Below are positions 1 to 44,829 of a DNA stretch of 44,829 nucleotides, piece after piece. The DNA is from a virus. A model generated the notes under the pieces. The model saw only the letters and a program-made list of their open reading frames with translations. It did no database searches and was not told the origin of the DNA. Each line of letters starts with the position of its first letter. Position 1 is the first letter of the stretch. A program made the translations under genes and the position numbers. The DNA is taken from IMG/VR virus record IMGVR_UViG_3300042898_002588, positions 1-44,829 of that record. One strand, 5' to 3'.

Positions 1-2
1 AT

Positions 3-3000
3 GGAGCTCCTGCAGGAACACTTTATATTGTAGAAAACTCAGGTGGTGGATATGATGCAGGTGATGGAGCAGTAAGTAACGGAGATGATACTTGGACAAA
101 CATCGGGCCTCTACAAGGCCCTTCAGGCTATTCAGGTGTTAGTGGTTGGTCAGGTACAAGTGGCTGGTCCGGCACGAGTGGTGAATCAGGTACAAGCGGT
201 GAATCAGGTGTGTCTGGATGGAGTGGTACTTCAGGTGAGTCCGGTACATCAGGTATCAGTGGTTATTCAGGTACAAGCGGTGAATCAGGTACTACTGGTA
301 TCAGTGGTTATTCAGGTACAAGCGGTGAGTCTGGTATAAGTGGATATTCAGGTACAAGCGGTTGGTCAGGCACATCTGGTATAAGTGGCTATAGTGGCAC
401 ATCAGGTGAATCAGGTACTAGTGGAGCATCGGGCGTTAGTGGCACATCAGGTGAATCAGGTGCTAGCGGAACATCAGGTATAAGTGGCGTAAGCGGAACG
501 TCAGGATTTAGTGGCACATCAGGTGAATCAGGTGTATCTGGAGCGTCAGGTATAAGTGGCTATAGTGGCACTACAGGTATAAGCGGCACTACAGGTATAA
601 GCGGCACTAGCGGTACATCTGGCACATCAGGTGAATCAGGTGTATCCGGATGGAGTGGAATCAGCGGTACATCTGGCACATCAGGTGAATCAGGTGTATC
701 CGGATGGAGTGGAATCAGCGGTACATCTGGCACATCAGGTGAATCAGGCTTTAGTGGTATATCAGGCTTTAGCGGCATAACCGGTGTAAGTGGATATAGT
801 GGTACTACAGGTGTAAGTGGATATAGTGGTACTACAGGTGTAAGTGGATATTCAGGAACTTCGGGTATATCAGGTACAACAGGTATTAGTGGAACATCAG
901 GATATAGCGGTACATCAGGTGAGTCTGGTACATCAGGTGAATCAGGCACGTCGGGTATCAGTGGTACCTCAGGATGGAGCGGCATCAGCGGTGTATCAGG
1001 TACATCAGGAGTAAGTGGCACTTCAGGATGGAGTGGATTAAGTGGCACTAGTGGCACATCAGGTATAAGTGGATATTCAGGTACTAGCGGCACATCGGGT
1101 ATTTCAGGTACTAGTGGTCAACGAGGTGATGTTTACGCAACTACTAGCTCAACATTATTGACTATTGGCACAGGCTCAAAAACATTTACAGTTGCTACTG
1201 GTCTAGCATATACACTTGGACAAGACGTTGTTATTGCTTTTGATGCACTAGATACAATGAACGGTCCGATTACAGCATATGACAGTGGTACTGGTAGTAT
1301 GACTGTTAATGTTCTTACTACAACCGGGGCCGGAACGTATTCTGCATGGACTATAAACTTAGACGGAGCAGTTGGTACTCAGGGTGAATCGGGTGTCTCG
1401 GGTACTTCAGGTATCAGTGGATATAGTGGCACGTCAGGTGAATTGGGTGCCTCGGGTACTTCAGGAACATCCGGAGTTTCAGGTTGGAGTGGTACAACTG
1501 GTATTTCAGGTACAACTGGTATCAGCGGAACATCAGGTTGGAGTGGTATTTCAGGTGTTTCTGGCACAACCGGTATCAGTGGTTATAGCGGTACTAGTGG
1601 TATCTCAGGAACATCTGGGGTCAGTGGATGGTCAGGTGCATCGGGAACAAGTGGTGAATCAGGAACAAGTGGTGAATCGGGAACAAGTGGTACTAGTGGC
1701 TACAGTGGTACTAGTGGCACATCTGGTATAAGCGGCACAACAGGTATTAGTGGTTATAGCGGAACAACAGGTGTCAGTGGTTATAGCGGTGTTAGCGGTT
1801 ATAGCGGCACTTCAGGCACTTCAGGCATTAGTGGTCAATCAGGTACAACTGGTACTTCAGGCGTTAGCGGTTGGTCAGGTACTTCAGGTATATCAGGCAC
1901 TTCAGGCATCAGTGGCCAGTCAGGTGTATCAGGTACTAGTGGATGGTCCGGTGAGTCAGGTGTATCCGGAACTAGTGGATTCAGTGGTACATCAGGATGG
2001 AGTGGTACTAGTGGCGCAAGTGGCACATCAGGTACTACTGGTATATCAGGTACTTCAGGTACATCAGGTATAAGTGGAACATCCGGTTATAGTGGTACAT
2101 CAGGTATAAGTGGCACATCAGGCACATCTGGTGTTAGTGGATTTAGCGGCACATCAGGTACTTCAGGAGTTAGTGGATGGTCCGGAACTACAGGTATAAG
2201 TGGATATTCAGGTACTAGTGGTACATCAGGTATCTCGGGTACTAGTGGTACATCAGGTATATCTGGTTATAGCGGTACATCAGGTACAACAGGTATATCT
2301 GGTTATAGCGGTACATCAGGTACATCGGGCACAACCGGTGTCAGTGGAAGATCAGGCTTTAGCGGAACATCAGGCGTTAGCGGTTGGTCAGGTACTTCCG
2401 GTACTTCAGGTACTACTGGTGTCAGTGGATTTAGCGGTACTTCAGGTACTACTGGTGTCAGTGGATTTAGCGGTACTTCAGGAACAACTGGTGTCAGTGG
2501 ATTTAGCGGTACTTCAGGTACTTCGGGTATAAGCGGAACATCTGGCACAACCGGTATCAGTGGTTACAGTGGTACTACAGGTGTTAGTGGATATAGTGGT
2601 ACATCAGGTATAAGTGGTACCTCAGGTATTCCTGGCATCTCGTCAACTATCTTTGAATATTTTGCAGATACAAGTGCTACATCAGGAGATCCAGGTAACG
2701 GAGACATACTATGGAATAATGCAACTCAAACAAGTGCAACTCAATTGAATGTCAGCAAACTAACTAATGATGGTATTGACATTGACATATATCTTGCACT
2801 GTTAACTACTACTGAAGCTATCACGTTACAAGACAAATCAAACAGTGCTAACTTCCAACGTTGGGAGATTATTAGTAACCCAACTGATATAGGTAATTAT
2901 TGGACAGTGCCGGTAACATTCTTAAATTCAGGAGGAACAGGTACTACTGGATTTACTAATGGACTAGAAATAATCTTAGCGTTAGTTCAAGGTGTTAGTG

Positions 3001-5099
3001 GTGCATCTGGAGTTTCTGGTGCTAGTGGAACTAGTGGTATTTCAGGTACATCAGGTACAAGCGGAACATCAGGTGTCAGTGGATGGTCAGGTACAAGTGG
3101 AAGGTCAGGCACAAGTGGTAGATCAGGTTTCTCAGGATGGAGTGGTACATCAGGATGGAGTGGTACTACTGGTGTCAGTGGATATAGTGGTACATCGGGT
3201 ATAAGTGGCACTACTGGTATCAGTGGATATAGTGGTACCTCAGGTATCAGTGGTACCTCAGGATGGAGTGGCACATCAGGAACTTCGGGTATATCAGGAA
3301 CTTCGGGTATAAGCGGAACAACTGGTGTCAGTGGATGGTCGGGCACAACAGGTATTAGCGGCTATAGCGGAACAACAGGTATTAGCGGATATAGTGGTAC
3401 AAGTGGTATCTCAGGTACAAGTGGTATCTCAGGTACAAGTGGTATCTCAGGTACAACAGGTGTCAGTGGTGCAAGTGGTACTACAGGCGTCAGTGGATGG
3501 TCCGGAACTACAGGTATCAGTGGTTATTCAGGTACTACTGGTATAAGCGGAACATCAGGCACATCAGGTATAAGTGGAACAAGCGGTACGACTGGTGTAA
3601 GTGGTTTCTCAGGAACATCGGGTGTCTCGGGTTGGTCAGGTACAACTGGTGTAAGTGGTACATCAGGAACATCGGGTGTCTCGGGTTGGTCAGGACAAAG
3701 TGGTACTACAGGCGTAAGTGGATGGAGTGGCACAAGTGGTATATCAGGTACTACTGGTATTAGTGGCTTCTCTGGTGCATCAGGCACAACAGGCGTTAGT
3801 GGATGGTCCGGTGCATCAGGCACAACAGGTATCAGTGGTACAAGTGGCTGGTCTGGTGCAAGTGGTACAACAGGTGTTAGTGGTACTAGTGGTATATCAG
3901 GCACTACTGGCGTAAGTGGATTCAGCGGTGCATCAGGCACTACTGGCGTAAGTGGATTCAGTGGTACATCAGGCATTAGTGGAACAAGTGGCTGGTCTGG
4001 TGCAAGTGGTACAACAGGTGTCAGTGGATTCAGTGGTACATCAGGTATAAGCGGCACCAGTGGTACTAGTGGACAGTCAGGTACTACCGGTATCAGTGGA
4101 ACATCAGGCTTTAGTGGAACATCAGGCTGGAGTGGAACGTCAGGAACATCGGGTATAAGTGGTACATCGGGTATAAGCGGTACATCGGGTATAAGCGGAA
4201 TATCAGGTTGGTCAGGTACTACAGGTATTTCGGGTGTTAGCGGTACCTCAGGTATTTCAGGTACTACTGGTATCAGTGGAAGATCAGGCTTTAGTGGAAC
4301 ATCAGGTTGGAGTGGCACGTCAGGTATCAGCGGCACATCAGGTATCAGCGGCACATCAGGTATCAGTGGTACAAGTGGATGGTCAGGTACAACAGGTATA
4401 AGCGGAACATCAGGTATCAGTGGTACAAGTGGATGGTCAGGCGTGTCAGGCATCAGCGGAACATCAGGTTGGAGTGGGGCAAGTGGTACTACTGGTGTTA
4501 GTGGTACAACAGGTGTTAGTGGTACTAGTGGTTTCTCAGGAACTTCAGGTAGATCAGGATTTAGTGGTACCTCAGGACAAGCAGGTCCTAGTACTACAAT
4601 TAATGCAACACAAGATACATCAACTACTTCACTATTCCCGGTAATGGTTGGTGCAACTGGCTCTAATCAAACAGCAAAAGCAACTACAACTAAATTTGCT
4701 TTCAATGCAAGTACAGGTACATTAACTTTAGGTACTGGTACCGGTGGTAGTATTACTGGGGCTAACGTTATTTCTGCTAGTTATTTTGACTTTGGAACAA
4801 CTGATGCAGTATCTGCGGCTGGATCTACCCAAGGTACAGCTACTGTTATAGTAACAGCTATCAACAACGTTACCACAGTTGGTGCAAGTACTGGTGTTTT
4901 ACTACCGACAGCAGACGCAGGGTTACGGGTTATTGTGAGAAACGGCGGCGCAAATGCACTGAGCGTGTATCCAAATACATCAGATTCTATCAATGCTGCC
5001 GCAGTTAACGTTGCTTACTCACTACCAGTTGGTGGATGTGTAGAATTTATTGCGATGAATGCTACAAACTGGTACACATTGAACGCTACATACGCTTAA
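3..5099 (+). CDS. Giant collagen-like tail fibre protein (5' end outside window)
   Basis: The frame is open from the left edge, so the protein is longer than the roughly 1,700 residues seen here. Most of it is Gly-X-Ser/Thr triplets ([10 protein letters not shown] style), with X often Ile, Val, Tyr, Trp, Phe or Glu and almost no proline, unlike animal collagen. Three repeat blocks (about 108-1112, 1380-2630, 2991-4580) are separated by two globular inserts (about 1113-1379 and 2631-2990). The first insert resembles a domain common in phage fibres ([16 protein letters not shown]). The protein ends in a non-repetitive C-terminal domain of about 170 residues (4581-5096), probably the tip or trimerisation unit. 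A hairpin terminator follows. The likely role is a long trimeric adhesion fibre; the receptor is unknown. Confidence 0.85.
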
Positions 5100-5107
5100 A
5101 ATTTAAG

Positions 5108-5146
5108 ACTCTTTCTACTTTATCATATATAGTAGAAAGAGTTTTT
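5108..5146 (+). terminator. Rho-independent terminator after the fibre gene
   Basis: A perfect 12-bp stem (ACTCTTTCTACT, 5108-5119, with AGTAGAAAGAGT, 5131-5142) encloses an 11-nt loop and is followed by a T run. The next start codon lies only two bases beyond the T run, so the 3' arm (AAGAG) could also act as the ribosome binding site of the next gene. Confidence 0.85.
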
Positions 5147-5148
5147 AA

Positions 5149-5901
5149 ATGAAATACAGTATAGTAATACCAACATATAACAATTGTGACAAATTCTTAA
5201 AACCGTGCATAGAAGCACTGTTGAAGTACTCACATATCAACGACATTGAACTTATTATAAGTGCCAATGGTTGCACAGACAACACAGCAGAATATTTGGA
5301 CAAACTAAAAGCTAGCTTTGACTATCTAGGTCTATCAGACCACTTAAAGATTGTATGGAATAAAGATGCGCTTGGATACGCAAGAGCAACCAATGCTGGA
5401 ATCAGAGTATCAACATGTGACAAACTTGTCATGCTAAACAATGATGCTATTCTTCTTGGCCAACACAGGGGTGATTGGCTCAAATTATTGAATCAAGGTT
5501 TTGAAGATAATCCTAAATGCGGAATAACTTGTTCATTAAAGAAGTACTCACCTATCACTCAAATGGATTTTGGTGTCTTTTTCTGCGTAATGTTCACTAG
5601 AGAAGTATTGAACAAAGTTGGATACTTAGATGAGCGTTACGAAAAAGGCGGAAACGAAGACATTGATTTCTGTGCCGCCGCCCAACTTTTAGGATATGAA
5701 ATAGTTCAACCCGTGCCATTAGTATGGAGCAATGAAGCAAATCTATATGTAGGTACATTCCCACTATGGCATCAAGGTGAAGGCACAGTACACAATCCTG
5801 AACTAGTCAGTGATTGGGAGCGCACATTCAGAATCAATGAATTAAAGCTAGCTCAAAAATACAACATGGCTTGGTACGAAGCCCACAAACATACAGTCTA
5901 A
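5149..5901 (+). CDS. Family 2 glycosyltransferase
   Basis: A 250-residue GT-A fold enzyme. The N-terminus reads IVIPTYNNCDKFLKPCIEAL, the nucleotide-sugar binding start typical of GT2. LNNDA near residue 100 is the DxD-type metal site, and GNEDIDFC is the acidic ED motif near the base. It should transfer a sugar from a nucleotide-sugar donor onto a glycan, LPS or phage protein in the cytoplasm; donor and acceptor cannot be read. It is a close paralogue of the N-terminal domain of the next gene (shared IELIISANGC and ALGY-RA-NAGI segments), so the pair probably arose by tandem duplication. It starts directly after the fibre terminator. Confidence 0.85.
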   Translation: MKYSIVIPTYNNCDKFLKPCIEALLKYSHINDIELIISANGCTDNTAEYLDKLKASFDYLGLSDHLKIVWNKDALGYARATNAGIRVSTCDKLVMLNNDAILLGQHRGDWLKLLNQGFEDNPKCGITCSLKKYSPITQMDFGVFFCVMFTREVLNKVGYLDERYEKGGNEDIDFCAAAQLLGYEIVQPVPLVWSNEANLYVGTFPLWHQGEGTVHNPELVSDWERTFRINELKLAQKYNMAWYEAHKHTV

Positions 5902-5909
5902 AGGAAAAA

Positions 5910-7904
5910 ATGAAATACAGCGTAATAATACCTACCTACAACCATTGTAATGATCTACTAAAGCCATGTGTTGAATCTATCTTCAAGTACACTGATGTAA
6001 CTGATATTGAACTTATTATAAGTGCAAATGGATGCAAAGACGAAACACTAGCATATGTAACTGAACTACAAAGTCATTATGCTTTGTTGGGTATAAGCGA
6101 AAACTTAAAAGTAGTTTGGAACGATGAAGCTTTAGGATACTCACGAGCATGTAACGCGGGTATTGAAGTTGCAACTACTGATTTAATAGTATTGTTGAAC
6201 AACGATACTGTTTTACTACCACAAGAAAAGAATCGTTGGCTAACACAATTAGAGTCAGTGTTTATAGGTAACGAAAAAGCAGGTATTAGTTGTTTAATTA
6301 AGAGTGAATCAGAACCAGCCGGTCATGACTTTGCTATCTTCTTCTGCGTAATGATTCATCGTAGAGTATTTGACAAGATTGGATTGTTAAGCTTAGACTA
6401 TGGAGCAGGCGGTGGCGAAGATACTGAGTTTAGTATTGAATGTGAACGTGCAGGCTTTGAAGTAATTGAGTGCGTCACAAAATCATGGAACACAGAAGTA
6501 GGTATGTATTGCGGTGACTTTCCTATCTATCATTTAGGTGAAGGCACAGTGCATGACAAAGAACTTGTACCTGAATGGGAAGATATCTTCTTAACTAATT
6601 CACTAACACTAGCTAAGAAGTATAACCCACATTGGTACCAATGGCGTCTAAGTAATTATTGGGAACGTGCTGTGTTCTTTAAAGGAGATGAGATTGCTCC
6701 TAGAGAGATTACACGATACTCATGGGCGGCACAAAACATTCTAGGAAATAAAGTATTTGAGTTGGGTTGTTCAAGTGGCTACGGTTTACAATTCTTACCT
6801 AGCAATATTGAGTACACTGGTCTAGACTATGACAAGCGTATTATTCCTGTTGCTAGAGATCAAGCATGGAGAGAGAATGCTACATTTGTTCACGGCGATA
6901 TCAACACGTATGAGTTGGGTCAGTACGACACTATCATTGCATTTGAAGTTATCGAGCACCTAGATAATGGATTAGAGATTGTAGAGAAGCTTAAAAAGCA
7001 TTGTAAACGGCTAATGATTACAGTACCTATGTTAGAGACTCCAGGACTATGGGGCCCTCATCACAAGATACATAACTTAGATGAATCATTCTTTCCCGGC
7101 TTTAAATTCAAGTTTATTGCACCTGATGGTAGTTTACGTGATGAACCGCACGAGCGCGGTGATAAAGAAAACATCAATTTGATGTTGTGCATTTGGGACA
7201 AAGATACTACATTAACAGTAGAAGAATCACTTAAATTTTTAAACGAACAAGATCCTGCAATGTACAGAGAAGTCATTGAAGCTAATCAGTATCACCTAAC
7301 ACCTGAACGTGTAAAAGATAGAATAGTAATTGACATTGGGGCCAACATAGGTGCATTCTCGTTATATGCTGCTGCATTGGGTGCCAAAAAAGTGATATCT
7401 GTAGAGCCAATCAGCGCATCATACAATACTTTTTTAAAGAACATTCATAGATTAGGATTGAAGAACATAACCACATACAAAAAGATTGTGTCAGACAAAG
7501 GCAATGACTTTTTACCTGTTAGTTTAAATGATAACGCAGGTGCGAACAGTATGTATAATGTTTCAGAAAACTATGAAGTTGTTGAAACAATTACGTTTTC
7601 TGAAATCATGAATCAAATCGCAGGACATGACATTATATTAAAACTAGATTGTGAAGGTGGTGAATACGATGTTATCATGAATGCTACTGAACATGATATG
7701 GTTAGAATCAATGAAATTATGATGGAGATACATACTGAACTGCATCCTAAATACAAAGGTAAAGAGGTTATTGAACAAAAGTTAATTGACTTTGGATTTG
7801 AAAAGAAAGATTCAGTTCAAATCTATTACTGGGACTGGGATCAAAATGGTCAACCTGTAAATTACCGTGAAGCACCATTCGTAAATCAATACTGGAAAAA
7901 ATGA
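5910..7904 (+). CDS. Trimodular GT2 glycosyltransferase - methyltransferase - FkbM methyltransferase
   Basis: A 664-residue fusion. Residues 1-240 form a GT2 domain (VIIPTYNHCNDLLKPC, LNNDT, GGGEDTEF). Residues about 275-370 form a class I SAM methyltransferase (FELGCSSGYG at about 281, then FEVIEHLDNG). Residues about 465-650 form an FkbM-type methyltransferase (VIDIGANIGAFSLY at about 472, LKLDCEGGEYD). This suggests one polypeptide that adds a sugar and methylates it, possibly decorating the fibre or LPS. I use the ATG at 5910 because AAGGA lies 5-9 bases upstream and it lies beyond the previous stop; an in-frame upstream start at 5871 would overlap that gene. Confidence 0.85.
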   Translation: MKYSVIIPTYNHCNDLLKPCVESIFKYTDVTDIELIISANGCKDETLAYVTELQSHYALLGISENLKVVWNDEALGYSRACNAGIEVATTDLIVLLNNDTVLLPQEKNRWLTQLESVFIGNEKAGISCLIKSESEPAGHDFAIFFCVMIHRRVFDKIGLLSLDYGAGGGEDTEFSIECERAGFEVIECVTKSWNTEVGMYCGDFPIYHLGEGTVHDKELVPEWEDIFLTNSLTLAKKYNPHWYQWRLSNYWERAVFFKGDEIAPREITRYSWAAQNILGNKVFELGCSSGYGLQFLPSNIEYTGLDYDKRIIPVARDQAWRENATFVHGDINTYELGQYDTIIAFEVIEHLDNGLEIVEKLKKHCKRLMITVPMLETPGLWGPHHKIHNLDESFFPGFKFKFIAPDGSLRDEPHERGDKENINLMLCIWDKDTTLTVEESLKFLNEQDPAMYREVIEANQYHLTPERVKDRIVIDIGANIGAFSLYAAALGAKKVISVEPISASYNTFLKNIHRLGLKNITTYKKIVSDKGNDFLPVSLNDNAGANSMYNVSENYEVVETITFSEIMNQIAGHDIILKLDCEGGEYDVIMNATEHDMVRINEIMMEIHTELHPKYKGKEVIEQKLIDFGFEKKDSVQIYYWDWDQNGQPVNYREAPFVNQYWKK

Positions 7905-8878
7905 AAAAAGAAATCTTATGCTCAATCTCTACTAAAGGTAGATACGATACAACATTGCCAATGGCAATTTCATCTGTAATCACACAGACATTGAAGCCTG
8001 ATTATATTATCATTCAGGATGATAATGATCAACCAATAGATGTGCGGGAGATACAGCACTACAATTATCTAATGCAAATGCTCAGTGAATCTGGTATTGC
8101 GTGGGAATGGCTATATGCTGAAAAGAAAGGTCAACATCACAATCACCAACGTGCAAATCATATGGGATTTAAATGGGTTTGGAGATTAGATGATGACACT
8201 ATAGCCGATAGCAATGTATTGCAAACACTATACATACATGCAAGTGCAAATGAAAATGTAGGCGCGGTAGGAGGGTCTGTTCTTACACCTCCTTCAATGG
8301 GCGAAGTTAATGCTACAGGTAAAATAGAAGATATTTATAGCGAACCTAATTTACAATGGGGTCGTATAAAACAGAAAAAAGAAGTAGATCACTTGCATTG
8401 TTCTTTTTTATACCGTGCAGGTGTCGCGGATTATTGTTTAAGTTTATCACGCATTGCACACCGAGAAGAAACATTGTTCACGTATGAATTAGTTAAAAAA
8501 GGCTACAAGAATTATGTTGTTCCTGACGCTATAACATGGCATTTGAAAAACAAAGTTGGTGGAATTAGAGATGGCGTTCACGAAATGTTTGAACATGACG
8601 AGCGTATATTTCAAAACATAATGAACTTCAAAGATCAAACAATTGTTATCTTAGATTGTGGTATGGGTGATCATATTGTTTTTAAGAAGATTCTTCCTTA
8701 TATCAAAAACCCTGTACTCTTTACATGTTATCCTGAAATTATTCCAGGACGTAGTATAGCTGAAGCACAAGCATTATTTGGTGACATTCATGATTACAAT
8801 GTGTACGCACACATGGATCGTTGGAACTGGACAGGATCACTTGAAGATGCGTTTAAAAAATTCTATAATGTAATATGA
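7901..8878 (+). CDS. Glycosyltransferase, GT2 head with GT9-like tail
   Basis: This 325-residue protein starts at an ATG overlapping the previous TGA. The first 230 residues are GT-A like: SISTKGRYDTTLPMAISSV at the N-terminus, WRLDDDTIAD around residue 95 as the DxD metal site, and VGAVGGSV. The last 90 residues (VILDCGMGDHIVFKKILP) resemble the N-terminal half of an ADP-heptose:LPS heptosyltransferase (GT9). The next gene resembles the C-terminal half of such an enzyme, so the two may act together. ADP-heptose genes at 26879-29423 would supply the donor if the GT9 reading is right. Glycosyltransferase assignment is firm; heptosyltransferase activity is an inference. Confidence 0.75.
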   Translation: MKKEILCSISTKGRYDTTLPMAISSVITQTLKPDYIIIQDDNDQPIDVREIQHYNYLMQMLSESGIAWEWLYAEKKGQHHNHQRANHMGFKWVWRLDDDTIADSNVLQTLYIHASANENVGAVGGSVLTPPSMGEVNATGKIEDIYSEPNLQWGRIKQKKEVDHLHCSFLYRAGVADYCLSLSRIAHREETLFTYELVKKGYKNYVVPDAITWHLKNKVGGIRDGVHEMFEHDERIFQNIMNFKDQTIVILDCGMGDHIVFKKILPYIKNPVLFTCYPEIIPGRSIAEAQALFGDIHDYNVYAHMDRWNWTGSLEDAFKKFYNVI

Positions 8879-9327
8879 TTATTATTTCTCCTTTCTCTAA
8901 GTTCATGCGTAATGGACAACAACACCCAAAGAACTATCCATATTGGAAAGAAGTTTTAGCTCACATTGATGAGCCGGTTATTCAAGTCGGAGTTAACGGT
9001 GAAACACAAATTGTCGATGATTTCAGAAAGAATTTGTCGTTGACTGAATTGGCTGAGCTAGTAAACGAATGTAAGACATGGATGAGTTGTGATAGTTTCT
9101 TGCAACATTTTTGCTGGGACCTAAACAAGCCTGGAGTTGTTGTTTTTGGTCAGTCTGATCCAAACATCTTTGGTCACCCTGAAAACACTAATCTACTGAA
9201 GGATCGAAAATATCTCAGAGAAAAGCAATTTTGGATTTGGGAACAAGCAGAGTTCATTGAAGAAGCATTTGTTAGTCCTGACGTTGTGGTCGATGCATTG
9301 AAGAAATTTGGTGTGATAACTAAATAA
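8875..9327 (+). CDS. GT9-like (heptosyltransferase C-terminal half-like) protein
   Basis: This 150-residue protein starts inside an ATGA overlap. LTELAELVNECKTWMSCDSF followed by HFCWDLNKPGVVVFGQSDP is the pattern seen in the donor-binding half of GT9 LPS heptosyltransferases: helix, short D/S segment, then KPGVVLFG-type strand. It is about half the length of a complete GT9 enzyme, and the missing half resembles the tail of the preceding protein. It may therefore be a split or remodelled glycosyltransferase. It could instead be a stand-alone sugar-nucleotide binding protein. Confidence 0.6.
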   Translation: MIIISPFSKFMRNGQQHPKNYPYWKEVLAHIDEPVIQVGVNGETQIVDDFRKNLSLTELAELVNECKTWMSCDSFLQHFCWDLNKPGVVVFGQSDPNIFGHPENTNLLKDRKYLREKQFWIWEQAEFIEEAFVSPDVVVDALKKFGVITK

Positions 9328-9773
9328 TGGAAAACTTATTTCAAAATTCTTATGATACTATATTCAAACAATGGTATCGTATGAGAACAGCTTTGGAAGA
9401 AAAAGACATTCAAACGCAATGTGTAGAAGTTGATAAGTGGTGGCAGACTGCGCCTTTAGTAAATCATTATCTGCACCCTGATTTGGTAGAAGAATGGCCC
9501 AACCCATGGGAACTGATATCAGATAATCACTATTGCCACATCGCTCGTGGATTGGGTATGTTTTATACACTGTATCTATTGGGTGTACGGGAGCTTGATT
9601 TTGTCCAAGCAAAAGACTATAATAGTGAAGATGTGACACTTATACTAGTGGATCACGCAAAATATATACTTAATTACTGGCCTAACACGGTAGTAAATAA
9701 CAATCTACAAGAATTTAAAGTTGTCAAAAAAATTGACACCTTGCCAATAATTAAAAAAATAGGGTTAAAATGA
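9327..9773 (+). CDS. Conserved phage-type protein of unknown function
   Basis: 148 residues, soluble, no signal peptide or membrane segment. It is rich in Trp, Tyr and His, with a conspicuous VNHYLHPDLVEEWPNPWELI stretch (residues 47-66) that I associate with uncharacterised proteins of T4-like phages. Its ATG overlaps the stop of the GT9-like gene by one base, and its TGA overlaps the nrdA start (ATGA), so it is translationally coupled to both. Function is not recognised. Confidence 0.6.
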   Translation: MENLFQNSYDTIFKQWYRMRTALEEKDIQTQCVEVDKWWQTAPLVNHYLHPDLVEEWPNPWELISDNHYCHIARGLGMFYTLYLLGVRELDFVQAKDYNSEDVTLILVDHAKYILNYWPNTVVNNNLQEFKVVKKIDTLPIIKKIGLK

Positions 9774-12082
9774 AGATATATGTAACAAAACGTTCTGGTG
9801 AAAAAGAAATACTTACGATTGAAAAATGGCAAGCGCAAATCGCAAAAATATGTACAGGGATAGCTGATGTAAGTCAATCAATGATTGAAATCAAAGCTCA
9901 ACCGCACTTTTACGATGGCATCACTACGCAAGAAATTGATGAAATCACATTGAGGGCCATAGTAGATTTGATCGATGTAGAATCAAATCCTGACTTAGGT
10001 CACACTAATTATCAATACGTGGCTGGCAAACAGCGCCTTAGCATGTTGCGCAAAGATGTATACGGTGACTATGAGCCTCCTCATCTGTGCGAAATAGTAA
10101 AGAAAAATGTCGCCACTGGTCTTTATACCAAAGAGTTGTTAGAATGGTATACAGAAGAAGACTGGAACAAGATGAATGATGTTCTTGACCATTCTAAGGA
10201 CGAACAATACTCTTATGCCGCCATTGAGCAATTGATTGAAAAATATCTAGTAAAGAACCGTAGTACAAAGCAAACATATGAAACACCTCAAGTTCGTTAC
10301 ATGGTTGCGGCAGCAACTGTCTTCCATAAAGAAGAACCAAATTCAGCCCGTATGCGCTACATTAAAGAGTATTACAATGCTGCCAGTGACGGCCTATTTA
10401 CCCTGGCGACACCTGTGCTTGCTGGCCTCGGAACACCGACTAAGCAGTTCTCAAGTTGCGTGCTTATTCGCAGCGATGATGACTTAGACAGTATATTCGC
10501 TAGCGGAGAAATGATGGCAAAGTATGCCAGCAAACGTGCAGGCATTGGCTTAGAGATTGGAAGACTACGCCCATTGGGCTCCCCAATTCGTGGTGGCGAA
10601 ATCATGCACACTGGCATGGTTCCTTTCTTGAAAAAATGGTTCGGTGATTTGCGTTCATGTAGTCAAGGAGGCATTCGCAATGCTAGTGCAACTGTGTTTT
10701 ATCCCATCTGGCATCATCAATTCGATGACCTCATTGTTCTCAAAAACAATCAGGGAACCGATGAAACCCGTGTCCGATTCATGGACTATGGGGTGGTGCT
10801 TAGTGCTTTTTTCTGGCGTAGATTTAGAAACAAAGAAAACATCACGTTCTTTGACCCTAACGAAGTGCCGGATCTATACGAAGCCTTCTACTCTAACACC
10901 AAATTATTTGAAGAACTGTATCTCAAGTATGAGAAACGCAAAGACTTACGTAAAAAATCTATGTCTGCGGAAGAAGTCTTTAAAGGCGGAATCTTAAAAG
11001 AACGCACTGATACAGGTCGTATCTATCTAGTGTTCATTGATAACGTAATGAATCAAGGTCCTTTTGACCCTGAATATCATACAATTTACCAGAGTAACCT
11101 TTGCTGTGAAATTCTACTCCCTACTAAATCTTTTAAACGTCTTGATGACGATACTGGTCGTATTGCCCTATGCACATTGGGTAGCATCAACTGGGGCGCT
11201 TTCCGCAATCCAGAAGACATGCGCAGGGCTTGTCGTATTCTTCATCGCAGCCTCAACAATATACTTGATTACCAGGACTTTTTGAGTATTCAATCTAAGT
11301 TAAGTAATGACGAGATTCGCCCATTGGGTATCGGCATAACAAACTTAGCGTACTGGCATGCTAAACGTAGTCTCAAATATGGTGAGAAAGATTCATTACA
11401 AGAAGTTAAAACTTGGATGGAACATCAAGCATACTATCTAACTGAATCTAGTGTTGAACTTGCCCAAGAACGAGGTCGTTGCGTTGACAGTGACAAAACA
11501 TTATACGGTCAAGGCATCTTCCCTTGGGAACGCAGAGCAAATGGTGTTAACGAATTAGCAGACTTTAAGCCTGAATTGAATTGGGAAGGCCTAAGGGCAA
11601 TGATGCGTTCATGCGGAGTCCGTAATGCTACTCAAATGGCGGTAGCTCCTGTAGAATCGTCAAGTGTTGTAATCAACTCTACAAATGGCATTGAAATGCC
11701 AATGAGTTTGATTTCAGTTAAAGAAAGCAAAGCAGGATCATTCGTTCAAGTTGTTCCTGAATATCATAAGTTGAAGAACAAATATCAGTTGATGTGGGAA
11801 CAGAAAGATTGTGAGGCATACTTGAAGACCAGTGCGGTCATTCAAGCGTATGTTGACCAGTCAATCTCTACTAACACATTCTACAATCCTGCGCACTTTG
11901 CCGACAGAAAAGTACCTACTACATTGATTGCTAAGAACTTAATGCAATCTCACATGTGGGGAATCAAAACATTCTATTACTCACTGATTAACAAAGCAGG
12001 TAGTAAGGCAGAAGAAACAACGAGCCCGTTAGAAGTTATAGACTTTGATGATGTCGAAGACTGTGAGAGTTGCAAGTTATGA
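9770..12082 (+). CDS. nrdA: Ribonucleoside-diphosphate reductase, class Ia alpha subunit
   Basis: This 770-residue protein is full length. It reduces ribonucleoside diphosphates to deoxynucleotides for phage DNA synthesis, together with NrdB (12839) and the glutaredoxin (13953). Active-site cysteines are visible: C230 in FSSCVLI, C445 in NLCCEI, the radical-bearing thiol C468 in ALCTLGSINWG, and the C-terminal shuttle pair CESC (C765, C768). PVESSSVVINSTNGIEMP is the substrate-binding region. An N-terminal ATP-cone-like segment (KRSGEKEILTIEKW) is present, so allosteric control by dATP/ATP is possible. It is coupled to the upstream unknown and to the SGNH-like gene by ATGA overlaps. Confidence 0.97.
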   Translation: MKIYVTKRSGEKEILTIEKWQAQIAKICTGIADVSQSMIEIKAQPHFYDGITTQEIDEITLRAIVDLIDVESNPDLGHTNYQYVAGKQRLSMLRKDVYGDYEPPHLCEIVKKNVATGLYTKELLEWYTEEDWNKMNDVLDHSKDEQYSYAAIEQLIEKYLVKNRSTKQTYETPQVRYMVAAATVFHKEEPNSARMRYIKEYYNAASDGLFTLATPVLAGLGTPTKQFSSCVLIRSDDDLDSIFASGEMMAKYASKRAGIGLEIGRLRPLGSPIRGGEIMHTGMVPFLKKWFGDLRSCSQGGIRNASATVFYPIWHHQFDDLIVLKNNQGTDETRVRFMDYGVVLSAFFWRRFRNKENITFFDPNEVPDLYEAFYSNTKLFEELYLKYEKRKDLRKKSMSAEEVFKGGILKERTDTGRIYLVFIDNVMNQGPFDPEYHTIYQSNLCCEILLPTKSFKRLDDDTGRIALCTLGSINWGAFRNPEDMRRACRILHRSLNNILDYQDFLSIQSKLSNDEIRPLGIGITNLAYWHAKRSLKYGEKDSLQEVKTWMEHQAYYLTESSVELAQERGRCVDSDKTLYGQGIFPWERRANGVNELADFKPELNWEGLRAMMRSCGVRNATQMAVAPVESSSVVINSTNGIEMPMSLISVKESKAGSFVQVVPEYHKLKNKYQLMWEQKDCEAYLKTSAVIQAYVDQSISTNTFYNPAHFADRKVPTTLIAKNLMQSHMWGIKTFYYSLINKAGSKAEETTSPLEVIDFDDVEDCESCKL

Positions 12083-12846
12083 AGATAGGTATATATGGTG
12101 ATAGTTACACCATCCCGCACGGAGATTTTAATGTTCCTACAAACTGGTACAACCGATTACTATGGTTGATTAAAAATGATATGGGATATAACGAAGCTAC
12201 TCTTACTCATTATGGTTTAGGAGGATCATCACTGTATTACTCATATAAAAAGTTCATTGAAACCTCACATCTTAACGATTTAAATATTTTTCTAACATCT
12301 AGTATCGATAGATTCCCTACATGTCTACCGCTTTCTATTCATGGTGGAAGAACTTGGTCCTTTACTTGTGAATCACATGTACATTCTTTCAAAGATACAT
12401 GGAAAACTGAATTATCAGAAAATGATAACTCTCGCCTAGATGATCTTGCAGCCTGGTTTAGGGTGGCAGATGGTCAATACAATATCGACATGGCTGAATT
12501 AATGTTAGACAAAATGGAATCGATGAATACTGATAATATTTTCTATCCATGTTTTTCTGACTCATTCAGTCATTCTAGATATAAAAAACATAATCTAGAC
12601 AAAACATTGAATCATATGCATTCAATGTATATACGACAGCTTGATTTACTTGATATCAATCCGGATAACTTTAATGCAATGGAGACAGATAAACTATGCG
12701 GGCATTTAGTTCCCGAGTTTAACTTGTTCTTTGCTAACATGATGTTCAAAAGGATCAAGACAGGCAAGTGGGACAACACCGGTTTCTTTGATGTACAAAT
12801 TAAAGAACCTAGAAAACTATATTACAATAACTACAATCATGAGTAA
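12079..12846 (+). CDS. SGNH/GDSL-hydrolase-like protein between nrdA and nrdB
   Basis: This 255-residue protein begins IGIYGDSYTIPHG, with the GDS motif at residues 7-9, as in block I of SGNH hydrolases (nucleophile Ser9). GLGGSSLYYS may supply the block II Gly. I cannot see a convincing C-terminal DxxH pair; CGHLVPEFN (around residue 215) is the best candidate for the catalytic His. The family removes acyl or acetyl groups from lipids and glycans, but activity here is uncertain. The start is the ATG in the ATGA overlap with nrdA; an upstream TTG at 12070 is unlikely. Its presence inside the nrd operon looks like an insertion of an unrelated gene. Confidence 0.65.
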   Translation: MKIGIYGDSYTIPHGDFNVPTNWYNRLLWLIKNDMGYNEATLTHYGLGGSSLYYSYKKFIETSHLNDLNIFLTSSIDRFPTCLPLSIHGGRTWSFTCESHVHSFKDTWKTELSENDNSRLDDLAAWFRVADGQYNIDMAELMLDKMESMNTDNIFYPCFSDSFSHSRYKKHNLDKTLNHMHSMYIRQLDLLDINPDNFNAMETDKLCGHLVPEFNLFFANMMFKRIKTGKWDNTGFFDVQIKEPRKLYYNNYNHE

Positions 12847-13939
12847 AGCACAATACAACCTAAACAAAAAGACAGACTATCTATCACGTAAAATGTTTTT
12901 GGATCCAGAAGGTCCTGTAACAATACAGCGTTTTGAAGAAGTCAAGTACAAAAAGATTGCTGACTACGATGCAACTGCTCGTGGTTTCTTTTGGCAACCA
13001 GAAGAAATCAGCTTAACAAAAGATAGCAATGATTTCAAAGAAGCAAGTGATGCTGTCAAACACATCTTCACTAGTAACCTATTACGACAAACTGCACTAG
13101 ACAGTTTACAAGGTCGCGGCCCTACACAAGTGTTTACACCAGTGTGTAGTTTGCCTGAAGTAGAAGCGTTGATGTACAACTGGGGTTTCTTTGAAACAAA
13201 TATTCATAGCAAATCATACAGTCACATCATTCGCAACATCTACAATGTGCCAAAAGACGTATTCAATACAATCCATGATACACAACCTATCATTAGCATG
13301 GCATCAAGTATCGGTCTATACTATGATACCTTGCATCGTATCAACTGCCGCAAAGAAATCGGTGAAGTTGTTACTGAGCACGAACATGTCAAGGCAATCT
13401 ATCTAGCACTACATGCTAGTTATGCACTTGAAGCATTTAGGTTCATGGTATCGTTTGCTACAAGTTTGGCAATGGTCGAGAACAAAATCTTTATTGGTAA
13501 TGGAAACATCATTAGTTTGATTTTGCAAGACGAGTTGTTGCACAAAGCATGGACTGCATACTTGATTAACCAAGTTGTTAAAGAAGATCCTCGCTTTGCT
13601 AAAGTTGCAGAAGAATGTAAAGCAGAAGTAATTCAAATTTACACCGATGTGATTAGAGAAGAAAAAGAATGGGCAGACTATCTATTCAAGTTTGGTCCTG
13701 TCATTGGTCTCAATGCAAACATTCTAAAAGACTTTGTTGATTACACTGCATCAAGTGCATTAAAAGAAATTAGCATCAAGTATTGGAATCCTAGTCCAAA
13801 GTCTACCCCGATTCCATGGTTCAACAAACATTCTGACACTAGCAAAAAACAAACAGCGTTACAAGAAAACGAATCAACAAATTATGTCATTGGTGTAATG
13901 AGTGATTCAGTTAACTATGACGATCTACCACAAATATAA
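12839..13939 (+). CDS. nrdB: Ribonucleoside-diphosphate reductase, class Ia beta subunit
   Basis: 366 residues. It houses the diiron centre and tyrosyl radical needed by NrdA. FFETNIHSKSYSHIIRN supplies E119 and H123 as iron ligands and Y127 as the probable radical tyrosine. LEAFRFMVSFA and LQDELLHKAW supply the second ligand set. There are two residues between E119's Thr and H123 (E-T-N-I-H) where E. coli has E-T-I-H; the H-to-Y spacing of four is unchanged. I place the start at the ATG at 12839, overlapping the previous stop by 8 nt, rather than the in-frame start at 12788. Confidence 0.95.
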   Translation: MSKAQYNLNKKTDYLSRKMFLDPEGPVTIQRFEEVKYKKIADYDATARGFFWQPEEISLTKDSNDFKEASDAVKHIFTSNLLRQTALDSLQGRGPTQVFTPVCSLPEVEALMYNWGFFETNIHSKSYSHIIRNIYNVPKDVFNTIHDTQPIISMASSIGLYYDTLHRINCRKEIGEVVTEHEHVKAIYLALHASYALEAFRFMVSFATSLAMVENKIFIGNGNIISLILQDELLHKAWTAYLINQVVKEDPRFAKVAEECKAEVIQIYTDVIREEKEWADYLFKFGPVIGLNANILKDFVDYTASSALKEISIKYWNPSPKSTPIPWFNKHSDTSKKQTALQENESTNYVIGVMSDSVNYDDLPQI

Positions 13940-13952
13940 GAAAGGAACTATT

Positions 13953-14183
13953 ATGAAAGCAACAGTATGGAGTAAGTATCACTGCCCTTATTGCGACCAA
14001 GCAAAGGCATTACTCACACAAAAAGGAATCGAATTCGAAGAAAAGAAAATCGGGGACGGCTACACAAAAGAAGATTTACTAGAAGCAGTTCCAACTGCAC
14101 GAACAGTTCCTCAAATCTTCTTAGACGGTCAATTGATCGGTGGTTTTACCGAACTTAAACAAAAATTAACAGAAAGCAAATAA
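13953..14183 (+). CDS. Glutaredoxin
   Basis: 76 residues, the usual size of a small glutaredoxin. The CPYC dithiol active site lies at residues 11-14 (KYHCPYCDQAK). The cis-Pro loop (ARTVPQIFLDGQLIGG) is intact and ends in the GG glutathione-binding turn. It recycles the CESC tail of NrdA using glutathione. AAAGGA lies 8-13 bases before the ATG at 13953, which is why I prefer it to the in-frame start at 13902. It is the last gene of the nrd group and is followed at once by the next gene. Confidence 0.92.
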   Translation: MKATVWSKYHCPYCDQAKALLTQKGIEFEEKKIGDGYTKEDLLEAVPTARTVPQIFLDGQLIGGFTELKQKLTESK

Positions 14184-14488
14184 TGCAAATAGCACTACAA
14201 CCAAACTCAGTATACACATTCAAACTCAACTCAGGAGAAGAACTTATCGCTAAAGTAAAGCAAGCAGGCGGTGACTTCATTGAACTAGAAGAACCTGTCT
14301 CTATTGCACCTGCACAGCAGGGTATGCAGATGATTCCTAGCGTATTTACAGCAGAACCGAAGGGTATTTTTAGACTAAATACTAATAGCGTTGCTATCTA
14401 TGCTGAAACTGATGACAGTATCAAGATGAAGTACTTAGAAGCAACAACCGGCATTAAAGTGCCGGAGAAGAAAATTGTACTAGGATAA
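14183..14488 (+). CDS. Small beta-rich phage protein, possibly Sm-like fold
   Basis: 101 residues, starting on the last base of the glutaredoxin stop. FKLNSGEELIAKVKQAGGDFIELEEPVSI alternates strands in the way of Sm/Hfq-like small barrels, where a first strand plus LxxGEE turn recurs in uncharacterised T4-like phage proteins. No catalytic motif is visible. It lies between the nrd genes and virion genes, so it could belong to either programme. Fold assignment is tentative and function is unknown. Confidence 0.55.
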   Translation: MQIALQPNSVYTFKLNSGEELIAKVKQAGGDFIELEEPVSIAPAQQGMQMIPSVFTAEPKGIFRLNTNSVAIYAETDDSIKMKYLEATTGIKVPEKKIVLG

Positions 14489-14489
14489 T

Positions 14490-14771
14490 ATGGCAGCATT
14501 GAGTAGAGTAGGTGATACAAATCAGCCCGGTGGAGCAATCATGCGTGGCGCCGGAACTGTTTTTGCCAACGGCATAAAAGTGGGGTTACATGTAAGTCAG
14601 ATAACCCCACACGCTCCTTTTGGTAGACCTCACCCTCCTCATAATGCAGCCAAAACCACAGACGGGAGCCCTACTGTATTCGCAGAGGGTTCCCCTGTAC
14701 TCAGAGTAGGATCAGGTAACACATGCGGACATAGTATTGTTCAAGGTAGCCCTGATGTGTTTTGCCCATGA
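14490..14771 (+). CDS. PAAR-motif spike tip protein
   Basis: 93 residues with a PAAR-type pattern: AALSRVGDTNQPGGAI, repeated Gly-Ser-Pro turns (DGSPTVFAEGSPVLRVG, IVQGSPDVF) and scattered His/Cys (H-P-P-H and NTCGH) that could bind the apical metal. In contractile phages the PAAR protein caps the central spike and sharpens it for outer membrane penetration. The next gene starts in an ATGA overlap and encodes a large structural protein, consistent with a baseplate location. Confidence 0.8.
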   Translation: MAALSRVGDTNQPGGAIMRGAGTVFANGIKVGLHVSQITPHAPFGRPHPPHNAAKTTDGSPTVFAEGSPVLRVGSGNTCGHSIVQGSPDVFCP

Positions 14772-17700
14772 CTTCACCTAAACAATCTCCGCTAGGCGTA
14801 AATGCAATTGGATCACTAATTAACAATACTGGATTTCAGATAAATCCAGTAGCAGCATCCTACATGGGTGTAAGTAAAGTAAATGCAACATACACCCCGG
14901 GCACAGTAGTTGCTAATACATGTTTGAATCTATTGACATATGCAATCAACGATGCATACACTAGGGGTCAAGTAACAACATCACCTGCAGGAACATCTGT
15001 ATATGATACACTAATTAGCATAGGTGCTAATGTGTGTCCTGCATTAGGTAATAGCAAGCCACCTACATATGTTGCAACTGATCCTAGTGGTCTGTGGACT
15101 GATTACGGGACACCCGCAACTAGTGGCTATGGCAATGATGTAAACCCTGACTATCCTAACAATGATGAAGGTCAAGGTCAAGAAGCTAGTTGGTTACCGT
15201 ATGATTTAACTAACCCCAACGGATCAGTGACACAATGGGGATTCTTACGCAACTATGCATTGCAAGCCTGGAATGAGTACAATTGGAATGGCATACCAAG
15301 TAGCTCTACTGTTCAATACAAAGATTTTGTAAGTTCATTTATGAATGCACAGGGCTTCATAGAATCTAATAACCCCTTTATAAATATTGCAGGTAGAAGC
15401 ATTACTTTCTTGCAAGGTACATATAGTAACATGAATGACCTTACTAGCGGTGATATCACTGGTGTAAATTTAGCAACAGCAACATTTGGTCGAGACTGTA
15501 TCACATTGGGTAAAGTCATAGACTTGAGTAAGCTTGGTAAATTTGGGCTACCGTCTACTTTGTTGCAATCAATATACAAATACAATGCTCTAACTGAATC
15601 ACTTACACTGGCATTGTTATCAGCCGGCATGACTCCTGATGAAGTATCGAGTATTGCTTCGGGTGAAATAACTTCAGTAACAAAACAACAAGAGCAGCAA
15701 ATATTTGGTGCATTCTTAGTTATTGTGGGTGTAGACTTAATAGACATTGTGGTTCCATTAAACTGTAAAACAAAAGGTCTAACGACATTAGCAGATTTGC
15801 TAGATGTAAAAAAGATGTTCCCAAACAGTTATACATCGATGACAGTTCCGATGTACAACCCGACTGCTAATCCCACGAACAGCAAAACATATTACCCTAT
15901 ATACGAAGAAGGTGGTGTAAGTTCTAGGTTGAATAATCCGGGGCTTACACAACAAGTAGGAATCAACACGCCGTTTGGTACTCCGCCGATAAGCAATAAC
16001 ACAACAACGAACATCCAAATATTACCTGTTGGGTTTAATTCATATTTACAAGAAGCGGTTCCGGATGATATTGGAACAGCATCGGGTGCATTTGCATTTA
16101 GTATGCTTCAAATCAATAACATCAGAAATATTAGCTTTGAAAAATTTGCACAAGTGGCTGCATCAATAGAAGTAAGTAATGTAGGGTTGAACTTAGTTAA
16201 TGGTACTGATGTTCCAACCAACACAACACTTGCACAACAAACTTATGATACAGTCGCATTAGGTAGTGGTCCAGAAGGCACTTATACAATGAGCGATTTC
16301 TTTGGATGTATGTCAGGACTACCTTATAGTTGGAATGAACTACAAAAAAATATACTTGCAGCCCAGACAACAAAACTTTCTAACATTTACAATCAATTGT
16401 ATCTTGCTACTACATGGGAAGGTGCAACACTATCAGTTCAGTATTCTACAGCAGCCGGCCCGCTTTACACGATTACGGGATTAACGGTAACTGATTCAGG
16501 CGGAGGTTATTATAGAGGTACTGCATCCGCGCCTACAATTACTATCGCAGGTGGATCAGGTGCAACAGCAACATGTACAATAGGAACAGATCCTAGTAAT
16601 GTTTCAACATACGGTAGAGTCACAGGTGTAACATTAACTTCGGCTGGATCAGCAACAGGAACTATTCCTACTGCAACTATAGAATGTCCTCCTACTGCAA
16701 CATTAGCAGTAGCAATAGATGGAAGCATCGCAACAGGTGGAACAAATACAGCAAGTGGCACCGCAGGCTGGCCTGGAATGAACACAGTAGTTAGTGCATA
16801 TATTACACAAGCGAACGATGAGGTTACTTCAATAAGCACAACCAAAGTAACAGATACTAACAAACTAAACACAGTGTACAGTGCGTTTGGCAATCAGTTA
16901 TTAGTTGAGCAAAGAGCTAGGTATCACGGTATAGCACCTGTCAATATAGTAAGAGATATTTGGTTGAATCTAAGCCCAACATCCCAAATAACATTCATTG
17001 ACTCAATGACTAATTTTATGACTAACACATATCCTCATATGTATGGTCAGACATTGGAAGCAATCACTGATTTGTGCTCAGTGGGAGGACAAAGTGTTAT
17101 TGCATTGGGTAGACAAATTAGAAATCAAGCAAAGTTACAAGAACTTGGTATAACAACAGATACATCTATACCCGATCAACCTAATCCTGCGGTAGCACCC
17201 GTTTTACTTTCCAACGGAACAGCACCTACTGCAAAGACTGGTATATCAGTAGAAGGCATAAACGGTAATGCGACAAATCCCACTACAGTATTTACATTGC
17301 CTAGCTTAATGTTACAGAGTGACTGTGATAGTGGTGATACTATTGCACCTATTCCTCAAGGTTACTTTGATCCAAACACAAACCAATTCATGAAGACAAC
17401 CAGTGTCACTGCTATAAATGAAGTGCCAGCTATAGGTACATTGGTTCAATCAAGCACATCAGACCCTAATAACATTAGCTTATTAGGACCAAACAACAAT
17501 GGTACAGGGCCTGCATTGTTCGGATCATCAGCCGCAGACCCTAATTCATTACAAACAGGAACAACAGAGAACTTTTCACCAGATGATAAATTCTCTAATA
17601 ACCTGCAACCGATTGGTGTATTCAAAACAGGAACACGAATACCAACCGGTGATGCTAGCCCACTGGATACCGGTGCATCGGAATTCCCAGGAAGTCTAGC

Positions 17701-17839
17701 CGGATCACAAGAATCAAACTTGTTACCCGCGACATTAAACACAGCATATACATCTTCCGTATTACTACCATCTACCTTAAGCGTACAGGACGCTATAGAT
17801 GAAGTTGTGAAGTGCAATTGTGACTGCTGGATAGACTAA
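14768..17839 (+). CDS. Large virion structural protein, probably baseplate or tail associated
   Basis: 1,023 residues, Thr/Asn/Ser/Gly rich, without signal peptide or transmembrane segments. Residues about 565-640 hold a repeated beta motif (TGLTVTDSGGGYY ... SAPTITI ... GVTLTSAGSATG) of the kind found in phage baseplate and fibre proteins. The C-terminus is Cys-rich (KCNCDCWID), an unusual feature that might bind metal or form a crosslink. It follows the PAAR tip by an ATGA overlap and precedes the lysis genes. I recognise the class but not a specific homologue; a role as tail lysozyme is not supported by any catalytic motif. The start is the ATG at 14768. Confidence 0.65.
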   Translation: MTSPKQSPLGVNAIGSLINNTGFQINPVAASYMGVSKVNATYTPGTVVANTCLNLLTYAINDAYTRGQVTTSPAGTSVYDTLISIGANVCPALGNSKPPTYVATDPSGLWTDYGTPATSGYGNDVNPDYPNNDEGQGQEASWLPYDLTNPNGSVTQWGFLRNYALQAWNEYNWNGIPSSSTVQYKDFVSSFMNAQGFIESNNPFINIAGRSITFLQGTYSNMNDLTSGDITGVNLATATFGRDCITLGKVIDLSKLGKFGLPSTLLQSIYKYNALTESLTLALLSAGMTPDEVSSIASGEITSVTKQQEQQIFGAFLVIVGVDLIDIVVPLNCKTKGLTTLADLLDVKKMFPNSYTSMTVPMYNPTANPTNSKTYYPIYEEGGVSSRLNNPGLTQQVGINTPFGTPPISNNTTTNIQILPVGFNSYLQEAVPDDIGTASGAFAFSMLQINNIRNISFEKFAQVAASIEVSNVGLNLVNGTDVPTNTTLAQQTYDTVALGSGPEGTYTMSDFFGCMSGLPYSWNELQKNILAAQTTKLSNIYNQLYLATTWEGATLSVQYSTAAGPLYTITGLTVTDSGGGYYRGTASAPTITIAGGSGATATCTIGTDPSNVSTYGRVTGVTLTSAGSATGTIPTATIECPPTATLAVAIDGSIATGGTNTASGTAGWPGMNTVVSAYITQANDEVTSISTTKVTDTNKLNTVYSAFGNQLLVEQRARYHGIAPVNIVRDIWLNLSPTSQITFIDSMTNFMTNTYPHMYGQTLEAITDLCSVGGQSVIALGRQIRNQAKLQELGITTDTSIPDQPNPAVAPVLLSNGTAPTAKTGISVEGINGNATNPTTVFTLPSLMLQSDCDSGDTIAPIPQGYFDPNTNQFMKTTSVTAINEVPAIGTLVQSSTSDPNNISLLGPNNNGTGPALFGSSAADPNSLQTGTTENFSPDDKFSNNLQPIGVFKTGTRIPTGDASPLDTGASEFPGSLAGSQESNLLPATLNTAYTSSVLLPSTLSVQDAIDEVVKCNCDCWID

Positions 17840-17852
17840 TTAACCGTTTTTG

Positions 17853-17881
17853 TTGATACAAATTCGTTTTGGTGTTATACT
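17853..17881 (+). promoter_or_regulatory. Sigma70-type promoter for the lysis genes
   Basis: TTGATA (17853-17858), a 17-bp spacer and TATACT (17876-17881) lie in the 99-bp gap before the cell-wall hydrolase. The match to a host housekeeping promoter is close. Confidence 0.7.
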
Positions 17882-17938
17882 TGTAGCATCTAAGTATTTT
17901 TACCTATTGTAGGTATCTTTTAAGAAAGGAAGTTGAAA

Positions 17939-18505
17939 ATGGAAACAACTATAAAAACATTTAATAGGCTTTTGGGTCTGTTTTTTATTTTATTAATAGT
18001 CAATGTAGTTACTACTTACAAACTACAGAGCACTACAAACGCAGGGGGAATTTTAGAAATTGCCCGAGAACACAAGTCTTATGTAGACATAAGGAATGTA
18101 GACAAAACACTAGAATGTTTGGCTCTAAACATCTACAGAGAAGCTGGTAACGAACCCTTCGAGGGCAAAGTTGCAGTAGCTCAAGTAACATTAAACCGAG
18201 TCGATGATGGTCGTTTTGGTTCTGGTGTATGCGGAGTAGTTTATCAAAAGAATGTTGTCATGGAAAAAGTAGTATGCCAATTTAGTTGGTATTGTGACAG
18301 CGCACATAGATCAAGACCAATCAATAAAGATTCATATGCTGATAGCTATGCAGTCGCTAAGAAGGTCTTGTTAGAAGGTTTTAGATTGGATTCTCTAGAG
18401 GATGCTCTCTTTTATCATGCGGATTATGTAAACCCACGCTGGCCGCATGAGCGTATTACTAAAGTGGGAACTCACATTTTTTATAAAACAAAGGTACGAT
18501 CATGA
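17939..18505 (+). CDS. SleB/CwlJ-type cell wall hydrolase with N-terminal membrane anchor
   Basis: 188 residues. Residues 8-27 form a hydrophobic segment, likely a signal anchor that delivers the enzyme to the periplasm (SAR-like or simple anchor). The catalytic domain shows the hydrolase_2 pattern: LALNIYREAGNEPFEGKVAV with the catalytic Glu, AQVTLNRV, CQFSWYCD and ALFYHADYVNPRW. It should cut peptidoglycan at lysis or entry. The ATG at 17939 has AAAGGAAG just upstream; a TTG at 17933 overlaps that site. It is coupled by an ATGA overlap to a small membrane protein, which suggests a lysis cassette with its own promoter. Confidence 0.85.
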   Translation: METTIKTFNRLLGLFFILLIVNVVTTYKLQSTTNAGGILEIAREHKSYVDIRNVDKTLECLALNIYREAGNEPFEGKVAVAQVTLNRVDDGRFGSGVCGVVYQKNVVMEKVVCQFSWYCDSAHRSRPINKDSYADSYAVAKKVLLEGFRLDSLEDALFYHADYVNPRWPHERITKVGTHIFYKTKVRS

Positions 18506-18813
18506 GCTACATGCTTCAAACAATAGAATATATCAAAGACTTTTTTGCTAACAAATTGGGTAAAATGTCAGCAGAAACTCTAGGGTGGCTAGCTAACATT
18601 TCACTACATTGTGCAACTATCCCGTCATTTTTTGCACTAATGACTGGATTAACTGATAAACCACCTGCAGTGGATCTAGTATTGATGATCTGGACTACAC
18701 TTGGTTTGTTGTTCTTCAAAGCAGTTTTGACCAGAGACTTGCTTAACATCATTACAATTGGTGTAGGTTTCTTGTTGCAAGCAACTGCAATGGCACTGAT
18801 ATTTTTCAAGTGA
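18502..18813 (+). CDS. Small membrane protein, holin-like
   Basis: 103 residues with two or three predicted membrane helices (about 24-46, 55-75 and 78-101), a short charged N-terminus and a lysine at the C-terminus. It starts in an ATGA overlap with the cell-wall hydrolase, so a holin role is likely from size, topology and position. Sequence alone cannot separate a holin from an antiholin or other inner-membrane protein. Confidence 0.6.
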   Translation: MSYMLQTIEYIKDFFANKLGKMSAETLGWLANISLHCATIPSFFALMTGLTDKPPAVDLVLMIWTTLGLLFFKAVLTRDLLNIITIGVGFLLQATAMALIFFK

Positions 18814-18823
18814 TCTAACCATC

Positions 18824-18831
18824 AGTAAATA
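18824..18831 (+). promoter_or_regulatory. T4-like late-promoter octamer upstream of metK
   Basis: AGTAAATA matches the last six positions of the T4 late consensus TATAAATA. It lies 18 bases before the metK ATG, followed by AAGGAAA as ribosome binding site. Confidence 0.4.
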
Positions 18832-18848
18832 CTTCACTAAGGAAAAAA

Positions 18849-19946
18849 ATGAGTTATCTATTTACAAGTGAAAGTGTGAGCGAAGGGCATCCGGACAAAG
18901 TAGCAGATGCTATTAGTGATGCAGTTTTAGATTTGATTATGGCACAGCAAAATTCCGCATTGCGGTGTGCGTGTGAGACACTGGTCACTACTAATCAAGT
19001 TGTTGTTGCCGGAGAATACAAAGGGACACTGCATGAACTAGAAGTTGACAATGCAATCCGTCGTGTTGTAAAATTGATCGGTTACGAACAAGAAGGTTTC
19101 GATTGGCGCAAGCTAAAGGTCACTAATCTATTGCATGGTCAAAGTGCTGATATTGCATTAGGTACAGATAACTTCGGCGCAGGTGATCAAGGTTTAATGT
19201 TTGGTTATGCATGTAACGAAACAGAAAATCACATGCCCAGTGCAATATATTGGTCACATCGTATTGTTGAAGAACTAACTCGTGTGCGCAAGCAAGGATC
19301 AACTGTACTAGGACCTGATGCAAAGAGTCAGGTAACTTTTGAATACAATGACAATGGCACGCCAAAGCGTATTGCTAAAGTGGTGTGTTCAACACAACAC
19401 GATGCAAGTGCAGATATTGAGTTTGTAAGAGAGTTTGTTAAACATGTTATTATTGATATCCTTCCCAAACAGTATATAGATGCTAATACCGAGTTTTATA
19501 TTAATCCTACTGGTCGTTTCGTTATTGGTGGTCCTGATGGCGACACTGGTCTCACTGGAAGAAAAATTATTGTGGACACCTACGGTGGTTATAGTCCTCA
19601 TGGTGGTGGCGCTTTCAGTGGTAAAGACCCTACTAAAGTAGATCGTAGTGCGGCATACTTAACTAGATGGATTGCTAAAAATATCGTAGCTAGTGGCAAG
19701 GCAGATTGGGCAACAGTACAAATCAGTTATGCGATTGGTTTAGCAGATCCAATGAGTTTTTATATTGAAACAGCAGACGCACAACAAGGTCGTGATCTTA
19801 CAAAATGGGTTCAGGAAAACGTTGACCTAACACCTAAGGGTATCATTGATAGGTTTGATCTATTCAGACCAATCTACGGAAAAACAACAAACTATGGTCA
19901 TTTTGGTAAACCCGATATGCCGTGGGAAAAAGTAAATCTATTCTAA
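18849..19946 (+). CDS. metK: S-adenosylmethionine synthetase
   Basis: 365 residues, near the usual length (about 380), so probably active. It makes SAM from methionine and ATP. Motifs seen: SVSEGHPDKVADAISDAVLD at the N-terminus (ATP and metal site), GAGDQGLMFGYA, and the loop GGAFSGKDPTKVDRSAAY. A phage-borne MetK could feed the several SAM-dependent methyltransferases and the radical SAM enzyme in this window, or compensate for consumed host SAM. A start site with AAGGAAA upstream and a late-type octamer supports separate transcription. Confidence 0.97.
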   Translation: MSYLFTSESVSEGHPDKVADAISDAVLDLIMAQQNSALRCACETLVTTNQVVVAGEYKGTLHELEVDNAIRRVVKLIGYEQEGFDWRKLKVTNLLHGQSADIALGTDNFGAGDQGLMFGYACNETENHMPSAIYWSHRIVEELTRVRKQGSTVLGPDAKSQVTFEYNDNGTPKRIAKVVCSTQHDASADIEFVREFVKHVIIDILPKQYIDANTEFYINPTGRFVIGGPDGDTGLTGRKIIVDTYGGYSPHGGGAFSGKDPTKVDRSAAYLTRWIAKNIVASGKADWATVQISYAIGLADPMSFYIETADAQQGRDLTKWVQENVDLTPKGIIDRFDLFRPIYGKTTNYGHFGKPDMPWEKVNLF

Positions 19947-19947
19947 C

Positions 19948-20487
19948 ATGAACAGTAGTCCAGAACGCGGAACCTTTCAACTTAACAACTTGATTAAAAA
20001 AGTTGAAGAAGGTGAAAAATCTTTGGAAGATGCACAGCCTATCATGGAATTATTTAAGACCATGAGAGAGCACCGTGCTGAACTCGAAGAAACCGAAGAA
20101 TGGAAAAAAGACAATATGGAATATGACTTGCGATCCACTAAGTGGATATGCGACAAAGCAAAAGCAAATGAACCATATGCACAGAACATATATGCGGCAA
20201 TTTGTAATAATGATTTTACAAAGAACGATATATGGCCCTTATTGCAGGGTAAAACTTGGAGCGCAAGCTGGCGCAGTGCCGGCGGTATTGTTGCTAACAT
20301 GGTGGAAGAAGGCGATTACATGGATTGGTACTGTTCCGGTATACGAAACGATACTGGGTACAATCCAAGTTTAGATGTAAAGTATACAAACGGGTTCGTA
20401 CCTGAGAGTGTGGTTACTGATGAGGTACGTGCTGACCTGCTAGAGTTGGGTTGGATAGTTGTACCGCCTGATCCTAACAGTTACTAA
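19948..20487 (+). CDS. Conserved phage-type protein of unknown function
   Basis: 179 residues starting one base after the metK stop. The N-terminal third is highly charged and helical (residues 10-60). The C-terminal part has Trp-rich conserved-looking segments: KNDIWPLLQGKTWSASWRSA, GGIVANMVEEGDYMDWYCSG and GWIVVPPDPNSY. I associate these with uncharacterised proteins found in T4-like phages, but no function is known. No signal peptide or metal motif. Confidence 0.6.
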   Translation: MNSSPERGTFQLNNLIKKVEEGEKSLEDAQPIMELFKTMREHRAELEETEEWKKDNMEYDLRSTKWICDKAKANEPYAQNIYAAICNNDFTKNDIWPLLQGKTWSASWRSAGGIVANMVEEGDYMDWYCSGIRNDTGYNPSLDVKYTNGFVPESVVTDEVRADLLELGWIVVPPDPNSY

Positions 20488-20490
20488 ATA
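20483..20490 (+). promoter_or_regulatory. T4-like late-promoter octamer upstream of iscU
   Basis: ACTAAATA overlaps the stop of the preceding gene, 19 bases before the iscU ATG. AAAGGAGATC follows as a strong ribosome binding site. Confidence 0.4.
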
Positions 20491-20509
20491 CATTAAAGGA
20501 GATCAAGAA

Positions 20510-20893
20510 ATGGCTTATAGCGCACAAGTAGTTGACCACTATGAAAATCCACGAAATGTGGGTAAGTTTGATATTGACGACAGTGTAGGAACTGGTATGG
20601 TTGGTGCCCCTGCATGCGGGGACGTAATGAAATTACAAATTAAAGTAGACGAGTCTACGGGAGTTATAACAGATGCTAGATTTAAAACGTATGGGTGCGG
20701 GTCAGCGATTGCTAGCTCAAGTCTTGTCACAGAATGGGTTAAAGGAAAGACCCTCGACCAGGCTGCAACAATTAGAAACTCACAAATCGCGGAAGAACTC
20801 AGTCTCCCGCCAGTCAAAATCCACTGCTCCATCCTCGCCGAAGACGCCATAAAGGCGGCGGTAGAAGACTATAGAAAGAAACACAATGGCTAA
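20510..20893 (+). CDS. iscU: IscU-type iron-sulfur cluster scaffold protein
   Basis: 127 residues, the normal IscU length. It carries all three cluster-ligand cysteines in canonical places: C36 (PACGD), C63 (YGCGSAIASSS) and C106 (KIHCSILAEDAI), plus the regulatory D38 and H105. It receives sulfur from a host cysteine desulfurase and passes [2Fe-2S] clusters on. No IscS or HscA/B is encoded here, so the host must provide them. The start is the ATG at 20510 after AAAGGAG; an in-frame upstream start at 20459 would overlap the previous gene. Client candidates in the window are the Rieske protein and the radical SAM enzyme. Confidence 0.93.
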   Translation: MAYSAQVVDHYENPRNVGKFDIDDSVGTGMVGAPACGDVMKLQIKVDESTGVITDARFKTYGCGSAIASSSLVTEWVKGKTLDQAATIRNSQIAEELSLPPVKIHCSILAEDAIKAAVEDYRKKHNG

Positions 20894-21191
20894 TGAACTT
20901 GCAAAGTATCTTAATTCTAAACGTAGATATAAAGATGAAGTTGCAGTACAGAAACAAGTTAAGATTGCCAAAGCACATGGTTTAGGATTTCACGATAAAG
21001 CTATTAAAGAGCCTCATCGTTTAGTCAAGCATCATGCAATGGATTGTGGTAATCCTGATTGCTATCTATGCGGTAATCCACGTAAAACTCACAAAGACAA
21101 ATTAACAGCACAAGAAAAACGGTTGTTTCAGGATGTAGAAAAAACTACAGATAAACACAGTAATGGACTGCCGATAGCAGGGGACGAATGA
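20886..21191 (+). CDS. Small cysteine-motif protein of unknown function
   Basis: 101 residues, basic, overlapping the iscU end by 8 nt. It contains CGNPDCYLCGNPRKTHKDKL (residues about 54-73), a C-x4-C-x2-C cluster followed by a conserved basic stretch, probably a zinc site. Proteins with this signature occur widely in bacteria and phages without assigned function. Coupling to iscU could hint at a metal-related role, but that rests on position alone. Confidence 0.6.
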   Translation: MANELAKYLNSKRRYKDEVAVQKQVKIAKAHGLGFHDKAIKEPHRLVKHHAMDCGNPDCYLCGNPRKTHKDKLTAQEKRLFQDVEKTTDKHSNGLPIAGDE

Positions 21192-22087
21192 AAGTATTGT
21201 TGATAGGTGGAAACGGATACATAGGATCATCATTCTATCACAGAACCACGCATGAAATACACAGTGTGGACCTGTGTTTGTTTAATGCCAATCTAGGTTA
21301 TTCTACTGGGCAAAACTACAATACTTTTGATACATCCGATTGTGATGTTATAGTTTGTCTAGCAGGACACAGTAGTGTGCCAATGTGCGAACATAGCCCG
21401 TCAAGGTCTTGGGTTAACAATGTTGATTACTTTAGAAACCTGTGTGAGAAATTAAAACCTAATCAAAAACTAATCTATGCGTCAAGCGCCAGTGTATATG
21501 GTAACACCATCGGTGTTTCGTATGAGACCTCTGACATAAATTTCAATGTGTTAAATCATTACGACTTGCAAAAAATTACGGTTGATCTTATTGCTAACAA
21601 GTATATAGCTGACGGTAAAAACATAGTAGGTTTGAGATTTGGAACAGTCAATGGTGCTAGTCCAAACACAAGAAATGATCTTATGATTAATTCTATGGTT
21701 AAGTCAGCAATAGAAACTAGCACGGTCAAAGTAAAGAACATTCAAATCCGTCGAGCAATACTAGGCATAGGTGATGTGACCAGAGCATTAAACATGTTAG
21801 TAGATACTGATGTTACTCCTGGTCAGTATAATTTAGCATCATTCAATAGCACAGTAGGTGCAATTGCCGGCACTGTTGCAAATATAACTAACTCTACCAT
21901 AGTAGAACTAGCAAATGATAGATTAGCATATGATTTTGAACTAAGCACTGAGAAATTTTGTAGTGCAACAGGATTTGAATTTAAAGACACAATAGATAGC
22001 TTAATAGCAGGTCTATTACAAAATAGAGACTATATAAATTTCGATGTGAGAGACAATGACAGAACTTTCCAGTATTACTTATCTTAA
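21188..22087 (+). CDS. NAD-dependent nucleotide-sugar epimerase/dehydratase (extended SDR)
   Basis: 299 residues. The Rossmann entry VLLIGGNGYIGSSF (GxxGxxG) binds NAD(P). The catalytic Tyr-x3-Lys is YDLQK (near residue 124), and SSASVYG supplies the catalytic Ser. It interconverts or dehydrates a nucleotide sugar; the substrate cannot be read. The next gene is a sugar C-methyltransferase and the one after a glycosyltransferase, so the three likely make and attach a modified, branched or deoxy sugar. It starts by an ATGA overlap. Confidence 0.85.
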   Translation: MKVLLIGGNGYIGSSFYHRTTHEIHSVDLCLFNANLGYSTGQNYNTFDTSDCDVIVCLAGHSSVPMCEHSPSRSWVNNVDYFRNLCEKLKPNQKLIYASSASVYGNTIGVSYETSDINFNVLNHYDLQKITVDLIANKYIADGKNIVGLRFGTVNGASPNTRNDLMINSMVKSAIETSTVKVKNIQIRRAILGIGDVTRALNMLVDTDVTPGQYNLASFNSTVGAIAGTVANITNSTIVELANDRLAYDFELSTEKFCSATGFEFKDTIDSLIAGLLQNRDYINFDVRDNDRTFQYYLS

Positions 22088-23276
22088 CAAATGCTTATGT
22101 TGCGGTAGTGAAAACCTTACTACTGTTTTAGACTTACACGATCAACCGTTAGCAAATTCTTATCTTAAAGATAAGGAAGAAGTTGAAGAATTTTACCCAC
22201 TTGCACTTAACTACTGCAACGATTGCACACACTTGCAATTGACTCACGGAGTTAATCCTGACTTGCTATTCAAAAACTATCTTTATGTCAGTGGCACAAC
22301 ACAGACATTGAAAGATTATTTTGATAAGTTTGTTGACATAGTTACTGATGCTATGCCGGTCGACGGACCTTATAAGGTGCTGGACATTGCATGTAATGAT
22401 GGTTCCCAGTTAGATGCATTTAAGAAGTACGGTCATCAAACATACGGAATAGACCCTGCAGAAAACTTACATGAACTTAGTAGCAAGAACCACACTGTAA
22501 TCTGTGATTACTTTAATGAAGAATCTGTTGCTAGATTGGGAGCAGATAGGTATGATGTAATCATTGCTCAAAATGTCTTTGCACACAACACATATCCTAA
22601 AGAATTCTTACGAGTTTGCAAAGATAGATTGTCTGTCACTGGACGATTATTCATTCAGACAAGTCAAGCAGACATGGTTGCATATGGACAGTTCGATACC
22701 ATCTATCATGAACATATATCTTTCTTCAATGTCAGGTCTATGGGGACATTAGCAACACAGGCAGGTATGTATTTAGAGAATGCCTTCAAAACTGATATAC
22801 ACGGAACCAGTTATGTATTTGTGTTGACTACTGATCCTAAACATAATAACACTCAATCATTGATAGATAACGAAACTAAGCAAACACTGGATGTAGTTAA
22901 GAAGTTTACCGATACTGCAATTAGGGTGGTAACTGAATTAAAAGATGAATTGAATAGACATAGTGATTCATTAATTGTGGGCTACGGCGCCGCGGCAAAG
23001 GGTAACACACTGTTGAACTTCGGCGAGATAGATTTAGATTACATTGTAGATGACAATCCATTGAAGCAGGGACTTTACACCCCGGGAAGAAAAATTAAGA
23101 TCGTATCACTTGATGAAATGATTACTATTGCAAAAGGTCAATCTGTTGTTTGGCTACCGTTGTCATGGAATTTCTTCAAAGAGATTAAACGTAGAATCAA
23201 AGACAAATATCATGAGCCAACTGTGTTCATAAAATATTTTCCTAAGATACAAGTCACGTTGGATTCAGATGAATGA
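22056..23276 (+). CDS. Zinc-containing SAM-dependent sugar C-methyltransferase
   Basis: 406 residues, in the three-part layout of NDP-sugar C-methyltransferases of the TylC3/NovU type. It has an N-terminal zinc site (CLCCGSENL ... YCNDC), a central class I methyltransferase (VLDIACNDGSQLDAFKKYG, IDPAENL), and a C-terminal domain (GYGAAAKGNTLLNF, DDNPLKQG). Members add a methyl group to a carbon of a keto-deoxy sugar, giving branched sugars. The ORF starts 32 nt inside the upstream epimerase gene. Partner epimerase and glycosyltransferase flank it. Confidence 0.88.
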   Translation: MTELSSITYLNKCLCCGSENLTTVLDLHDQPLANSYLKDKEEVEEFYPLALNYCNDCTHLQLTHGVNPDLLFKNYLYVSGTTQTLKDYFDKFVDIVTDAMPVDGPYKVLDIACNDGSQLDAFKKYGHQTYGIDPAENLHELSSKNHTVICDYFNEESVARLGADRYDVIIAQNVFAHNTYPKEFLRVCKDRLSVTGRLFIQTSQADMVAYGQFDTIYHEHISFFNVRSMGTLATQAGMYLENAFKTDIHGTSYVFVLTTDPKHNNTQSLIDNETKQTLDVVKKFTDTAIRVVTELKDELNRHSDSLIVGYGAAAKGNTLLNFGEIDLDYIVDDNPLKQGLYTPGRKIKIVSLDEMITIAKGQSVVWLPLSWNFFKEIKRRIKDKYHEPTVFIKYFPKIQVTLDSDE

Positions 23277-24040
23277 AAACAGTTATCACTCATTTTTACA
23301 ACGAAGAACACCTTTTGCCATGGTGGCTAGAACATCATAAAAAGATATTTGATTTTGGGGTTCTTGTTGATTACGGTAGCACTGATAGATCAGTAGAGAT
23401 ATGTAAAGAAATATGCCCACATTGGCAGATAATGCCATCTTACAACACACATTTTGATGCAATATCATGTGACCAAGAAGTAATGTTCTACGAAAGACAA
23501 TTACAAGGTTGGAGAATTGCATTAACGACTGCTGAATTCTTAGTAGGAAATACCAATAGTCTGATGAATCAACAGACTGATAGACAACAACATATCATAC
23601 CGGGCATACGATTTACTAAATGGGATCCGTGCGGAACACTAGATAGAACTAAACCATTATGGGAACAAGTACATACCGGTATATCTTACTATGATAACCC
23701 AATAGCACATCAAGGTAGAAGTCTCCATAACTACAACGATATCATATATGATACAGGTAGACACTATTGGCCACTTACAACAGAAGATGCAATGATATTC
23801 CACTATGCAAATGCAATAGTAGGAAAAGAAATGGTACAGCGTAGACTACAAATACAGTACAAAGTCAGTCCTGCTGATATAGAAAAGGGAATAGGAAATC
23901 ATCATTATATTGACAAAAATGGTCTGTCCTTCAATGAACTATACAAGATGCATACTGAATTCATTGCAGATGGTGAAACAGATTGTTCCGTTTTCATAGA
24001 CAGGATATTCAAAAAATGTGATACTAGCATCATGCGTTAG
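23273..24040 (+). CDS. Glycosyltransferase (GT2/GT92-like)
   Basis: 255 residues. THFYNEEHLLPWWLEHHKKI followed by VDYGSTDRSVEIC is typical of the GT2-like family with a W-x2-HH segment after the NEE motif. VGNTNSLMN around residue 90 stands where the metal-binding DxD region would be. It likely completes the sugar module of 21188-23276. It ends with TAG, one of only two TAG stops in the window, and that TAG lies inside the acceptor stem of the tRNA beginning at 24034. Confidence 0.75.
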   Translation: MKTVITHFYNEEHLLPWWLEHHKKIFDFGVLVDYGSTDRSVEICKEICPHWQIMPSYNTHFDAISCDQEVMFYERQLQGWRIALTTAEFLVGNTNSLMNQQTDRQQHIIPGIRFTKWDPCGTLDRTKPLWEQVHTGISYYDNPIAHQGRSLHNYNDIIYDTGRHYWPLTTEDAMIFHYANAIVGKEMVQRRLQIQYKVSPADIEKGIGNHHYIDKNGLSFNELYKMHTEFIADGETDCSVFIDRIFKKCDTSIMR

Positions 24041-24109
24041 TAGCTAAATGGTTATAGCAGGAGCCTCTAAAACTCTGACGTACGGGTTCGATTCCCGTCT
24101 AACGCACCA
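24034..24109 (+). tRNA. tRNA with anticodon CUA (amber suppressor type)
   Basis: A 76-nt cloverleaf with encoded CCA. Acceptor GCGTTAG/CTAACGC (7 bp), D-stem GCTA/TAGC, T-stem ACGGG/CCCGT with TTCGATT loop, discriminator A. The anticodon stem is GGAGC/ACTCT with one C-A mismatch and a G-U pair. The loop CTCTAAA places U33 at 24066 and the anticodon CTA at 24067-24069, which reads UAG. Other registers break the stem or put C at position 33. Its first seven bases overlap the last seven of the upstream glycosyltransferase gene, including that gene's TAG stop. Charging amino acid unknown. Confidence 0.82.
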
Positions 24110-24125
24110 TTTATAAGTATTACCA

Positions 24126-24833
24126 ATGACAACCCCGTTAACTCATATTGCACGAAAAGAATTATATAGAAATAAACCTAGAGAAGTCTACTGGAGACAG
24201 AAAAATAGCTCAATGAATAGGCACATTGAATTGATAGAGTCTTTTACTAAAGATGATTATCAAGTGTACGAAGGATTGATGCACCGTTTTAAAAAGCCAG
24301 CACACATGGTAAAGTATTGTTCTACTAGAGAATACAGTAAGCCAATTACGGACTTGCTAGAATTGCGGACAACTGAACGGTATGAACATGTTAAAGTGCT
24401 TCAAGTATTGCGACATCGATGGACAAATGCTCACGAACAAGGCATAACAGAATTCAATCAGGATACTGATAATTTTTGGAATTCTATGGCAGCCTCAATT
24501 CAAAAGCGAGACGGAGACAACTTATACAATGATTGGAAAGGTCCTGCAGGTAAGGTAGTTTTAGTTGACTTTTTAAAAAGAATGTTTGAAAAGCAAAAAG
24601 GATTATGTGCATTGAGTAATGAAGAAATGCAATTAACTAAATTAACTTCAGGTAAAAACTATCAGATATGTAGTCCTGACAGAAAAAATAGTTCTAAAAG
24701 ATATACCCCTACTAATATATGGTTGGTAACTTTTTGGGCAAACGCAATGAAATTGGATACCCCATTAAACCAGTTCATTGAAAGAGTGCATGCCATTGCG
24801 AATAATCATGCACTAACCAAAGTCGTTGCTTAA
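24126..24833 (+). CDS. HNH-type endonuclease-like protein
   Basis: 235 residues, basic. The C-terminal third carries FEKQKGLCALSNEEM then ICSPDRKNSSKRYTPTNIWL and FWANAMKLD. This mirrors the pattern Q-x-G-x-C-x-x-S ... S-x-D-R-x-x-x-S-x-G-Y-T-x-x-N of a phage and bacterial HNH-like family. The N-terminal part (charged, helical) may recognise DNA. It sits 16 bases after the CUA tRNA and before a second HNH gene, so this looks like a patch of mobile endonucleases beside a tRNA. Catalysis is not certain. Confidence 0.6.
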   Translation: MTTPLTHIARKELYRNKPREVYWRQKNSSMNRHIELIESFTKDDYQVYEGLMHRFKKPAHMVKYCSTREYSKPITDLLELRTTERYEHVKVLQVLRHRWTNAHEQGITEFNQDTDNFWNSMAASIQKRDGDNLYNDWKGPAGKVVLVDFLKRMFEKQKGLCALSNEEMQLTKLTSGKNYQICSPDRKNSSKRYTPTNIWLVTFWANAMKLDTPLNQFIERVHAIANNHALTKVVA

Positions 24834-24872
24834 TGGGCAAATAAGTTAATATAGTAGTATATATATGCTATA

Positions 24873-24910
24873 GTAGAGCACTAAGTAAAGTACACAGTGC
24901 TCTACTTTTT
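24873..24910 (+). terminator. Rho-independent terminator before the small HNH gene
   Basis: A perfect 10-bp stem (GTAGAGCACT, 24873-24882, with AGTGCTCTAC, 24896-24905) is followed by TTTTT. The next ATG is eight bases beyond the T run. Confidence 0.85.
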
Positions 24911-24918
24911 GCTTTATT

Positions 24919-25263
24919 ATGAATGGATGTTTTACTTGTTTAAATTGCGGTAAAGTTAACCCTATCAAGGGTCATAGCTATACCAACAAATACTGCAACA
25001 ACAATTGTCAGCAACAGCACCGTAGCAGGTTACTTGTTAACGAGTGGAAGGATCACGCAGGTGAGACCGCTTGGAGACAAATCCCTGAATACATTAAAAA
25101 ATATCTAATAGAACAACGAGGTCATCAGTGTGAAGTGTGTACTAACACCTCACATAATGGTAAACCTATTCCATTAAACGTTGACTATATCGATAATAAC
25201 AGCTATAATAACGTAGCGTCTAATTTACAATTGATTTGCCCCAATTGTAAGTCACAGAAATAA
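24919..25263 (+). CDS. Small HNH endonuclease-like protein with altered active site
   Basis: 114 residues. The N-terminal zinc ribbon is FTCLNCGK ... YCNNNCQQQH. The C-terminal HNH-like module is GHQCEVCTN ... LNVDYIDNNSYNNVASNLQL, then CPNCKSQK. Family members normally read L-x-x-D-H-I-D-G-N and C-P-N-C-H-S-Q. Here the first histidine is Tyr (VDYID) and the last is Lys (CKSQ), so two catalytic or metal positions look lost. It may be inactive as a nuclease and kept as a DNA-binding protein, or it may be decaying. No clear ribosome binding site; it starts just after a terminator hairpin. Confidence 0.7.
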   Translation: MNGCFTCLNCGKVNPIKGHSYTNKYCNNNCQQQHRSRLLVNEWKDHAGETAWRQIPEYIKKYLIEQRGHQCEVCTNTSHNGKPIPLNVDYIDNNSYNNVASNLQLICPNCKSQK

Positions 25264-25289
25264 TTCATTATACACACAAGGAGAACACA

Positions 25290-25835
25290 ATGAAAACAAT
25301 TGGCGACAAAATTACAAGTTTTGCAGTTACAGGCGTTAAGCCAGGAGCATTGACACCAGACAATGCATTTGAAACAATTACGGAGAAAAGCTTTGAAGGA
25401 AAATGGAAAGTTATCGTTTATTATCCTAAGGACTTTACTTTTGTATGTCCTACAGAGATCGTGGCATATGATAAGTTGGTTAATGATTTCAGTGACCGCG
25501 ATGCTGTGTTACTGGTCGGTAGTACAGACAATGAGTTCTGTAAGTTAGCATGGCGAAATGCACATGAAGACCTAAAGAAAACAAATTCTTGGTCATTCGC
25601 TGATGTTGCCCGTGATGATCTATCACTAGCAGGTCAATTGGGTATCTTCTTCGGTCCAGCTGGTGCGGCACTACGTGCTACATTCATTGTTGACCCACAG
25701 AACGTTATTCAACACGTTACAGTTAACAACTTGGACGTTGGTCGTAACCCAGACGAAACATTGCGTATTCTTGACGCATTGCAAACTGGTGAACTATGCC
25801 CATGCTCACGCCCAATCGGTGGTGAGACTCTATAA
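25290..25835 (+). CDS. ahpC: 2-Cys peroxiredoxin (AhpC type)
   Basis: 181 residues. The peroxidatic cysteine is C53 in YYPKDFTFVCPTEI, the standard motif with its Thr and Pro. Resolving-cysteine candidates are C170 and C172 in ELCPCSRP near the C-terminus. It reduces hydrogen peroxide and organic hydroperoxides in the cytoplasm. AAGGAG precedes the ATG. An AhpD-type partner lies about 3.6 kb downstream at 29425; AhpD-like proteins can serve as reductants of AhpC. The next gene starts on the last base of this one's stop. Confidence 0.92.
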   Translation: MKTIGDKITSFAVTGVKPGALTPDNAFETITEKSFEGKWKVIVYYPKDFTFVCPTEIVAYDKLVNDFSDRDAVLLVGSTDNEFCKLAWRNAHEDLKKTNSWSFADVARDDLSLAGQLGIFFGPAGAALRATFIVDPQNVIQHVTVNNLDVGRNPDETLRILDALQTGELCPCSRPIGGETL

Positions 25836-26467
25836 TGTTAGAAACCATTTGCGAAACTCTAGTAGAGGCGTATAATCGCAATTGGATTACCAGTCGTGAT
25901 GGTAACGTAAGTATCCGCCATCACGACCGCGACCATTTTTACATTACACCTAGTGGTGTACGTAAGCAGACACTGCAACCTGACCAGTTTAAGAAGATCG
26001 GTATAACAACACGCCCAGATGAAGATACTAATTGGGTAGATTTGCCCTACACTGATATTAGTGCTAACCTAAAGCCCAGCGGAGAAATTCCCTTGCACTT
26101 TGGCTTACAAAAACGTATGGGACAACATAGTAATGATGTTCGAGTAGTAGTACACGTACATCCTACTTATTGTATTGCAGCCATGCATGCCGGCATTGAT
26201 CTTAGTACTATTAGCAATGCATTTCCAGAACTTAATCGTTATACTAAAGTTGCACCAAACGTCGGTGATGTACCGCCTATCAGTCAAGAGCTTGCAGACC
26301 AATGTCACACACAGTTGCAACTAGATAGAGACGGTAATATTGCATACGACATTGTAGGTATCAAAGGACACGGTGTTGTCGCAATTGACACTAGTCCATG
26401 GCGTGCGTTCGAACACATTGAGCGACTAGAACATATTTGTAAAATTGTGTTAGCATCAAGGAAATAA
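25835..26467 (+). CDS. Class II aldolase/adducin family protein
   Basis: 210 residues. Zinc-binding HVHP (around residue 106) and a later GHG (IKGHGVVAID) match the family, with a Glu in PSGEIPLH as catalytic acid candidate. SRDGNVSIR and ITPSGVRKQTL are the phosphate-binding segments. The family contains fuculose- and rhamnulose-phosphate aldolases, ribulose-phosphate epimerases and methylthioribulose-phosphate dehydratases; I cannot choose among them. It is followed by the sugar and heptose genes, so sugar-phosphate chemistry is likely. Confidence 0.82.
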   Translation: MLETICETLVEAYNRNWITSRDGNVSIRHHDRDHFYITPSGVRKQTLQPDQFKKIGITTRPDEDTNWVDLPYTDISANLKPSGEIPLHFGLQKRMGQHSNDVRVVVHVHPTYCIAAMHAGIDLSTISNAFPELNRYTKVAPNVGDVPPISQELADQCHTQLQLDRDGNIAYDIVGIKGHGVVAIDTSPWRAFEHIERLEHICKIVLASRK

Positions 26468-26468
26468 A

Positions 26469-26882
26469 ATGTTAGACTGTATGATTATTGGAGACAGTAT
26501 TGCTGTTGGTGTAGGAATGGCTCGTAAAGAGTGTGTATCCTATGCAAAAGGAGGATGGAATTCGTGGCAATGGAACAAGGACTACTTGTCAAAAGCCTCA
26601 GTCCACACTCCTAAAACTGTAATCATTAGTCTAGGTGCCAATGATCACAAAGGTGTAAAGACCGAGCAAGAACTAAGAAAGATGCGTGAGGCAATCAAAG
26701 GCGACCGTGTTTTTTGGATTGATCCAGGACAAGATCGAAAGCCTGTCCCTCATGATGTTATTGTTAGAATTGCAAAAGAGTACGGTGATACTATTTTACT
26801 AAGACCTAAAGATCATATGAGTGCTGATGGTATTCATCCTACAGGTCGAGGTTATAGAGAATTAGCTGACAAAACTAAATGA
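26469..26882 (+). CDS. SGNH hydrolase
   Basis: 137 residues, short for the family, but with all four blocks: GDSIAVG (Ser10), GGWN, the Asn block SLGANDHKG, and DGIHPTGRGY with the Asp-x2-His pair. This makes it a more convincing hydrolase than the SGNH-like gene at 12079. Members deacetylate glycans or cleave acyl esters. No signal peptide is visible, so it acts in the cytoplasm or in the virion. It starts one base after the aldolase stop and ends in an ATGA overlap with hldE-C, so it may act in envelope sugar metabolism. Confidence 0.85.
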   Translation: MLDCMIIGDSIAVGVGMARKECVSYAKGGWNSWQWNKDYLSKASVHTPKTVIISLGANDHKGVKTEQELRKMREAIKGDRVFWIDPGQDRKPVPHDVIVRIAKEYGDTILLRPKDHMSADGIHPTGRGYRELADKTK

Positions 26883-27271
26883 AAAGAGTGTTTGTAAACG
26901 GCACCTTTGATGTGCTTCATTTGGGTCACTTAGCTATGCTAAACTATGCCAAAACTTTTGGAGATCATTTAGTAGTAGCAATTGATTCAGACGAGCGTGT
27001 CAAAAGATTGAAAGGTCCTAACAGACCCATTAATGATGTTGTTGAGCGTAAAGTTATGTTAGAGAATCTTAAAGCTGTTGATAGTGTAGAAATTTTCGAC
27101 ACCGATGAAGATTTGATTAATATAATAAAGACCTGTGATATCATGGTCAAGGGCGGCGATTATAAAACATTGCCAATTATCGGTAAAGAATTCGTTACCG
27201 TTGTTTTATTTGATAGATTAAATGACTACTCCAGCACGAAGAAAATTCAACATATTATTGATCGGGGATAA
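26879..27271 (+). CDS. hldE-C: Heptose-1-phosphate adenylyltransferase (HldE C-terminal type)
   Basis: 130 residues with the cytidylyltransferase-like fold. FVNGTFDVLHLGHLAML holds the HxGH nucleotide-binding motif, and RPINDVVERKVMLENLKAVD matches the RfaE2 pattern. It transfers AMP from ATP to D-glycero-beta-D-manno-heptose 1-phosphate, giving ADP-heptose. In E. coli this domain is fused after the kinase as HldE; here it is a separate gene placed before the kinase. A glycerol-3-phosphate cytidylyltransferase is the alternative, but the neighbouring hldD and kinase favour heptose. Confidence 0.87.
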   Translation: MKRVFVNGTFDVLHLGHLAMLNYAKTFGDHLVVAIDSDERVKRLKGPNRPINDVVERKVMLENLKAVDSVEIFDTDEDLINIIKTCDIMVKGGDYKTLPIIGKEFVTVVLFDRLNDYSSTKKIQHIIDRG

Positions 27272-27989
27272 CTGTAAGGACACCTACTTATACGGTGTAG
27301 TTACTAGACTAAGCCCCGAAGCGCCAGTACCTGTATTTCAGCCTAACAACGAAATAGTATTAGAAGGTATGGCAGGTAATGTAGCTAGAAACTTAGAAGC
27401 ATTGGGCTGTCAAGTTAAGTTCCATCATACTGAGAGTAGCGAAAAGAAAAGACTAATAGATGAGCGTAGCAAACAGCACTTGATCCGTATAGACAATGAT
27501 GCTAAATGTACCCCGATCTTAGGATCGTTCATCGATACTTCTGAGCTTAATTCGTATGACGCTGTGGTAGTCAGTGACTATAACAAAGGAACTGTACCGG
27601 CGACATTGATTGAATGGCTGCGCAATGAATTTAAAGGTCCTATCTTTATCGACACTAAGAAAACAGACTTAGCTAGATTCAATGGATGCTATATCAAAAT
27701 CAATCAGTTAGAAAAGAACTTAGCTAAATCTCTACCCGAAGATCAATGGTTGATCGTTACTAAGGGTGAGAAGGGTGCAGAGTACATGGGTCATACCCTT
27801 ACTCCTGATCTTACTGATGATGTGATTGATGTATGTGGTGCCGGAGACACATTCTTGTCAGCACTTGCCTATAGATACCTAGATACTAAAGATGTTCGCA
27901 AGTCAATTGTATTTGCAAACAAGGCTGCAGGAATCACCGTACAACATGTTGGTGTATATGCCCCGAATATAGAGGAGTTAATACCATGA
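27222..27989 (+). CDS. hldE-N: Heptose-7-phosphate kinase (HldE N-terminal type, PfkB family)
   Basis: 255 residues, somewhat short for a PfkB kinase. ILLIGDNCKDTYLYG followed by TRLSPEAPVPVF is the RfaE1 signature. DVCGAGDTFLSALAYR near residue 206 is the anion hole and catalytic Asp motif. It phosphorylates D-glycero-D-manno-heptose 7-phosphate at C1. It overlaps the adenylyltransferase gene by 50 nt in another frame; no ribosome site is clear, so translation may be coupled. The two genes together form a split HldE in reversed order. Confidence 0.88.
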   Translation: MTTPARRKFNILLIGDNCKDTYLYGVVTRLSPEAPVPVFQPNNEIVLEGMAGNVARNLEALGCQVKFHHTESSEKKRLIDERSKQHLIRIDNDAKCTPILGSFIDTSELNSYDAVVVSDYNKGTVPATLIEWLRNEFKGPIFIDTKKTDLARFNGCYIKINQLEKNLAKSLPEDQWLIVTKGEKGAEYMGHTLTPDLTDDVIDVCGAGDTFLSALAYRYLDTKDVRKSIVFANKAAGITVQHVGVYAPNIEELIP

Positions 27990-28345
27990 GTAGATTAGAA
28001 GGTTATGTAGAAAAGGGCTGGGGACATGAGTTTATCTTTGCAACAAACGAATTGTATTGCGGTAAAGTGCTCAAGTTCAACAAAGATGCCAAGTTCAGTA
28101 TGCACTTTCATAAAGACAAAGATGAGACTTGGTTCGTGCTTAATGGTAAGTTTAAAGTTATTTGGATAGACACTACAAATGCAACTGAGCATGAGGAAAT
28201 ACTAGAAACAAATGATGTTTGGCGTAATAAGCCGTTGTTTCCGCATCAAGTGATTTGCTTAGAAGAAGGTGTCATAATAGAAGTCTCTACACCTGACAGT
28301 GTAGAAGACAACTATAGAGTAAGAAAAGGAGATAGTCAGAAATGA
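27986..28345 (+). CDS. Cupin-fold protein, sugar-related
   Basis: 119 residues of single-domain cupin. KGWGHEFIFATNELYCGKVL resembles mannose-6-phosphate isomerase-type cupins. FSMHFHKDKDETWFVLNGKF supplies the metal-binding H-x-H and Glu of motif 1, and PHQVICLEE the His of motif 2. It probably isomerises or binds a sugar phosphate. It could stand in for the missing GmhA (sedoheptulose-7-phosphate isomerase), but GmhA is normally a SIS-domain protein and this is only a positional guess. ATGA overlaps on both sides. Confidence 0.75.
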   Translation: MSRLEGYVEKGWGHEFIFATNELYCGKVLKFNKDAKFSMHFHKDKDETWFVLNGKFKVIWIDTTNATEHEEILETNDVWRNKPLFPHQVICLEEGVIIEVSTPDSVEDNYRVRKGDSQK

Positions 28346-28641
28346 TAAAGACATATATGGTTGACATAGATAACACGATCTGTATATCTGAAAATAGTGA
28401 CTATGCCAACAGTAAACCAATGACAGACCGCATACAGAAAATAAACGATTTATACGATCAGGGCCATAAGGTTATCTATTGGACAGCACGTGGTGGCAAT
28501 AGTGGTATTGATTGGAAAGATAAAACATACAGTCAGTTAGCAGCCTGGGGTTGCAAGTATGACGAAATTCGTATGGGCAAGCCTGTATATGATATATGGG
28601 TAGATGACAAAGCGATTAACTCTGAGGATTTCTTCAAGTGA
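28342..28641 (+). CDS. Small HAD-family phosphatase, candidate heptose-bisphosphate phosphatase
   Basis: 99 residues, a minimal HAD core. VDIDNTIC holds the nucleophile Asp and acid Asp, VIYWTARGG the motif II Thr, and IWVDDKAIN the motif IV acidic pair. The position between the HldE-type genes and hldD fits the GmhB step (removal of the 7-phosphate from heptose 1,7-bisphosphate). It is smaller than classical GmhB (about 190 residues) and resembles small HAD proteins of capsule and LPS loci, so the substrate is an inference. Confidence 0.75.
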   Translation: MIKTYMVDIDNTICISENSDYANSKPMTDRIQKINDLYDQGHKVIYWTARGGNSGIDWKDKTYSQLAAWGCKYDEIRMGKPVYDIWVDDKAINSEDFFK

Positions 28642-29423
28642 AAATTTTATTAACTGGTCATAAAGGGTTCATCGGGTCACATATGCTAAATGCATTACGT
28701 GGTCATGAAGTCACCACATTTGAGTGGGGTGACACATTACCTAGCATTGAGGGCTACAACTGGGTGATTCATATGGGAGCAAACAGTAGCACAACTGAGC
28801 GCAACATTGAAAAGATTATGTATCAAAATGTTGATTTCAGTATATGGCTATTGAATCAATGTATCAAGCATGGTGTTGACTTACAGTATTCTAGCAGTGC
28901 CAGCGTATATGGTATGCGTAAAGAAAACTTCAGAGAAGATCAACCAGCAGACCCTAGAAATCCTTATGCATGGACAAAGTATTTGTTTGAGCGTCATGTT
29001 AGCAACTTAAAACTAAAGTTGCTTAAAGGTATTCGTATTCAAGGCTTTAGATACTTTAATGTATATGGCTCTAACGAAGATCACAAAGAGGGTCAAGCTA
29101 GTCCGTATCATACATTTGCTAAACAGTATCGTGAAACAGGTAAGATTAAGTTATTTGAAAATAGTGAGAACTATCTAAGAGACTTTGTACCTGTAGAGAA
29201 AGTATGTCAAACACATATAGATTTCTTTGACGTAAAAGAATCTGGAGTATGGAACGTAGGCACCGGAACACCTAAGAGTTTCTTAGATGTTGCACTAAGC
29301 ATAGCACCCGTTGAAGCTATTGAATACATACCAATGCCAGACAAGTTACGAGACAGTTATCAAACATATACATGTGCAGACATGTCAAAAACACTAGAAA
29401 GCTTGCAACATAAAGGAGAATAA
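28638..29423 (+). CDS. hldD: ADP-L-glycero-D-manno-heptose 6-epimerase
   Basis: 261 residues, shorter than E. coli HldD (310) but with its family markers: LLTGHKGFIGSHM for NADP binding, HMGANSSTTE, SSSASVYG, and the catalytic Y-A-W-T-K. Further on are GFRYFNVYGSNEDHKEG, LRDFVPVEKV and LRDSYQTYTCADMSKTL. It converts ADP-D-glycero- to ADP-L-glycero-D-manno-heptose, the donor for LPS inner core. The start is GTG in a GTGA overlap with the HAD gene. The C-terminus seems trimmed relative to cellular enzymes. Confidence 0.9.
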   Translation: MKILLTGHKGFIGSHMLNALRGHEVTTFEWGDTLPSIEGYNWVIHMGANSSTTERNIEKIMYQNVDFSIWLLNQCIKHGVDLQYSSSASVYGMRKENFREDQPADPRNPYAWTKYLFERHVSNLKLKLLKGIRIQGFRYFNVYGSNEDHKEGQASPYHTFAKQYRETGKIKLFENSENYLRDFVPVEKVCQTHIDFFDVKESGVWNVGTGTPKSFLDVALSIAPVEAIEYIPMPDKLRDSYQTYTCADMSKTLESLQHKGE

Positions 29424-29424
29424 A

Positions 29425-29982
29425 ATGGAAGCAATGGCATCAGTACCACCAATTACAATCGGTGGAAATTGGGTAGATAGCGTGAAAGAAAGTATTCCGG
29501 ATCACGCAAAGGATATTAAGTTGAATCTTGATGCAGTCATCAATCGTAGTCCATTCGATCCGATTGATACACATGCAATCGCATATGTGGCAGCACTTGC
29601 AGCTGGCAACGGAGGTTTAGCATTTGAAATCGAAATGAATAGTCCTCTATTCACAGATGAAAAATCACGTGAAGCCGCAAAGACAGCGGCCGCATTGATG
29701 GGACAAAACAATGTTTGGTACCCATTTGTCGAAATGTGTGATGATCCTGCATTAAAGGGATTACCAGCTGGCTTACGTATGAATGCATACGCAACGCACG
29801 GTGGAGTTACTAAGGTAAAATTTGAGATGTACTCATTAGCCGCTAGCATTATTGGCAAGTGCCACTTCTGTGTCAAGAGTCACTATGAGACACTAAAGAA
29901 AGAAGGAGTAACTGTTCAAGAGTTGCATCACATTGGCAAGATTGCGGCTACAATCAACGCAATCGGCAAGATTGCTATTTGA
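29425..29982 (+). CDS. ahpD: AhpD-type alkylhydroperoxidase (carboxymuconolactone decarboxylase family)
   Basis: 185 residues. The redox motif KCHFCVKSHYETLKKEG gives C146, C149 and H153, as in AhpD. The rest is helical and Ala-rich, as expected. AhpD has weak peroxidase activity and in mycobacteria re-reduces AhpC using lipoyl groups; an AhpC is encoded at 25290. AAGGAG precedes the ATG. The 3' end overlaps by 8 nt the end of the convergent methyltransferase gene, with no terminator visible between them. Confidence 0.88.
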   Translation: MEAMASVPPITIGGNWVDSVKESIPDHAKDIKLNLDAVINRSPFDPIDTHAIAYVAALAAGNGGLAFEIEMNSPLFTDEKSREAAKTAAALMGQNNVWYPFVEMCDDPALKGLPAGLRMNAYATHGGVTKVKFEMYSLAASIIGKCHFCVKSHYETLKKEGVTVQELHHIGKIAATINAIGKIAI

Positions 29983-30544
29983 TTCCAATAATCATATATC
30001 TATCATAACCCCAGTCCTCATAGGTTATCGGTAGAGTTTCTGAAAATTTTATCTCACTTAGTGGGTATTTTGAAAGAAATTCATCGATACTATGACTGGG
30101 GTTTTTTATTAGCCATGGCTCAGTTGTATCTGTGACGTTACTAGACTGTATGCATACCATAGTGCCAGGGCTTATATTGTCGAACCAAGCTGATGATCCC
30201 ATGTGTTCACAGCTACAGTTAATAACTACATCAAACCCCCTAGTGTCAACTATATTAGCATCGTCACATGTAGTACGTTGTATGCCCTCAACAAACCAAT
30301 AGTTACAAATTTTATTTGCGATATCAACATTTGTAGAGTCTAAATCTATCCCTCTAATGTGTGAATACTTGTTAGGCTGTCTAGTTAGCATCATGAACCC
30401 TAATACATTTATCCAGCTTCCTAATATTGCCACAGTTATATTATCTTTTGTTAACGGTTCTAGTTTCTCACATAGCCACAATTTACTTTTTATTTGCCCG
30501 TGACTGAACCCATCTAAGTCAGTATTTGTCATTGCTGTATACAT
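29975..30544 (-). CDS. SAM-dependent methyltransferase-like protein
   Basis: 189 residues from the ATG at 30544; a further in-frame ATG at 30532 is possible. ITVAILGSWINVLGF is a degenerate glycine-rich motif I, IRGIDLDSTNVDIANKI the acidic loop that would hold the SAM ribose, and FDVVINCSCEHMG motif IV. It is the last gene of the leftward unit that starts at 33055 and overlaps the PP-loop gene upstream. Ends with TAG, one of two such stops in the window. Substrate unknown; it may tailor the product of the cluster. Confidence 0.7.
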   Translation of the reverse strand: MYTAMTNTDLDGFSHGQIKSKLWLCEKLEPLTKDNITVAILGSWINVLGFMMLTRQPNKYSHIRGIDLDSTNVDIANKICNYWFVEGIQRTTCDDANIVDTRGFDVVINCSCEHMGSSAWFDNISPGTMVCIQSSNVTDTTEPWLIKNPSHSIDEFLSKYPLSEIKFSETLPITYEDWGYDRYMIIGIK

Positions 30545-31412
30545 CACTTTTCAATATAGTTTTTATTTTCTCGCCCCAAAAAATAGTAGAAGGAGTTATA
30601 CCTAACTTCTTTAATAATTCTAGTTTGTACTTGTTCTTTTTAAACAGCTTACTAGTAAGTCCTTCCCACCCTGAGTTACGAAGTCTTGGCATAAACACTC
30701 CAACTCCCAACGAACTATACAAGTTAGACTTGAATCGACCAACTTCTAATTTGTCGCTGTAACATCGTATGTGTTTTTCAATCATGTGCATGTTTAATTC
30801 CAGACTATGATTTAGAAAACTACTGATTCCATTGATGTTCTTCTCATGCATAAATCGACTATAAGAACTGTATTCAAATCTATGAGGACTTATTACTGCT
30901 TTATGTGGCCATGGCCATGAGTAATCGCCAGCAAATATCGGCACATTATCACATTGTTCTACCATCCAAAAGTGAGTTGCTACATGCGGCTCGATTATTG
31001 AATATGGTACTACATAATTTAGGTATCGGTCACTTTCAAAGAAATCAAGTACATCTAATGTGATTATATTCTGTTTGATATCATTCTCACGACAGTACAA
31101 TTCACTGTAGTATAAATCCTGTGTATTAACGATGCACCCGTCAATCAATAACTTCATAGTAATGACATTGTGAGGAATACCTAAGGCTATTACGGTTCTA
31201 AGTAACAATTCACTATCTTGCCCGCCACTTAATAATACATCTATTTTGCCCTTGTTACTGAGTACATCATATGCCATGTCAAGATATGATTTAGCACTGT
31301 CAGTTGGCACATCCTTCAGTGTAATATGATGCACTTTTTTACCAGTTACTGAGTCAATAATTAACTTGTTTTCTTTGTAATCGTCAACTCCGTCTGACCA
31401 AATTAAATCCAT
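30519..31412 (-). CDS. PP-loop ATPase, asparagine-synthase-like (first of three)
   Basis: 297 residues. LLSGGQDSELLL at residues 61-71 is the PP-loop (SGGxDS) that adenylates a carboxyl or carbonyl in the N-type ATP pyrophosphatase superfamily. No glutaminase domain is present, so it would need ammonia or an amine donor. The segments after the loop (NTQDLYYSELYC, DVLDFFESDRY) align without gaps to the protein at 36024 (NQHDIVYAYEFC, FYDFVESGR), so the two are paralogues. Neighbours are a GNAT and two 2OG-type oxygenases. Amide or lactam formation on the cluster product is an attractive but untested idea. Confidence 0.8.
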   Translation of the reverse strand: MDLIWSDGVDDYKENKLIIDSVTGKKVHHITLKDVPTDSAKSYLDMAYDVLSNKGKIDVLLSGGQDSELLLRTVIALGIPHNVITMKLLIDGCIVNTQDLYYSELYCRENDIKQNIITLDVLDFFESDRYLNYVVPYSIIEPHVATHFWMVEQCDNVPIFAGDYSWPWPHKAVISPHRFEYSSYSRFMHEKNINGISSFLNHSLELNMHMIEKHIRCYSDKLEVGRFKSNLYSSLGVGVFMPRLRNSGWEGLTSKLFKKNKYKLELLKKLGITPSTIFWGEKIKTILKSDVYSNDKY

Positions 31413-32011
31413 TTAATGGTCTCCCAATTGAAGTTCCAATCTGATAATTTTTCATATATTAACCATTGTTTCGTGTATTGTATAGACAGCGCAAATGGAA
31501 CCTCGTGTAGTCCTGAGTAAAACAAATGCTTTGGCTCACGTGATGTTATTCTTTCTATGGACTCACCTAATCTTCTTCTCTTAAACACCTTAGGAAGATT
31601 TTTATTGTATTCGTTAAAAGTAAGTGCAAGTATATCTATATTTCTTTCTTGACACCACAATTTGTGTGCTGGTAATAGATATTCTCTAAGTATGCTATTA
31701 TTGCGATACTCTTTAGTTACCCAGGTTCGCACCCCTCCGATTGCTATTCTATTTGAAAAATCACTAATGTACACGCCACCGCATGCTATGATTGTTGACC
31801 CATCATATATTATATGGTAATCTCCGTTAGAACTATTAAATCTATCAGTTTTTTCTAAAATAAAAGGTAGAGTTTCATTTTTTGACTCCCAATTATTATC
31901 CCACATGTTAATGCCTGCAGGCAAACCGTCTGATTGAATAGACGCAAGAAAGTCATAGAAGTTTTTAATTTCTTCTATAGACAAAGCCGAATATAATTTT
32001 AATAAAATCAT
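31403..32011 (-). CDS. GNAT-like acyltransferase
   Basis: 202 residues. The core HIIYDGSTIIACGGVYISD, then IAIGGVRTWVTKEYRNNSIL and LPAHKLWCQERNIDILALTF follow the strand-strand-helix-strand order of GNAT enzymes, with RNNSIL in the acyl-CoA loop position (a weakened R/Q-x-x-G-x-G). The length is close to that of GNAT-fold acyl-ACP users such as LuxI and FeeM (about 200 residues), which matters because an ACP is encoded nearby. Whether it uses acyl-CoA or acyl-ACP is unknown. It overlaps the genes on both sides. Confidence 0.65.
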   Translation of the reverse strand: MILLKLYSALSIEEIKNFYDFLASIQSDGLPAGINMWDNNWESKNETLPFILEKTDRFNSSNGDYHIIYDGSTIIACGGVYISDFSNRIAIGGVRTWVTKEYRNNSILREYLLPAHKLWCQERNIDILALTFNEYNKNLPKVFKRRRLGESIERITSREPKHLFYSGLHEVPFALSIQYTKQWLIYEKLSDWNFNWETIKWI

Positions 32012-32556
32012 TAGGCTAGTATATCCTCAACTTGTTTACCAATGTATTTCATTCCTAATACTAACCTATATGAGTCATTTGGATTTACTACTTCATGTAT
32101 TAAATCTGTTCTAAGAACGGTAGGCTTGTCAATTTCTATACTGTCTATCAGTACTAATTTAGTATGGTCTTTAATTATCTGAGCAGGCACAGAGCCAAAC
32201 CCGCCGGTTAAACTAATAGATACGTTATCCTCGGGTGTCGTATAATAATTCATAAAAGTATTTTTAGTGCCACTCAGTGGTATATTGAAACCAATCTTAT
32301 ATGGTGCAGTTGCAAGATTGTCAATGTGCGGGCCTAACGTGCCGTACGGTGGAGTATTATAGAATCTAAACTGGTTAGGTATACTACGAAAAGTTTTTCC
32401 TGTAATATACTTAAAAAAGGTAGGGGTTAATTTATAAAAATCTGGTATCGGAAGATCCCAGTATCTGAGATTTTGTGATATTTGAGGACTGACCATTGTC
32501 ATTATCTCACTGATCATTACCTCTAAGTTTGGCACATCTATCTTTTTATATATCAT
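32011..32556 (-). CDS. 2OG-Fe(II) oxygenase-like protein
   Basis: 181 residues. Candidate iron ligands are H77 and D79 (LGPHIDN) with H154 (TDLIHEVVN), and R164 ten residues later (SYRLVLGMKY) would bind 2-oxoglutarate. This H-x-D ... H ... R order is that of the jelly-roll dioxygenases. It would hydroxylate, desaturate or otherwise oxidise a substrate using oxygen and 2-oxoglutarate. The next upstream gene has the same H77/D79 layout, so the two look like a divergent tandem pair. Confidence 0.7.
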   Translation of the reverse strand: MIYKKIDVPNLEVMISEIMTMVSPQISQNLRYWDLPIPDFYKLTPTFFKYITGKTFRSIPNQFRFYNTPPYGTLGPHIDNLATAPYKIGFNIPLSGTKNTFMNYYTTPEDNVSISLTGGFGSVPAQIIKDHTKLVLIDSIEIDKPTVLRTDLIHEVVNPNDSYRLVLGMKYIGKQVEDILA

Positions 32557-33055
32557 TGAACAATTTTCCCTCTAATTGAAGACGCAACAAGGTTGAATAA
32601 TCACATTCTTTAAATCCCATACTAAGTATGGTTCTAGTCAATGTCTGACTTTTATTAGTGACATGGTGCAATTGAGATACGTTTAGAATAGTAAATTCAT
32701 TTCTTACATAAGTAACTGGATACTTATGTACTTTACCAAATTTTACCCCTATTACTTGAGTCACAAAGTCTGGATTATCATCCATCAATGTCATGTTTAA
32801 TGCTGTGATTCTAAATGAATCTTTGTGTATTGGATAGATAGCATTTGGGTAAGTTTTCAATAACCCGCAATCGTTGAATGGGACATTTATTAATCTTTTA
32901 AAATAATCTCTTATTTCGTCACTTACATCACATCTCATAACTGGGGGCACGGCCGGACTCCAATAATAGTTTTCTTCTACGCTGGCTTCCTGGTATAATT
33001 TATCTAATATACCTACAGGAGAAAACCCAGTATTAAAAAATAATTCATCTTTCAT
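32546..33055 (-). CDS. 2OG-Fe(II) oxygenase-like protein
   Basis: 169 residues. YPIHKDSFRI gives H77 and D79; SQLHHVTNKSQTLTRTIL gives H130 or H131 and R141. The pattern resembles aspartyl/asparaginyl beta-hydroxylase-type jelly rolls. It is the first gene of the leftward unit, 11 bases from the predicted late-type start on the minus strand. Its protein product probably oxidises the same pathway as its neighbour at 32011. The iron-site assignment is by pattern only. Confidence 0.65.
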   Translation of the reverse strand: MKDELFFNTGFSPVGILDKLYQEASVEENYYWSPAVPPVMRCDVSDEIRDYFKRLINVPFNDCGLLKTYPNAIYPIHKDSFRITALNMTLMDDNPDFVTQVIGVKFGKVHKYPVTYVRNEFTILNVSQLHHVTNKSQTLTRTILSMGFKECDYSTLLRLQLEGKLFNDI

Positions 33056-33071
33056 TTATTGTTCCCAACTA

Positions 33072-33079
33072 TATTTATG
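33072..33079 (-). promoter_or_regulatory. Late-promoter octamer, leftward (CATAAATA)
   Basis: Minus-strand CATAAATA lies upstream of the oxygenase gene starting at 33055. It touches the rightward octamer at 33079-33086, forming a palindrome (ATTTATGATAAAT). Confidence 0.5.
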
Positions 33080-33086
33080 ATAAATA
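33079..33086 (+). promoter_or_regulatory. Late-promoter octamer, rightward (GATAAATA)
   Basis: GATAAATA ends four bases before the desaturase ATG at 33091, so transcription would begin at or near the start codon. Confidence 0.5.
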
Positions 33087-33090
33087 CCTG

Positions 33091-33843
33091 ATGAACTTAT
33101 TTTCATCATCACCTAATTCATTAAGAATAATACAATTATTGTCATTGGTAATATTGTTGACAAGCCCTTTCGTTGCGGCGTTTAGTTGGCAGTATGTTCT
33201 ATTAGCAATAATCATGTTTTACTCTTATAGTATTTTGGGTATAAGTATGATGTTGCATCGGTATTATACTCATAAGAGTTTTAAGTTAGGCAATTTAGCT
33301 AAATGGTTTTACACTGTATTTGCTGTATTAGCCGGACGAGGAAGTCCCTTGGGTTGGGTATATATTCATAGAATACATCACGCTACATCAGATACAGAAA
33401 AAGATCCTCATAGTCCTTACAATAAAGACTTTAACTTTGTAGGTTTCAAACCCACAAACACTAAATTTAACCCTTTTATAGTTAAAGAATTATTGACACC
33501 CGTACATTTAAAAATAGACAAGTACTATCTATTGTTTATACTAGCATTTTTATTGTTATTGAGTATCGTAAACTATAACCTAGTTATCTACATGTGGGCT
33601 ATACCTGTATTCATAGTAAGTATAACTCAGACGATGTTCAACTATTTTTGTCACACCAATGGGTACAGAAACTTTGCAACAAATGATTACAGTACAAACA
33701 ACAAATACATGTGGCCCTTTATTTTAGGTGATGCCTGGCACAACAATCATCATGCACACGCTGAAAAGGTATGCACTAAGGTCAGATCATACGAACTAGA
33801 CCCATTAGCACTAGTAATCTCATTATTAAGAACCGACAAATGA
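33091..33843 (+). CDS. Membrane fatty-acid desaturase (first of three)
   Basis: 250 residues with about four membrane helices. All three histidine boxes of the acyl-CoA/acyl-lipid desaturase family are present: HRYYTH (56-61), HRIHH (93-97) and HNNHH (217-221). These hold the diiron site that introduces a double bond into a fatty acyl chain. Electrons must come from a ferredoxin or similar donor not seen here. It heads a rightward unit with a GNAT, a second desaturase and a Rieske oxygenase. Substrate could be membrane lipid or acyl-ACP; the phage ACP makes the latter worth testing. Confidence 0.92.
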   Translation: MNLFSSSPNSLRIIQLLSLVILLTSPFVAAFSWQYVLLAIIMFYSYSILGISMMLHRYYTHKSFKLGNLAKWFYTVFAVLAGRGSPLGWVYIHRIHHATSDTEKDPHSPYNKDFNFVGFKPTNTKFNPFIVKELLTPVHLKIDKYYLLFILAFLLLLSIVNYNLVIYMWAIPVFIVSITQTMFNYFCHTNGYRNFATNDYSTNNKYMWPFILGDAWHNNHHAHAEKVCTKVRSYELDPLALVISLLRTDK

Positions 33844-34412
33844 AAGTAGAACGACTATTAGGAGAAGAGCATTTCAAGGAATGCTTGGAGATATCTAGAC
33901 TACGATCTAGGGTAAGCGGCACTAAGCCATTACCCGAAGAAGTGTTGATCGAACTCTATAAGAAATACTTTGAAGAAAACGAGAACTACTATGCATTTGG
34001 TTGCATCGAAGATGGAAAGATCATTAGCTGGATAGGTATCGTATTGATGGAGAACAAGGCCCGTGGTAGATTCTGGGTCATAACTACACTATACACTACT
34101 AGATTCACTACGTACTTCTCCTTCAACCAGGAAGAAATCGGCTTATTGATTAAAGAAGCATTTCATTTGGCAGAGTCAAAGAAATACTACGAGTATTATT
34201 ATTCAGTCAGTGAACGCATCGCCACCGTCTATGAAAGTCAGTACAGAAAGAACAAGTATGTACAGACTGGCCGTTATGATCTGGTAGAATTAGACCGGGT
34301 CCCCGCTAATACACAGCCTACAACTGATTTATATTGGAAGCTCATGGGGCAAGAATTGAAGCCTGATGCCATAATTATCAAGAAAAGGGTATTGCGAGAA
34401 TCCTTCAGATAA
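33840..34412 (+). CDS. GNAT-like protein between two desaturases
   Basis: 190 residues, ATGA-coupled to the first desaturase. YYAFGCIEDGKIISWIGIVL and FWVITTLYTTRF suggest the central GNAT strands, followed by a helix (LLIKEAFHLAESKKYYEYYY). The acetyl-CoA loop is not recognisable. The length suits a LuxI/FeeM-sized acyltransferase. The call rests on fold-like pattern and context. It carries a late-type octamer within its last codons that serves the next gene. Confidence 0.5.
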   Translation: MKVERLLGEEHFKECLEISRLRSRVSGTKPLPEEVLIELYKKYFEENENYYAFGCIEDGKIISWIGIVLMENKARGRFWVITTLYTTRFTTYFSFNQEEIGLLIKEAFHLAESKKYYEYYYSVSERIATVYESQYRKNKYVQTGRYDLVELDRVPANTQPTTDLYWKLMGQELKPDAIIIKKRVLRESFR

Positions 34413-34415
34413 ATA
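34408..34415 (+). promoter_or_regulatory. Late-promoter octamer (GATAAATA) before second desaturase
   Basis: With T4 geometry (last A at -6) the start point would be 34421, exactly the A of the desaturase ATG, predicting a leaderless message. Confidence 0.45.
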
Positions 34416-34420
34416 CTGAC

Positions 34421-35194
34421 ATGACACATATACTAGCATCTAGCACACGCGGCGCACAAATATTCATGGTTGTGTCTCTGATCGGAACACTACTTGGATT
34501 GTTTACTTACGGGTTGACAATTAATAGTCTGTTATTGATATTGCTTGGATATTTCATATATGGTTGTTTGGGAATTGTCGTCACGTATCATAGACGATTG
34601 ACTCATAATAGCTATACAACATATCCATTATTAACCAAAGTATTGTCAGTGTTAGGATGCTTTGCAGGTACGGGCAGTCCGCTAGCCTGGGTTGCGATTC
34701 ATATTAATCATCACTTAAAGAGCGACAAGCCAACTGATCCACACAGCCCACTGTACAAGGGTCTAAAAATATTCGCATTAGACTATGTGAACGAAGTTGA
34801 TACAGATACTAAATGGCGTATGCGCGGGTTAGTTACAGACAAATTCCAACAGTTCCTGCATCGATATTATTTCGCTATAATTGCGTTGTATAGTCTTGTA
34901 TTGTTTATGATCGGCGGCCTCTACTTAATGATATTCTTGCACTGGGCACCGGCTATGGTTACGGGTGTTATGAGTAATATCGTCAACTACGTAGGACACA
35001 AGCCTAGTTGGTATGGTGGATATCGTAGTTACAATCTAAATGACCAGTCTGCGAACAATTGGTTATGGGCTATTCCTAGTTGGGGCGAAGCATGGCACAA
35101 CAATCATCACAGATTCCCCAAAGACTATACGTTTCGCAAGAAATGGTATGAATTCGATATTTCCGGATTAATCATTTCTGTCATTAAAACTTAA
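34421..35194 (+). CDS. Membrane fatty-acid desaturase (second of three)
   Basis: 257 residues. Histidine boxes: HRRLTH (57-62), HINHH (94-98) and HNNHH (226-230), with hydrophobic segments on both sides. SPLAWVAIH before the second box matches SPLGWVYIH in the desaturase at 33091, so they are paralogues, but they differ enough to expect different positional or chain specificity. No ribosome binding site is obvious, in line with a late-type octamer placed directly before the ATG. Confidence 0.92.
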   Translation: MTHILASSTRGAQIFMVVSLIGTLLGLFTYGLTINSLLLILLGYFIYGCLGIVVTYHRRLTHNSYTTYPLLTKVLSVLGCFAGTGSPLAWVAIHINHHLKSDKPTDPHSPLYKGLKIFALDYVNEVDTDTKWRMRGLVTDKFQQFLHRYYFAIIALYSLVLFMIGGLYLMIFLHWAPAMVTGVMSNIVNYVGHKPSWYGGYRSYNLNDQSANNWLWAIPSWGEAWHNNHHRFPKDYTFRKKWYEFDISGLIISVIKT

Positions 35195-35206
35195 AAAGCT
35201 GGCCCG

Positions 35207-35232
35207 GCACTGTACAATAATAAATACAGTGC
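35207..35232 (+). other. Hairpin abutting the Rieske gene start
   Basis: A perfect 8-bp inverted repeat (GCACTGTA, 35207-35214, and TACAGTGC, 35225-35232) ends one base before the ATG at 35234. The late-type octamer AATAAATA (35219-35226) lies in its loop and 3' arm. There is no T run, so termination is unlikely. Confidence 0.6.
35219..35226 (+). promoter_or_regulatory. Late-promoter octamer (AATAAATA) before the Rieske gene
   Basis: It ends seven bases before the ATG. T4 geometry predicts a start point about two bases ahead of the start codon. Confidence 0.45.
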
Positions 35233-35233
35233 T

Positions 35234-36043
35234 ATGTTTCTTGCACACAAATCCTCTATTTCTGAACTATCTTACAAGGTACTGGATCAATACCTTAGGA
35301 AAAAAGTGTTGGTTAACGACAACGGCGTTTACAAGCTTGTCAGCAATATATGTACGCATCAACAAAGCCTTATCTCATTGAAAGATGGTAAGGGTTCACG
35401 TGTCTGCCCCTATCACAATTGGTCATTTAAACTAGACGGCAGTCCACTAACCAGCGGCAGAACAGAACACTACTGCAAAAACACAGAAAATCTAAAGGCA
35501 GAATCAGTCTATGAATGGAATGGGTTGTTGTTCAGTAGCCCCGTAGACTTTGACATAGATGTTGACCTAAGTAATATGGTTCTAGTCGAGACTCGCACTG
35601 ACTATGTTAAAGCAACACCTAATAATATTATGGATTTGTTCTTGGATGTAGATCATATACAAACTGTACATGCCGGTGTCTATGATTTGATTGATATACA
35701 TGACACAGATGTAGAGTGGAAATACTATCAGAATGGTAGCATTCAGACAGTAAAAGAGGGCGCACGATGGATTGCAGTCTATCCTAATACTATGATAGAA
35801 TGGCAGAAGGGCTCGATGTTTATTACTGTAGCAACACCCTCAGATGAACATTCCAATGTCTATGTATTCAAGTATATGGATAAGAACTATGTAGATGACT
35901 GGAAGCTTAACGAATCAGTATGGGAAACGGCCTGGTCACAAGATAAGAACCAAGCAGAGTTATTAACTGAATTCTCTCAAACCAACTTAGAACAACAAAA
36001 AATTCACTTTAGAGATTTTTTAAATGCCAATGGAAATAACTAA
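35234..36043 (+). CDS. Rieske-type non-heme iron oxygenase
   Basis: 269 residues. The [2Fe-2S] Rieske site is complete: C40-x-H42 (ICTHQQ) and C58-x2-H61 (CPYHNW). The catalytic domain carries H141 and H146 in DVDHIQTVHAG, the usual D-x2-H-x4-H arrangement of the mononuclear iron. It is shorter than ring-hydroxylating alpha subunits (about 400) and closer to compact Rieske monooxygenases or desaturases. No reductase is encoded here. It should oxidise an organic substrate, perhaps the acyl product of the preceding desaturases. IscU at 20510 could help to load its cluster. Confidence 0.9.
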   Translation: MFLAHKSSISELSYKVLDQYLRKKVLVNDNGVYKLVSNICTHQQSLISLKDGKGSRVCPYHNWSFKLDGSPLTSGRTEHYCKNTENLKAESVYEWNGLLFSSPVDFDIDVDLSNMVLVETRTDYVKATPNNIMDLFLDVDHIQTVHAGVYDLIDIHDTDVEWKYYQNGSIQTVKEGARWIAVYPNTMIEWQKGSMFITVATPSDEHSNVYVFKYMDKNYVDDWKLNESVWETAWSQDKNQAELLTEFSQTNLEQQKIHFRDFLNANGNN

Positions 36044-36941
36044 GAATAATTACCTGTATGGTACAGGACACGGAGATACCTGGCACGTAAATATTGATCC
36101 TCCCACTAAGAAAGTCAAGACATACTTTGAAGAAACACTTGATGCCGTGGAATACGTGTATGCTAATAAAACAGGTAAGTTTCAAGTACTGTATAGCGGT
36201 GGGTTAGATAGTCAATACGTATGTGAAGTGTTGCTACACTTGAAGATGCCCTTTGATCCAATAATCATTGAACTCACTGACAATGACGGGAATGTGTTAA
36301 ACCAACATGACATTGTTTATGCATATGAATTTTGCAAATCTAAGAATATAGAACCTGTTATCTATAAGTTAAACTTCTATGATTTTGTTGAATCCGGGCG
36401 TAATGTAGAAATTGCTGAGTCAGTTACATGTTGTTCATTTGCTCTGCCTGCTACCATGCATGTTGCTAGTCAACTGGACGGGTTTACTCTACTAGGAAAC
36501 GACCCACCATATATGCGTTATGAAAAAGACATTGATATTTGGGTATTAGAAGAACTGGAATACATCCACAGTTTACAGAGGTATTACAAGAAGTATAATG
36601 TCAACGGTTGTCCCTTTTTACTATCTTATACGCCGGAAATGATGCTATCATTCTTGTTAGATCCTAGTATAGTTAAATTGGGCACAGGACAACTACCGGG
36701 CAAGACAGGTAGCAACTCTACAAAGTCACATGTCTTCAATAATGGCTCTAATTTTAACATGCCGGTCTATGATTTTGTAACTCAGAAACGCATAAAGTTA
36801 ACAGGCTACGAACAGATATATAGATCAGAAATTATGCAACACCCTAATATTAGGATTTTTGAAAAATTCTGGAATAAGTGGAACGGGGAATACTTAGAAC
36901 CATATAGTGATGCAGTAAAAAGACTATCAATTAACCAATGA
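36024..36941 (+). CDS. PP-loop ATPase, asparagine-synthase-like (second of three)
   Basis: 305 residues; a second in-frame ATG at 36030 is an alternative start. VLYSGGLDSQYV at residues 55-66 is the PP-loop. It is a paralogue of the protein at 30519: both follow the loop with a D-rich strand and then NQHD/NTQD and DFVES/DFFES at matching distance. Like that gene it stands beside a GNAT and a 2OG-type oxygenase. It overlaps the Rieske gene by 20 nt, so it may be translationally coupled to it. Adenylation for amide formation is the family expectation; the substrate is unknown. Confidence 0.8.
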   Translation: MPMEITKNNYLYGTGHGDTWHVNIDPPTKKVKTYFEETLDAVEYVYANKTGKFQVLYSGGLDSQYVCEVLLHLKMPFDPIIIELTDNDGNVLNQHDIVYAYEFCKSKNIEPVIYKLNFYDFVESGRNVEIAESVTCCSFALPATMHVASQLDGFTLLGNDPPYMRYEKDIDIWVLEELEYIHSLQRYYKKYNVNGCPFLLSYTPEMMLSFLLDPSIVKLGTGQLPGKTGSNSTKSHVFNNGSNFNMPVYDFVTQKRIKLTGYEQIYRSEIMQHPNIRIFEKFWNKWNGEYLEPYSDAVKRLSINQ

Positions 36942-37375
36942 CTCATTTAGAAATATTAGACTCTCATGGACCCTATCAATATGTGTTCATGAACAACTGT
37001 GAAGAATTGACAACAGAATACAACAGAATGTATGGGATCATCGAAGCCAGTGGTCATGCTCTAGCTTCTGATGCCCGGCCCCTTGACGCCGGCATCTTAT
37101 TAAAGACCGACCAAGAAATTATTGCAGGATCTTTCTTTAACCTGTCAAAGAGTCCTAGTTCAATACTGATACATATCATTTTTGTAGAAGATCAACATAG
37201 ACAACAAGGGATATATACAAAAATGCATTCTTTAATAGATACCTTAGGTAAAGAACTAAGTCGATCATCAATATATTCCTACATACATTCAAAGAATCAG
37301 GTCATGCAAGAACACATTATGAAAAAAATAGGATATGAACCTGTAATGCAACTAGTGAAAAAAGAAATAAAATGA
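36938..37375 (+). CDS. GNAT family N-acetyltransferase
   Basis: 145 residues. ILIHIIFVEDQHRQQGIYTKMHSLID is a good motif A: strand 4 followed by the pyrophosphate loop Q/R-x-x-G-x-G/A variant (RQQGIY) and helix 3. The rest (YSYIHSKNQVMQEHIMKKIGYEP) matches the C-terminal GNAT motif B, where the N-x-x-x-x-x-x-Y/KxGY pattern occurs. It acetylates or acylates an amine. ATGA overlaps couple it to PP-loop and oxygenase genes. Confidence 0.8.
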   Translation: MTHLEILDSHGPYQYVFMNNCEELTTEYNRMYGIIEASGHALASDARPLDAGILLKTDQEIIAGSFFNLSKSPSSILIHIIFVEDQHRQQGIYTKMHSLIDTLGKELSRSSIYSYIHSKNQVMQEHIMKKIGYEPVMQLVKKEIK

Positions 37376-38094
37376 AACTAATTAATGAAAAAATTTACGT
37401 TGACCTATCTGACTACCTGAACATGAATGCATTTGATGCATTAGAAGAACAGATTACTTATAACATAGCCAAAAATGCAAAATACATTGAGCCATCGTAC
37501 ACACCTCATTTTTCTTTGTTGAATAAACAGTTACCAGGCTTCCTCGAGGAAAAACAGAAGTATAAAAATAATTATCCAGAGTTTAGTATACCGGAAATAA
37601 ATTGGTATACTAAACTTAAAGGTACAGCGACTCTAGGTTCACAGTTGTTGCTTAGGGGGAATAAAGGGTATCCTGAAACTTATCCCTATAAACATCTAAT
37701 TGAACATAGTGTTAATTTAAATCCATATCAAGATTTTAAATTTTTATTTGATTGGATAGATGAACAAAAATGCTTTGATGAATACGGTAGAACAATGTTT
37801 TGGATTAATGAACCCAACCAGATAACAGCATTTCATACAGATTATGGTAATATCAATCTTGATAGGCGTGACATGTTTATATGGTTAACTGGTAAGTTTT
37901 CTAAGAAAATTCTACTTCAAGATGAGCTAGGAACAGTAAATGAAATTTCTAGTAGGGCAATGGTGTTCAACACAATTAATTGGCATTGTAGTAAAGGACA
38001 TTCTGATTATGTTTCTTGGAGTCTACGGATTGATGGTAAATTTAATTCCGAATGGGCCGAACGTGTCGGAATCAAAGAATATTACGGATTATAA
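37372..38094 (+). CDS. 2OG-Fe(II) oxygenase-like protein
   Basis: 240 residues. AFHTDYGNINL gives H155 and D157; FNTINWHCSKGH gives H205 (or H210) and the following YVSWSLRIDG gives R219. That order fits a jelly-roll dioxygenase, perhaps aspartyl-hydroxylase-like. FWINEPNQITAFHTD is a typical lead-in strand. It would be the third 2OG enzyme of the region and repeats the PP-loop/GNAT/2OG grouping seen at 30519-33055. Confidence 0.7.
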   Translation: MKLINEKIYVDLSDYLNMNAFDALEEQITYNIAKNAKYIEPSYTPHFSLLNKQLPGFLEEKQKYKNNYPEFSIPEINWYTKLKGTATLGSQLLLRGNKGYPETYPYKHLIEHSVNLNPYQDFKFLFDWIDEQKCFDEYGRTMFWINEPNQITAFHTDYGNINLDRRDMFIWLTGKFSKKILLQDELGTVNEISSRAMVFNTINWHCSKGHSDYVSWSLRIDGKFNSEWAERVGIKEYYGL

Positions 38095-38097
38095 GAA

Positions 38098-39318
38098 ATG
38101 AACACAAAATTAGGTTATTATAAAGTAGGACATCATATATTCTACAACAAATTACAGGCTATATTATATGCTAATCCCACTAAAGCGGACATCACCTGGC
38201 ATTTTAATAACGAAATTTTTGACAAGTATGATTGGACAATTGAGCCACCCGTATCACTAGAGATGTTGTATGCAGAACGTGCTAGACAAATCCGAGAACA
38301 GTTTGATTATGTTGTCGTAATGGCTAGCGGCGGGGCCGACAGTACCAACGTTGTAAAAAGTTTTTTAGATAACAACATTCGCATAGATGAAATAGTTGCC
38401 GCAGCTCCTGTTAGTGGATTAAAAAATTGGAAAATAAATCTTAATGACAAATCCGCAAATAATACAATTACTGAAACTCTAGTATCACAATTACCTTTCC
38501 TGGCCAGTATCTCTAAAACGCACCCCAACATTAAACTTTCTATACATGATTACTTTGAAGATATCTTAGAAATGAAAACGGATGAATGGATATATGAGTC
38601 AGCTTCTCACTGGATACATTTTTCAGGCGCTACTAGACATTCACTGGATAAGTTTACACACATCAAAAATTTAGCTGAAGCAGGTAAAAAAATAGGAGTA
38701 GTATACGGCATCGATAAACCTATTATATGTAGGGCCCCGTCGGGACATTTATACACCGTTGTTGCAGACCCGTTAGTAAACATCATATGCCCTCATTTTA
38801 AAGAAAAGTATACTAACGTAGAGTCTATAATGTTTTATTATTCTCCCGATTTACCCGAGCTAATGATTAAGCAAGCGCATGAAGTATGCCGTTGGAATTA
38901 CAGACCTGAGAATTCCCATGTAAGAGCAATATTATGGGACAGGTCTAAACCTGTCGCTTTCAATGCTAACGTTGAAAGGGGAAGTAATTGGCAACGTGCT
39001 ATCATCCCATGTATCTATCCTGCTTTTAAAGACTACAGTAAAAACTGGCAAGCCCTTAAACAAGGTATGGGTTTTAAGGGTGGCTTTCAAATGGATGATT
39101 GGATGTTCCAGTTACATGGGAAAGAAAGAATTGTTCAACAAGTAGAGTCTGATTTAAAGCTGTTTAATAGTAAAATAGACGCAAAATATAAACATGACGG
39201 CGATGACGGATTTATCAGGTTTTATCACTACTGGAGAATTGGGCACGAAAATAATTTTAAACCACATCCGGCCGAAGATATAAATATTGCTTCGACAGAC
39301 ATACTGTTTAAAACTTAA
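38098..39318 (+). CDS. PP-loop ATPase, larger and divergent (third of three)
   Basis: 406 residues. VVVMASGGADSTNVVKSFL carries the PP-loop SGGADS at residues 77-82, preceded by a segment of about 75 residues not found in the other two. The C-terminal half (SNWQRAIIPCIYPAFKDYSK, GFKGGFQMDDWMF) is not recognised. It probably activates a carboxylate with ATP. It lies between the oxygenase and the solute-binding protein, in the same direction and with short gaps (3 and 13 bases). Confidence 0.75.
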   Translation: MNTKLGYYKVGHHIFYNKLQAILYANPTKADITWHFNNEIFDKYDWTIEPPVSLEMLYAERARQIREQFDYVVVMASGGADSTNVVKSFLDNNIRIDEIVAAAPVSGLKNWKINLNDKSANNTITETLVSQLPFLASISKTHPNIKLSIHDYFEDILEMKTDEWIYESASHWIHFSGATRHSLDKFTHIKNLAEAGKKIGVVYGIDKPIICRAPSGHLYTVVADPLVNIICPHFKEKYTNVESIMFYYSPDLPELMIKQAHEVCRWNYRPENSHVRAILWDRSKPVAFNANVERGSNWQRAIIPCIYPAFKDYSKNWQALKQGMGFKGGFQMDDWMFQLHGKERIVQQVESDLKLFNSKIDAKYKHDGDDGFIRFYHYWRIGHENNFKPHPAEDINIASTDILFKT

Positions 39319-39331
39319 CTTATAGGAAAAA

Positions 39332-40228
39332 ATGAAAAAAATATTTACAATCTTGTTGATGATGTGCATTGCGTCTTCAGCTTTTGCACAAAAAACTGTT
39401 TCAATAATCTGGCCTTTCTCTCCCGCTAGCTCACAATCAAACATGGTTCGTGCAGTGATAGAAAGTGCAAATGCTCAACAAAACAAATACCAATTTGTGT
39501 TTCAAAATAGACCTGGAGCGGGCGGCGCAATTGCAGCAAATGCCGTAAAAGAGTCGAAAGAATTAGCAATATTAGCTACTACAAGTAGTTTCTACATCAG
39601 ACCGTTATTGTATAAAGATAGTCACAGTATAGACGATTTTGATTTGGTTACTCCGTTTTGTAATGCACAGCCGCTAGCAATTTTTTCCAAGAAAATAAAC
39701 AAATTATCCGATGCTCAACATCGTGATATAACAATTGGTGTCAATCCGGGTTCTATCACTTCGTTGATAACAAGATCACTTAAACGTGAAAACCCTGAAT
39801 TTAGTATAGTCGAAGTTCCTTATAAGGGAACACCTGAAGCAACAACTGATATGCTAGGAGGACATATTGATGGTGGCGTGGATTGGATGGGCCCCAGTGT
39901 TACTGCAAGATTTACAAATGATGTTAAAGTTGTGGGTATGACAGGAACTCGCAGTGTTAACGGTCATCAAACATTTCAATCACAAAAAATTAAAGGACTA
40001 GAGAATATCACTGTAGGTCACTATTTCTTTGTTAATAAAACAATTGACAATACTACTAGGCAAGAACTGCACAAGATTTTAAGTGATGCTCTAACTGAAA
40101 AACCTAAATCAATCTGTGAAATTGACTTTGGTCAATTAGTAAAGACACCATACAACCAATTAGATTCAGTGAATCAAACAACTAAAATTAATTGGGAAAA
40201 ATTAACTGCCGGCATTCCCAAAGAATAA
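39332..40228 (+). CDS. Periplasmic tripartite tricarboxylate transporter-type solute-binding protein (TctC/Bug family)
   Basis: 298 residues, near the usual length. A clear Sec signal peptide (KKIFTILLMMCIASSAFA, cleavage likely after residue 19) targets the periplasm. NRPGAGGAIAANAV is the family hallmark after the first lobe; NPGSITSLITRSL and VPYKGTPEATTDMLGGHIDGGVDW match later conserved segments. Family members bind carboxylates such as citrate, dicarboxylates, nicotinate or aromatic acids for the TctAB membrane partners. Those partners are not encoded here, so the protein must work with a host transporter or act as a stand-alone binder. AGGAA precedes the ATG. Confidence 0.9.
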   Translation: MKKIFTILLMMCIASSAFAQKTVSIIWPFSPASSQSNMVRAVIESANAQQNKYQFVFQNRPGAGGAIAANAVKESKELAILATTSSFYIRPLLYKDSHSIDDFDLVTPFCNAQPLAIFSKKINKLSDAQHRDITIGVNPGSITSLITRSLKRENPEFSIVEVPYKGTPEATTDMLGGHIDGGVDWMGPSVTARFTNDVKVVGMTGTRSVNGHQTFQSQKIKGLENITVGHYFFVNKTIDNTTRQELHKILSDALTEKPKSICEIDFGQLVKTPYNQLDSVNQTTKINWEKLTAGIPKE

Positions 40229-40231
40229 AGG

Positions 40232-40239
40232 CATAAATA
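40232..40239 (+). promoter_or_regulatory. Late-promoter octamer (CATAAATA)
   Basis: CATAAATA lies 21 bases before the ATG at 40261, with AAGGAAA between. This is ordinary spacing for a late promoter. Confidence 0.5.
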
Positions 40240-40260
40240 GTATAAAATAAGGAAAATAGT

Positions 40261-40566
40261 ATGGCTATAGAAATTACTCAACTTTTTACTAGACCCAATG
40301 CAGACATACCGTGGTTTATCGATACTTTGCCGGAATCTCATATTGAATATATAAGAGAAAAATATGTTGCCACTGGGAAACTGACAGGGTCAACTACAAG
40401 AGTTGATGATTTGCTATTAATGCAAACGTTTATCTTCACGACTGTAGAAGATCAGGAAGAGTTTGTGACTGACCCGTATATGGCAGAAAAAGCATTACAA
40501 CGGGCTATTTATAATGATGCGAATGGTATATTACTTATTGATGATTCAAAAGATCCTACTAAATAA
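40261..40566 (+). CDS. Small conserved phage-type protein of unknown function
   Basis: 101 residues, acidic. ITQLFTRPNADIPWFIDTLP and HIEYIREKYVATGKL give way to a strand LLLMQTFIFTTVEDQEEFV, hinting at a ferredoxin-like alpha/beta fold. I associate the FTRPN...PWF start with uncharacterised proteins of T4-like phages. It has its own late-type octamer and ribosome site, which suggests a late or virion-related role. It faces the leftward unit ending at 40632. Confidence 0.6.
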   Translation: MAIEITQLFTRPNADIPWFIDTLPESHIEYIREKYVATGKLTGSTTRVDDLLLMQTFIFTTVEDQEEFVTDPYMAEKALQRAIYNDANGILLIDDSKDPTK

Positions 40567-40631
40567 TCATCAATGCCTGAGCAATTGCCAATGACTAACC
40601 CGTATGTATAAGACAACGACACCCGACAATG

Positions 40632-41258
40632 TTATATATCCAATGTGCCTGTATAATCGTCGTATCCGTGTTTTCTAAGTTGTTCAACTCTGTGCTTTTG
40701 ATCTAAGACAAACAATCGCACTAATAGATTATAGGGTGCAGGGGGTCTGTATGCATCAAACAATGGTAGTCCAGAAGCCTCTCCTTTAGGAATTATCAAC
40801 TCATCGTAGCAATTATACCTATTCAATAGGGTGCTGTGTTTGCACATAATTTTATGTCGTATGTTATGTGCAGACTCTTTATTTAAAGACCAGAATTTAT
40901 AGTATCCTTTAGACTCCATCAGACTCACTATCATGTCTAGTGCAGGTGCAATAATAGGAGCAGTTTTATTGTAGTGATTGTGCTTTGCTACACTACTAAG
41001 ACCATTCCAACGCCATGCAAGTATTTGAGGAACTTCAAACGCTTGATAGGATGCTATCGGTTTATTGTCGTTATCGAACACTACTGCAACGTGCATCAGA
41101 CCTTCTATCATTTTCTGTTTGGTAGTGCTAAGGAAAGTTTCCTGCACATCTTCTGTAATTACTGTCCCTAAGGCGGTGCGGCCAACGGCATACGTGACAC
41201 GTAAGTAGTCAATTTCGTCTGGGGTGATAAATCTTGTGGTGTTCATAGTATCAAGCAT
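40632..41258 (-). CDS. GNAT-like protein downstream of acyl carrier protein
   Basis: 208 residues from the ATG at 41258 (8-nt overlap with the ACP gene); a second ATG at 41246 would avoid overlap. AVVFDNDNKPIASYQAFEVP followed by ALDMIVSLMESKGYYKFWSL resembles the core of GNAT-fold acyltransferases. It is placed next to the ACP gene, and several GNAT-fold enzymes of this length (LuxI, FeeM) take their acyl chain from acyl-ACP. That makes it the best candidate to transfer the ACP-bound chain. The fold call is tentative. Confidence 0.5.
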   Translation of the reverse strand: MLDTMNTTRFITPDEIDYLRVTYAVGRTALGTVITEDVQETFLSTTKQKMIEGLMHVAVVFDNDNKPIASYQAFEVPQILAWRWNGLSSVAKHNHYNKTAPIIAPALDMIVSLMESKGYYKFWSLNKESAHNIRHKIMCKHSTLLNRYNCYDELIIPKGEASGLPLFDAYRPPAPYNLLVRLFVLDQKHRVEQLRKHGYDDYTGTLDI

Positions 41259-41487
41259 TTAAAGAATTGAGATAGTCATATACTTTTTGCACAGTGTCTA
41301 GTTCTTCGGCGATTTCTTCTGGAACTTCAATGCCGTACTTGTCTTCTAGAATTAGTACCAGTTCAATGATATCTAAACTGTCGCCACCTAAATCAGATAT
41401 AAAAGAACTATCGGGTTTAATGTCATCTTCGCTTATTCTGTAATGTTTAGCTATAATAGCTCTTACTTTATTTTCTGCATCTTTCAT
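41251..41487 (-). CDS. acpP: Acyl carrier protein
   Basis: 78 residues, the canonical ACP length, acidic and helical. The phosphopantetheine attachment Ser37 is in DLGGDSLDIIELV, the classic DSL motif, followed by the acidic recognition helix (LVLILEDKYGIEVPEEIAEE). I start it at the ATG at 41487, inside an ATGA overlap with the desaturase gene, after AGAGAAG; an upstream start at 41523 is less likely. It should carry acyl groups as thioesters. A dedicated holo-ACP synthase lies at 43344. Adjacent genes encode a desaturase and a GNAT-like protein. Confidence 0.95.
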   Translation of the reverse strand: MKDAENKVRAIIAKHYRISEDDIKPDSSFISDLGGDSLDIIELVLILEDKYGIEVPEEIAEELDTVQKVYDYLNSLNA

Positions 41488-42287
41488 GTTGTTCTTCTCT
41501 TTTCTATTAACGGAATCAACCATTTTGCTGTATCAAATTCGCCTTTTTTATGAGCATGATTGTAATTTCTCGGATCTCCATGATGATTATTATGAAGGCC
41601 GTGCCCTAGCGTAATCCAATTGAGCCAGGGGATATTTTGACTATTGTCTTTGCCAGTATAATTTTGATAACTCCATTTGTGTTTGTAATGACCGAATGTA
41701 TTGGCTATAGACAGCAAATGAAACTCTAGAACTGTGGCAGCACTGACAATGAACACTGCAAGTCTCCAATCTATTAAGGCTAACAGCAACCAACTACCCC
41801 AATAAATTTTATAGTTATGATTATGAAAAAATTTAAGATATGGGTCTTTCATCATGTCTTTAACAACCCATATTTTGTCTTTGGCCAGGTCAATTTTGTG
41901 GTTCTGCCATAATAGATAACTCCACCAAAGACCTTTTGTGGGTGTATGCGGGTCCAATTCTGTATCGCTATGCGGATGATGGTATCCTACGTGTATGACT
42001 TTCACGTTCATTGCACTGCCAGCACCGGACATTAAACCGAAATATGCGCCTAATCTAACTATCCAGGTATATGTCTCAAAAGATTTATGACAAAAGTATC
42101 TGTGAACAAAGATGCCATATCCTATATGGCCGAATAGAAACCATGCAGGGTATATTATCATTAACCATGGCCAATTGGTAGCACCAGTGAACACAGATGC
42201 TATACCTATCAACGTCAAAATGTGTGCTGGTATGGTAACCCGTCTAATATTCACTCCTAAGCTATTCCAAAAATTTAAAATTTTCAT
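41484..42287 (-). CDS. Membrane fatty-acid desaturase (third of three)
   Basis: 267 residues with several membrane helices. Histidine boxes are HRYFCH (62-67), the variant second box H-x3-HHPH (99-106, IHVGYHHPH) and HNNHH (232-236). The second box has one extra residue compared with the usual HxxHH, so its substrate or geometry may differ. It ends in an ATGA overlap with the ACP gene, a direct hint that the substrate may be an acyl-ACP. Upstream is the radical SAM gene on the same strand. Confidence 0.9.
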   Translation of the reverse strand: MKILNFWNSLGVNIRRVTIPAHILTLIGIASVFTGATNWPWLMIIYPAWFLFGHIGYGIFVHRYFCHKSFETYTWIVRLGAYFGLMSGAGSAMNVKVIHVGYHHPHSDTELDPHTPTKGLWWSYLLWQNHKIDLAKDKIWVVKDMMKDPYLKFFHNHNYKIYWGSWLLLALIDWRLAVFIVSAATVLEFHLLSIANTFGHYKHKWSYQNYTGKDNSQNIPWLNWITLGHGLHNNHHGDPRNYNHAHKKGEFDTAKWLIPLIEKRRTT

Positions 42288-42304
42288 ATATTCACCGCGG
42301 CTGT

Positions 42305-43198
42305 TTAAAATTGATTTTCGTATTTTTTTACGTGCTCAAAAAATGGAGCAAGTTTAAAATCCTGAGTTAGCCTACCTCGTCTATTATTGCCTGGATCAGG
42401 AAAGTCACTATCTTCAGGACTCCAGTCTGTAATTTTAATCCAAGTGGTAGTGTACTTCTTATCTGGCTCTACTGGAAAGAATATCACATTCTTTTCTCGA
42501 CACCCATTGATCTCAGTCTGTGTTAACGCCCATTCCTTATCTATGCCAAGTTGATTACACACTAATGTAACCATTTCATCCCATGTCCAGTTTTGATTTT
42601 TTTCTAAACTGTAACGACCAACTTGCCCAACATTTCTAAAACGTAGAATTGCTTTGCCCTGCGATTCTTTCACTAGTTCATAAAGTCTCTTAGGGGTGTT
42701 ATCATTTACGCCTTTTTGTAAGATAACACCAATGTTAACATTCATTTTTACATTTAGACATGATTTAAGGGCTGTGACTTTTCTTTCAGCCCAAGAGCCA
42801 CCGCCATCCATAATTTTGTAAATGGAATTATCATCTGCGCCGTTCATACTAATATATATGCTACGCATGCCTGCGTCTGCTAATTCTCTAGCATAACCCG
42901 GTCTAGCTAGCATTAAGCCATTTGTCATCATAGTAGGGCGATGTCCTAAGCGTTTAATGTTGTCTACTATTTCAATTAAATCTGATCTTACTGTAGGCTC
43001 GCCGCCTATTAGTCTAATCTCAGCCTTGTTTGGCAATTGCTCCAACACTTCATATAATTTAGTTACATCTAGATCCGGCACTGTTCTTATTGGAACATAG
43101 CAATTGGCGCATTCCATATTACATTTGTGAGTAATATCAACAAAGATGCTATAGAAGTGATTGTCTTTGGGTTCTAATTCGTAGTAAGTATCTATCAT
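42305..43198 (-). CDS. Radical SAM enzyme
   Basis: 297 residues from the ATG at 43198; the longer frame upstream begins only with a TTG. The [4Fe-4S] motif C26-x3-C30-x2-C33 is in THKCNMECANC, followed by IRLIGGEPTVRSDL (GGEP motif for SAM) and SIYISMNGAD. It is MoaA/SPASM-like in the core. The C-terminal part has few cysteines, so no full auxiliary-cluster SPASM domain is visible. It performs a 5'-deoxyadenosyl radical reaction on an unknown substrate. A GATAAATA octamer on the minus strand predicts transcription starting at this ATG. MetK and IscU could supply SAM and clusters. Confidence 0.9.
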   Translation of the reverse strand: MIDTYYELEPKDNHFYSIFVDITHKCNMECANCYVPIRTVPDLDVTKLYEVLEQLPNKAEIRLIGGEPTVRSDLIEIVDNIKRLGHRPTMMTNGLMLARPGYARELADAGMRSIYISMNGADDNSIYKIMDGGGSWAERKVTALKSCLNVKMNVNIGVILQKGVNDNTPKRLYELVKESQGKAILRFRNVGQVGRYSLEKNQNWTWDEMVTLVCNQLGIDKEWALTQTEINGCREKNVIFFPVEPDKKYTTTWIKITDWSPEDSDFPDPGNNRRGRLTQDFKLAPFFEHVKKYENQF

Positions 43199-43203
43199 AC
43201 CGT

Positions 43204-43211
43204 TATTTATC
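43204..43211 (-). promoter_or_regulatory. Late-promoter octamer (GATAAATA), leftward
   Basis: With the last A at -6 the start point is 43198, the A of the radical SAM ATG, again predicting a leaderless message. Confidence 0.45.
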
Positions 43212-43256
43212 GTGGCCTTAAAAGATGATAATAATTGAATTACGGGCAAACAAGAA

Positions 43257-43285
43257 TTGACCTTGATTCTGAGATAGTCTATAAT
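43257..43285 (+). promoter_or_regulatory. Consensus sigma70 promoter for acpS
   Basis: TTGACC (43257-43262), 17-bp spacer, TATAAT (43280-43285). It lies 58 bases before the acpS ATG and should be read by the unmodified host polymerase early in infection. Confidence 0.85.
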
Positions 43286-43343
43286 TTGTGAATGTCTATA
43301 TTTTTAAAATATACGTTGTTATTAACTAGTTTAGGTAGTAATC

Positions 43344-43643
43344 ATGTTAGGTTGTGATATCGTTAAGGTTTCTAGATTCAAAAATAATTTATCTAAACTA
43401 GCCAATAAAATACTATCTGAATCTGAAATAGTTGAGTTCAACAAAGCAACAAACAAAATACAATATATTGCAGGAAGATGGGCTGCCAAAGAAGCCATCT
43501 TCAAAGCAACCGGACACCGAAGAATGACTATACTAAACAGTACTACAGGAAGCCCATATGTAGTAAACAACTCTAGTATTAAAATTAGTATTAGTCATGA
43601 AAAAGAATACGCAATCGCAGTTGCGTTACTAGTTTACCCATAA
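43344..43643 (+). CDS. acpS: Holo-acyl-carrier-protein synthase (phosphopantetheinyl transferase)
   Basis: 99 residues, shorter than bacterial AcpS (about 120-126) but with its key parts. MLGCDIVKVSRF carries the Mg-binding Asp, AGRWAAKEAIFKATG the Mg-binding Glu and catalytic Lys, and IKISISHEKEYAIAVALL is the C-terminal signature. It transfers 4'-phosphopantetheine from CoA to Ser37 of the ACP encoded at 41251. Early-type promoter upstream, whereas the radical SAM gene beside it has a late-type octamer. The mid-section loop seems shortened, so host range for ACPs may differ. Confidence 0.9.
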   Translation: MLGCDIVKVSRFKNNLSKLANKILSESEIVEFNKATNKIQYIAGRWAAKEAIFKATGHRRMTILNSTTGSPYVVNNSSIKISISHEKEYAIAVALLVYP

Positions 43644-43657
43644 GACAATAAAAAAAG

Positions 43658-43686
43658 TTGACAACAATTCAAAAGGCATATATACT
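43658..43686 (+). promoter_or_regulatory. Early promoter P1
   Basis: TTGACA (43658-43663), 17-bp spacer, TATACT (43681-43686). The transcript would start about 43693, just before a hairpin at 43695-43712. Confidence 0.85.
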
Positions 43687-43694
43687 ACACACTT

Positions 43695-43712
43695 GCATCG
43701 AGAAATCGCTGC
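43695..43712 (+). other. Leader hairpin 1 with GAAA tetraloop
   Basis: GCATCGA-GAAA-TCGCTGC: six pairs with one mismatch (T-C). It begins nine bases after the -10 box, so it would form the 5' end of the P1 transcript. Confidence 0.65.
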
Positions 43713-43745
43713 ATTGAAGTTTGGGCAAGATGATAGAAAAAGTTG

Positions 43746-43774
43746 TTGACAACTATTCCTATCTCTACTATACT
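43746..43774 (+). promoter_or_regulatory. Early promoter P2
   Basis: TTGACA (43746-43751), 17-bp spacer, TATACT (43769-43774), identical boxes to P1. Confidence 0.85.
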
Positions 43775-43782
43775 TCAGTCAT

Positions 43783-43800
43783 GAATTGAGAAATCGATTC
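43783..43800 (+). other. Leader hairpin 2 with GAAA tetraloop
   Basis: GAATTGA-GAAA-TCGATTC: seven pairs (one G-U). It has the same loop and the same nine-base offset from the -10 box as hairpin 1, but the lower stem pairs differ with pairing kept. Confidence 0.7.
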
Positions 43801-43842
43801 AGAAAAGAATTTTTGAAGTTGGGTAGATAGTTGAAAAAGGTG

Positions 43843-43871
43843 TTGACACTAATTCGATCTTCTGCTACAAT
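43843..43871 (+). promoter_or_regulatory. Early promoter P3
   Basis: TTGACA (43843-43848), 17-bp spacer, TACAAT (43866-43871). The GAAA hairpin is absent here; instead AAAGGC/GCCTTT could pair around 43890-43914. Confidence 0.8.
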
Positions 43872-43933
43872 TCATACATGAATTAACAAAAGGCACAAAA
43901 AACAGCCTTTAAAAGACGAAATTTTTTACCAGG

Positions 43934-43941
43934 ACTAAATA
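43934..43941 (+). promoter_or_regulatory. Late-promoter octamer (ACTAAATA)
   Basis: It lies eight bases before the ATG at 43950, so the small gene there could also be transcribed late. Confidence 0.4.
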
Positions 43942-43949
43942 ACTTTACT

Positions 43950-44129
43950 ATGAAAAACATTACTTGTCAATCGCTAAAACATACGGGTCAGTGGCAGATA
44001 GCCTCTTTGACACCAGTGTTAGCCTTTGCGGGTAACATGTCTACACCGAGTATTCGCGGGTCAGAGTTTAATTATGATGCAAGAATTCCGGGGAGTTTCA
44101 TAGAAGGAGAAAAGATTCCAAGAATCTAA
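43950..44129 (+). CDS. Very small protein of unknown function
   Basis: 59 residues, ATG to TAA, downstream of the three tandem early promoters and directly before a strong terminator, so it is the only candidate coding product of that array. The sequence begins KNITCQSLKHTGQWQIASLT, then PVLAFAGNMSTPS, and ends SFIEGEKIPRI. There is one weakly hydrophobic stretch (residues 17-29) but no convincing membrane helix. No strong ribosome site is visible (AGGA lies 16 bases upstream). No known family recognised; small early phage proteins often modify host polymerase or nucleases, but nothing here shows that. Confidence 0.55.
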   Translation: MKNITCQSLKHTGQWQIASLTPVLAFAGNMSTPSIRGSEFNYDARIPGSFIEGEKIPRI

Positions 44130-44149
44130 TCTCAATAGAATCTAAGAAG

Positions 44150-44182
44150 CCCCTGGGAAACTAAAAAGTCTCAGGGGTTTTT
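44150..44182 (+). terminator. Strong Rho-independent terminator
   Basis: A 9-bp stem (CCCCTGGGA, 44150-44158, with TCTCAGGGG, 44169-44177; one G-U) is followed by TTTTT. It closes the tandem-promoter unit. Confidence 0.88.
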
Positions 44183-44216
44183 GTTTTTGTGTTGCGAAAA
44201 AGCAACAAAGGAAAGG

Positions 44217-44245
44217 TTGACGACAATTGGATAGTAAAGTAAGAT
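44217..44245 (+). promoter_or_regulatory. Sigma70-type promoter before the structured RNA region
   Basis: TTGACG (44217-44222), 17-bp spacer, TAAGAT (44240-44245). The start point would be about 44252, inside the small ORF at 44227, so this promoter and that ORF's start cannot both be used for the same message. Confidence 0.55.
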
Positions 44246-44388
44246 CGGGTTCTTCTGATAACAAGCGTGAACAACGCAGTGATGAGTGGGTAAAGACTCA
44301 CACATTGTCAAAAGAACAAGTCGCACAATTGATCCGTAACAAGATTGAACGTGCAAAAGTCTATCATAAGATGTTTCATCTTAAATGA
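44227..44388 (+). CDS. Possible 53-residue basic protein with TTG start
   Basis: The frame runs from TTG (44227) to TGA (44386-44388), with AAGGAAAGG 11-19 bases upstream and an in-frame stop at 44218 that rules out an earlier start. The C-terminal half (LSKEQVAQLIRNKIERAKVY) looks like a real amphipathic helix. Against it: the last 39 bases lie inside a long hairpin (44350-44395) and a promoter overlaps the start. It could be a small gene whose end is folded, or a chance frame inside a non-coding RNA. Confidence 0.4.
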   Translation: MDSKVRSGSSDNKREQRSDEWVKTHTLSKEQVAQLIRNKIERAKVYHKMFHLK

Positions 44389-44395
44389 TAGCACG
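44350..44395 (+). other. Long hairpin at the start of the structured region
   Basis: Nested stems: CGTG/CACG (44350-44353, 44392-44395), CTATCAT/ATGATAG (44361-44367, 44385-44391) and AAGATG/CATCTT with a TTT loop (44368-44382). No T run follows, so it is not a normal terminator. Confidence 0.65.
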
Positions 44396-44697
44396 TGAAT
44401 AGGCAACGAGAGCCGGAATACAGCGTAAAGTGTATCGAATGGGCGGACAGTAGGATGAAGTCTGTGGCGATAACGCAGATTGTAAAATCACTGGGTAGGG
44501 TATCAACCCTATCATGTCGTGTAGAAATACACGGCATTCTAAAACACACTAACGGGGTAACCTAGTCGTAGCGGCGTCAACTCAGAGTAAGCAAGCGACA
44601 AGATTCTTGAAAAGTAGGTGGTATAACGGGGTCTAGTGTGTTTTAGAATGCTTACTACAGAAGAACAACACATACCCTCTGACGGTATGCTGTAGTG
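44389..44697 (+). ncRNA. Candidate large structured non-coding RNA next to tRNA-Asn
   Basis: About 300 nt without a convincing gene but dense in perfect helices. Seen: TACA/TGTA (44419-44434); TCTGTG/CGCAGA (44461-44479); TAGGGT/ACCCTA with ATCA loop; CGTGTA-GAAA-TACACG (44518-44533); an 18-bp perfect inverted repeat (44534-44551 with 44634-44651) that encloses an 82-nt domain with AACGGGG at both ends; and a terminal two-part hairpin ACTACAG/CTGTAGT plus CATACC/GGTATG (44654-44696). Phages are known to carry large ornate RNAs beside tRNA genes (GOLLD, ROOL). This region has that character, but I cannot assign it to a family. Confidence 0.6.
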
Positions 44698-44709
44698 ACA
44701 TATTTTTAT

Positions 44710-44787
44710 TCCGTGAGAGCAAGCAAGGTGTAGGCGTCTGACTGTTAATCAGAAATAAGCCTGGTTCGATCCCAGGTCACGGAGCCA
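44710..44787 (+). tRNA. tRNA-Asn (GUU)
   Basis: Acceptor TCCGTGA/TCACGGA (7 bp), anticodon stem TCTGA/TCAGA with loop CTGTTAA (anticodon GTT, 44744-44746), T-stem CCTGG/CCAGG with TTCGATC, discriminator G and encoded CCA. The D-arm (44717-44736) is irregular: position 8 is not U and only two D-stem pairs are clear. Confidence 0.85.
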
Positions 44788-44793
44788 AATTTA

Positions 44794-44829
44794 GGTGCGT
44801 TCATATAATGGTCATTATCTCGGATTGTC
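44794..44829 (+). tRNA. tRNA-Asp (GUC), cut by the window edge
   Basis: The 5' half of a tRNA: GGTGCGT acceptor strand, a D-arm with AATGGTCA loop, anticodon stem TCGGA and loop start TTGTC, giving anticodon GTC. The 3' half lies outside the window. It follows tRNA-Asn by six bases, so a tRNA cluster continues to the right. Confidence 0.75.

Follow-up and report, generated by a model that had tools for sequence, protein, structure and literature searches.

Why would a phage carry genes both for an acyl carrier protein (ACP) and for a holo-ACP synthase (AcpS), the type of enzyme that primes it? We addressed this question in an uncultured phage represented by one IMG/VR virus record of 44.8 kb, called here the window. 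Both genes are present with strong family matches and lie 1.9 kb apart, as originally predicted, on opposite strands. The window also contains ribonucleotide reductase genes and tail-fibre-like genes, though repeats may have inflated some of the tail-fibre scores. On a related contig (L009), a UvsW-like helicase is encoded, with nearest proteins from jumbo phages. The T4-type capsid profile PF07068 gave no match, which carries no information since control genomes gave none either. Since the window phage and its relatives are known from metagenomes only, and most comparison records are fragments, absences are weak evidence.

A canonical ACP and a compact AcpS-type protein

The ACP (41251..41487, minus strand; 78 aa) matches PF00550 (E=3.5e-15) and scores 86.3 bits against TIGR00517 (acyl_carrier), above the cut-off of 70.45. 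The longest open reading frame spans 41251-41523 on the minus strand, but because an ATGA overlap joins the inner ATG at 41487 to the stop codon of a desaturase gene, this ATG is the likely start. The attachment serine is therefore residue 37, placed in a DSL motif as had been proposed. With this serine and its match to the equivalog profile, the window ACP is of the AcpP type, and it retains D36, S37, L38, D39 and E42 in an alignment (the E. coli ACP reference was entered by hand).

The AcpS gene (43344..43643, plus strand) encodes a 99-aa protein that matches PF01648 (E=1.6e-14). It scores 73.7 bits against TIGR00556, above the cut-off of 45.35, and 52.4 bits against the acpS equivalog TIGR00516, below the cut-off of 59.8. 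This shortfall is probably due to a missing loop; judged from its sequence, the protein is best regarded as a divergent AcpS-type phosphopantetheinyl transferase, and the shortfall as a matter of score threshold rather than a functional feature. The enzyme had been described as shortened, and it indeed lacks the GTG loop found in cellular enzymes, which accounts for its small size. A loss of catalytic residues, which would have told against the original prediction, is not seen: D5, R11, K22, E50, K54 and H85 are invariant across 18 aligned phage AcpS. Structure prediction gave an AlphaFold model (pLDDT 95.5, pTM 0.87) with an AcpS-like fold, matching AcpS crystal structures with a query TM of ~0.8-0.88. 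The predicted activity is the transfer of phosphopantetheine. Phage AcpS proteins resemble the AcpS family of holo-ACP synthases in their fold and in their D/E/K/H residues, while they differ from cellular AcpS (~119-139 aa) by their length of 97-104 aa, by the deletion of the conserved GTG loop and by forming a separate clade. This clade has a support of 91/82 in a tree that also includes 45 cellular sequences; one comparison sequence, the B. subtilis AcpS, was entered by hand.

An early promoter had also been proposed for acpS. A sigma-70-type promoter (43257..43285, plus strand; TTGACC-17-TATAAT) precedes the gene, with hexamers identical in three relatives, and this strong and conserved match supports, as far as sequence goes, a promoter of the early type. 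Over 43201-43900 of the plus strand, four sigma-70 sites with at least 11 of 12 matches were found, versus 0.04 expected in shuffles. Downstream of acpS (43650-43880, plus strand), three tandem near-consensus sigma-70 promoters are followed by a 59-aa ORF and a tRNA-Asn.

Phage AcpS accompanies an ACP

Scans of viral contigs retrieved 23 further AcpS loci belonging to about five lineages. An ACP is also encoded in 23 of the 24 viral AcpS records, six of these matches being below the Pfam cut-off and relying partly on position and a DSL/DSF motif; in the one exception the contig is cut off within the gene that, in relatives, comes just before the ACP slot. A second set comprised 50 viral desaturase records, of which all nine with AcpS have an ACP as compared with 20/41 without (p=0.006). 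Both sets therefore support the idea that the carrier is a dedicated one, served by a loading enzyme of its own. Among 50,697 named phage records, no convincing AcpS was found. The candidates there, short unannotated 'Listeria/Enterococcus/Staphylococcus phage' contigs and 'Acinetobacter phage MD-2021a' contigs, resemble host DNA and were rejected.

Other arrangements were noted on these contigs. A divergent 99-aa AcpS between a desaturase and an ACP (L181:2091-2390) was missed by PF01648 and found with a phage AcpS profile. A conserved cassette in L006 and L019-L030 (~8900-12600) comprises an IMP dehydrogenase, AcpS, an adenylosuccinate-synthetase-like protein and a divergent ACP, and so ties purine genes to a carrier protein. 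Finally, an operon with overlapping frames (L016:8378-10294, also in L015, L017 and L018) encodes an ACP, a 272-aa SGNH-like protein, assigned by motif and without Pfam hit, a 180-193-aa protein and AcpS.

Does the ACP need a private AcpS?

One of two options in the original prediction was that the phage ACP is poorly served by the host AcpS. Helix II is the surface met by ACP partners, AcpS included (PMC3340395), and since the window ACP keeps its acidic helix-II residues as well as the rest of the D36/S37/L38/D39/E42 set, the host enzyme would probably load it. Moreover, records of 81, 115 and 193 kb, which may be incomplete, have an orthologous desaturase-ACP pair of like ACP type and no AcpS was found in them. 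Hence, this claim is not borne out for the window, and we consider it quite unlikely that a private enzyme is required because the ACP is a poor host substrate. Lineages C and D differ in having lost both of the acidic residues of helix II, and there a private enzyme may be needed. A different motive would be that infection outpaces the host enzyme and a compact AcpS keeps the carrier in its holo form, unmodified ACP in excess being toxic according to work in E. coli. The early-type acpS promoter, the lack of any AcpS without ACP in the viral records and the variety of ACP partners among phages sharing one AcpS clade all agree with this motive, but AcpS went undetected in 20/29 ACP-bearing viral desaturase records, many of them fragments. 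We rate it as somewhat unlikely, and it would be compatible with the pathway proposed below.

The ACP gene lies in a desaturase-GNAT unit

On the minus strand, the ACP gene is framed by two genes that overlap it. A 267-aa membrane fatty-acid desaturase (41484..42287; PF00487, 4e-13), with intact histidine boxes whose histidines are invariant in the alignment, shares 4 bp with it, and the gene for a 208-aa GNAT-fold acyltransferase (40632..41258), a conserved ACP neighbour, overlaps its end by 8 bp. The latter was assigned with AlphaFold and Foldseek; the model has a mean pLDDT of 57 and is good in its N-terminal half only, and the top Foldseek hits are all GNAT. With their overlapping frames, the three genes are translationally coupled and make up a single unit, upstream of which lies a radical SAM gene (42305..43249, minus strand; CxxxCxxC; PF04055, 3.8e-21). 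The best NCBIfam matches of the radical SAM enzyme are far under their cut-offs, and an identity as viperin was rejected (NF038283, 40.9 bits for a cut-off of 180). The coupled desaturase and GNAT plausibly offer the carrier a job. LuxI and FeeM enzymes use acyl-ACP as donor, and gene coupling suggests that the GNAT may do so too.

Two further desaturases and a Rieske protein are encoded 5-9 kb from the coupled unit, on the plus strand. The desaturases (33091..33843, PF00487, 3.7e-16; 34421..35194, PF00487, 1.3e-17) flank a GNAT-like protein (33840..34412), recognised by homology to a lineage-B protein and aligned with the 208-aa GNAT. The Rieske-type oxygenase (35234..36043; PF00355, 6.2e-9) is followed by a PP-loop (QueC/AsnB-like) protein with an SGGLDS motif (36024..36941). 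The latter was identified by this motif and by lineage-B homology: its homologue matches QueC weakly, and a Pfam scan of the protein itself gave no convincing match. A second PP-loop protein of the same family (SGGQDS) is encoded at 30519..31412 on the minus strand.

The association of desaturase and ACP extends to other phages. In the nine scan loci nearest to the window desaturase (L178-L186, 59-94% identity, three of them from near relatives of the window), an ACP adjoins the desaturase in 9/9. GNAT is present in most of them, a radical SAM gene in the window relatives, L181 and L186, and L181 has the order GNAT-FAD-AcpS-ACP, FAD being the desaturase. The constant feature is thus a neighbourhood of desaturase, ACP and GNAT, near a radical SAM gene. 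More broadly, among desaturases retrieved with one query alignment, an ACP lies within 6 kb in 29/78 viral loci versus 2/80 cellular ones (p=1e-8), although distant extra desaturase copies in the longer viral flanks (up to 10 kb, against 6 kb) could raise the viral number slightly. The difference is equally large within 2 kb (27/78 versus 2/80) and persists after clustering at 70% (viral 14/45, p=9e-6). GNAT homologues are found beside 24/29 ACP-bearing and 23/49 ACP-less viral desaturases (p=0.002), and beside none of the 80 cellular ones. PP-loop genes, considered as an ACP-specific part of the module, are not enriched (18/29 versus 31/49) and were rejected as such. Among cellular desaturases, the nearest ones are DesC/DesA-like and belong to a type generally assumed to use acyl-CoA or lipid-bound chains. 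Being generic, with an ACP in the flanks of only two, these relatives were rejected as a guide to function.

Richer modules occur in other lineages. In lineage B (L013, L014, L117), a ketosynthase (KAS) with Cys-His-His, seven to eight desaturases, ferritin-like proteins and an ACP are encoded, with overlapping frames from KAS to ACP and AcpS upstream, nearby. L225 has a KAS, a FabZ-like gene recognised by sequence motif, two ACPs, AcpS, PP-loop, GNAT and desaturase genes, and L205 an ACP, AcpS and seven desaturases. Spanin-like genes, identified by inspection, adjoin the module of L207, which supports its phage origin.

A proposed carrier-dependent acyl pathway

The analysis established what the genes encode, which active-site residues they keep, how their reading frames are coupled, and how far they are conserved and linked. 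On this basis, we find it moderately probable that the phage encodes a carrier-dependent pathway of acyl desaturation and transfer, in which the ACP would serve as carrier and AcpS as priming enzyme. We infer each catalytic step, the desaturation of an ACP-bound chain and the product as follows. With a sigma-70 promoter to itself, AcpS would be made early and would place phosphopantetheine on Ser37 of the phage ACP. An acyl chain would then be loaded, through host fatty-acid synthesis or acyl exchange; a ketosynthase and a FabZ-like protein are encoded by some other phages. The coupled membrane diiron desaturase and the two others in the window may act on the ACP-bound chain, after which the coupled GNAT would move the acyl group to an amine or hydroxyl acceptor. 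Further tailoring of this group may involve the PP-loop, Rieske and radical SAM enzymes. We favour this pathway because the desaturase, ACP and GNAT frames overlap, an ACP stands beside all nine nearest desaturases, the linkage is viral, GNAT is enriched, lineage B and L225 have comparable gene sets, and AcpS constantly occurs with ACP. Against it, no AMP-binding acyl loader (PF00501) was seen in 17 records, which are fragments, while control genomes were positive; the closest cellular desaturases are DesC/DesA-like and seldom near an ACP, AcpS is sometimes absent from the module, and the frequency of PP-loop genes is not raised where a desaturase locus has an ACP.

Cyanophage lipid desaturases are reported to modify host membrane lipids, and the window desaturases could similarly alter the host membrane, with the ACP and AcpS providing additional carrier that boosts fatty-acid synthesis by the host. 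The canonical AcpP type of the window ACP and the DesC/DesA-like desaturases would fit, as would acpP-fabF-fabG in roseophages (PMC8224337). The frame overlap and the recurrent desaturase-ACP-GNAT adjacency speak against such a role, and arrays of seven to eight desaturases seem to exceed the needs of membrane fluidity; we hold it to be unlikely. The ACP might instead be a virion or partner protein without a biosynthetic role, mass spectrometry having found ACP in Eneladusvirus phages (PMC7760394). This would leave its linkage with desaturase, GNAT, KAS and AcpS unexplained, and appears highly improbable.

The carrier-dependent pathway has partial parallels. Alkyne and polyyne clusters (jamABC; pgn, cay) contain several membrane desaturases and a dedicated ACP each (PMC8406139). 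The phage module likewise groups desaturase(s) and ACP in one cluster, but it is phage-borne and adds AcpS, GNAT and radical SAM. Strict membership in the jamABC class was rejected since no fatty acyl-AMP ligase was found in the 17 records; neither rubredoxin nor thioesterase was seen in Pfam scans of the cluster proteins. Cyanophage lipid desaturases are also phage-borne, but the window desaturase is coupled to ACP and GNAT. Phage-encoded ACPs are already known, from roseophages and Eneladusvirus, and the portions of these reports that we consulted mention neither an AcpS nor a desaturase partner (PMC8224337, PMC7760394). The literature searched contained no paper on a phage ACP plus AcpS, on a phage AcpS or on a class of carrier-dependent viral acyl biosynthetic clusters.

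That phages borrow individual lipid genes is known. The occurrence of this gene set in many uncultured phages suggests that these use a carrier of their own to build acyl chains or to remodel them. Tentatively, and as something that we judge a little short of probable, many uncultured phages may produce, while infecting, a dedicated acyl product that is polyunsaturated or acetylenic, through clusters of an ACP, often its own AcpS, serial desaturases and GNAT, some with a ketosynthase and a FabZ-like protein. If so, the self-contained set of carrier, priming enzyme and desaturase in several lineages would mean that phages make acyl products of their own, which may serve in competition or defence or in modifying the host surface or the virion. 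The coupled gene set is small, making its expression in the laboratory easy.

Additional features of the window

An S-adenosylmethionine synthetase gene (metK; 18849..19946, plus strand), ~52% identical to an annotated metK, is a possible source of SAM. The phage also encodes a TctC-like periplasmic binding protein (39332-40228, plus strand; PF03401), the N-terminus of which is signal-like. Finally, a tRNA with a CTA anticodon (24034-24109, plus strand), called as tRNA-Pyl, is an apparent amber suppressor. The stop codons of 50 long window ORFs are TAG in 2, TAA in 30 and TGA in 18, and TAG readthrough or recoding is possible in this phage.
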